Positions 1 through 40,945 of a stretch of 40,945 bases of DNA are shown piece after piece; positions within the stretch are counted from its first letter, which is position 1; each line of letters opens with the position of its first letter. Both the position numbers and the translations under genes were made by a program. This stretch comes from Alphaproteobacteria bacterium (GTDB lineage Bacteria; Pseudomonadota; Alphaproteobacteria; Caulobacterales; Maricaulaceae), in NCBI GenBank assembly GCA_024278915.1, contig JAJRSG010000082.1:1-40945 (forward strand), given 5' to 3'. The notes beneath the pieces are model-generated. The model did no database searches. It worked only from the letters and a program-made list of their open reading frames with translations, and was not told the DNA's origin.

Positions 1-1003
1 CAGCCGTATTAAAAGTCATAGAAATGTTACCATCCTTATCAATCGCAATGATCCCGCCATGGCCACCCATCAATTCTAATTGATCATTGACGATTTCATT
101 GGCAGCTTGATTGAGGCTAATCCCTTTATATTCGACCATGGCGCAAATACTGCGTGCTACAGTTGCTCGAATAAAATATTCTCCGTGCCCGGTTGCGGAG
201 ACGCCACAACTTTTATTATCAGCATAGGTACCCGCCCCGATAATAGGGCTGTCGCCAATACGGTTCCAGCGTTTGTTTGTTAACCCGCCTGTTGAGGTTC
301 CAGCGGCTAGATTGCCTCGTTTATCAAGTGCAACAGCGCCAACCGTGCCAAATTTGTTCTCAGGATCGATCGGATCTCCATAGAACGCACTTTTGTCGCC
401 ATCGTGATCTAGGATAGCGCCGCCATCACGTTCAATCGCACGGTCTAATTGGTGTAGACGTTTTTCAGTTTTAAAATATTCGGGGTCAACCAAGAAAACA
501 CCTTGTGTTTTTGCGAATTCTTCCGCGCCTTTGCCCGCCAACATAACATGCTCTGAGTTACTCATAACTTCGCGGGCAAGGCTAATGGGGTTTTTAATGT
601 GAGTTACTCCCGTAATGGCGCCAGCATTCAAGTCTCGCCCGTCCATAATGGATGCATCAAGTTCATTAATGCGCTCATGTGTAAAAACGGCTCCTTTACC
701 AGCATTGAATAAAGGAGAGTTTTCCAGAATGATAATACTGGTTTCAACTGCATCCAAGGCGCTACCGCCTCTTTCTAATACAGCTTGCCCTGCACTCAGT
801 GCTTCGGCTAGCTTGGCTTTGTATGCCGCTTCTTTCTCTGGGGTGATATTGCGTTTGCGAATGGTGCCTGCGCCGCCATGTATGACAAGGGCGTATTGTG
901 GTTTGTTCATAGGTTTTATATTCAGCTGTGCAGGTAATGAGGTTGAGCAAGATGCTAGTAGTGCAACAATAGGCAATAATACCAATCGCGGTAAAAATTT
1001 CAT
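1..1003 (-). CDS. Isoaspartyl peptidase/L-asparaginase (Ntn-hydrolase), predicted lipoprotein, 3' end off window
   Basis: Reverse-strand translation MKFLPRLVLLPIVALLASCSTSLPAQ... has a lipobox (LLASC), then YALVIHGGAGTIRKRNITPEKEAAYKAKL... and GTVGAVALDKRGNLAAGTSTGGLTNK, typical of the type 2 asparaginase/isoaspartyl peptidase family. Confidence 0.93.
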   Translation of the reverse strand, partial: MKFLPRLVLLPIVALLASCSTSLPAQLNIKPMNKPQYALVIHGGAGTIRKRNITPEKEAAYKAKLAEALSAGQAVLERGGSALDAVETSIIILENSPLFNAGKGAVFTHERINELDASIMDGRDLNAGAITGVTHIKNPISLAREVMSNSEHVMLAGKGAEEFAKTQGVFLVDPEYFKTEKRLHQLDRAIERDGGAILDHDGDKSAFYGDPIDPENKFGTVGAVALDKRGNLAAGTSTGGLTNKRWNRIGDSPIIGAGTYADNKSCGVSATGHGEYFIRATVARSICAMVEYKGISLNQAANEIVNDQLELMGGHGGIIAIDKDGNISMTFNTA

Positions 1004-1088
1004 TTTAGTATCTCCATTATCGTATTTTGAGAGAGTGAAAAAATCATAGGTAGGATAAAAATAGAAAAAACATGCTTGCTAAAGAATG

Positions 1089-1115
1089 CCCCACTTTACA
1101 AAATGTAAAATGGGG
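1089..1115. terminator. Hairpin CCCCA-C-TTTAC-AAAAT-GTAAA-A-TGGGG between porin 3' end and peptidase gene; possible weak terminator or processing site
   Basis: 10 paired bases with one internal C/A mismatch and a 5-nt loop; no clean U-tract on either strand. Confidence 0.4.
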
Positions 1116-1144
1116 TCGCTTTGGATAACACAAATTATCCTGTA

Positions 1145-2326
1145 TTAGAAGTCATATTGAGCGCGGATCAAGAAACCTTTGACTTTTTCTTTCTTAATGT
1201 TGGCCACTTGTAAGGCAACAAATTCCGGCGCAAGGCGTGATGAGCTGGTGCCGAGGTTGGCATCAGAATTAAAATAGTTTACACCGATACGAGTATTTTT
1301 TGTAGGGTACCAATCAGCGCCTAAGATCCATGTTTTGAGGTCGCCGCCATCAATGGCTTTATCTTTTAGGTCAAGGCCATCATATCTTGCAACAATGGAG
1401 AAGGCGCCGCGCCCACCTTCAGTAACTGGATCATAGACCTTCGGTCGGTTGAATTTCCCGTTCTTATAAACTTTTCGACCTTTGAAGAACATTCCAATTT
1501 CTGCGTAATAACCATTAAAACTTGGATCCGATACGCATGTTGAACATTTTGCAGAGTTAATGGCATATTCGGCAGCGGTCCATACTTTGTCGTTTATCCA
1601 CGCGACTTCACCGATGAAGGTCGTATCTGACTCGGCGATTTTACCAGTGCTGAGAATGGGGTCGATATTATGAGAATACGGCCTTTGCGTATAGCGGTTG
1701 GGGCCACGATCTTTGTTGTCGGTTCGGTGACGAAAAGAGGCGCCAAGGTGAATAGCTTTTTTCTTTTTCAAATATGGATTGAATGTTGCTCGGGCGGCGA
1801 CAACGCGCCCACTTGTGAATGGCTGGTGATCTATAGCGCCACCAAAAACGGCTGCGGATAGTGTATGTGTTTCCCCACGCTGAATAAATCCGATCCCAAC
1901 CCGTCTTTGAATGTTGAAACTATCGGTAAATGCGGCTCTTTCAATCGTGGATGTAAAACGCGATGATGTACTTTCATCTAAGGACATCGGGGATTTAAAC
2001 TGGCCTGCACGAATTCGAAAGCTTGGTTTTAATGGTTTCCAATCAACAAAAGCGACAATAGGTGTCACTTTGCCGTTTTCATCAACGCCAACATCAACAT
2101 TGTAAGAAATGTTTTTTGTGATTTTACCATGCGCTCCAATATAAGCCCGGCGTAAATCAAACCCATTAAAGTCCGCGTTGGAGTTATCACCATTAGCATT
2201 GGTGTAATCAATTTGTAGACGACCTTGTGGAACTAAGGTTGGGCTGTCTTTTGCTATTGCTGTCTGTGCAACTGTGCTTAACAATAGCACCGAAACAGCT
2301 GCGACCGAGTTAGAATATTTTTTCAT
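1145..2326 (-). CDS. Phosphate-selective porin O/P (OprP/OprO) family outer-membrane porin
   Basis: Signal peptide MKKYSNSVAAVSVLLLSTVAQTAIA; GFDLRRAYIGAHGKITKNISYNVDVGVDENGK...FRIRAGQFKSPMSLDE pattern; C-terminal aromatic (RAQYDF). Confidence 0.85.
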   Translation of the reverse strand: MKKYSNSVAAVSVLLLSTVAQTAIAKDSPTLVPQGRLQIDYTNANGDNSNADFNGFDLRRAYIGAHGKITKNISYNVDVGVDENGKVTPIVAFVDWKPLKPSFRIRAGQFKSPMSLDESTSSRFTSTIERAAFTDSFNIQRRVGIGFIQRGETHTLSAAVFGGAIDHQPFTSGRVVAARATFNPYLKKKKAIHLGASFRHRTDNKDRGPNRYTQRPYSHNIDPILSTGKIAESDTTFIGEVAWINDKVWTAAEYAINSAKCSTCVSDPSFNGYYAEIGMFFKGRKVYKNGKFNRPKVYDPVTEGGRGAFSIVARYDGLDLKDKAIDGGDLKTWILGADWYPTKNTRIGVNYFNSDANLGTSSSRLAPEFVALQVANIKKEKVKGFLIRAQYDF

Positions 2327-2388
2327 TGGGAACCCTCTTGTAATAATGTGTAGTCGAAAGATTTTCAGTAATTTTTCGTGTCATTAAT

Positions 2389-2420
2389 ATTAAGACGTTT
2401 TAGCTCTGATATTTATTCCC
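2389..2420 (-). promoter_or_regulatory. Predicted ECF-sigma promoter of the porin gene: GGGAATAA-N12-AAACGTCTTAAT
   Basis: Reverse complement of 2389-2420 reads GGGAATAA ATATCAGAGCTA AAACGTCTTAAT; same elements and spacing as 2443-2475 and 8941-8973. Confidence 0.8.
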
Positions 2421-2442
2421 TCTTTTTTTTATTTATTTTTTT

Positions 2443-2475
2443 GGGAATAAAAACGGGTGTGGAAACGTCAATTAG
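2443..2475 (+). promoter_or_regulatory. Predicted ECF-sigma promoter of the operon starting at 2506: GGGAATAA-N12-AAACGTCAATTAG
   Basis: GGGAATAA AAACGGGTGTGG AAACGTCAATTAG; identical elements and spacing to 8941-8973. Confidence 0.85.
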
Positions 2476-2505
2476 GCAGAACTAGTTTTTACAAAGGAAA
2501 ACAAA

Positions 2506-3717
2506 ATGGTCAGCTTATTTACTATGGATAACACTAATACAGTTGTAACAGATGTCGAAAATGCTCTTGATGACATGACATTCAACAGTATTCCGGAAGC
2601 AGTTGCTCAACCACCTCTACATCTTGAGAAAAGTTTTAAAAACATGAAAGCCGTGACAAAGACAGGTAGAACTAAGTTTTCTTCCTTAAAGGCCAGTCGT
2701 GTAAGTAGCGCGAAACGTGCCTATGTTACACGCAACATGGATTTGAGCGTTGCCAAGTATTTAAAGGCTGGAGACGTGGCGCCAAAGGCCGGTGATATTA
2801 TTCTCGCCAAAATTGTTTCCCTTGGACAGCACAAACGTATTGAACAAACGGATGGGCGTCGGGCATATTTACATGTTGGCGACGAAATTATTCTAAGCTA
2901 TGGGGCTCGTTACGCCGCCGATCAGTTTGAAGGCTATGTTCCTGATGACTTGGGTGAATGCTATATGGTGGCGGCAGGCGGAATTGCTGCGACATATGCG
3001 TCAAAAAATGCAAGGGTTAAAAACCCAACCAGAATTATGCCAATTGGGATTTTGTGTGATAAAGACCGTGAAATTGTCAATATTAAACGCGGCGCATTAT
3101 CTAATGTAAAAGTACCTAAGGCTTCTGTTAAACCCCATGTGATCGCTGTCGTAGGTTCAGGGATGAATGCGGGTAAAACAACAGTAGCTGCAAGCATCAT
3201 ATATAGCCTCAGCAAAGAAAATTTGCGGGTAGCCGCTCTGAAAATTACAGGTACCGGTGCTGGTGGCGATATGTGGCAATATCAGGATGCCGGCGCGGTG
3301 GTTGCGTATGATTTTACTGATGCTGGTTATCCAACAAGTTTTAAAACTTCTCATGAAGAACTTAAAGCAATTATGAATCTGCTCTGCAACGCTGCTCGGG
3401 CCAAGAAACCGGATGTTATTGTGATCGAGGTTGCTGATGGTTTGCTACAAGAAGAAACTAATTATATTATTGGCTCTGACTGGTTTAAAGAACAAATTGA
3501 TTGCCTTGTTTATGCTGCGCGTGATGGTTTATCAGCGAGTGCTGGTGTTGATTTGTTACTGGCGGAAGATCTTCCACTAATCACAATTAGCGGCATGTTA
3601 ACATCATCACCACTTTGTGCTCGTGAAGCTGCGCTTGCGACAGATATACCTATTCTGGATGCAGAATCATATGCGAATACGGCACAACTGGCACACGACT
3701 TGTTGCAAGTAACATAG
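2506..3717 (+). CDS. P-loop NTPase of unclear function (DUF1611/MobB-like C-terminal domain)
   Basis: Walker A-like GSGMNAGKTT, then LKITGTGAGGDMWQYQDAGAVVAYDFTDAG and VIVIEVADGLLQEETN; RBS AAAGGAAAA upstream of ATG. Confidence 0.6.
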   Translation: MVSLFTMDNTNTVVTDVENALDDMTFNSIPEAVAQPPLHLEKSFKNMKAVTKTGRTKFSSLKASRVSSAKRAYVTRNMDLSVAKYLKAGDVAPKAGDIILAKIVSLGQHKRIEQTDGRRAYLHVGDEIILSYGARYAADQFEGYVPDDLGECYMVAAGGIAATYASKNARVKNPTRIMPIGILCDKDREIVNIKRGALSNVKVPKASVKPHVIAVVGSGMNAGKTTVAASIIYSLSKENLRVAALKITGTGAGGDMWQYQDAGAVVAYDFTDAGYPTSFKTSHEELKAIMNLLCNAARAKKPDVIVIEVADGLLQEETNYIIGSDWFKEQIDCLVYAARDGLSASAGVDLLLAEDLPLITISGMLTSSPLCAREAALATDIPILDAESYANTAQLAHDLLQVT

Positions 3718-3742
3718 ACTGCCGGCAGGATAGGAATATTTG

Positions 3743-5416
3743 ATGAGTGAGCGTACTCCTTTGTTTTCTTGGGATTTATTTAAATCCCTTAAGAAGCTTG
3801 CCTTTATTGGTGCGCTGCAAGCGGGGCTGGCTGTCACGCTCGCGTTTCAAATCAAAGACTTGTTAAATATGAAAGCAATGCAAGAGGGGCAGTTTGATTA
3901 TGATATTCTGCTGCCTTTTGCGATTGCCGTTATCATCGGCGTTTTGAAATGGCGCGAACGGGTTGAAGCCGAACGAATTGGGCAAAACTATGTGCACGCC
4001 ATTCGGGTGTCGTTATTTGACCATCTGAGCCGTTTATCATTTCGTGTCTTAGCTCGTAAGAGCAAGGGGCCGTTGTTATTACGTTTTATGAATGACTTAA
4101 CGGCATTGCGGCAATGGGTTAGTATTGGCCTTGCGCGGTTATTGGTGTCATCGATTGTGTTCTGTAGTGGGTTAACGGCACTGTTCTTTATAAATCGCCA
4201 TATTGCTTCATGGCTTGCTGCGTTGTTCTTGACGGGGGCGCTCTTCGCTTTCTTGCTTGGTCGTTATGTAAATGCATCAGTGCGAAATGCCCGTAAGAAG
4301 CGGTCTATTTTAGCTTCTGGTGTCACTGAAAAAATCATAACAATGCAGACCATTCAAATTTTGGCAAGGCGTCAGGTGGAGCGGCGTGATTTCATCCGAA
4401 AGTCGAGCCGTTTAAAAGGGGCTATGCGTCAAAGGGCTAGCAATATTGGCCTTCTGCGTGGCCTTACCCGTCTCGTTGGAAGCCTTGCGCTTGTAATTGC
4501 TGCCGTACTTGGTGCTGCTGATTTAAGAAGTGGGGCATTGACCCCAGGCGAATTGTTTGCGGCTCTCGCTTTGATTAGTTTCATTACCCCAGCCTTGTAT
4601 GACTTGGGGCGGGTTTATGAGTATTGGCACGGTGCTCAAATTGCGCGGGAAAAAATTGATAGTCTTTTGGCACTTGGGCCTAAAATTATGCCACCAGTTA
4701 AAGGGAAACGAGCCCGCATATCTGGCCTTGATTTAAGCTTTAAAGCTGTGAAATTTATGCCTGCTTTACGAAAGGTAAATGTTACGGCAAAAAAAGGTGA
4801 GCGAATTGTTCTCTTTGGTGCAAATGGTGCAGGTAAGTCTACTTTATTACACTTGGTAATGCGGTTGGATGAAGCGGATTCCGGGACAATTTTGCTCGGG
4901 AAAACATCTATTAAAAAGCTGGGCGTTGGTAGTTTGCGGCGTACAATAACCTTGGCAAGCTCGGATGATCCGTTATTTAAAGGCACTATCGCAAAAAACC
5001 TATGCTACCCTCTCGCTGTGCCAGATTTGAAAGAAGTGACACCGCTCTTACGTGATTTGGGTATGGATATAGATGATCCAAAATCTGCCTTTTGGAAGAA
5101 ACGCCAAATTAGAGAGGGTGGGGCCAATTTATCCAAGGGCGAAATTTCCGCGATTGTGATCGCGAGAGCTTTGTTAATGAAGCCCAAAATTTTGCTGCTG
5201 GATGAAGTCGATGTGCACTTGGACAAGTCTATGAAGGCTGCCTTCTTTAAAGTTCTGAGTAAATTCGAAGGCACAATCATTGCGGCTAGCCATGACCCAG
5301 CATTTCTAAATTTATGTAATACGGTTTGGCGCTTGGATAAAGGTCGCATCCGCGTCTCTCCCGCTTCTGACTTTAAATCATCACTTCATAACCTCAATCT
5401 TAAAGAGGTTAAATAG
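3743..5416 (+). CDS. ABC transporter, fused permease/ATP-binding protein
   Basis: N-terminal TM domain; Walker A GANGAGKST, signature-like NLSKGEISAIVIARALL, Walker B ILLLDEVDVHLD, H-loop ASHDP. Confidence 0.92.
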   Translation: MSERTPLFSWDLFKSLKKLAFIGALQAGLAVTLAFQIKDLLNMKAMQEGQFDYDILLPFAIAVIIGVLKWRERVEAERIGQNYVHAIRVSLFDHLSRLSFRVLARKSKGPLLLRFMNDLTALRQWVSIGLARLLVSSIVFCSGLTALFFINRHIASWLAALFLTGALFAFLLGRYVNASVRNARKKRSILASGVTEKIITMQTIQILARRQVERRDFIRKSSRLKGAMRQRASNIGLLRGLTRLVGSLALVIAAVLGAADLRSGALTPGELFAALALISFITPALYDLGRVYEYWHGAQIAREKIDSLLALGPKIMPPVKGKRARISGLDLSFKAVKFMPALRKVNVTAKKGERIVLFGANGAGKSTLLHLVMRLDEADSGTILLGKTSIKKLGVGSLRRTITLASSDDPLFKGTIAKNLCYPLAVPDLKEVTPLLRDLGMDIDDPKSAFWKKRQIREGGANLSKGEISAIVIARALLMKPKILLLDEVDVHLDKSMKAAFFKVLSKFEGTIIAASHDPAFLNLCNTVWRLDKGRIRVSPASDFKSSLHNLNLKEVK

Positions 5417-5426
5417 GAACAATAAT

Positions 5427-6224
5427 ATGAGTAATACTTTAAACCGACAAAAAATTCTTGCACTGACAACCCAAGATGAGCAGGGGTATCCCTATTATAT
5501 TTTCATTCCTGAAAATATTTCAAAATCTCCTAAAATTTTTGTGTCTATACATGGCATCACGCGTAATGCAGCAGAACATTGCTTGCGGTATGCACAAGAA
5601 TTTGATTTTGAAGATACAATCATTATTACACCATTGTTTTCAAAAGAAAGGTTCAAGCATTTTCAAATATTAAGAGCTGATGAGCATGGCAATCGCCCTA
5701 ATGATGCCCTTGATGCAATTCTAAAAGATGTAAGCGAGAGGCTTGGCGTTCAAACAGAGCGTTTTACGCTTAGTGGTTACTCCGGCGGCGGCCAATTCGC
5801 GCATCGCTATGCAATGTTATATCCTGACCGGGTCGCTAAATTAATTTTGATGGCACCGGGGTGGTATACTTTTCCCGATGAGAGTGTAGCTTACCCTGAA
5901 GGGGTGGGGAAAAACCCAGAGTTTTCAGATTTGCAATTCTACCCAAAAGGGTTACTACCTCTCCCAATTGAAGTAATTGTTGGAGAGCGAGACAGTCGGC
6001 GAAATAAAACATTAAACCGAGCACCGAGTATTGATGAAAAACAAGGAAAAAATCGCCTTGAACGAAGTCAAAATTGGGTAAAAGCTCTGGTTGATCTTGC
6101 GATCAAGCATGACCGTCCGCCGAACGTTAAATTGAATATTGTGCCCAATGCTGGGCATTCTTTCAAAGCAAATTTTGACAAAAAGCAATATGTAAAGAGT
6201 ATACAAAATTCTACATTTGGTTGA
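5427..6224 (+). CDS. Alpha/beta hydrolase (esterase/PHB depolymerase-like)
   Basis: GYSGGGQFAHRYAMLYPDRVAKLILMAPGWYTFPD nucleophile elbow; C-terminal NAGHSF histidine. Confidence 0.85.
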   Translation: MSNTLNRQKILALTTQDEQGYPYYIFIPENISKSPKIFVSIHGITRNAAEHCLRYAQEFDFEDTIIITPLFSKERFKHFQILRADEHGNRPNDALDAILKDVSERLGVQTERFTLSGYSGGGQFAHRYAMLYPDRVAKLILMAPGWYTFPDESVAYPEGVGKNPEFSDLQFYPKGLLPLPIEVIVGERDSRRNKTLNRAPSIDEKQGKNRLERSQNWVKALVDLAIKHDRPPNVKLNIVPNAGHSFKANFDKKQYVKSIQNSTFG

Positions 6225-6250
6225 GGAACCTAACTAGCTCTTAAGTTCCT
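6224..6250. other. Intra-operon inverted repeat AGGAACCTAA-CTAGCTC-TTAAGTTCCT
   Basis: 10-bp stem with one mismatch, 7-nt loop, in the longest gap of the first five genes; followed by TTGGG rather than a U-tract. Confidence 0.5.
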
Positions 6251-6282
6251 TTGGGTATACTCGATAGGCGCAGGGAGATAGT

Positions 6283-7242
6283 ATGAATGAATTTGTTGCA
6301 TATTGCGGTGCTGTATTACTACTGATTTTCAGTGGTGTAAATGCAAATGCACAAGATGATAGAGCACGTGAAACACAAGCGGGGGCACCAAAGGAAATCC
6401 CGTTGAAGTCTGGTCTTAATTTTCACATACAGGCTGGTGCTTTTTATAATAGCAATGTTTCAGTAAATGAACTTGATTTGAATGCTGGTCGCGGGGATGT
6501 TTCTGCAAAGCTCAGTGCTAGTGTGGAGTTTGAGAAAGAAATAAATAAAGATACAGAGTTTTCTCTTCGTTATAAGTTGTCTTCAACCAATCATGAGGAA
6601 TTCTCTCGGTTTGATGTTCTGACACACCTTGTGTCGGTGAAATTAGAACATGATTTTGGTGGGTTTAAATCCGGAGTTAGTTACCAATTTGCAGATAGTA
6701 GTTTGAACCAGAATGACTTTCTAACTTTAAACCAAATTAGCCCATATGCCTCGAAATTTTTAAATAAGAAAACTTATGTTCGTGGTTTTTATGGTTATGC
6801 AGACAAAAAATTTCAAAGTGCGCCATCTCGTGATTCTCAGGTACATAAAGTTGGCGGTGATGTATATTTCTTTTTAGATGGAGTACGTCAGTATATTCAG
6901 GCTGGTTACAGTTATGAAGATAGTGATGCCATAGGTGATGAGTTCGATTTTGGTGCCCATAAATTCAAAATTAGATATGCGAAACGGTTGCCATTTCGAG
7001 GGCGTCAAGCACGCTTTAAGGCGGGATGGCGATACGAAATGCGTGATTATAGTAAGATTACACCTTCTATAAATGTGCAGAGAGATGATAATCGTCACCG
7101 ATTTGAATTAGAGCTAGAGCTTCCCATTACTGATGTTTTTTATGGGCAGTTTGAACTTGGTCATGCTATATACTCCTCTAACTTAGCTACGGCAGATTAT
7201 GAACGTAGCATTGCAGCCCTTAGTTTAGGTGCTCGGTTTTAG
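6283..7242 (+). CDS. Outer-membrane beta-barrel protein
   Basis: Signal peptide (FVAYCGAVLLLIFSGVNANAQ), alternating aromatic/polar strands, C-terminal ...IAALSLGARF with terminal Phe. Confidence 0.75.
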   Translation: MNEFVAYCGAVLLLIFSGVNANAQDDRARETQAGAPKEIPLKSGLNFHIQAGAFYNSNVSVNELDLNAGRGDVSAKLSASVEFEKEINKDTEFSLRYKLSSTNHEEFSRFDVLTHLVSVKLEHDFGGFKSGVSYQFADSSLNQNDFLTLNQISPYASKFLNKKTYVRGFYGYADKKFQSAPSRDSQVHKVGGDVYFFLDGVRQYIQAGYSYEDSDAIGDEFDFGAHKFKIRYAKRLPFRGRQARFKAGWRYEMRDYSKITPSINVQRDDNRHRFELELELPITDVFYGQFELGHAIYSSNLATADYERSIAALSLGARF

Positions 7243-7250
7243 GTGTAAAT

Positions 7251-8909
7251 ATGCCCAGTTTTCGAAAAATTTCCATATATGCTCTGGTTGGGTTTTGTGT
7301 CTTTAGTATGATGAGTTGGCAATATGCCTCCCCAAGTTTTGCACAAGTGGATCCTGAAGACGATGCAGAAGACGACGTTGAAGATGATGTTGAGGATGAC
7401 GTAGAAGATGATGTCGAAGATGATGTTGAAGATGATGTTGAAGATGACGTTGAGGATGACGTTGAGGATGACGTTGAGGATGACGTAGAAGGCGATGTCG
7501 AAGATGACGTAGAAGACGACGTTGAAGATGATGTTGAAGATGACGTAGAAGACGACGTTGAAGATGATGTTGAAGATGACGTAGAAGATGATGTTGAAGA
7601 CGATGTCGAGGATGATGTTGAAGATGACGTTGAGGACGATGCCGAAGATGATGTTGAGGACGATGTCGAAGATGACGTTGAGGACAATGTCGAAGAAGGT
7701 GCAGAAGATGACTTGGAAAATGATGATTTCAATGATGCATATCGTATGAATGATGAAATTGAACAAGTAACGGAATCTATCGAAATGCGAGACCTCGATC
7801 GCTTTATTGTTGAAAATGATGAAATTGGAAACATCGCATTAACGGGCGAGGTTTTGATCCTTGCTAGAGCCGGTGAGTTAGATGAGCTTGTTGCACAAGG
7901 TTACCTGATACGAGAGCAACAAGAGCTAGGTGGTCTAGAAAAAATGATGGCGAGGGTCGAGCCTCCAGTCAGCCATAATATTGCACAGGTGAAGGATGAT
8001 ATTGTTAAAATACTACCCGATATTCCAGTTGATTATAATCATCTTTATACGACGAAAAGAGGTAAAAGTTATGTCAAAGGAAGTGGTATTATACCTAAGA
8101 CGCTTTTTGATGCCCATGAATACAAATGGGGAGAGGGTCTCAGAATTGGAATGATTGATACTGCCATTCGGGCTGATCATAAAGTGTTCTCAAATGCAAA
8201 AATTAAAACCCGAGAGTTTGTATCCTTTGATTTCAAGCGTCCCGTGCACGGCACTTCGGTTGCTTCCATATTGGTTGGTCAATCCCCAAATTATCAAGGT
8301 CTTGTGCCCAATGCCGAGCTATATGCGGCTTCGGTGTTCTTTAATTCGCCTTTAGGTGGGGAAACTACGACAACAGAAAACTTGGTGCAAGCAATTGACT
8401 GGATGGTTGCTAATGATGTGAAAGTCATCAATATGAGCCTCGCAGGGCCGGAAAATGCGATCTTAAAAGCAGCAATTGAAAGGGCGGCTGATAAAGGAGT
8501 TGTTGTTGTTGCCGCCGTTGGTAATGATGGCCCGTCGGCAAAGCCTCTGTATCCTGCTGCTTATGCGAATGTTGTGGCGATTACTGCCGTTAACAAGGAA
8601 AATAATATTTATCGTTATGCCAACCGTGGCGACCACGTTGATTTTGCCGCGCCAGGGGTTGCTATTCGCAACGCGCGTGGCAATAGTAAATACCAATCCT
8701 CTAGCGGTACCAGTTTCGCGGCTCCTTTTGCGGCAGTAACACTAGCTTTGGCGCAAGCGCAGTATAAATTATCGAATGGTTCCTTATTAGAACAATTAAA
8801 GGATAATGCGGAAGATTTAGGCGTAAAAGGATATGATCCAATATATGGTTATGGCTTGCTGCGCCCTTTGGAAAAGTCGCCTGTTACAGCCGCTGCGAAA
8901 CCGGAATAA
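7251..8909 (+). CDS. S8 (subtilisin-like) serine peptidase with N-terminal polyacidic (EDDV)n repeat
   Basis: Signal peptide ending SFAQ; catalytic motifs IGMIDTAIRADH (Asp), VHGTSVASILVG (His), AAVGNDG (Asn), SSGTSFAAPFAA (Ser). Confidence 0.93.
   Translation: MPSFRKISIYALVGFCVFSMMSWQYASPSFAQVDPEDDAEDDVEDDVEDDVEDDVEDDVEDDVEDDVEDDVEDDVEDDVEGDVEDDVEDDVEDDVEDDVEDDVEDDVEDDVEDDVEDDVEDDVEDDVEDDAEDDVEDDVEDDVEDNVEEGAEDDLENDDFNDAYRMNDEIEQVTESIEMRDLDRFIVENDEIGNIALTGEVLILARAGELDELVAQGYLIREQQELGGLEKMMARVEPPVSHNIAQVKDDIVKILPDIPVDYNHLYTTKRGKSYVKGSGIIPKTLFDAHEYKWGEGLRIGMIDTAIRADHKVFSNAKIKTREFVSFDFKRPVHGTSVASILVGQSPNYQGLVPNAELYAASVFFNSPLGGETTTTENLVQAIDWMVANDVKVINMSLAGPENAILKAAIERAADKGVVVVAAVGNDGPSAKPLYPAAYANVVAITAVNKENNIYRYANRGDHVDFAAPGVAIRNARGNSKYQSSSGTSFAAPFAAVTLALAQAQYKLSNGSLLEQLKDNAEDLGVKGYDPIYGYGLLRPLEKSPVTAAAKPE
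7356..7691 (+). repeat. 12-bp coding tandem repeat, 28 units, encoding (E-D/G-D/N-V/A)28
   Basis: GAAGATGATGTT-type units with no frame interruption over 336 bp, followed by degenerate units EEGA and EDDL. Confidence 0.97.
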
Positions 8910-8940
8910 TAAGCATGGCAAATAAAAATTTTATAGTTTC

Positions 8941-8973
8941 GGGAATAACTTACCTCCTTCAAACGTCAATTAG
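8941..8973 (+). promoter_or_regulatory. Predicted autoregulatory ECF-sigma promoter directly upstream of the sigma gene
   Basis: GGGAATAA CTTACCTCCTTC AAACGTCAATTAG; identical elements and spacing to 2443-2475. Confidence 0.85.
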
Positions 8974-8983
8974 TTGAAGTCAT

Positions 8984-9514
8984 ATGGAGGCAAGTAAAGA
9001 TAACCAGCGCGCGCAGATACTAGAAGCCTTGCCCCATGTCAGGCGCTTTTCTATATCGATTGCGGGAAATCAAGCGGATGGTGATGATTTATTGCAGATG
9101 ACTGTAGAACGGGTTCTTGTGAAAGGCGCCCCTAAAGATGTTGATATGAAAAAATGGATGTTTCGTGTATGCAAAAATATCTGGATTGATGAAATTAGGT
9201 CTCGGCAGGTACGACAAAAAGCAAGCCTTGGGCAAGATATCACCATTCATGATAGGCCAGAAGGTGAGCAAGAAATTATGGATAAGTTAAAACTCAAAAA
9301 GGTTAAAAGTGCGATGAATGCCCTTCCCGATGACCAAAGAGCTGTCTTGGCGCTTGTGGCTATAGAAGGGTGTTCCTACAAAGAAACATCAGAAATATTA
9401 GATACGCCTATCGGTACTGTGATGAGTAGAATGGCACGTGCGCGTAAGAATCTTGCAGAACAATTTTCTGAAGGTCCGCACCCCTTCACGCCGTCTCAGG
9501 CATATAGGGCATAA
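8984..9514 (+). CDS. ECF-type RNA polymerase sigma factor
   Basis: Region 2: GDDLLQMTVERVLVKG...WMFRVCKNIWIDEIRSRQVR; region 4: ALPDDQRAVLALVAIEGCSYKETSEILDTPIGTVMSRMARARKNL. Confidence 0.93.
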   Translation: MEASKDNQRAQILEALPHVRRFSISIAGNQADGDDLLQMTVERVLVKGAPKDVDMKKWMFRVCKNIWIDEIRSRQVRQKASLGQDITIHDRPEGEQEIMDKLKLKKVKSAMNALPDDQRAVLALVAIEGCSYKETSEILDTPIGTVMSRMARARKNLAEQFSEGPHPFTPSQAYRA

Positions 9515-9517
9515 TTA

Positions 9518-10300
9518 ATGACTTATTCCGACGAACAATTATCAGCATATCTTGACGGGGAACTCTCTGAAGACCTCGGTATGCAGCTTGCTTTGGATAT
9601 GAAAACCGATTCGGCTCTAGCTAATCGGTTGGCGGGTTTAGCGGCGGCGAGCGAAGCGGTAAAACAGGCTTATAAACCTTTGATAGAGGATGATATTCCT
9701 GCGCATATTTTATCTTTGTTGGACGAGTCGCAAAGTGATGAAGTGAGTAATGTTGTCGCTTTTGCAAAAAAAGATTCGCCAAAACCAGCCGCTAATTTTT
9801 CGAGATGGGCCACCCCGATCGCTGCAAGCTTTGCCTTAGTCTTTGGTACGATGGTTGGTAGGATGTCTTTGGCAAACAATCAGACATCAGAAGGGGCTCT
9901 TTATGCGCAAATGAGCGGTGTGATCGAAACTGAAAACCCTCTTTTTGACGTGCTAGAGCAAACGCCAAGCTCTCAACGTGTTTCAATTAGCAAGGGCGAA
10001 GTGTCTGTTCTTCCTATATTATCTTTTAAATCTGTTGATGGGCAACTTTGCCGCGAGTTTCACGCACAAAGTAGTGAATCGGCGCTGCGCGGCCTTGCCT
10101 GTAAGCAAAGGGCGGGGTGGGAAATTTTGATGCTAAATAAAACCGATGTGATGAAGGAAAGTGGCTACCGTACGGCCTCTGGGGCTGGCGATGGGTTTAT
10201 GGATGCTCTGATTGATGACATTATCGTGGGAGATGCTCTCGACAGTGACGCTGAAGCAAACGCCATAACTAAAAACTGGTATGCCGCGCCACAGGATTAA
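9518..10300 (+). CDS. Anti-sigma factor, single-pass membrane protein
   Basis: Follows the sigma gene by 3 bp; N-terminal TYSDEQLSAYLDGELSEDLGMQLALDMKTDSALANRLAGL; one TM segment WATPIAASFALVFGTMVG; C-terminal periplasmic domain. Confidence 0.85.
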   Translation: MTYSDEQLSAYLDGELSEDLGMQLALDMKTDSALANRLAGLAAASEAVKQAYKPLIEDDIPAHILSLLDESQSDEVSNVVAFAKKDSPKPAANFSRWATPIAASFALVFGTMVGRMSLANNQTSEGALYAQMSGVIETENPLFDVLEQTPSSQRVSISKGEVSVLPILSFKSVDGQLCREFHAQSSESALRGLACKQRAGWEILMLNKTDVMKESGYRTASGAGDGFMDALIDDIIVGDALDSDAEANAITKNWYAAPQD

Positions 10301-10354
10301 TCACCCAAGATATCAAAAGAATGTGTTCTGATCTATGAAGGGGCTTGCGCGGCA

Positions 10355-10377
10355 TTTGCATATCCGCGATATGTAAA
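10355..10377. promoter_or_regulatory. Inverted repeat TTTGCATATC-CGC-GATATGTAAA upstream of dusA
   Basis: 10-bp arms with one mismatch and 3-bp spacer; a second IR, TTTGC-GTATT-GCAAA, at 10397-10411. Confidence 0.4.
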
Positions 10378-10442
10378 GCGATTAAGTTCCGAAAGATTTG
10401 CGTATTGCAAATATGGGCTGGGCAAAATTTTAAAGCGTACAA

Positions 10443-11432
10443 ATGATGCGAGACCAAGATTTCATATTCGCCGTTGCCCCCATGATGGATTGGACGGATA
10501 GGCATTGTCGGGTGTTTCACCGGATGCTGTCGCAGCGCGCTTTGCTTTATACTGAAATGGTGGTGGCGGACGCGGTTATTCATGGGGATCGGCCTTATTT
10601 AATCGGATATAATGAATGTGAACATCCTGTCGCATTGCAAATTGGTGGTTCCGATCCAACTAAGCTGGCCAAGGCAAGTCTGATTGGTGAGGCGTTTGGG
10701 TATGACGAAATCAACCTAAATGTGGGCTGCCCATCTGATCGAGTGCAATCCGGGCAATTCGGAGCAAGCTTGATGGCTAAGCCTGACTTGGTGGCAGCAT
10801 GTTTTGAGGCGATGCAAGAAAACCTAAAAATTCCTGTTACGATAAAATGCCGTATCGGAATTGATGAACAAGAGCCAAATGAAAGCCTTCCTCATTTTCT
10901 AGAAATAGTCAGTGCGGCTGGCTGTCAACATTTTGTAATTCATGCCCGAAAAGCATGGTTAGAGGGGCTAAGCCCGAAAGATAACCGTACTGTTCCTCCA
11001 CTTGATTATGGTTTGGTACGGCAAATGAAAGAAAGCTACCCAAATTTGCAGATTGTCCTTAATGGTGGGTTGGAAGATTTGGACCAGTCGCAAGATGTAT
11101 CGCAAGGGTTGGATGGGGTGATGTTCGGTAGAGTAGCCTATCATAATCCTTGGATATTAAGCCAGGTGGATGCGAAAATATTTGGTGAGGAAGCCAGCAA
11201 TTTTTCTCGTGACGATATTGTTCAACAACTTATTGATTATGCAAAAAGTATGGAAGGAAAACACCCATCCACCAAAGCATTAATTCGGCATATTATGGGC
11301 TTATATCATGGGCAAACCGGTGCGAGATTATGGCGGCGCGCCCTAAGTGAAGCAGACAAGTCACTTTTGCCATCGCAAAAAATAGAGCTTGCCTACCGTG
11401 CGATTTTGACTGCCCGTGAGAAGGAAGCATAA
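10443..11432 (+). CDS. dusA: tRNA-dihydrouridine(20/20a) synthase
   Basis: APMMDWTDRHCRVFHRMLS, INLNVGCPSDRVQSGQFGASLM, VTIKCRIGID, HARKAWLEGLSPKDNR. Confidence 0.96.
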   Translation: MMRDQDFIFAVAPMMDWTDRHCRVFHRMLSQRALLYTEMVVADAVIHGDRPYLIGYNECEHPVALQIGGSDPTKLAKASLIGEAFGYDEINLNVGCPSDRVQSGQFGASLMAKPDLVAACFEAMQENLKIPVTIKCRIGIDEQEPNESLPHFLEIVSAAGCQHFVIHARKAWLEGLSPKDNRTVPPLDYGLVRQMKESYPNLQIVLNGGLEDLDQSQDVSQGLDGVMFGRVAYHNPWILSQVDAKIFGEEASNFSRDDIVQQLIDYAKSMEGKHPSTKALIRHIMGLYHGQTGARLWRRALSEADKSLLPSQKIELAYRAILTAREKEA

Positions 11433-12271
11433 TGGAACCTCATTTGATTAGTTTGGGGTTCGCCTTACTTGCTGTTGGGGCCCTAGCTGGATTTAGCGCG
11501 GGCCTTTTTGGGATTGGTGGCGGTGCGATCATTGTGCCGGCCCTATATTATACATTCAGTGCTCTAGGGTATTCTCAGGATGTGAGCATGCATGCTGCTG
11601 TGGCAACATCTATGGCTGTCATTGTTGTAACTTCTCTGCGGTCAGCTCACGCACACCATCAACGAGGTGCTGTTGATTGGGCGCTGGTTTGGCCGCCTAA
11701 TCCGTTGAAAAGTTGGGGGCTATGGATCGGCATTGGTGCTTTGCTGACAGCCTTGATGATTGCGAAACGTCTTTCAGGTGAGGCAATGTTGGTTGTCTTT
11801 GCCGTTTTTATTGCGGTAATTTCTCTACAATTTATTTTTGGTCGCCCTGACTGGAAGCTAGCGAATGATGTGCCAGAAGGAATAGCCCCACCTGTAGCAG
11901 GTTCGGCGCTGGGCGGCATTTGCGCCTTATTAGGGATCGGATTTGGTTCTATTGGTGTGACGTTAATGGTATTGTTTAATAAACGAATTCACCATGCAAT
12001 CGGCACCGCTGCCGCACTAGGTTTTTTCATTAGCCTGCCTGCTACAATCGGGTATATTTTTAGTGGCCAAGGCGTTACTGGCAGGCCTGATTTTTCACTT
12101 GGGTATGTAAATGTATTGGGGTTTGTTCTCATTGCATTTACGAGTGTACTTTGTGCTCCCTTTGGCGTGAAAGCAGCGCATAATCTTAGTCAGCAAAAAT
12201 TACGAATGATATTTGGTGTCTGTTTGCTTCTGATCGCGCTTAATATTTTGCGAAAAACATTATTGCCTTAG
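11432..12271 (+). CDS. TauE/SafE family membrane transporter
   Basis: GFSAGLFGIGGGAIIVPALYY and second repeat GSALGGICALLGIGFGSIGVTLM; multi-TM. Confidence 0.9.
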   Translation: MEPHLISLGFALLAVGALAGFSAGLFGIGGGAIIVPALYYTFSALGYSQDVSMHAAVATSMAVIVVTSLRSAHAHHQRGAVDWALVWPPNPLKSWGLWIGIGALLTALMIAKRLSGEAMLVVFAVFIAVISLQFIFGRPDWKLANDVPEGIAPPVAGSALGGICALLGIGFGSIGVTLMVLFNKRIHHAIGTAAALGFFISLPATIGYIFSGQGVTGRPDFSLGYVNVLGFVLIAFTSVLCAPFGVKAAHNLSQQKLRMIFGVCLLLIALNILRKTLLP

Positions 12272-12838
12272 AATCAATTCTTCAGGGGTCACTTCTAGTT
12301 TGCGTAATTCGCCCAAGAAACTCATGCCAAGGAGGGAGTGGGTAAGACCTTTGGGGATAACCACTGCACGTACATTATGGACGATGACATTCCCAATGGA
12401 AATGCTGGCGATGTCTGCATGTGCCGCCATGACTTGTCCTGACGCAGTGTTCATTGGCGCATTATAAGTGAGGTCTTTGGGGCGCAAGCCTGCTTTTTCA
12501 GCATCTTTGGGCGTTAAAACTACGACACTGGCTCCTGTATCAATCAAAAATTTCACTTGTTCATTATTGACCATAGCGTTAGCCCAATATTGACCATCGG
12601 GAGATTTGCTAATGGTTGTGGTCCGTTCGTGGGCTGCAGCTGCTGTTTGTTGTTGGGGTGTTTCCTGTGAAAGCTCTTGTCTATTGGCTTTAGCATTTTC
12701 TCTGGCCATGGCGATGGTCTGCGGGTCAATGCCTGCATATTCGTAAATGGTATCTCGATGGTAAAATGCCAAAAACCCACTTGCGAATATGCCGCTAATT
12801 AAGATTGCATCTCTAATCAAAGTGTTTGCCATAAGCAT
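12260..12838 (-). CDS. TIGR02281-type clan AA aspartic protease, membrane-anchored
   Basis: N-terminal TM, VKFLIDTGASVVVLTPKDAEKAGL, HSLLGMSFLGEL. Confidence 0.88.
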   Translation of the reverse strand: MLMANTLIRDAILISGIFASGFLAFYHRDTIYEYAGIDPQTIAMARENAKANRQELSQETPQQQTAAAAHERTTTISKSPDGQYWANAMVNNEQVKFLIDTGASVVVLTPKDAEKAGLRPKDLTYNAPMNTASGQVMAAHADIASISIGNVIVHNVRAVVIPKGLTHSLLGMSFLGELRKLEVTPEELILRQ

Positions 12839-12941
12839 GAATTACAAATATCTGGTTACGTAAGTATGAAGATCGAAAAAGAGGTATAAAAAGTGAGAAA
12901 ATTATGTTGATTGCAAGTGCCCCTTTGGTGATAGTGCGACC

Positions 12942-13922
12942 ATGAACACTACCACAGCTAAACCATTTGATGATATTCGTAATCTTGTTGCCAGCATGCC
13001 TGCGCCGCATGCGGATATGATGATCAAAGTTACTTCTAGATTACAGTCAGCGGCAAGCGGGTTGAACCCGCTGGGTAAGCTTGATGAAATTGTAACGTGG
13101 CTGGCGGGTTGGCAGGGGACTGATACACCGCAAATACAAAAGCCCATGGTTTGTGTGTTTGTCGGCGCTCATATGGTAGCTGAGTTTGTAAAAGGAAAAG
13201 ATCCTGTAGAGCTAGCTAAACGTCGTGTGAAGGCACTTTCTTCTGGTCAAACTGCGGTGCGTGGTATCGCAAGCGCGCAGGACGCTGCCTACAAAATTTA
13301 CGAGATGGGTATAGAAAAACCAGCAAAGGATATGCGAAACGAGGCATCTTTATCCGAACGGGAATGTGCTCAGGCAATCGCATTCGGTATGGAAGTGGTA
13401 TCAGAAGGTGCGGATTTAATTGTTCTTGGCAATGCTGGTGTGGGAACGGCAACAGCCGCAGCTGGAATTACTCGCGGTTTGTACGGTGGGGCTGCGCAAT
13501 ACTGGGCTGGAGGAGACGGGGAAACAGCCCAAAGACGTATAGAGGCTGTAGGTGATGCTACTCATTTTCACAAGGATATCTTGACCGACCCACTGGAGGT
13601 TTTACGGTGCTTTGGCGGCCGTGATGTTGCCGGGATGGTTGGTGCAATTTTAGCGGCACGGCACCAGAAAATCCCAGTGCTTCTTGATGGATATGCGGTG
13701 TGCTCTGCGGCTGCGGTTTTACATGCCCTTAACCCAAGCTCGCTGGAACATTGTTTGGCTGTCCATATTACAAGTGAACCGGCCCATGGGGCATTGCTGG
13801 ACCGGATCGGGAAAACCCCTGTTTTGGACATGGGGGTTGGCATTGGGGACGGGAGTGGTGCTGCTTTGGCGATTGGCTTGATTAAAGCGGCGGCATCAGG
13901 CGGCAATACACTTTCTGCATAA
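12942..13922 (+). CDS. cobT: CobT-like nicotinate-nucleotide-dimethylbenzimidazole phosphoribosyltransferase (divergent active-site motifs)
   Basis: DPLEVLRCFGGRDVAGMVGAILAARHQKIPVLLDGYAVCSAAAVLHAL and C-terminal GDGSGAALAIGLIKAA. Confidence 0.85.
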   Translation: MNTTTAKPFDDIRNLVASMPAPHADMMIKVTSRLQSAASGLNPLGKLDEIVTWLAGWQGTDTPQIQKPMVCVFVGAHMVAEFVKGKDPVELAKRRVKALSSGQTAVRGIASAQDAAYKIYEMGIEKPAKDMRNEASLSERECAQAIAFGMEVVSEGADLIVLGNAGVGTATAAAGITRGLYGGAAQYWAGGDGETAQRRIEAVGDATHFHKDILTDPLEVLRCFGGRDVAGMVGAILAARHQKIPVLLDGYAVCSAAAVLHALNPSSLEHCLAVHITSEPAHGALLDRIGKTPVLDMGVGIGDGSGAALAIGLIKAAASGGNTLSA

Positions 13923-13974
13923 CAACCTTGAAAAACTAAATTTATGCATATTATATTTCATAACTTGTTTATTT

Positions 13975-13991
13975 TAGAAACAAATTTTCTA
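13975..13991. promoter_or_regulatory. Palindrome TAGAAA-CAAAT-TTTCTA upstream of leucine dehydrogenase gene
   Basis: Perfect 6-bp arms, 5-bp spacer; another TAGAAA half-site at 13997-14002. Confidence 0.35.
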
Positions 13992-14058
13992 TGTTTTAGA
14001 AATACTTTGGGATAAATATTCGAATTGATTCTTGATTTCGTGTGAACTGGAAACCTTC

Positions 14059-15099
14059 ATGGCTATTTTTGAAAACGCTGATTTTGATGACCACGAAAGT
14101 GTGCATGCATTTACAGATCCACAGAGTGGGTTGAAGGCAATTATCGCTATTCACTCAACTAAACTTGGGCCATCTGCAGGCGGTTGTCGGTTATGGCAAT
14201 ACGTTACATCCGAACAAGCAATGACGGATGCCCTTCGGTTATCACGTGGCATGAGCTACAAGAATGCGATGGCTGGCCTCAATTTAGGCGGCGGGAAAGC
14301 TGTTGTCATGCGGCCTGAAGGGGACTTTGATCGTGAAGCTCTATTTGTGGCGTTTGGTAAAGCTATTCAAACATTGGGTGGTCGTTATTATACAGCAGAA
14401 GATGTGGGGGTTTCTCCTGATGATATGCGTGTAGTTCGCCGGCAGACAAATTATGTTGCCGGTCTGGATGACGGGGAGTTTGCTTCAGGTGATCCATCAC
14501 CAGTGACCGCCGATGGTGTGTTTCGTTCGATAAAATTAGCGGCAGACAAAAAGATGAATTCGTCTTTAAAAGGGCTTAGGATTGCAGTTCAAGGTCTTGG
14601 GCACGTGGGTTTTGATTTATGTAAGCGCCTTGATCATGCGGGCGCCGAGTTGATTGTCACAGATATAAATTCAGAAATTTTACGAACAGCAGAAAGCGAA
14701 TTTGGTGCAAAAATTGTGGTGCCTGATGATATTTATGCTGTGGACGCCGATATATATGCTCCGTGTGCATTAGGTGCTACACTCAATCCGAAATCTCTTG
14801 ATCAGCTCAAAGTTTCTGTGATTGCGGGGGCAGCAAATAATCAGTTGTCAGTGCCTCAAATGGGGCAACAGCTGCACGAAATGGACGTTTTATATTGCCC
14901 GGATTATGTTGTTAATGGCGGTGGTATTATTAACATTGCCGGTGAAATTGATGGCAGTTACAATAAAGATTGGGTCGAAGATAAATTACAAGGATTAGAG
15001 AATACTTTATCCGAAATTATTGACCTCGCCAGTACGTCACATCGGTCTACACATGTGATTGCCGATGAAATGGCGCAGGCTAGAATTGGGCGCAGATAA
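14059..15099 (+). CDS. Leu/Phe/Glu/Val dehydrogenase (leucine dehydrogenase-like)
   Basis: SAGGCRLW, MSYKNAMAGLNLGGGKAV, YYTAEDVGVSPDDM, AVQGLGHVGFDLCKRL; ATG at 14059 preferred to upstream TTG. Confidence 0.95.
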   Translation: MAIFENADFDDHESVHAFTDPQSGLKAIIAIHSTKLGPSAGGCRLWQYVTSEQAMTDALRLSRGMSYKNAMAGLNLGGGKAVVMRPEGDFDREALFVAFGKAIQTLGGRYYTAEDVGVSPDDMRVVRRQTNYVAGLDDGEFASGDPSPVTADGVFRSIKLAADKKMNSSLKGLRIAVQGLGHVGFDLCKRLDHAGAELIVTDINSEILRTAESEFGAKIVVPDDIYAVDADIYAPCALGATLNPKSLDQLKVSVIAGAANNQLSVPQMGQQLHEMDVLYCPDYVVNGGGIINIAGEIDGSYNKDWVEDKLQGLENTLSEIIDLASTSHRSTHVIADEMAQARIGRR

Positions 15100-15123
15100 T
15101 TTCCACGCCCATTTTCGTTGATT

Positions 15124-15546
15124 TTATAGAATGCCTAAGAACTTCAAAGTCCAGTATGCGGCAATAAAAAATTGTACAAGGAAGAAAAAGAATCTTACTT
15201 GAACGGCGATAACGCTAGTAGACAATAAGTGTATACAAGATTGAAGTACGCGCGCGCCAATGAAAATGATGGCAAGGCCATTAGTTACGGCAGTTTGACC
15301 CGTTGCAAGAGCGTAGAGTAGTACGCCGCCGTATATGGGAAAGAATTCATATATATTGGCATGGGTTCGTACAAGTCGTCTTGAAAATGCACCTGCATCT
15401 TCTCCTGTTGGCGCAAAGTCATTGGCGCGTTTTTTGCCGCTTAAGGTTAAGCCTGTACGTAGTCCGGCAAGAATTAGTAAAACGACAATCATGAGAGCCA
15501 GATAACCTAAGAATGCGATTGATGTATTTGATAGTGTATGTTCCAT
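15124..15546 (-). CDS. MAPEG family membrane protein
   Basis: 4-TM protein with RTHANIYEFFPIYGGVLLYALATG and IGARVLQSCIHLLS. Confidence 0.85.
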   Translation of the reverse strand: MEHTLSNTSIAFLGYLALMIVVLLILAGLRTGLTLSGKKRANDFAPTGEDAGAFSRRLVRTHANIYEFFPIYGGVLLYALATGQTAVTNGLAIIFIGARVLQSCIHLLSTSVIAVQVRFFFFLVQFFIAAYWTLKFLGIL

Positions 15547-15759
15547 AATATTTTCCCCTTTTTATGAAGATTAAAAGCTAGCATATGCAAGCAGTAGCGC
15601 AAAGGTACATTTTCGTATGGGGTACCTGCGCGGAGTTTATTCTAAAAATGTTGGGTTTACCCGCAATTTTACTTGGCCCCTGCGATAAATTTGGCTATGG
15701 ACAGCATAAATATGCTTATTTTCTAAAAGCTATCATTATCCACTTTGAAGGAAGACGAC

Positions 15760-16509
15760 ATGAAACTGGATCATATTACTCTATTGGTAACCGGCGCATC
15801 ACGTGGTGCAGGGGCGGCAATCGCAAAACAATGTGCAAAATATGGTGCCAAAATTATTGTTCATTACAATGGTAATAAGCAGGCTGCTGACGCGGTATGT
15901 GCTGAAATCGGGGGAAATGCGATTGCCTGTATTCAGGAAGATTTATCACAAGCTGGGGCGGGTACGCGCCTTTGGGAAAAAGCTGTTGCACAGGTAGGCC
16001 CGATTAATGCACTTGTAAATAATGCAGGTATCGATCTTGTCTCTGATCCTTTTGGTGAAGAAATTGAATGGGCTGATGCATGGTCTAAAATCATGGCGGT
16101 TAATTTACAAGCACCAGCCGATATAAGCCGTGCCGCCTTAAGAGATTACAAAGCAGCTGGTGAGGGACGTATTGTCAACTTATGCAGCCGCGCCTCCCAT
16201 AGAGGCGATTCCATTGATCATGCCGCCTATGCGGCCTCCAAAGGTGGATTGTTAGCCCTTTCCAAGACTTTGGCTCGTGGTGCCGCCAAAGATGGGGTGC
16301 TCGTTTATGCGTTGGCACCAGGCTGGATTAATACTGAAATGGCACCAACTGACCCAGCCATTCTTGAACCTGCAATCGCAGAAATTCCCTACGGAAAATT
16401 TGCAGAGCCAAGTGAAATTGGGGCGATGGTTGCGTTTTTGCTATCTGATTTATGTCCGTCTGCAACCGCCGCAACCATTGACATTAATGGTGCATCTCAC
16501 GTTCGTTAA
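15760..16509 (+). CDS. SDR family oxidoreductase (FabG-like)
   Basis: VTGASRGAGAAIAKQCAKYGA, LVNNAGID, YAASKGGLLALSKTLA. Confidence 0.95.
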   Translation: MKLDHITLLVTGASRGAGAAIAKQCAKYGAKIIVHYNGNKQAADAVCAEIGGNAIACIQEDLSQAGAGTRLWEKAVAQVGPINALVNNAGIDLVSDPFGEEIEWADAWSKIMAVNLQAPADISRAALRDYKAAGEGRIVNLCSRASHRGDSIDHAAYAASKGGLLALSKTLARGAAKDGVLVYALAPGWINTEMAPTDPAILEPAIAEIPYGKFAEPSEIGAMVAFLLSDLCPSATAATIDINGASHVR

Positions 16510-16514
16510 TGGCA

Positions 16515-17045
16515 TTACTTTTCGTTTAGCCGCGGCATGATCTCTAGCAAATTGCAGGGCCTGTGGCGGTTGTCGAGTTGTAGAGAGATGATTTTATCCC
16601 ACCCATCTTTAACAGCGCCGTTGGAACCTGGCAGGGCAAAGATAAATGTACTATTCGCTACACCAGCGCACGCTCGCGATTGCATGGTTGAAACCCCAAC
16701 ACTTTGAAAACTGACCATGTGCATGACGTGGGCAAACCCGTCTATGGTTTTCTCAAATAACGGCGTAATTGCTTCAGGGGTGATATCACGTCCAGTTAGG
16801 CCCGTCCCGCCACTTGAAACGACCACGTCGATTTTGGGATCATCGATCCATGCTTTTACTTGTGCGCGGATATCAAGAATATCGTCACGCAAGAGCTTCC
16901 TATCTGCCAATTCGTGACCTGAGACCTTTACTCTCTGCTCAAGAAGGTCGCCAGAAGTGTCATTCGCCAGTGTACGTGTATCACTGACCACTAAAATTGC
17001 GATTCGAACCGATATTTGGTCCAATTTTTCATTTATACCGTGCAT
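16515..17045 (-). CDS. moaB: Molybdenum cofactor biosynthesis protein B
   Basis: ILVVSDTRTLANDTSGDLLEQRV, VVVSSGGTGLTGRDITPEAI, FALPGSNGAVKDGW. Confidence 0.95.
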   Translation of the reverse strand: MHGINEKLDQISVRIAILVVSDTRTLANDTSGDLLEQRVKVSGHELADRKLLRDDILDIRAQVKAWIDDPKIDVVVSSGGTGLTGRDITPEAITPLFEKTIDGFAHVMHMVSFQSVGVSTMQSRACAGVANSTFIFALPGSNGAVKDGWDKIISLQLDNRHRPCNLLEIMPRLNEK

Positions 17046-17492
17046 TTATAAACTCCATCTTTTGTTATCTTGGTAATCTTCGGTGCGGGGTTCGATCCAT
17101 TGCGTACCATTTTGCCCTGTCTGTTTCTTCCAGAATATAGCTTCTGTTTTGAGGTAGTCCATGAGGAAGTCACAAGCTTCAAAGGCATCACGCCGATGTT
17201 TGGCCGCTGTAAGCACTAACACAATCGGGTCGCCAGCCTGCATGGTGCCAATGCGGTGTAATATGAAAATATCTTCTAGTTCCCATCTCAACCGTGCGTT
17301 TTCTTCTGCGCCCTGTATGCCTTGCTCAGTAACCCCGGGATAAGACTGTAAGGTTAGGGTGGATACTGTATTATTTTCGCTTCTGACTTGGCCTAAAAAA
17401 CTGGCAATCCCGCCTGCAGACGTACATTTTTTTGCAAATTCATTGATGTGTTTGCCGGGGTCAAAAGGTGTGCTGGAAACCAAAATCATCAT
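17046..17492 (-). CDS. moaE: Molybdopterin synthase catalytic subunit
   Basis: GGIASFLGQVRSEN, ILHRIGTMQAGDPIVLVLTAAKHRRDAFEACDFLMDYLKTEAIFWKKQ. Confidence 0.96.
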   Translation of the reverse strand: MMILVSSTPFDPGKHINEFAKKCTSAGGIASFLGQVRSENNTVSTLTLQSYPGVTEQGIQGAEENARLRWELEDIFILHRIGTMQAGDPIVLVLTAAKHRRDAFEACDFLMDYLKTEAIFWKKQTGQNGTQWIEPRTEDYQDNKRWSL

Positions 17493-17737
17493 CCGCCCCC
17501 GACAGGTGGTAAAAATCCGATTTCTCGTGCGTCAATGATGGAGGCATCTCCAAATACAAGAGATTGATTTATCATGGTTTTAATACTGGGGTCATCAAGG
17601 GCGTCACCCAAGTCATGTAGGGTGGATAAATAGGGCTTTAGAACACTGATCGTGTTGATGTCTTTTGGTAAATCAAGGTACTCTTCTTGCCTACCGGCGA
17701 GGTCACTTAGGCGTCCAAAATATAGTATTTTTAACAT
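17489..17737 (-). CDS. moaD: Molybdopterin synthase sulfur carrier subunit
   Basis: Small ubiquitin-like protein ending EIGFLPPVGGG, overlapping moaE start. Confidence 0.93.
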   Translation of the reverse strand: MLKILYFGRLSDLAGRQEEYLDLPKDINTISVLKPYLSTLHDLGDALDDPSIKTMINQSLVFGDASIIDAREIGFLPPVGGG

Positions 17738-17757
17738 GCAGATGCACTCATTTTTCT

Positions 17758-18519
17758 CTAGCCAGTCAGTAGAGTAAAAAACTTAAAGAGTAAACGCATT
17801 GCAACAAATAAAATCAGTAAAGCTGTCATTTTTCGGATCATATTTTCCGAAAACACTTTTAGATTTAGTCTGTTGCCGATAAACCCACCAACTACGACCA
17901 TAGGCAATAGCAGCCAATATGCTTGTGCTGATTGCATGGTCTGGATGCTACCGTGTTTCATTAATTGGCCATTTAAGCCTGATATAGAGTTTACTAATAT
18001 AAATAGACTGCATAAGGCGGCAATATGTTTGCTGCTGCCCCATGAAATTTTATGCAAAATTGGTGCTAGAAAAATGCCGCCTCCAATGCCAACCATTCCA
18101 GATAATAAGCCTAAGCCACCACCAATTAATGCCGTGGCTGGTAGTGGAGAGGCTGTATATTTTGATTCCGTGGGCGTTTTTTTGAACAGTAGACTAATCC
18201 CTGCAAATAAGAGTGAAACGGACAGCAGGCCAATAAAATATAGGTGCGGTATTTGTATGAAACCACCAACCCAAGCCATTGGCACTGACAATACCAAAAA
18301 TGGCCAGACCGTCCGTATGGAAACAAACCCTGACCTGATATATTGGACGCTATTTCCACTCACGACAAGAATATTACAGCTTAGGGAAATGATGGGAATT
18401 ATCAAATAATTCGCATCAACCAATACGAGTAGAGCTGTATAGGTCGACCCTCCGCCAAATCCGACACTGGCATATAGAATGGCGGTGATGAAAAACAAGG
18501 CAAGTAAGATGGGGTTCAT
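17758..18519 (-). CDS. TauE/SafE family membrane transporter
   Basis: YASVGFGGGSTYTALLVL and LLSGMVGIGGGIFLAPILH repeats; multi-TM. Confidence 0.9.
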   Translation of the reverse strand: MNPILLALFFITAILYASVGFGGGSTYTALLVLVDANYLIIPIISLSCNILVVSGNSVQYIRSGFVSIRTVWPFLVLSVPMAWVGGFIQIPHLYFIGLLSVSLLFAGISLLFKKTPTESKYTASPLPATALIGGGLGLLSGMVGIGGGIFLAPILHKISWGSSKHIAALCSLFILVNSISGLNGQLMKHGSIQTMQSAQAYWLLLPMVVVGGFIGNRLNLKVFSENMIRKMTALLILFVAMRLLFKFFTLLTG

Positions 18520-18523
18520 ATGA

Positions 18524-19525
18524 TTACCCGCCAGTGACGGACATATGCCTAGGTGATGTGGATGGGTTATCAGGGTGTTTGATCTCGAAATTATGTCGTT
18601 CCGGTTTCCGTCCTATGGCTTCATCGAGTAAATGATCGAGAGCTTCAACTCCATTTGGTTCCCTTAAGGCGGCTTTTAGGTCTGCATGGTCATTTTGCCC
18701 CAGACACATATATATTTTGCCCGTACAGGTTACCCGTACTCGGTTGCAGCCGCTACAAAAATTGCGGGAAAGAGGGCTGATGAAGCCGAGACGTCCTTCT
18801 GTTTGGGATATATTTACGTAGCGGGCAGGGCCGCCAGTGTTGTCATCTGTGTCAATTAAATCCCATTGACTTTCAAGGTGTTGGCGGATTTCGGTTAATG
18901 GGATGAATTGGTTCAATCTATTTTCGCCTGTCTCTCCCATTGGCATGACTTCAATAAGTGTCATATCCATGCCTTGAGCATGTGCCCATGCGACCATTTG
19001 GGGGATTTCACTAGCATTGTCATTTTTGAGAGCGACCGTGTTGATTTTTAAATGAAGCCCTGCATCAAGTCCCGCTTCGATACCCGCAAGTACGCTTTCC
19101 AGCTTTCCACCTCTGGTAATACGAGAAAATGTTTGAGGATCAAGACTATCAAGCGAAATATTTACCCGTTTCAAACCTGCATTTTTTAGGTCATTTGCAT
19201 AGCGAGCAAGTTGAGTTGCATTGGTTGTAAGGGTGATTTCGTCCAGTCGCCCTGCGTCCAAGTGTACGGCTAAGTGGTCGACCAAACTCATGAATCCTTT
19301 TCGAACCAGTGGTTCGCCGCCAGTTAGTCGAATTTTCCTTACCCCACGAGCGATAAAGGCATCAGAGATTTGGCAAAGTTCTTCAAGGGTGAGGATATCT
19401 TTTTTTGGCAAAAAAGTCATGAATTCTGCCATGCAGTAGAAACATCGTAAATCGCACCTATCAGTTAAGGATAGGCGTAAATAAGTAATTTTTCTACCAA
19501 ATGGGTCTGTTAGATCAAAGCTCAT
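18524..19525 (-). CDS. moaA: GTP 3',8-cyclase
   Basis: LSLTDRCDLRCFYCMAE (CxxxCxxC), RKIRLTGGEPLVRKG, NFCSGCNRVRVTCTGKIYMCLG, terminal GG. Confidence 0.97.
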   Translation of the reverse strand: MSFDLTDPFGRKITYLRLSLTDRCDLRCFYCMAEFMTFLPKKDILTLEELCQISDAFIARGVRKIRLTGGEPLVRKGFMSLVDHLAVHLDAGRLDEITLTTNATQLARYANDLKNAGLKRVNISLDSLDPQTFSRITRGGKLESVLAGIEAGLDAGLHLKINTVALKNDNASEIPQMVAWAHAQGMDMTLIEVMPMGETGENRLNQFIPLTEIRQHLESQWDLIDTDDNTGGPARYVNISQTEGRLGFISPLSRNFCSGCNRVRVTCTGKIYMCLGQNDHADLKAALREPNGVEALDHLLDEAIGRKPERHNFEIKHPDNPSTSPRHMSVTGG

Positions 19526-19726
19526 ATACGCCTTATAGCAAGTTTAATTATAAAACCAACTGGGTAAAACCGATGTTTTTTGACGACTGGCGGCTTGCCT
19601 GTAACCTACTGTAAAATATGCTTTTTAATTACTAATTTATGTTCTATATTGCAGTTGTTATAGCGATTTAGAACGATTTTTGTTGTAAGTTGCTGGGGCT
19701 GGGGAACAGAATTGGGGGATTCAAAG

Positions 19727-20746
19727 ATGGCGTACAAAGCCAAGCTGACGGCTGCAACCGATCAGCGAAACGGTGTGATAGGAAGGTCTAATCAACGAAG
19801 GAAGGTATGTGTCCTCGCGTATGATGGACTGCGTCCTTTTGAATATGGCCTGGCGGTTGAAATTTTCTTTTCCAAAAATTTGAAATTAGAAAATTGGTAT
19901 GATTTTCAAGTAATCGCAGTTGATGATTCACCTATTACAGGCATTGGCAATATCTCAATTGAGGCGAGTACGGATTTAACGGCACTTTTACATGCTGATT
20001 TGATTATTATGCCGGGGTGGCGTGGCATTGACGAAAAAATTCCGCCTGCGCTAAAAGACACGCTAGTCGAAGCTCATGGAAGAGGCGTACAGATAGCTTC
20101 TATCTGTACGGGGGTATTTGTGTTGGCCCAAAGTGGGTTGTTAGATGGGAAAAGAGCGACGACGCATTGGCAGTATCTTGAGGATCTTGCTACTCATTTT
20201 CCGCAAATAAAAGTGGATGAAAATGTTCCATTTGTTGATGATGATCATATTATTACGTCGGCAGGGGCGACTGCTGGTATTGAGATGTGCTTGCATATTA
20301 TCAGAGGACATTATGGTGCCAAGATTGCGTCTATTGTTGCGAGGCGATTAAATGTTGATCCGCAATATGTGATCGATGTTGAGGACAATGCTTTGATGAG
20401 AAGCCAAAACCGCATTCCCCGCCTTTATCAGGGCAATATTTCCCCTCTGCTCGATAAAATTCGGGCAAGTATAAATGAAGATTGGGGCATTGAGCGTATG
20501 TCAGAGGTTACAAGGTCATCTGCTAGAACATTGCAACGCCGGTTCAAGGATAGCACAGGGCATAGCCCTCATATGTGGTTAACAATTGAACGTGTGGAAT
20601 TGGCTAAAGATTTACTAGAGACAACCCCATTAAATATTCAACAAATAGCCACGGCGACTGGATTGAAGACCCCTGAAACTTTTCGACACCATTTTAAAAG
20701 GTTGACGGGAACAAGCCCGACTAAATTTAGAGCAAAGTGCGCCTGA
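19727..20746 (+). CDS. GlxA-type transcriptional regulator (DJ-1/PfpI-like domain plus AraC HTH)
   Basis: RRKVCVLAYDGLRPFEYGLAVEIF, ICTGVFVLAQSGLLDGKRATTHW, C-terminal AraC HTH RTLQRRFKDSTGHSP...FRHHFKRLTGTSPTKFRA. Confidence 0.93.
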   Translation: MAYKAKLTAATDQRNGVIGRSNQRRKVCVLAYDGLRPFEYGLAVEIFFSKNLKLENWYDFQVIAVDDSPITGIGNISIEASTDLTALLHADLIIMPGWRGIDEKIPPALKDTLVEAHGRGVQIASICTGVFVLAQSGLLDGKRATTHWQYLEDLATHFPQIKVDENVPFVDDDHIITSAGATAGIEMCLHIIRGHYGAKIASIVARRLNVDPQYVIDVEDNALMRSQNRIPRLYQGNISPLLDKIRASINEDWGIERMSEVTRSSARTLQRRFKDSTGHSPHMWLTIERVELAKDLLETTPLNIQQIATATGLKTPETFRHHFKRLTGTSPTKFRAKCA

Positions 20747-20754
20747 GGCCAATA

Positions 20755-21186
20755 TTACCCTGCTGATATATAATCGCGTAGGGCAGCGGCTTCATTTTCG
20801 GCTTCGGCAATTTTGAGCTTCACGACGTCCCCAATTGAAATCAGGCCGTTAATTTTCCCGTTGTCAACAACCGGAACATGGCGAAACCGTGAATTTGTCA
20901 TGAGAAACATCACGTCGTCTATACTGGCGTCGCTTGTAATGCTTTTTACTTTTTTTGTCATTGTTTTACTGACTGGTTCGTCGCGAAATCCGGTTTCTTG
21001 GACAAGTGCGCGTCTAATAATATCTCGTTCAGATAAAATGCCAGTAAGGCTACCTTGTTTATCTGTGATAAGAACGACACCAATGTTTTGTGTGTTCAAT
21101 ATAAGAATCGCTTCACGTAAGCTTGCATCCTCATGTAATGAATAAATTGTATTCCCTTTTGTTTTTAGTAAATTTGCAACACTCAC
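20755..21186 (-). CDS. CBS-domain protein (two CBS motifs)
   Basis: NIGVVLITDKQGSLTGILSERDIIRRAL and RHVPVVDNGKINGLISIGDVVK; GTG start with upstream AAAGGAGAG. Confidence 0.92.
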   Translation of the reverse strand: MSVANLLKTKGNTIYSLHEDASLREAILILNTQNIGVVLITDKQGSLTGILSERDIIRRALVQETGFRDEPVSKTMTKKVKSITSDASIDDVMFLMTNSRFRHVPVVDNGKINGLISIGDVVKLKIAEAENEAAALRDYISAG

Positions 21187-21334
21187 AACGCTCTCCTTTA
21201 TGGACAGTTTAGCATAAAATTGCGAAAAACCCTAATTGCCCACAGGTAGGTCACTAAAAAACCAAATAAAGAGTATTTTATTTGCTGTAAAACTTTATAA
21301 ATATACGAGCGCCCAAATACGTGTGGAGGTCTTT

Positions 21335-24300
21335 ATGACGAGATTGAATTTCACCAAGCCTGAATTCTTAAAATCCGCTATCGGTGATAGCGCATGGTAT
21401 AGCAATAAGGCTTTTGAACCGGGAGCTGAGCGCTTTCTAAAATCCTATTATGATGACGGTGAGCAAAATGATGCCGTTAGTTTGTCCAAAGATGAACTGC
21501 TGATACTAGCGCGTAACTTCTGGATGTTTGGGCAGGTTCGTCAAATTGGCAAGCCATCTATTAATGTGCGGATGGCGGATGATATTAAATCACTTGGTGA
21601 AAAATACGATGTGGTCGAGATTATTACTGATGATCAGGCATTTTTGGTTGATTCCATCATTGGTGAAATTTCTGCACATGGTATTGATGTAATCGGACTT
21701 TTTCACCCTGTGGTGACTGGATGTAGGGATGAAGACGGAGCGTGGATTGAAAAAGGCAAGCCGATTGCCGAGTCGATGGTGCAAGTTCTTATTCGGCGCC
21801 AAACACAAAATACAAGAACGCTTTTGCTGGAAGGGATAACCGAAACGCTAAAAGATTTAAAATCTGCCGTTGATGATTTTAAGTCGATGGTTAATTTCCT
21901 TGATGATACGATCACCGAACTTTCCATGCATCATGGTAAAGTGGCTAAAGATGTTTTAGACGAAGCGTGTGAATTTTTAATGTGGATTAGAGACGGCAAT
22001 TTCGTCTTGCTGGGTTCACGTACCTACAATTACGAAAAAACAAATGGCAGGACGCAAAGCTCCTTTAATTACGCCAAGCCTGAGATGGTCAAGAAGACGT
22101 GCATGGGCATTTTACGCGATACAAAGCGCCTCGTGTTACGCCAAAGTAGTGAACCAGCCAATATTTCATCTAATACTCAAGCCTTTTTGTCGGATAAAGA
22201 TCCGGTCACAGTTGCAAAGTCAAATTTGTTTTCTCGTGTGCATCGGCGTGTACGAATGGATTATATTTCGGTGAAGCAGTATAATGAACAAGGGGTTGTG
22301 CGAGGGGAAACGCGGTTTGTAGGTTTGTTTACTGCAGATGCTTATGGGCGGTCCCCTAAATTTGTCCCGCTTATTCGACGTAAGATCGAGCGCGTTATTG
22401 CCCGGTACGGCGCTGAGCCTGGCTCCCATAATGCCAAGCGGTTGGAATTTGTACTGGCTTCATATCCTCGTGATGAGTTGTTCCAAAGTTCAAATGATGA
22501 TTTGTTTCGGATTGTTAGTGGGATTGCACAAGTTTTTGACCGCCCCCGAACACGCCTTTTCGTTCGGCATGATCCATTTAAGCGCTTTGTCTCTATTTTG
22601 GTTTATATTCCGCGAGAACACTATAATACGGCTACCCGACAAGCGATTGGGAAACATTTGCGTTTAGCCTTTGGCGGGCGGGTTTCGGCCTTTTACCCAC
22701 AATATTCAGATTCCCCATTAGCACGGGTACATTTTATTATTGGCCTTGATCCTGATAATCACAAAACGCCAGACATTGGTAAATTGGAAGCCGGAATTGC
22801 CAAGTTAACCTTACCGTGGTTTGCGGGGTTGATAGATGCTGCTGAAGAGCAGGCGGGAGCTGATGGTGCATATGATCTGTCGGAATATGAAAATGCTTTC
22901 TCTGAATCCTACCGTGCCAAATTTAGTGGTGCTGAAGCGCTACAAGATATTATGGCGGCAGATAAATTATCTATAGAAAACCCGATTGGTGTAAGAGTTT
23001 ATCATCAGGAAGGCGACGCGGAAAATGTATTTAGGGCGAAATTTTACCTTCAAGAACAACGCCTAGAGCTTTCCGATGTCATGCCGATATTCTCGCATAT
23101 GGATTTACATGTTGCGCAAGAAACGGGCTATAAAATTACGAAACAAACGGGAAATATCTGGATACATGACTATGAAATGCGTCTTGCCTTTAACCCTGAA
23201 AATTCAGATAAGTTAGGGTGTGTTTTTGAAGATGCTTTTTTGGCGGTTTGGCATGGTCAAAATGAAGATGATGGCTTTAACGCCTTGATTTTACAGCAAT
23301 CTGAAGATTGGCGGCGCGTCGCGCTTTTACGTCTACTTGCTCGTTACCGTAAGCAATCAGGCATGGATCCGTCCGAAGATGTTCAAATTGAGGCTTTGGC
23401 ACAATATCCACATATCACAAAACTTTTATTAGACGTTTTCGAGACCAAATTTAATCCCCAGCTGAGGTTGCCTATGCAAGTACGTGGCGAGAAGGTGGAA
23501 AGCTTGGAGGGTGAAATTATTGCCCAATTAGAAAAGGTAAGATCGCTTGACCATGACCGCGTATTAAGGCGAATGGCAAAAACATTACTTGCGAGTTTGC
23601 GGACGAATTTTTTTGTTACAGACGAAACAGGTCAATTGCGGCCCTATATATCTTTAAAAATCAATTCGCAAAAAATAGACTCTCTACCTGCTCCAAAGCC
23701 GTACAGAGAGATATTTGTTTGGTCCCCACGGGTAGAAGGCGTGCACTTACGCTTTGGGCCTGTGGCTCGCGGAGGGCTTCGCTGGTCTGACCGTCGGGAT
23801 GATTTTCGTACTGAAGTTTTAGGGCTGGTAAAAGCGCAACAAGTCAAGAATGCAGTTATCGTACCTGTGGGTTCAAAGGGTGGGTTTTACCCTAAAAAAC
23901 TCCCGACAGAAGGAGGGCGCGACGCTTTTCTTGCAGAAGGGATTGCTTCATATACCCAATTTATCAGTGGGTTGTTAGATATTACAGATACTTATCAGGG
24001 AAAAGGAACGGTTGCTCCTGCTAACGTCGTGTGTTGGGATGATCCCGACCCTTATCTTGTGGTGGCAGCAGATAAAGGAACCGCCACATTCTCGGACATC
24101 GCAAATGGGATTGCAGACAAATACGGTTTTTGGCTTGGAGATGCTTTTGCTTCCGGCGGGTCTGTTGGATATGATCACAAAGCCATGGGCATTACGGCTA
24201 AAGGTGGATGGGAAGCTGTAAAACGGCATTTTCGTGAAATGGGTAAAGATATTCAGTCTGAGCCGTTTGATGTCATCGGTGTTGGAGACATGTCCGGTGA

Positions 24301-26170
24301 TGTATTCGGGAACGGCATGTTATTATCGAAATATACCCGCCTATTAGCGGCTTTTGATCATCGAGATATTTTCATTGATCCTGACCCAAATCCTATCACT
24401 ACATATAGGGAACGTGAACGGATGTTTGCGTTGCCACGTTCTACTTGGCGAGATTTTGATCAAAAGCTAATCTCAATAGGTGGTGGAATTTTCTCCCGTA
24501 GTGCTAAGTCAGTCACGCTCAGCGCGGAAATTCAGAAACTCACTGGGTTAACGGATGCAGAAGTGACCCCAAACCAGCTAATCAATGCTTTGCTGAAAAG
24601 CCAGTGTGAGTTGCTCTGGTTCGGCGGTATTGGGACATATGTGAAAGCCAATTCTGAAAACAATACTGATGTGCGAGACAAATCGAATGATCCGATCCGG
24701 ATTAACGGAGTGGACCTGAAAGCCAAAGTCGTTGGTGAAGGTGCTAATCTGGGCATGACACAGGCGGGGCGGATTGAATTTGCTCGCAATGGTGGCCGTA
24801 TTAATACGGACGCGATTGATAATTCGGCGGGGGTTGATTGCTCTGACAACGAAGTAAACATCAAAATTTTGCTAAGTTCAGCCATTGAGAACGGCGAGCT
24901 AAAGGCTGATAAAAGAGTGAAGCTTCTTGAAAGTATGACTGACGATGTTTCGACGCTGGTTCTACGACACAATTATGACCAGACTGGGGCTCTATCTTTA
25001 GCCGAAATGGGGGCTGCAGATGATCATCATGCCTATGCACGGTTTATGGAAGCTTTGGAGAAGGAAGGTCGATTGGACAGGGAAGTGGAAGGCTTACCCA
25101 GTGTAGCGGAGATGCATACGATCGGGCATAATGGCGGACGCTTGTGCCGCCCTGAAATCGCGGTGTTAAATGCATATGCAAAGATTAAGCTGTTTGACGA
25201 TTTGATTGTTACGAATGTGGCGGACGATACCTATTACAATCAAACATTGATCAACTATTTTCCGAAACCTGTCCAAGGCTTTGATAAATCTTTGGCAGAA
25301 CATCGATTACGCCGAGAGATTATTATTTCCCGCCTATGCAACCAAATAATTGATGTTGGCGGACCGCTATTTATGTCTCGTGTGGAAGAGCAAACCAATG
25401 CGAGTGTTGAAGAAATTGGCAAGGCATTTACCGTTGCTTATGGTGTATTACAAATTGGTAAAATTCGGGATGCAATTAATGATCTCGACAATAAAATCCC
25501 AGCAAGCGCTCAAATTAGCTTGCATGAGGAAATTTCGATTGTGTTGCAGCGGGTGATTGGTTGGCTCGTTCGCCGTGGCGAAAAACAATCCATTGCGGCG
25601 CGTATTGAAATGCGAAATGAGGGGTTGAAAAATGTAGACGAAGGATGGATCGATGTATTGTCCCGTTATGATAGCCGCCGCGTCGCGGCCCGTATTGGGC
25701 GGTTTATTCGCTCAGGAATACCAGAAAGTTTGGCACGTGATGTTGCATTGCTTCGTTCAAGCGCGTCAGGCTTTGATGTAGTTGCCTTAACGGAAAAAAC
25801 AGGGTGGCCCATTCGCAAGTCTGCTGAGCTGTTTTATGATATCGGCGGGCGGTTTAAAATTGACCGTTTGCGAGCAATGTCCATGAAAACGATTCCTAAA
25901 ACCCACTGGGAAGGTTTAGCACAACGCCGAATTGATGAAGATTTTTACGCTGCTCAGGCAAGCTTGGCACTCGCTGCCGCCCATTTACATATTAAAAATG
26001 GGGGAACTGCCAAAGCGGGTACGAAAACGATTATTAACCAATATGTAGTAAATAATGCACATAGTGTTGCGAGTTATGAGGATACCTTTGCTAAAGTAAG
26101 TGCGTCTGGGGGGTGGACTTTAGCGAAATTTGCGATAATTAACGCGCAACTTCGGGAGTTAAGTGGCTGA
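21335..26170 (+). CDS. Large NAD-specific glutamate dehydrogenase
   Basis: About 1611 aa from ATG 21335 (RBS GGAGGT); GPVARGGLRWSDRRDDFRTEVLGLVKAQQVKNAVIVPVGSKGGF, GDMSGDVFGNGMLLS, LWFGGIGTYVKA. Confidence 0.97.
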   Translation: MTRLNFTKPEFLKSAIGDSAWYSNKAFEPGAERFLKSYYDDGEQNDAVSLSKDELLILARNFWMFGQVRQIGKPSINVRMADDIKSLGEKYDVVEIITDDQAFLVDSIIGEISAHGIDVIGLFHPVVTGCRDEDGAWIEKGKPIAESMVQVLIRRQTQNTRTLLLEGITETLKDLKSAVDDFKSMVNFLDDTITELSMHHGKVAKDVLDEACEFLMWIRDGNFVLLGSRTYNYEKTNGRTQSSFNYAKPEMVKKTCMGILRDTKRLVLRQSSEPANISSNTQAFLSDKDPVTVAKSNLFSRVHRRVRMDYISVKQYNEQGVVRGETRFVGLFTADAYGRSPKFVPLIRRKIERVIARYGAEPGSHNAKRLEFVLASYPRDELFQSSNDDLFRIVSGIAQVFDRPRTRLFVRHDPFKRFVSILVYIPREHYNTATRQAIGKHLRLAFGGRVSAFYPQYSDSPLARVHFIIGLDPDNHKTPDIGKLEAGIAKLTLPWFAGLIDAAEEQAGADGAYDLSEYENAFSESYRAKFSGAEALQDIMAADKLSIENPIGVRVYHQEGDAENVFRAKFYLQEQRLELSDVMPIFSHMDLHVAQETGYKITKQTGNIWIHDYEMRLAFNPENSDKLGCVFEDAFLAVWHGQNEDDGFNALILQQSEDWRRVALLRLLARYRKQSGMDPSEDVQIEALAQYPHITKLLLDVFETKFNPQLRLPMQVRGEKVESLEGEIIAQLEKVRSLDHDRVLRRMAKTLLASLRTNFFVTDETGQLRPYISLKINSQKIDSLPAPKPYREIFVWSPRVEGVHLRFGPVARGGLRWSDRRDDFRTEVLGLVKAQQVKNAVIVPVGSKGGFYPKKLPTEGGRDAFLAEGIASYTQFISGLLDITDTYQGKGTVAPANVVCWDDPDPYLVVAADKGTATFSDIANGIADKYGFWLGDAFASGGSVGYDHKAMGITAKGGWEAVKRHFREMGKDIQSEPFDVIGVGDMSGDVFGNGMLLSKYTRLLAAFDHRDIFIDPDPNPITTYRERERMFALPRSTWRDFDQKLISIGGGIFSRSAKSVTLSAEIQKLTGLTDAEVTPNQLINALLKSQCELLWFGGIGTYVKANSENNTDVRDKSNDPIRINGVDLKAKVVGEGANLGMTQAGRIEFARNGGRINTDAIDNSAGVDCSDNEVNIKILLSSAIENGELKADKRVKLLESMTDDVSTLVLRHNYDQTGALSLAEMGAADDHHAYARFMEALEKEGRLDREVEGLPSVAEMHTIGHNGGRLCRPEIAVLNAYAKIKLFDDLIVTNVADDTYYNQTLINYFPKPVQGFDKSLAEHRLRREIIISRLCNQIIDVGGPLFMSRVEEQTNASVEEIGKAFTVAYGVLQIGKIRDAINDLDNKIPASAQISLHEEISIVLQRVIGWLVRRGEKQSIAARIEMRNEGLKNVDEGWIDVLSRYDSRRVAARIGRFIRSGIPESLARDVALLRSSASGFDVVALTEKTGWPIRKSAELFYDIGGRFKIDRLRAMSMKTIPKTHWEGLAQRRIDEDFYAAQASLALAAAHLHIKNGGTAKAGTKTIINQYVVNNAHSVASYEDTFAKVSASGGWTLAKFAIINAQLRELSG

Positions 26171-26243
26171 TTTTCTCGCACTTTACTTTTGTGACAAATC
26201 AGGTATGAAGAGCTAATTGTGACATTCTGGTGTTACTTTGGGG

Positions 26244-27998
26244 ATGTATATGAATTTACCGACAAGTACGGAACGTGGCCAGCCAATGATATTGGGGCAT
26301 TTCGATACATTGATTGCAGGCCTCGAATATGCGGCGACTTGTGACACTGGATATAATTTTTATTCTAGCCGCGGCGATCTGAAAACAAGCCTGACGTATA
26401 AAGAACTCCGTGATAAGGCTGTTGAAGCGGCCCATCGTCTTGTCGGAATTTGTGATGCGGGTGATCGTGTGGGGATTGCCGCCGTTACCAGTCCTGATTT
26501 TGCCATCATGTTTTTTGCTTGCCAATATGCGGGACTTGTACCTGCACCCTTGCCATTACCAGTAACGCTTGGTGGGCGGGGTAGTTATGAGCGTCAATTG
26601 CAACGTATGGCAGATACTGGTGATTTTGGGGCGTTATTAATGCCGGCCAGTATGGAAAAAATCATGAGCTCAGCCCTGAATGACCATGATGTTCCTGTGA
26701 TAAGTTTCGAGAGCGTAGCTGATTTACCGCGTCAAGATGATCTACGCCCGCATCAAGCTGACGACATGTGTTATATTCAATATTCCTCTGGGAGTTCCAG
26801 TTCACCAAAAGGTGTTGTTGGTACCCAGTCCACAGTTGTTGCAAATTGCGTTGGGATTATTAGTGAAGGTGGGCTCGGGATTAATGACAATGATCGGTGT
26901 GTATCATGGCTGCCGCTTTATCATGATATGGGGCTTATTGGTTTTATGATCACCCCAATGATGTCGCAAATGACTGTGGATTATCTGGATCCTTCTGATT
27001 TTACACGACGCCCAATTACTTGGTTGCAAATCATTCAGGATAATAAAGGGACATTGTCTTATAGTCCCACATTCGGTTATGAGTTATGCGTACGGAGATG
27101 GCGTTCAGATCGGGAGCTTGATTTGTCGAGCTGGCGTCGTGCTGGTATTGGTGGTGATATGGTTCAACCGGAACCTTTGAAAGCATTTACAGAATTGTTC
27201 GCACCAAGTGGCTTTACGGAAAGTGTTTTTACACCAAGTTATGGGCTGGCTGAGGCCACACTTGGCGTTTCTTTCACACCTGCTGGGCAAGGGTTGCTTT
27301 GTGATACCATCGATATGGCTCGTTTTGAGCGTACGGGGGAAGCTATCCCCGCTTCTGAAATTACTGCCGAAGAAGATAAACGTACATTTATTGCCTGCGG
27401 TAAAGTAATACCGAAACATTCCTTAGAAGTCAGGAGTTTTGAGGGGGATGTTATGGGAGAAAGGCAAGTCGGACGGATTTGCTTTAATGGCCCAAGTGTA
27501 ACTCCTGGATATTTTCATAATGCCCAAGCAACGCAAGCCGCCTTTACAGAAGACGGCTGGTTGGACACGGGGGATTTAGGATATTGGCTTGATGACCAGA
27601 TTGTCGTGACAGGCCGATTTAAAGATTTAATTTTGTGGCATGGCCGCAATATTTGGCCACAAGATATTGAATGGGCAGCACAGGCGGCGGCCCCTAGCCG
27701 TTGTGGTCGTGCATGTTCATTTTCTATTGGTAGTGGCGACGAAAAAGATATTATTTTGTTGTTGGAATGCCGTACTAGAGATGAAAAATTGCTAGAAGAA
27801 ATTCATGCTACGGTAAGCTCAGCTATCCGCTTGGAGATCGGGGCGCCAATTACCTTAATCCTCGTGCCACGTAGCACAATGATTGTAACTTCATCTGGTA
27901 AATTAAGCCGCGCGCGGGTTCGGGAAAAATTCTTGTCTGGTGCTGTCATTGATTTGCAAGCTAATGATACGATTAAGGCCGTCGACCAAGAAGCCTGA
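26244..27998 (+). CDS. Fatty acyl-AMP ligase/acyl-ACP synthetase
   Basis: CYIQYSSGSSSSPKGVVGTQ, SWLPLYHDMGLIG, YGLAEATLGVSF, DGWLDTGDLGYW; listed 26238 start is a TTG, ATG at 26244/26250 more likely. Confidence 0.9.
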   Translation: MYMNLPTSTERGQPMILGHFDTLIAGLEYAATCDTGYNFYSSRGDLKTSLTYKELRDKAVEAAHRLVGICDAGDRVGIAAVTSPDFAIMFFACQYAGLVPAPLPLPVTLGGRGSYERQLQRMADTGDFGALLMPASMEKIMSSALNDHDVPVISFESVADLPRQDDLRPHQADDMCYIQYSSGSSSSPKGVVGTQSTVVANCVGIISEGGLGINDNDRCVSWLPLYHDMGLIGFMITPMMSQMTVDYLDPSDFTRRPITWLQIIQDNKGTLSYSPTFGYELCVRRWRSDRELDLSSWRRAGIGGDMVQPEPLKAFTELFAPSGFTESVFTPSYGLAEATLGVSFTPAGQGLLCDTIDMARFERTGEAIPASEITAEEDKRTFIACGKVIPKHSLEVRSFEGDVMGERQVGRICFNGPSVTPGYFHNAQATQAAFTEDGWLDTGDLGYWLDDQIVVTGRFKDLILWHGRNIWPQDIEWAAQAAAPSRCGRACSFSIGSGDEKDIILLLECRTRDEKLLEEIHATVSSAIRLEIGAPITLILVPRSTMIVTSSGKLSRARVREKFLSGAVIDLQANDTIKAVDQEA

Positions 27999-28000
27999 GT

Positions 28001-28927
28001 ATGAACGCTCAATCTCCATTACCGCTCATCGCCCTAACGGGGGCTACTGGCTTTGTTGGTGGAAGAGTCTTGCGTCAATTATTGGACCGCGGTTACCGTG
28101 TAAAAGCACTAGTGCGCCCCGGGTCTCATTCTAAAACCATTCAATCTGAGCAAATTAATTGGATAGAAGGCGAATTGGGTGATGACGCTAGTAATAACGC
28201 GCTCACACTTGGTGCTGATATTGTCCTCCATATGGCTGGATTGGTTACCGCGCGAACCAAAGATGATTATTATCGGGTAAACTCTACCGCTGTTGGCAGT
28301 CTTGCTATGGCAGCACGAAAACAAGGGGTGACAAGGTTTATTTATTTGTCATCTTTGGCGGCTAGAGCGCCAAAACTTTCTGATTATGCGGGTTCGAAAC
28401 GTGCTGGTGAGGGCATATTATCCCGTAAATTAGGGGAAATGAAGGGGGTTTGTGTTCGCGCGCCCGCTGTATTTGGAACTGGGGATAAAGCTACAGCTCC
28501 TTTTTATGCACTTATTAGGAAAGGAGTGTTACCTTGCCCTGGTGGAAAGAATTGGCGCGAGCGGAAACTTAGCCTCATTTATGTGGATGATTTGGTTGAT
28601 TGTCTCGTTGGGGCGTGTTTGCTTGGTGAGCATGACGGAAAAACTGTCTATACGGCGACACGCGCCTGCCTGACCTGGCCTGAATTTGCAGAGGAGTGCG
28701 CAAAGGCCAGCGGGAAGTCTGTTAAAATACTACCTTTGCCTTTATCCTTTTTATACAGTGTGGCGGCTGTAACAAGTGTAACAAAACGTGTACTGGGCAT
28801 GGGGCATTTAACGCTAGGCAAATTGCAAGAGTTTCTTTATGAGGACTGGAGTATAAGCGCTGATTTGCAAACTGATACGGATTTGCAAGAAGTATTAAGA
28901 AAAACGATCTTAGAGGATAGCCCCTAA
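28001..28927 (+). CDS. NAD-dependent epimerase/dehydratase family protein (ceramide reductase candidate)
   Basis: LTGATGFVGGRVLRQLLDRGYRVKALVRPGS, YLSSLAARAP...YAGSKRAGE; syntenic with ACP and SPT. Confidence 0.85.
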   Translation: MNAQSPLPLIALTGATGFVGGRVLRQLLDRGYRVKALVRPGSHSKTIQSEQINWIEGELGDDASNNALTLGADIVLHMAGLVTARTKDDYYRVNSTAVGSLAMAARKQGVTRFIYLSSLAARAPKLSDYAGSKRAGEGILSRKLGEMKGVCVRAPAVFGTGDKATAPFYALIRKGVLPCPGGKNWRERKLSLIYVDDLVDCLVGACLLGEHDGKTVYTATRACLTWPEFAEECAKASGKSVKILPLPLSFLYSVAAVTSVTKRVLGMGHLTLGKLQEFLYEDWSISADLQTDTDLQEVLRKTILEDSP

Positions 28928-29179
28928 ATGTCTCAGCCGACTCATGACGAAGTATATAATAAAATTTGCGAATTACTGGTCCCCTATAATCCCAAAGGCA
29001 TCGCCATAAGTCACCAAAGCGGCATTATGACGGATTTGGAAGTAGATTCGACCGCTGTATTTGACCTAATAATGGGCCTTGAAGATTTTTACGATATTTC
29101 TATACCCATGGAAATGGTTTCTGACATAAAAACGGTTGGAGAGCTCGTTAACGCAGTGATGCAACTAACTTCAGAGTAA
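28928..29179 (+). CDS. Acyl carrier protein
   Basis: 83 aa, TDLEVDSTAVFDLIMGLEDFYDISIPMEMVSDIKTVGELVNAV with DS phosphopantetheine motif. Confidence 0.9.
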   Translation: MSQPTHDEVYNKICELLVPYNPKGIAISHQSGIMTDLEVDSTAVFDLIMGLEDFYDISIPMEMVSDIKTVGELVNAVMQLTSE

Positions 29180-29189
29180 TAGGTCCACG

Positions 29190-30416
29190 ATGGATATATT
29201 TGATAAATTTTCAGCCCTTAAAACCCGTACTGATTTAGTAGAGAAGCTTGGTGTAGATCCATTCGGGGTAAAATTCGATACAATTTTGAACGCTACACGG
29301 GGATTAATAGGCAATCAGGAAATTATTCTGGCGGGTACAAATAACTATTTGGGACTGACTTTTGATCCGGATTGTATTGAAGCTTCTGTAAATGCACTCA
29401 AAAAGCATGGCACGGGTACGACTGGTTCACGGATTGCCAATGGTTCATATGAAGAACATGTAGATTTGGAAAATGCGCTTGCTAAACATACAGGCATGGA
29501 AAGTGCTGTTATTTTTTCTACGGGTTACCAAACTAATTTAGCGGCAATCGCAACTTTGGCAGGGCCAAAAGATGTGCTCTTTATTGATGCAGATAGCCAT
29601 GCTTGTATCATTGATGGCTGTCGCCTCAGTGCCGCACCAACGATACGGTTCCGTCATAACTCTCCGTCAGATCTAGAAAAGCGACTGATCAGGCAGGGCG
29701 AAATAGAAGGTGGTATCGCCCTTGTTGTGATTGAGGGTATGTACTCCATGTTTGGCGATAAGGCTCCGATAAAAGAGTTTGTCGAAGTTTGCGAGCGCCA
29801 TGGCGCTTATCTTTATATTGATGAAGCACATTCATTTGGTATTTTTGGCCCAACTGGTTGCGGACTAGCTGAAGAAGAAGGCGTGCTCGACCGCGTTGAT
29901 TTTATCAGTGGAACTTTCTCAAAAAGCTTGGCTTCCATTGGTGGATTTTGTCTATCCCGCCATAAAGCATTTGAGGTAACGCGTAAGGCGATGCGGGCGT
30001 ATATGTTTACGGCTTCGCCTACTCCGTCCAATGTAGCCGCAGCGAGAGCGGCTTTGGATAAAATTGCAGAAAAGCCCGAACTTAGGAAAAATTTAAAAGA
30101 GCGTTCAGAACAGCTTCACGCAGGCTTGCTTGCACTTGGGCTTGAGTTATGCGCTCCCCCTGGGCCGATTATCGCCGTACGGCGCCCTAATGAACTTATT
30201 GCGGCTACAGAGTGGAATTGGTTGATGGAGAATGGTATCTATGTGAACTTAGCGGTTCCGCCAGGTACCCCGCAATCCAGTTCATTATTACGGATCAGTC
30301 TATCTGCTGCTCATACCAAAGAAGATATTGATCTAATTTTGGCAGGATTTTCACAGTTGAGCCAACTGGGGGATGCCATGACAGCGCGAGCTCAGGAAGT
30401 ATTGGCTGCGCAATAA
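29190..30416 (+). CDS. spt: Serine palmitoyltransferase (alpha-oxoamine synthase family)
   Basis: NNYLGLTFDP, GTGTTGSRIANGSYEEHVDLE, DEAHSFGIFGPTGCGLAEE, SGTFSKSLASIGGF; ceramide gene context. Confidence 0.9.
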   Translation: MDIFDKFSALKTRTDLVEKLGVDPFGVKFDTILNATRGLIGNQEIILAGTNNYLGLTFDPDCIEASVNALKKHGTGTTGSRIANGSYEEHVDLENALAKHTGMESAVIFSTGYQTNLAAIATLAGPKDVLFIDADSHACIIDGCRLSAAPTIRFRHNSPSDLEKRLIRQGEIEGGIALVVIEGMYSMFGDKAPIKEFVEVCERHGAYLYIDEAHSFGIFGPTGCGLAEEEGVLDRVDFISGTFSKSLASIGGFCLSRHKAFEVTRKAMRAYMFTASPTPSNVAAARAALDKIAEKPELRKNLKERSEQLHAGLLALGLELCAPPGPIIAVRRPNELIAATEWNWLMENGIYVNLAVPPGTPQSSSLLRISLSAAHTKEDIDLILAGFSQLSQLGDAMTARAQEVLAAQ

Positions 30417-31352
30417 TTACTTAAATGCCCCGCGACGATATAGTTTCCATGCGAGAACAGGTGACCACAAAATTGGGTGTCTGCGCTGGCTTGGCGTGAT
30501 GTCAATGGTGACACCAGAGTGAGATTTTAACTTGTGTAAGACGTAATCAATACCGCCGCTAAAGGTAAACCCGCTATTGAGTACGCGGATTGCATTCATT
30601 GGTTTCCCCAAAATACGTCGCCATGCCCATGCCCATTTACAAGCTAAAATTTGTGTACGTGAGAATTTGGGGAGCGTGAACTCACCGCTTTGTTGCGGAG
30701 TTCCATATAGTACTTGCATGATTTTTTCGTAACGGTCTTGATATCTTGCCACGATTTCTTGGGAACGTGCATCGGAACTTTCCGGGCGTAGTTCCGTTCT
30801 ATAGCTTTGCAAAAAACCTTTGGCCCAAAATTTTACGGCACTGGTTGGGGAGGAAACGATAGGAGCGGTAATTGAGGCCATGTGAAGGATCGCGTTTACT
30901 CTTGCCGCTTGAATCTGTGATTTAACGGATTTGTCCTTTGGAAATAATAGGACACATGGCTGCGAGAACCTCCCCCATGTTACAGACAAAAAAGCTTTTC
31001 TTGTCGCTCGCCGCTCGAATGCGCCCAGAGATATTACGGAATATTTACAAGTAGACAGCGTACCGTCCGCATTAATGTTCTCCAGGTAATATACCGCTGG
31101 CGGGATCAAACTATTTAATATGGCGCGGATTGGGTTTTTATGTGTCTTGAAATAACTGTCCACGACGACATAAAAGTCGAGCATTTTTTCTGGGTCATTC
31201 ATCGCACGAAGTGAGGATCCATAATAAAGCAAGGCTTGGACTCTGCCTTCATGTCGTGCTTGTATTTTTTCGCACATGGCGGCGGCAGGTTGGGAGGGTG
31301 AAATTTGTTCCCCCTCCAGAATATCCAATAATGATGAGATTTTGGTTTCCAT
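30417..31352 (-). CDS. Tam41-like phosphatidate cytidylyltransferase (CDP-lipid synthase candidate)
   Basis: LLYYGSSLRAMNDPEKMLDFYVVVDSY...CKYSVISLGAF...GRFSQPCVLLF resembles Tam41/TAMM41 YGSG...MLDFxFxVDD...KYGVIS...AGRLQKPV. Confidence 0.65.
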   Translation of the reverse strand: METKISSLLDILEGEQISPSQPAAAMCEKIQARHEGRVQALLYYGSSLRAMNDPEKMLDFYVVVDSYFKTHKNPIRAILNSLIPPAVYYLENINADGTLSTCKYSVISLGAFERRATRKAFLSVTWGRFSQPCVLLFPKDKSVKSQIQAARVNAILHMASITAPIVSSPTSAVKFWAKGFLQSYRTELRPESSDARSQEIVARYQDRYEKIMQVLYGTPQQSGEFTLPKFSRTQILACKWAWAWRRILGKPMNAIRVLNSGFTFSGGIDYVLHKLKSHSGVTIDITPSQRRHPILWSPVLAWKLYRRGAFK

Positions 31353-31353
31353 G

Positions 31354-32292
31354 TTATTTAACAAAGGAAATTGGCGGGCTAACGGAAAGGGTCATAGGTT
31401 GATTTGTTTCGGGTAAAAACTCGCCGTCAAGCACCATTGGGCCGTGGTATTGCATTTCTGCTGTATCAAGAGCCCAAGAATTGAACCCATTATCCGTAAG
31501 GTTTTTTATGGATTTTTCAGATTGTTTTGGTTTCAACATGCGAGCCATATTTGAAATAAGGTGTTTCGCCCCAGCACTAACATGGGTCATGCGGATAGCG
31601 CCATTTCCTTCACCCCAAAACGGATTTAATCCGATCATTAAACCAGGGAGGGTGGTGGCGATGCTAACAATATGGTCGCCTTTTATATTGGTGTTTCCAA
31701 AGTTCATGGAAAAAGAGGTTGGTGCTAAAATAATATTCCGGTCATCTCCGCGCCCAAAAAGAACCCTTAACAACGTTGTTCGTACCGCAGCTGCGCCAGT
31801 AATGCCGTCCGTGTAAACCTTGTCAAAGCAAAAATGCGTTCCTTTAGGGAGCGCGCCCGTGGAAAAGAGAAAGCCGTTGTGTATACCGTGTTCGGTTTGA
31901 ATTTTTAACAAAGGTAGTTGGGTCTTTGTACAATGATTTGGTGAGCTTAATAACGCTGCAATTTTCTCTGGTGTCGGTTTTTTGACGCCAACATGCTTGG
32001 CAACCAAATTCGTCATGCCGCCCGGTAGAAGAATAAAATGTGGAAATTTCTCGAACTTCGGGGCTTGGTTGATAAATTCACTTAAAACCCCATGAATTGT
32101 TCCATCCCCGCCCTCTACACATACTGTTTGTACACCATCATCAGCCGCGGCGCTGACCAAATTTGGGAGTGTGTCAAATGTATCAAGCACATGGCTAGTG
32201 GCGTTTTCATTATGTGCGGATTTGGACAGGACGGAGCCATGTTTTTTTACGCTGTAACTCAAGGGGTTTATGAAAAAAGCGGCCTTGGTCAA
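31354..32292 (-). CDS. Diacylglycerol kinase-family lipid kinase (ceramide kinase candidate)
   Basis: VCVEGGDGTIHGVLSEFI (GGDGT), ILLPGGMTNLVAKHVGV; probable TTG start. Confidence 0.85.
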   Translation of the reverse strand: MTKAAFFINPLSYSVKKHGSVLSKSAHNENATSHVLDTFDTLPNLVSAAADDGVQTVCVEGGDGTIHGVLSEFINQAPKFEKFPHFILLPGGMTNLVAKHVGVKKPTPEKIAALLSSPNHCTKTQLPLLKIQTEHGIHNGFLFSTGALPKGTHFCFDKVYTDGITGAAAVRTTLLRVLFGRGDDRNIILAPTSFSMNFGNTNIKGDHIVSIATTLPGLMIGLNPFWGEGNGAIRMTHVSAGAKHLISNMARMLKPKQSEKSIKNLTDNGFNSWALDTAEMQYHGPMVLDGEFLPETNQPMTLSVSPPISFVK

Positions 32293-32427
32293 AATGCGTA
32301 AAACTCCGAGGTGTTATGTATGTTTATGGTGTGCTTCATACCCTTTGCCCCCTTGCTTCGCAACATTAACTATTGAATTTGCGCGGATAAAAAAGCACAA
32401 CAAGGAAACAGATAAAGAGTCGTGATT

Positions 32428-33579
32428 ATGGTGCAAAATTCTATTTCGGTTATTCCGGTTAAGGATAAGAAGCAACTCAAACAATTTCTGGCTTTCCCAT
32501 ATGATTTATATCGTGGGGAAGAGAACTGGCGGCCTCCCTTGCGGTTCGAACGGGGTGAACAAATTAACCCAAAGAAAAATCCGGGCCTAGATGGTTTGGA
32601 AATTCAGCATTTTTTAGCTTTACAGGGCGGAAAAGTAGTCGGGAGAGTGAGTGCCATTATTAATGCTTCCCACCTCGAACAATATCGGGATAGCACGGGG
32701 CATTTTGGTTTTTTTGATGTTGAAAGTGATCCGAAAATTGCCGAGGCGTTAATGGCTGTGGTCGAACAATGGCTAAAAGATCGTGGTATGACCCGTGTAC
32801 TGGGGCCGTTCAACCTTGGTATTAATGAAGAGATTGGCATTCTAATTGACGGGTTTGATTCCCCGAATGTGATGTTGATGCCCCATGGCCATAAAGACTA
32901 CCCAACGACTCTGGAAGGCATGGGGTTTCGCAAGGCTAAAGATGTAATCGCTTTTTGGGCAAATATGCACGAAGGTTATCCACGGCCAAAAATTGTAAAT
33001 TTAATGCTGAAACTATTCGAGAAAACTAAAGAGGCCACTCTACGTCCCATGAAATCGGGTAAATTGCTGAGTGAAGTCGAAGTTGCCATTGATATATTTA
33101 ACGACGCTTGGTCTGAAAATTGGGGGTTTATTCCGTTTTCTAAGGCGCAGGTTAAACATATGGCAACGGAATTAAAGCCCATTATGATGAAGGACTTTTT
33201 CTGGTTTTGTGAATATGAGGGGAAGCCTGCCGCATTTATTTTAATGCTGCCGAACCTTAATGAAGCGGCCGAAGGCTTGGACGGAAAATTATTACCATTT
33301 GGCTGGGCCAAGCTTTTATATAGGATTAAAGTCAAAGGGTTAAAGTCTGCTCGCATTCCTTTAATGGGCGTGAGTAAAGAGTTTAGAGGCACCCGCCTTG
33401 GTACGGCAATGGCGGCTGTATTAAGTGAAAAGGCTTTCGAAATGGGCCGTAAACACGGATATACCCATGTCGAAATGTCTTGGATACTTGAAGATAATCA
33501 GAGCATGATCCGGATTATTGAACAAGCAAAGGGCGTGCCATATAAAACTTACCGCATGTATGAAAAACCAATAAAATGA
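32428..33579 (+). CDS. GNAT-like acyltransferase, bacterial ceramide synthase candidate
   Basis: FPYDLYRGEENWRPPL, GRVSAIINASHLEQY, GPFNLGINEEIGILIDGFDSPNVMLMPHGHKDYP, C-terminal GNAT-like region; ceramide locus context. Confidence 0.75.
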   Translation: MVQNSISVIPVKDKKQLKQFLAFPYDLYRGEENWRPPLRFERGEQINPKKNPGLDGLEIQHFLALQGGKVVGRVSAIINASHLEQYRDSTGHFGFFDVESDPKIAEALMAVVEQWLKDRGMTRVLGPFNLGINEEIGILIDGFDSPNVMLMPHGHKDYPTTLEGMGFRKAKDVIAFWANMHEGYPRPKIVNLMLKLFEKTKEATLRPMKSGKLLSEVEVAIDIFNDAWSENWGFIPFSKAQVKHMATELKPIMMKDFFWFCEYEGKPAAFILMLPNLNEAAEGLDGKLLPFGWAKLLYRIKVKGLKSARIPLMGVSKEFRGTRLGTAMAAVLSEKAFEMGRKHGYTHVEMSWILEDNQSMIRIIEQAKGVPYKTYRMYEKPIK

Positions 33580-34352
33580 CACCTAAAACCAATGTGTTAA
33601 TTTTGGCTGGACAAAGAAGCAAAGATGGTGAGCCATTGCCAGATGCTTTGTGCACCCATGCTGGCGTGAAGTGGAAAGCTCTTTTGCCGGTCCATGGGAA
33701 GCCCATGACGGCATATGTATTGGATGCTCTAGATCATAGTTCAGGCTTGCAAAAACCTTACTGGGTAAGTGGTCTGGATGTGAATCTTTTGGGAGGGGGG
33801 CTTAATCAAAGCCCTTCTGCGGATGGCCCTGCGAGTAGTGTTGTCGAAGCTGCGCAAGCGGGTTTGCCTTACCCCTTTCTGGTAACAACCTGTGATCACG
33901 CGTTGCTTACACCCGATATGGTGGAAATTTTTTTAAAAGGGGCGCAAGAGAGCGGCGCAGATTTTGCTTTAGGGTTGGCAAGCAAGTCTGTAATTCAGCC
34001 AGCATACCCGGAAACAAAGCGTACTTATTTAAAGTTCAAAGATGATAGCGTGTCTGGTTGTAATTTATTTTATGTGAAAAATGAAAACGGGCTAGAAGCC
34101 ATCAAGTTTTGGCGAGCAGCACAACATGACCGTAAAAAACCAGTAAAATTAGCACGTAGGCTTGGTATCGGCATGTTGTTAAAATACGTGACAGGGCGGT
34201 TAACTTTGGGTGGTGCTTTTGTACATGCTTCGGATAATTTGAAAGTTAATGCCAAGCCCATATTATTGCCCTTCGCCGAAGCTGCTATTGATGTTGATAA
34301 GCCATCGGACTTGATACTTGTCGAAGAAATTTTATCTAAGAGACACGGATGA
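33576..34352 (+). CDS. MobA-like nucleotidyltransferase
   Basis: VLILAGQRSKDGEPL...VKWKALLPVHGKPMTAYVLDAL, FLVTTCDHALLTPDMV; ATGA overlap with upstream gene. Confidence 0.8.
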   Translation: MTPKTNVLILAGQRSKDGEPLPDALCTHAGVKWKALLPVHGKPMTAYVLDALDHSSGLQKPYWVSGLDVNLLGGGLNQSPSADGPASSVVEAAQAGLPYPFLVTTCDHALLTPDMVEIFLKGAQESGADFALGLASKSVIQPAYPETKRTYLKFKDDSVSGCNLFYVKNENGLEAIKFWRAAQHDRKKPVKLARRLGIGMLLKYVTGRLTLGGAFVHASDNLKVNAKPILLPFAEAAIDVDKPSDLILVEEILSKRHG

Positions 34353-35032
34353 TCGTGCCAACGCAAAATATTGCTATTTTTGATCTGGACGAAACCCTCA
34401 CCCAAAAAGGGACATGGGGGCGGTTTGTTGTTTCCAGTATTCGCGGCAAGCCGCTAAAATATATTCCATTTATTGTGCAAACAATATTCTCGCAAATGTT
34501 GTATGTGGTTGGTGTCGGCCCGCGTGAACATGTGAAAGAAGCGATGATGCGCCGTACCTTGTCAGGACGTTCGCGCGTGGAATTGGAGGCTATGGCCGAA
34601 AAATTTGCACAATTTGAGGCCTATGACGGCATGCGATCAAAGGCAAAATCTATGATTGAGAGGCACCGTAAGGCTGGAGACCGTATCATTATTGCAAGCG
34701 CCGCGGTTGATCTTATTGTTGATCCGATTGCTCGGCATTTGGGGGTAGATGAGGTTGTTTGCACAAAAATGGCTTACACGGAAGAGGGAGTGCTGGCCAA
34801 GAAATTGGGCGGACCAAATTGTTACGGGGCAGGAAAATTGACTATGGTCAAGGAATACCTCGCGCAAGATGATCATTATAGGCGTGATGAAGCCCACATC
34901 ACAATGTATTCGGACAGTAAATCCGACCTTGATATATTGCGGTGGGCTGATGTAGGTATTGCGGTGCATCCAAGTCCGCGCCTGCTTAAATATGTAGATC
35001 AATATGGGTTTGAAGTGCAGATGTGGGATTAA
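34349..35032 (+). CDS. HAD-IB family phosphatase
   Basis: IAIFDLDETLTQKGTWGRFV, IIIASAAVDLIVDPIARHLG, TMYSDSKSDLDILRWAD; ATGA overlap with upstream gene. Confidence 0.88.
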   Translation: MIVPTQNIAIFDLDETLTQKGTWGRFVVSSIRGKPLKYIPFIVQTIFSQMLYVVGVGPREHVKEAMMRRTLSGRSRVELEAMAEKFAQFEAYDGMRSKAKSMIERHRKAGDRIIIASAAVDLIVDPIARHLGVDEVVCTKMAYTEEGVLAKKLGGPNCYGAGKLTMVKEYLAQDDHYRRDEAHITMYSDSKSDLDILRWADVGIAVHPSPRLLKYVDQYGFEVQMWD

Positions 35033-35050
35033 GGAAAATAAGAGTTGAAC

Positions 35051-35866
35051 ATGGCAAATATTGAAGAAGTACAAGCGCCGGACCGCCCAAAATCGATATC
35101 AGGTAAGAGGCGCCGGTTTATCAAAACAAATGGTAAAAAAATTCTACGTAAAATAGAACGTGTGCAGACAAAACAATCACTCGTGCCGACAACGCCATTT
35201 GTCTCCAACGAGTATTTTGATTTTTTGCCGCAATTTGAAGAGCATTGGCGCGAAATCGAAAAAGAAGCGCAAGCTGTCTTGAAATTTCGGGACGCCATTC
35301 CCGGATTTGAAGATTTGTCACCAGATCAATACAGGATTGCCAAGGAAAACCAGTGGAAAACATTCGTTTTATATGGTTTTGGCACACGGCTGGAAAAAAA
35401 CACTGCGCTTACCCCAACGACAGCTAAACTGCTGGAAAGTATTCCAAATTTACAAACAGCATGGTTCTCTATTCTCGCTCCTGGTTATCATATTCCGGCG
35501 CATAAGGGGGTGACTAAGGGGATATTGCGTGCGCATTTGGGGCTTATTATTCCGAAGGAATTTGAGAAATGCCGCATTCGAGTCGGAGATGATATTAAGC
35601 CTTGGCAAGAAGGAAAACTTTTTGTTCTTGATGACACTTATGAACACGAGGTTTGGAACGATACGGACGAGGAACGGGTTATCTTATTGTTTGACTTTGA
35701 CCGACCAATGCGGTTTTGGGGACGTTTCTTAAATAGTTTGTCTATGAAGCTTATGAAAAAAACTGCTTTCTATAAAGATCCCAAGAAAAATGTCTCGGAC
35801 GCGGAAGATCGCTTTGAAGCGGCCGTCAAGCAGGCGAATGCCAATTTGGAAGCGATGAGTGATTAG
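35051..35866 (+). CDS. Aspartyl/asparaginyl beta-hydroxylase (LpxO-like) family protein
   Basis: WFSILAPGYHIPAHKGVTKGILRAHLGLIIP, KLFVLDDTYEHEVWNDTDEERVILLFDFDRPM: 2-OG dioxygenase H...R...H pattern. Confidence 0.88.
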   Translation: MANIEEVQAPDRPKSISGKRRRFIKTNGKKILRKIERVQTKQSLVPTTPFVSNEYFDFLPQFEEHWREIEKEAQAVLKFRDAIPGFEDLSPDQYRIAKENQWKTFVLYGFGTRLEKNTALTPTTAKLLESIPNLQTAWFSILAPGYHIPAHKGVTKGILRAHLGLIIPKEFEKCRIRVGDDIKPWQEGKLFVLDDTYEHEVWNDTDEERVILLFDFDRPMRFWGRFLNSLSMKLMKKTAFYKDPKKNVSDAEDRFEAAVKQANANLEAMSD

Positions 35867-35869
35867 ACG

Positions 35870-36451
35870 TTAATGGCGCCGAATAGATAATAAGGCTTTG
35901 GCGAGAGGGAGGTTTTCTTTTTCTTTTTTACGTGTCGAAAGTTTATATTGGCGCAAAGTGATATTTTGATCTTCGGCAAATAAGTAATAGCTGTCATCTT
36001 CCATGTCCTTAAAATCAGCATCAAAAATAACGGCTGTCCCGACTGGAAACTCGGAGCCAAATTTAATGTTGTTGATCAAGAGGGCGAAGGGTGAATTTGC
36101 TAATGTAGAAATGGATAGATAATCCTGAACCGCCCCTGCGGAAACCCCGTTGTTGAGTGCATCTTCATAACTTGGCCACGCAAGAATTGGAACGTGTTTA
36201 ATGGGCGTTTCTAAATATTGGCGTGGTATTTGGGTAAAGCCATTTTGATCTTGATCTCCGCTTAGGAGCCAGTGGGCTGAGATTTTAAGGATTCCTGATA
36301 GGCGATTTAAGACGGCCTGTCTTGGAATGTGGGAGCCATTTTCCCAATTGGCCACGGTAGGTTGGCTAACATCAATAATTTTCGCTAATTCCACTTGAGA
36401 TAAGCCTTGTACCAAGCGAGTCGTTTTTATTCTTTTTCCCACAGAGTGCAT
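35870..36451 (-). CDS. XRE-family regulator with S24/LexA-like C-terminal domain
   Basis: HTH KRIKTTRLVQGLSQVELAKIIDVSQPTVANWENGSHIPRQAVLNRLSGIL; C-terminal FALLINNIKFGSEFPVGTAVIFDADFKDMEDDSYYLFAEDQNITLRQYK; internal ATG (MHSVGKR) preferred. Confidence 0.8.
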   Translation of the reverse strand: MHSVGKRIKTTRLVQGLSQVELAKIIDVSQPTVANWENGSHIPRQAVLNRLSGILKISAHWLLSGDQDQNGFTQIPRQYLETPIKHVPILAWPSYEDALNNGVSAGAVQDYLSISTLANSPFALLINNIKFGSEFPVGTAVIFDADFKDMEDDSYYLFAEDQNITLRQYKLSTRKKEKENLPLAKALLSIRRH

Positions 36452-36763
36452 GTCGTGTTCCCCCTTTATTGGATGAATATAAGATAAACGCATATTATAA
36501 ATCTTTGTATTTGCATAGTAAAAAATGATTAGAAGAGGGAATGTTACATAATATATGCGCTTATAGTGTATTAAAATTCAGTTTTTGCTGATTCTGAACC
36601 TATCCTGAACAAAACTTACAATTAGAACCTTACAAAAAATATATAATTAAAACCTATATTAGTACTTGCTCAATTAAAGGTGCCTGCCTATATACAACTT
36701 GTCCGAGGGGATAATTCAAGGCTCGCTCATCAGGGACGAAGAGCGAAATTAAATGAGGTTGTT

Positions 36764-36964
36764 ATGACTGGTGATTATTGTACACGAGAAGGCGCACAGC
36801 GCATTAAAGAGCAAATCGAAGCTTATTGGGCCGAACGTGGCCGTCCGGTTACGATTAATTTGGTGCAAGGGCCGTTTTTGGCTTCTATGCGCTCGGCACG
36901 TACGGATGTACGTTCAAATATGGTCAATGGTGTTCCCGTTGCCAGCACAGAAAACTTTGCATAA
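36764..36964 (+). CDS. Small conserved hypothetical protein (66 aa)
   Basis: ATG at 36764 with upstream GAGG; MTGDYCTREGAQRIKEQIEAYWAERGRPVTINLVQGPFLASMRSARTDVRSNMVNGVP. Confidence 0.75.
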   Translation: MTGDYCTREGAQRIKEQIEAYWAERGRPVTINLVQGPFLASMRSARTDVRSNMVNGVPVASTENFA

Positions 36965-36967
36965 AGT

Positions 36968-37645
36968 TTAGGTCTGTAAAATGAGTTTGAGGGCGGACGG
37001 AAGTTCCCGAAATGATCGGAGAACGGCGTCCGCTCCAAAACTATGAATGGATACGGGGCTATACCCGTAACTCATCAAAACTACCGGTATCTTCGCCGCT
37101 TTAGCCGCGTAAACGTCTGGTCCTGCATCACCGATCATTACTGAAGGGCTTTCGCCTCTATGGCCGATAGCATCATAAATATGGCGGGCAGCAGGCTTGC
37201 AAGCCGACGTATCATCTGAACCTACAATACGGGCAAAGAACTTGGTCAAATCGAGTTCTTCCAAAAGGGGGCGTGCCAAATACCCGGGTTTATTTGTACA
37301 TACGGATAGTTTTGCTCCGCTACGTTTTAAATCTGCAAGAACTTCTCTAACGCCTGGGTAAGGGTGAGATAGTTGAGATAAGTCTTTAGCGTAGAGATCC
37401 AAGAACAAGTCCCTTAATTGGTTGGCCTTGCTTTCCTCAACTTTTGCACCTGCTAGTGTATAGGCTTTCTTGATTAAAGCCATAGAACCATAGCCAATGA
37501 GTTGGCGTGCTTCTTCCAGTTTGACAGGCGCGAGCCCATCAGTTGCTATAACAAGATTTAACACCCGCACCAAGTCTGGGGCGGTATCAATTAATGTTCC
37601 ATCAAGATCAAAGCTCAATGAAACATTATTAAGCCAACCTGCCAT
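36968..37645 (-). CDS. gph: HAD-IA hydrolase, phosphoglycolate phosphatase-like
   Basis: LSFDLDGTLIDTAPDLVRVLN, VCTNKPGYLARPLLEEL, SVMIGDAGPDVYAAKAA; ATG at 37645. Confidence 0.88.
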   Translation of the reverse strand: MAGWLNNVSLSFDLDGTLIDTAPDLVRVLNLVIATDGLAPVKLEEARQLIGYGSMALIKKAYTLAGAKVEESKANQLRDLFLDLYAKDLSQLSHPYPGVREVLADLKRSGAKLSVCTNKPGYLARPLLEELDLTKFFARIVGSDDTSACKPAARHIYDAIGHRGESPSVMIGDAGPDVYAAKAAKIPVVLMSYGYSPVSIHSFGADAVLRSFRELPSALKLILQT

Positions 37646-37789
37646 AATTTTGTCCGTTTCTTTGCCGAAAAACATGCGTGTGTTTTTGTTTCGTCTCGGT
37701 TAATGTTTGGGGGAACAAGCTCGCCGAATCAAGACCTTTTGAAAAACGCTCGGTATTTAGCAAGTATATTGAATGAGAACGGAAATTTA

Positions 37790-39142
37790 ATGACACACTC
37801 CCATAAACGTGCCGCCGTTATTCTTGCCGCCGGTAAGAGCACACGCATGAAATCTTCTCGCTCGAAAGTGTTGCACCATATTGGTGGGCGCTCACTCCTT
37901 GGCTGGGTGGCGGATTTGGCACGACAGGCCGGTGTTGATAAGATTGTGTGCGTTGTTGGCGAGCAAAATGCGGATGTCCGAACAGAAGCTGAAAAACTGG
38001 GGCTTGAGATTGCGGTGCAAGAGCCACAATTGGGGACTGCTGATGCGGTGTTGGCAGCAAAATCTGCTTTGAGTGAATTTGACGGGCATGTGATTGTTTT
38101 GTGTGCAGATGCGCCTTTAATTAAAAAACAAACCGTGTTGGAAGCTTTCGAGAAGTTGGAAAAGGGTGCTGATGTTGTTGCCGTTGGTTTCGTTCCTAAA
38201 AATCCGGGCGCTTATGGCCGGCTCATAGTTGAAGACAAGAAACTCACTAAAATTGTAGAGGCAAAAGAAGCTACGCCTGAAGAACTGGCGGTTGATTTAT
38301 GTAATTCAGGTATGTTGGCAGCGGCTTGTGAGCATTTGTTTGGTGCCCTTTCCAAAGTTACGAACGATAATACTAAAGGGGAATTTTACCTGACGGATGT
38401 TGTGGGGATTACCAATGAGATGGCTAGGTCTTGCGTTGTTGGCGTCGCGAGTGCAGATGAGGTTTTAGGGGTAAATTCTCGCGCTGATTTGGCCTTGGCC
38501 GAGCAAGCTTTTCAAGAAGGTATGCGCGCGCAAATGTTAGAAAACGGCGTTACTTTACGGGACCCGACCAGTGTTTACTTTTCATGGGATACACAAATTG
38601 AAGCGGATGCTGACATTGGTGCTAATGTTGTTTTCGGTGTCGGGGTTACAGTTGAAAGCGGCTCGGTTATACATCCATTTTGCCATATGGAAGGCGCGCA
38701 CATTGGACCAAACACACAAATTGGCCCATTTGCAAGGTTACGCCCTGGTGCAAATATGGGAGAAGGTTCCAAAGCTGGTAACTTTGTTGAAGTGAAAAAA
38801 TCCAATATTGGAAAAGGAAGCAAAATCAACCATTTGTCATATATTGGCGATGCAGAAATTGCGGCTAGCGTGAATATTGGTGCAGGTACGATTACCTGTA
38901 ATTATGACGGTTATAATAAGCACAAAACTATCATTGGAGAAGGGGCATTTATTGGTACCCACTCCTCTTTGATAGCTCCGGTTACCATTGGTGCAGGCGC
39001 GTATTTGGGTACAGGCGGGGTCATCACAAAAGACGTGCCAAAGGATGCATTAGCTCTTGGGCGCGCACAGCAAGTCAATAAAGAAGGATGGGCCAAACGC
39101 TACCGTGCGGCTCAAGAAAAAAGACAAAAGGACAAGTCATGA
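37790..39142 (+). CDS. glmU: Bifunctional UDP-GlcNAc pyrophosphorylase/glucosamine-1-phosphate acetyltransferase
   Basis: AAVILAAGKSTRMKSSRSKVLHHIGGRSLL; left-handed beta-helix hexapeptides; NIGAGTITCNYDGYNKHKT. Confidence 0.97.
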   Translation: MTHSHKRAAVILAAGKSTRMKSSRSKVLHHIGGRSLLGWVADLARQAGVDKIVCVVGEQNADVRTEAEKLGLEIAVQEPQLGTADAVLAAKSALSEFDGHVIVLCADAPLIKKQTVLEAFEKLEKGADVVAVGFVPKNPGAYGRLIVEDKKLTKIVEAKEATPEELAVDLCNSGMLAAACEHLFGALSKVTNDNTKGEFYLTDVVGITNEMARSCVVGVASADEVLGVNSRADLALAEQAFQEGMRAQMLENGVTLRDPTSVYFSWDTQIEADADIGANVVFGVGVTVESGSVIHPFCHMEGAHIGPNTQIGPFARLRPGANMGEGSKAGNFVEVKKSNIGKGSKINHLSYIGDAEIAASVNIGAGTITCNYDGYNKHKTIIGEGAFIGTHSSLIAPVTIGAGAYLGTGGVITKDVPKDALALGRAQQVNKEGWAKRYRAAQEKRQKDKS

Positions 39143-39870
39143 GCAAAGCAAAAATGAACGCAGCTATTGCGGCGTTAGACATGGTTGAGGACGGCATGGT
39201 GCTTGGACTTGGTTCAGGGTCAACAGCAGAAATTTTTATCGAGTTGCTAGGGGATAAAATTAGCCAAGGATTCAAAGTACAAGGCGTGCCAACCTCAAAA
39301 GCAACGGCGGTATGTGCCAAAAAGTTCAAAGTTCCTCTCCTTGACCCTGATAAAGTCGAACGTATTCACCTAACCATAGACGGGGCGGATGAAGTGGATG
39401 AAAACTTTCAAATGATTAAAGGTGGCGGTGCGTGTTTGCTTCGTGAGAAAATTATCGCAGATGCGTCCGAGCATATGGCTGTGATCGTGGATAACTCAAA
39501 AATTGTAAAAACTTTGGGGGCGTTTCCTCTTCCTGTTGAGGTAGACCCATTTGCAATGGCTCTTACTGCTGAGCGTATTTATACCGCCCTGATCCAATCA
39601 GGGTGCGAAACAGCTTCAACGACCTTGCGTCAAAAGAAAGTTACGACCAGTAAGTCTGGAAAGAAAAGCCCTGCAGGCCCTCTTTTAACCGATGGAAATA
39701 ATTATATCCTTGATTGCGCCTGCACAGCTATTCCTGATCCGCAACTCACGGCAAGTTTACTGGCTTCTTTGCCAGGTGTGATGGAACATGGCTTGTTTAT
39801 TAATCTTGCCGATACCTTGATTGTTGGCGAAGAAGATATGGCAAAAGTGATGGAGATCGTCCGTGAGTAA
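39139..39870 (+). CDS. rpiA: Ribose-5-phosphate isomerase A
   Basis: VLGLGSGSTAEIFIELLG, LTIDGADEVDENFQMIKGGGACLLREKIIA. Confidence 0.96.
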   Translation: MSKAKMNAAIAALDMVEDGMVLGLGSGSTAEIFIELLGDKISQGFKVQGVPTSKATAVCAKKFKVPLLDPDKVERIHLTIDGADEVDENFQMIKGGGACLLREKIIADASEHMAVIVDNSKIVKTLGAFPLPVEVDPFAMALTAERIYTALIQSGCETASTTLRQKKVTTSKSGKKSPAGPLLTDGNNYILDCACTAIPDPQLTASLLASLPGVMEHGLFINLADTLIVGEEDMAKVMEIVRE

Positions 39871-40945
39871 TTCAAAATATGAATATGATTTATTTGTTAT
39901 CGGCGCAGGTTCTGGCGGTGTTAGAGCCGGCCGTATGGCGGCTGCTTTAGGTAAAAAAGTTGGTGTTGCAGAAGAATATAAAGCAGGGGGAACATGTGTT
40001 ATTCGCGGCTGCGTTCCCAAAAAATATTTAGTTTACGGCGCTGAATTTGGTAAGGCCATCAAAGAGAGTTCTGGATATGGATGGACGGTAAGTGGCGCGT
40101 CTTTTGATTGGGGTGTTTTGCGCGATGAAATTCAAACGGAACTTGGCCGTTTGTCTGCTATTTATGAAGGTGGGCTTGAACGAAATGGCGCTGATTATTT
40201 CCCTGAACGCGCAGAATTTATAGGGCCGCATACATTACGTTTGGCAACAACAGGCCGTGAAATAACTGCAAAGCACATTTTAATTGCCACTGGCGGGCGG
40301 CCTTTTATTCCGCCAATGCCAGGGCAAGAATTTGCAATAACTTCTGATGAAGCCTTTCATTTGGATCGTTTACCCGAACGGGTAATGGTGATTGGCGGGG
40401 GGTATATTGCTTGTGAATTCGCCGGTATTTTTTCTGGCCTTGGCGCGAAGACAACGCAAGTTTATCGTGGTGACAAAATTTTGAGAGGTTTTGATTCTGA
40501 AGTAAGGGACGCTGTTGATGCCGGGCAGAAACGAAATGGAATCGAAGTTAAATATGGGCAAGCTCCCATATCTATCAAGAAGATAGGAAGTGGACTTAAA
40601 GTAACTTTTGAAGATGGGTTTCAAGCCGGAACAGATTTGGTGATGATGGCGACAGGGCGAGTTCCCAATACGGATGGACTTGGCCTTGAGAAAGCTGGTG
40701 TGAAATTAGACGAAGGCGGCGCTGTTATTGTGGATGCATATTCTAAGTCAAATGTGAACCATATTTATGCAGTCGGCGATGTCACTAACCGCGTCAATTT
40801 GACACCTGTGGCCATTCGTGAAGGCATGGCATTTGTAGAAACTGTCTATAAAGATAATCCGACTGCTTATGACCATTCTGACATTGCTAGCGCTGTGTTT
40901 ACCATGCCGCCAGTTGGTACGGTTGGGTTATCTGAAGAGCAAGCA
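39863..40945 (+). CDS. gor: Glutathione-disulfide reductase (3' end off window)
   Basis: GTG start overlapping rpiA stop; YDLFVIGAGSGGVRAGRMAA, GGTCVIRGCVPKKYLVYGAEF, VMVIGGGYIACEFAGIF. Confidence 0.95.
   Translation, partial: MSNSKYEYDLFVIGAGSGGVRAGRMAAALGKKVGVAEEYKAGGTCVIRGCVPKKYLVYGAEFGKAIKESSGYGWTVSGASFDWGVLRDEIQTELGRLSAIYEGGLERNGADYFPERAEFIGPHTLRLATTGREITAKHILIATGGRPFIPPMPGQEFAITSDEAFHLDRLPERVMVIGGGYIACEFAGIFSGLGAKTTQVYRGDKILRGFDSEVRDAVDAGQKRNGIEVKYGQAPISIKKIGSGLKVTFEDGFQAGTDLVMMATGRVPNTDGLGLEKAGVKLDEGGAVIVDAYSKSNVNHIYAVGDVTNRVNLTPVAIREGMAFVETVYKDNPTAYDHSDIASAVFTMPPVGTVGLSEEQA

Follow-up and report, generated by a model that had tools for sequence, protein, structure and literature searches.

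The window, a 40,945-nucleotide stretch of alphaproteobacterial DNA, carries the marine-alphaproteobacterial version of the Caulobacter gene pair cpgB-cpgC, and its CpgC is a new, divergent member of the family. Modelling gives this protein a Tam41-type nucleotidyltransferase fold. The pair probably encodes the first two headgroup steps on ceramide, with CpgC acting as a CTP:ceramide-1-phosphate cytidylyltransferase. Counting for this reading are the Tam41 fold, the orthology, a linkage to the kinase gene in 91 of 91 loci, the tie to serine palmitoyltransferase (Spt), a separate CdsA in the same genome, and the published Caulobacter genetics. Counting against it, the window protein matches no Pfam Tam41 model, no CDP-alcohol phosphotransferase other than CpgA, as a consumer of CDP-ceramide, was found near CpgC, and CpgB accepts diacylglycerol (DAG) in vitro.

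The cpgB-cpgC pair within a ceramide cluster

The region constitutes a full ceramide cluster (aasR, cerR, acpR, spt and cerS) surrounding the pair:

26238-27998, plus strand: aasR-like fatty acyl-AMP ligase (NF006624, over cut-off)
28001-28927, plus strand: cerR-like NAD-dependent reductase (profile match and locus comparison)
28928-29179, plus strand: acpR-like acyl carrier protein, 83 aa (same gene family in 26 loci)
29190-30416, plus strand: spt, serine palmitoyltransferase (NF047599, 554.6 bits, cut-off 500), convergent with cpgB-cpgC
30417-31352, minus strand: CpgC ortholog, Tam41-like nucleotidyltransferase, 311 aa from ATG (ORF, fold and homology)
31354-32292, minus strand: CpgB ortholog, DAGK_cat lipid kinase with GGDGT motif, proposed ceramide kinase, 312 aa from a TTG start
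32422-33579, plus strand: cerS, bacterial ceramide synthase of GNAT fold (42% identity to the Caulobacteraceae-type ortholog)
33576-34352, plus strand: CC_1153-type MobA-like NTP transferase (39% identity to the protein of comparison locus L134)
34349-35032, plus strand: HAD-IB phosphatase of the cpg cluster (never together with a CC_1158-type phosphoesterase)
35045-35866, plus strand: Asp/Arg-hydroxylase-like protein (OlsC/LpxO-like), candidate acyl-chain hydroxylase (profile match and locus comparison)

The stop codons of spt and cpgC abut at 30416/30417. Translation of the minus-strand ORF agrees with the first-pass annotation of 30417-31352, including the blocks YYGSSLRAMNDPEKMLDFYVVVDSY, CKYSVIS and GRFSQPCVLLF, all of which occur in CpgC in that order. 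The product had been given as 312 residues; reading from the ATG at 31352 yields 311 residues plus the stop, and an alternative in-frame TTG at 31364 would yield 315. The same annotation had placed a DGK-family kinase 1 bp away in a ceramide locus, and this is borne out: cpgC lies downstream of cpgB, with a single base pair (31353) between the cpgB stop and the cpgC ATG, and ceramide genes stand around the pair. CpgB matches DAGK_cat (PF00781, E 7e-11) and contains the GGDGT motif, while CxxxCxxC is absent from its sequence. No other DAGK_cat protein was found in the window genome.

A single copy of CpgC is present in each of 24 among 61 relatives and of 63 among the order's 249 genomes, a conservation far beyond chance. 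Its relatives were gathered from whole genomes and 22 of them were aligned; among 35 diverse members, residues Y44, G45, D59, Y61, K103, R128, F129 and Q131 are invariant. Apparent CpgC fusions, seen as long open frames in some relatives, were discarded as read-through of GC-rich open frames.

Several features of the surrounding cluster vary between genomes. The HAD-IB gene is found in 53 loci and the CC_1158-type metallophosphoesterase in 11, with co-occurrence in 0 of 91 (hypergeometric p 2.5e-5, uncorrected for relatedness); the HAD gene, which stands between cpgA and cpgD in many genomes, may stand in for CC_1158 as a non-orthologous replacement. In sister genomes, lptF2-lptG2 separates cerS from cpgB, and a flippase gene lies between those for the CC_1153 protein and the HAD phosphatase; the window has neither at these sites (32293-32421 and the 34349 junction). 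Elsewhere in its own genome, contig C213 bears a contiguous LptF/LptG pair and the edge of contig C24 a fragment, and the transport genes may have been lost, moved or left unassembled. In the window, as in several sister genomes, the OlsC/LpxO-like gene is the last of the cerS operon, and its product is a candidate for acyl-chain hydroxylation of the sphingolipid. Farther away, the ORF list shows a subtilase-like protein (7251-8909) whose N-terminal portion contains a long, acidic repeat of DVED.

Orthology with the Caulobacter cpg genes

The window pair is orthologous to Caulobacter CpgB (CC_1160) and CpgC (CC_1161). As a reference we used locus L134 of the same order, whose gene order (aasR, cerR, spt, cpgC, cpgB, cpgA, phosphoesterase, lptF2/lptG2, cerS, CC_1153, cpgD) reproduces the published CC_1165-CC_1152 region of C. 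crescentus; L134 is taken as Caulobacter-type by this gene order, and all identities were computed against its Caulobacteraceae-type proteins. CpgC of the window is 30% identical to its L134 counterpart over 268 columns (E 4e-39), and the corresponding values are 26% for CpgB over 276 aligned columns, 39% for the CC_1153 protein and 42% for CerS. Furthermore, cpgB lies directly upstream of cpgC on the same strand in 91 of 91 CpgC loci, the window included, across Alpha- and Gammaproteobacteria, Desulfobacterales, Calditrichota and Marinimicrobia. Because the window proteins match those of L134 and the kinase holds this position in every locus, we assign the pair as cpgB-cpgC. Orthology to the Caulobacter cpg genes near spt had been named at first reading as a point to check, and the identity, the shared gene order and the kinase linkage all speak for it. 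We also built a tree of CpgB; lacking a paralog outgroup, it places the protein within the CpgB family only.

Caulobacter needs both CC_1160 and CC_1161 to form ceramide phosphoglycerate (CPG). Mutants without CC_1161 make no CPG and have more ceramide, and ceramide accumulates in mutants of either gene (PMC11324152). CpgB (CC_1160) is a demonstrated ceramide kinase that makes ceramide-1-phosphate (C1P); it also phosphorylates DAG in vitro, and its loss leaves phosphatidic acid (PA) unchanged (PMC10331486).

The Tam41 fold of CpgC

The AlphaFold (AF2) model of CpgC (pLDDT 88.5, pTM 0.86) points to a Tam41-type nucleotidyltransferase fold. In a fold search of the PDB, ranks 1 to 5 were all Tam41 chains, CTP-Mg bound or apo (E 2.3e-8 to 1.5e-6), matched over nearly the full length with target-normalised TM-scores of 0.51-0.60. 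The best match was bacterial Tam41 with CTP-Mg (7ecd, E 2.3e-8, TM 0.60), followed by S. pombe Tam41 (6ig4, 6ig2), and below these came aminoglycoside nucleotidyltransferases (E 6e-5, TM about 0.3). The structural comparison proposed at first reading thus turned out in favour of Tam41.

Detection by sequence is a different matter. The first-pass annotation had called the protein Tam41-like and named PF09139 as a check; the fold and a weak colinear alignment of a family member sustain the likeness, while the window protein itself does not match PF09139, even at E=10, and matches no other Pfam model. Sequence searches with it against NCBIfam and the PDB gave no Tam41 match either, and CpgC profiles of 22 and 35 members did not recover Tam41 from the PDB. 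Tam41 was recovered only by fold search and by single distant CpgC members. Against the Pfam gathering score of 24 bits for PF09139 (Tam41_Mmp37), one distant relative, from Desulfobacterales, lies above the cut-off (25.2 bits) and two more come near it (20-21 bits). A CpgC from another proteobacterial class aligns colinearly with S. pombe Tam41 (6ig2; E 1.6, hence weak), pairing KYAVIS, WARFAQP and SYAAE of CpgC with KYGVTS, AGRFQKP and SFAAE of Tam41.

The active site offers a further parallel. Of the three acids usually catalytic in the nucleotidyltransferase fold, Tam41 is reported to retain a single one (PMC11646218). Among the 35 diverse CpgC members, D59 is the invariant acid and the second acid site is occupied by the invariant tyrosine Y61; judged from the alignment, CpgC and Tam41 have this peculiarity in common. 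As for the C-terminus, which in Tam41 is characterised by a positively charged amphipathic membrane helix, the C-terminal helix of CpgC is hydrophobic and basic throughout the family (net charge +1 to +8), with a low hydrophobic moment in the window protein.

CpgC could also be read as a nucleotidyltransferase of generic type, for example one that modifies aminoglycosides, with coincidental Tam41 motifs. Short nucleotidyltransferase stretches are indeed its best sequence-profile matches in the PDB. Every Tam41 chain nevertheless ranked ahead of such enzymes, at about twice their TM-score, and the universal linkage to CpgB and Spt is out of keeping with a generic role, which makes this reading highly improbable.

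Dependence on sphingolipid synthesis and the choice of substrate

The distribution of CpgC follows that of sphingolipid synthesis. In the 249 genomes of the order, with Spt presence called by NCBIfam cut-off, all 63 CpgC-bearing genomes have Spt, and CpgC occurs in none of the 170 Spt-negative genomes (Fisher p 2.5e-44, uncorrected for shared ancestry). The window genome also has an ordinary CdsA, located elsewhere, so CpgC is not needed for CDP-diacylglycerol. Membership of CpgC in the CdsA type was itself considered and dropped, as the window protein has no similarity to PF01148.

These observations bear on the view that CpgB is a diacylglycerol kinase and CpgC a second CDP-diacylglycerol synthase with a true Tam41 function on PA, their genes lying near ceramide genes by chance or to secure supply. 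PA is indeed the substrate of the structurally solved Tam41 homologs, and the in vitro activity of CpgB on DAG would fit. Such an arrangement gives no account of the strict Spt dependence, nor of a cell that holds a canonical CdsA, and in Caulobacter it is CPG that vanishes and ceramide that rises on loss of CC_1161, with PA unchanged on loss of cpgB. We regard it as distinctly improbable. C1P is favoured over PA as the substrate because of the Spt tie, the separate CdsA, the sole DAGK_cat kinase of the genome, the Caulobacter genetics, and the identity of CpgB as a ceramide kinase whose loss spares PA.

We postulate the following sequence of reactions. CpgB would phosphorylate ceramide, as shown for the Caulobacter enzyme and expected here by orthology. 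Like Tam41 acting on PA, CpgC would then transfer CMP from CTP onto C1P, with CDP-ceramide and pyrophosphate as products. Ceramide phosphoglycerate, or another phosphosphingolipid, would arise when a further enzyme displaces CMP.

The cytosolic substrate may be an oxidised (3-keto) ceramide phosphate, since CerR is periplasmic in Caulobacter. In this variant, which is compatible with the cytidylyltransferase reading, CpgC would turn 3-keto ceramide-1-phosphate into CDP-(3-keto)ceramide, and CerR would act later, in the periplasm. The cytoplasmic location of Spt and CerS in Caulobacter speaks for it, as does the need of a kinase and a cytidylyltransferase for cytosolic ATP and CTP. Weighing the other way, CpgB works on ordinary ceramide in vitro, and ceramide accumulates in the CC_1161 and CC_1160 mutants; we think the variant unlikely.

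CpgA, CpgD and the step after CpgC

In a search for a conserved CDP-alcohol phosphotransferase in 91 CpgC neighbourhoods, only CpgA was found. Clustering of the unlabelled neighbours of CpgC returned a DUF2141 protein and an acyl carrier protein as recurrent members and no new transferase. CpgA was not seen in 47 of the 91 neighbourhoods and is missing in 13 of 24 CpgC-bearing relatives, several of them at least 96% complete; in Caulobacter it is dispensable for CPG formation (PMC11324152). Presence across the 61 relatives is nested, CpgD within CpgA and CpgA within CpgC, as expected if CpgC acts before CpgA and CpgD. Many genomes, that of the window included, have CpgB-CpgC without CpgA or CpgD. 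At the level of the locus, the same holds for L066 and L089 of the cultured relatives Algimonas arctica and A. ampicilliniresistens.

This pattern has a bearing on whether CpgC acts on C1P in some other way, using another nucleotide or joining glycerate or phosphoglycerate directly. The published pathway assigns CpgC to the step from C1P to CPG by an 'unidentified mechanism' (PMC12275187), and the formation of CPG without CpgA, together with the lack of a separate transferase near CpgC, is what would be expected if CpgC finishes the step. An unactivated condensation is energetically unfavourable, however (PMC11324152), and the fold match is specifically to the CTP-using Tam41; we consider such a reaction unlikely and retain CTP-dependent activation of C1P as the preferred reading.

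Other arrangements around the cpg genes were observed. In Hellea-type loci (L046:1622-4159, minus strand; L040:1680-4184, minus strand; similar frames), CpgA is fused behind a CC_1166-type flippase in proteins of 830-850 aa, which suggests that flippase and CpgA act together; a frame in L090 (6649-9033, plus strand) joins LptG2 and CpgA. The secreted DUF2141 protein recurs near cpg genes in 54 loci (e.g. L050:6136-6714, minus strand). A second locus of the window's genome (L182, G000:C141:1-13253) groups an inositol-3-phosphate synthase, a CDP-alcohol phosphotransferase, a flippase and an MMPL exporter, along with an NTP transferase fused to a GDPD domain and a DUF2141 protein. Its phosphotransferase is present in 6 of the 61 relatives, none of which has CpgA, and these genes possibly form an inositol headgroup route.

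Earlier proposals and significance

Olea-Ozuna et al. (2024) pointed to a CDP-DAG-synthase domain assigned to CC_1161 by InterPro and suggested that its product is an NDP-activated ceramide (PMC11324152), and the Klein group draws the step from C1P to CPG as unidentified (PMC12275187; PMC13228409). The term 'CDP-ceramide' was not found in the literature searched. The CDP-ceramide reading is thus sound in outline and was already proposed in print for CC_1161 (PMC11324152). New here are the fold match beyond the reach of Pfam, the linkage to CpgB in every locus, the strict dependence on Spt, the nesting of CpgD, CpgA and CpgC, and the separability of CpgC from CpgA and CpgD.

More tentatively, CpgC might found a CDP-ceramide-making sphingolipid branch of the Tam41 fold. 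CDP-ceramide would then be a shared branch point, leading in bacteria that have CpgB-CpgC without CpgA and CpgD to headgroups other than ceramide diphosphoglycerate. In the genome collection, tblastn confirmed 255 stretches with the family, the best 80 of which were inspected; they spread over proteobacteria, Desulfobacterales, Calditrichota and Marinimicrobia. The step from C1P to CPG belongs to a pathway that enables Caulobacter to survive without LPS and determines how sensitive it is to polymyxin. Should CpgC make CDP-ceramide, sphingolipids would have their own equivalent of CDP-diacylglycerol, and Tam41, known chiefly from mitochondria, would gain a bacterial sphingolipid branch. For assay, the family offers defined enzymes, one active-site residue and a metabolite.

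Comparison with known systems

The closest known system is that of Caulobacter crescentus. CpgC of the window and CpgC (CC_1161 / CCNA_01219) belong to the same family, are single-copy, and lie between spt and cpgB, converging on spt, at about 30% identity between the window and Caulobacter-type proteins. Likewise, CpgB shares with its counterpart (CC_1160 / CCNA_01218) the DAGK_cat domain, the GGDGT motif and the place directly upstream of CpgC, with the ceramide kinase role here following from orthology. Unlike Caulobacter, the window genome has no recognisable CpgA or CpgD; the window cluster holds a HAD-IB gene where Caulobacter has the CC_1158 metallophosphoesterase, and has no LptF2/LptG2 or flippase next door.

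CpgC resembles the Tam41/Mmp37 CDP-diacylglycerol synthases (PF09139; PDB 6ig2, 6ig4, 7ecd) in a nearly full-length fold match and in colinear conserved blocks, at 16-17% identity in the structural alignment and, for the window protein, below Pfam detection. It differs from Tam41 in sitting in a sphingolipid locus of a cell with its own CdsA, and its predicted substrate is probably a ceramide phosphate. With CdsA (PF01148), CpgC would share the type of reaction, CTP plus a lipid phosphate, whereas the multi-spanning membrane fold of CdsA is unrelated to that of CpgC.
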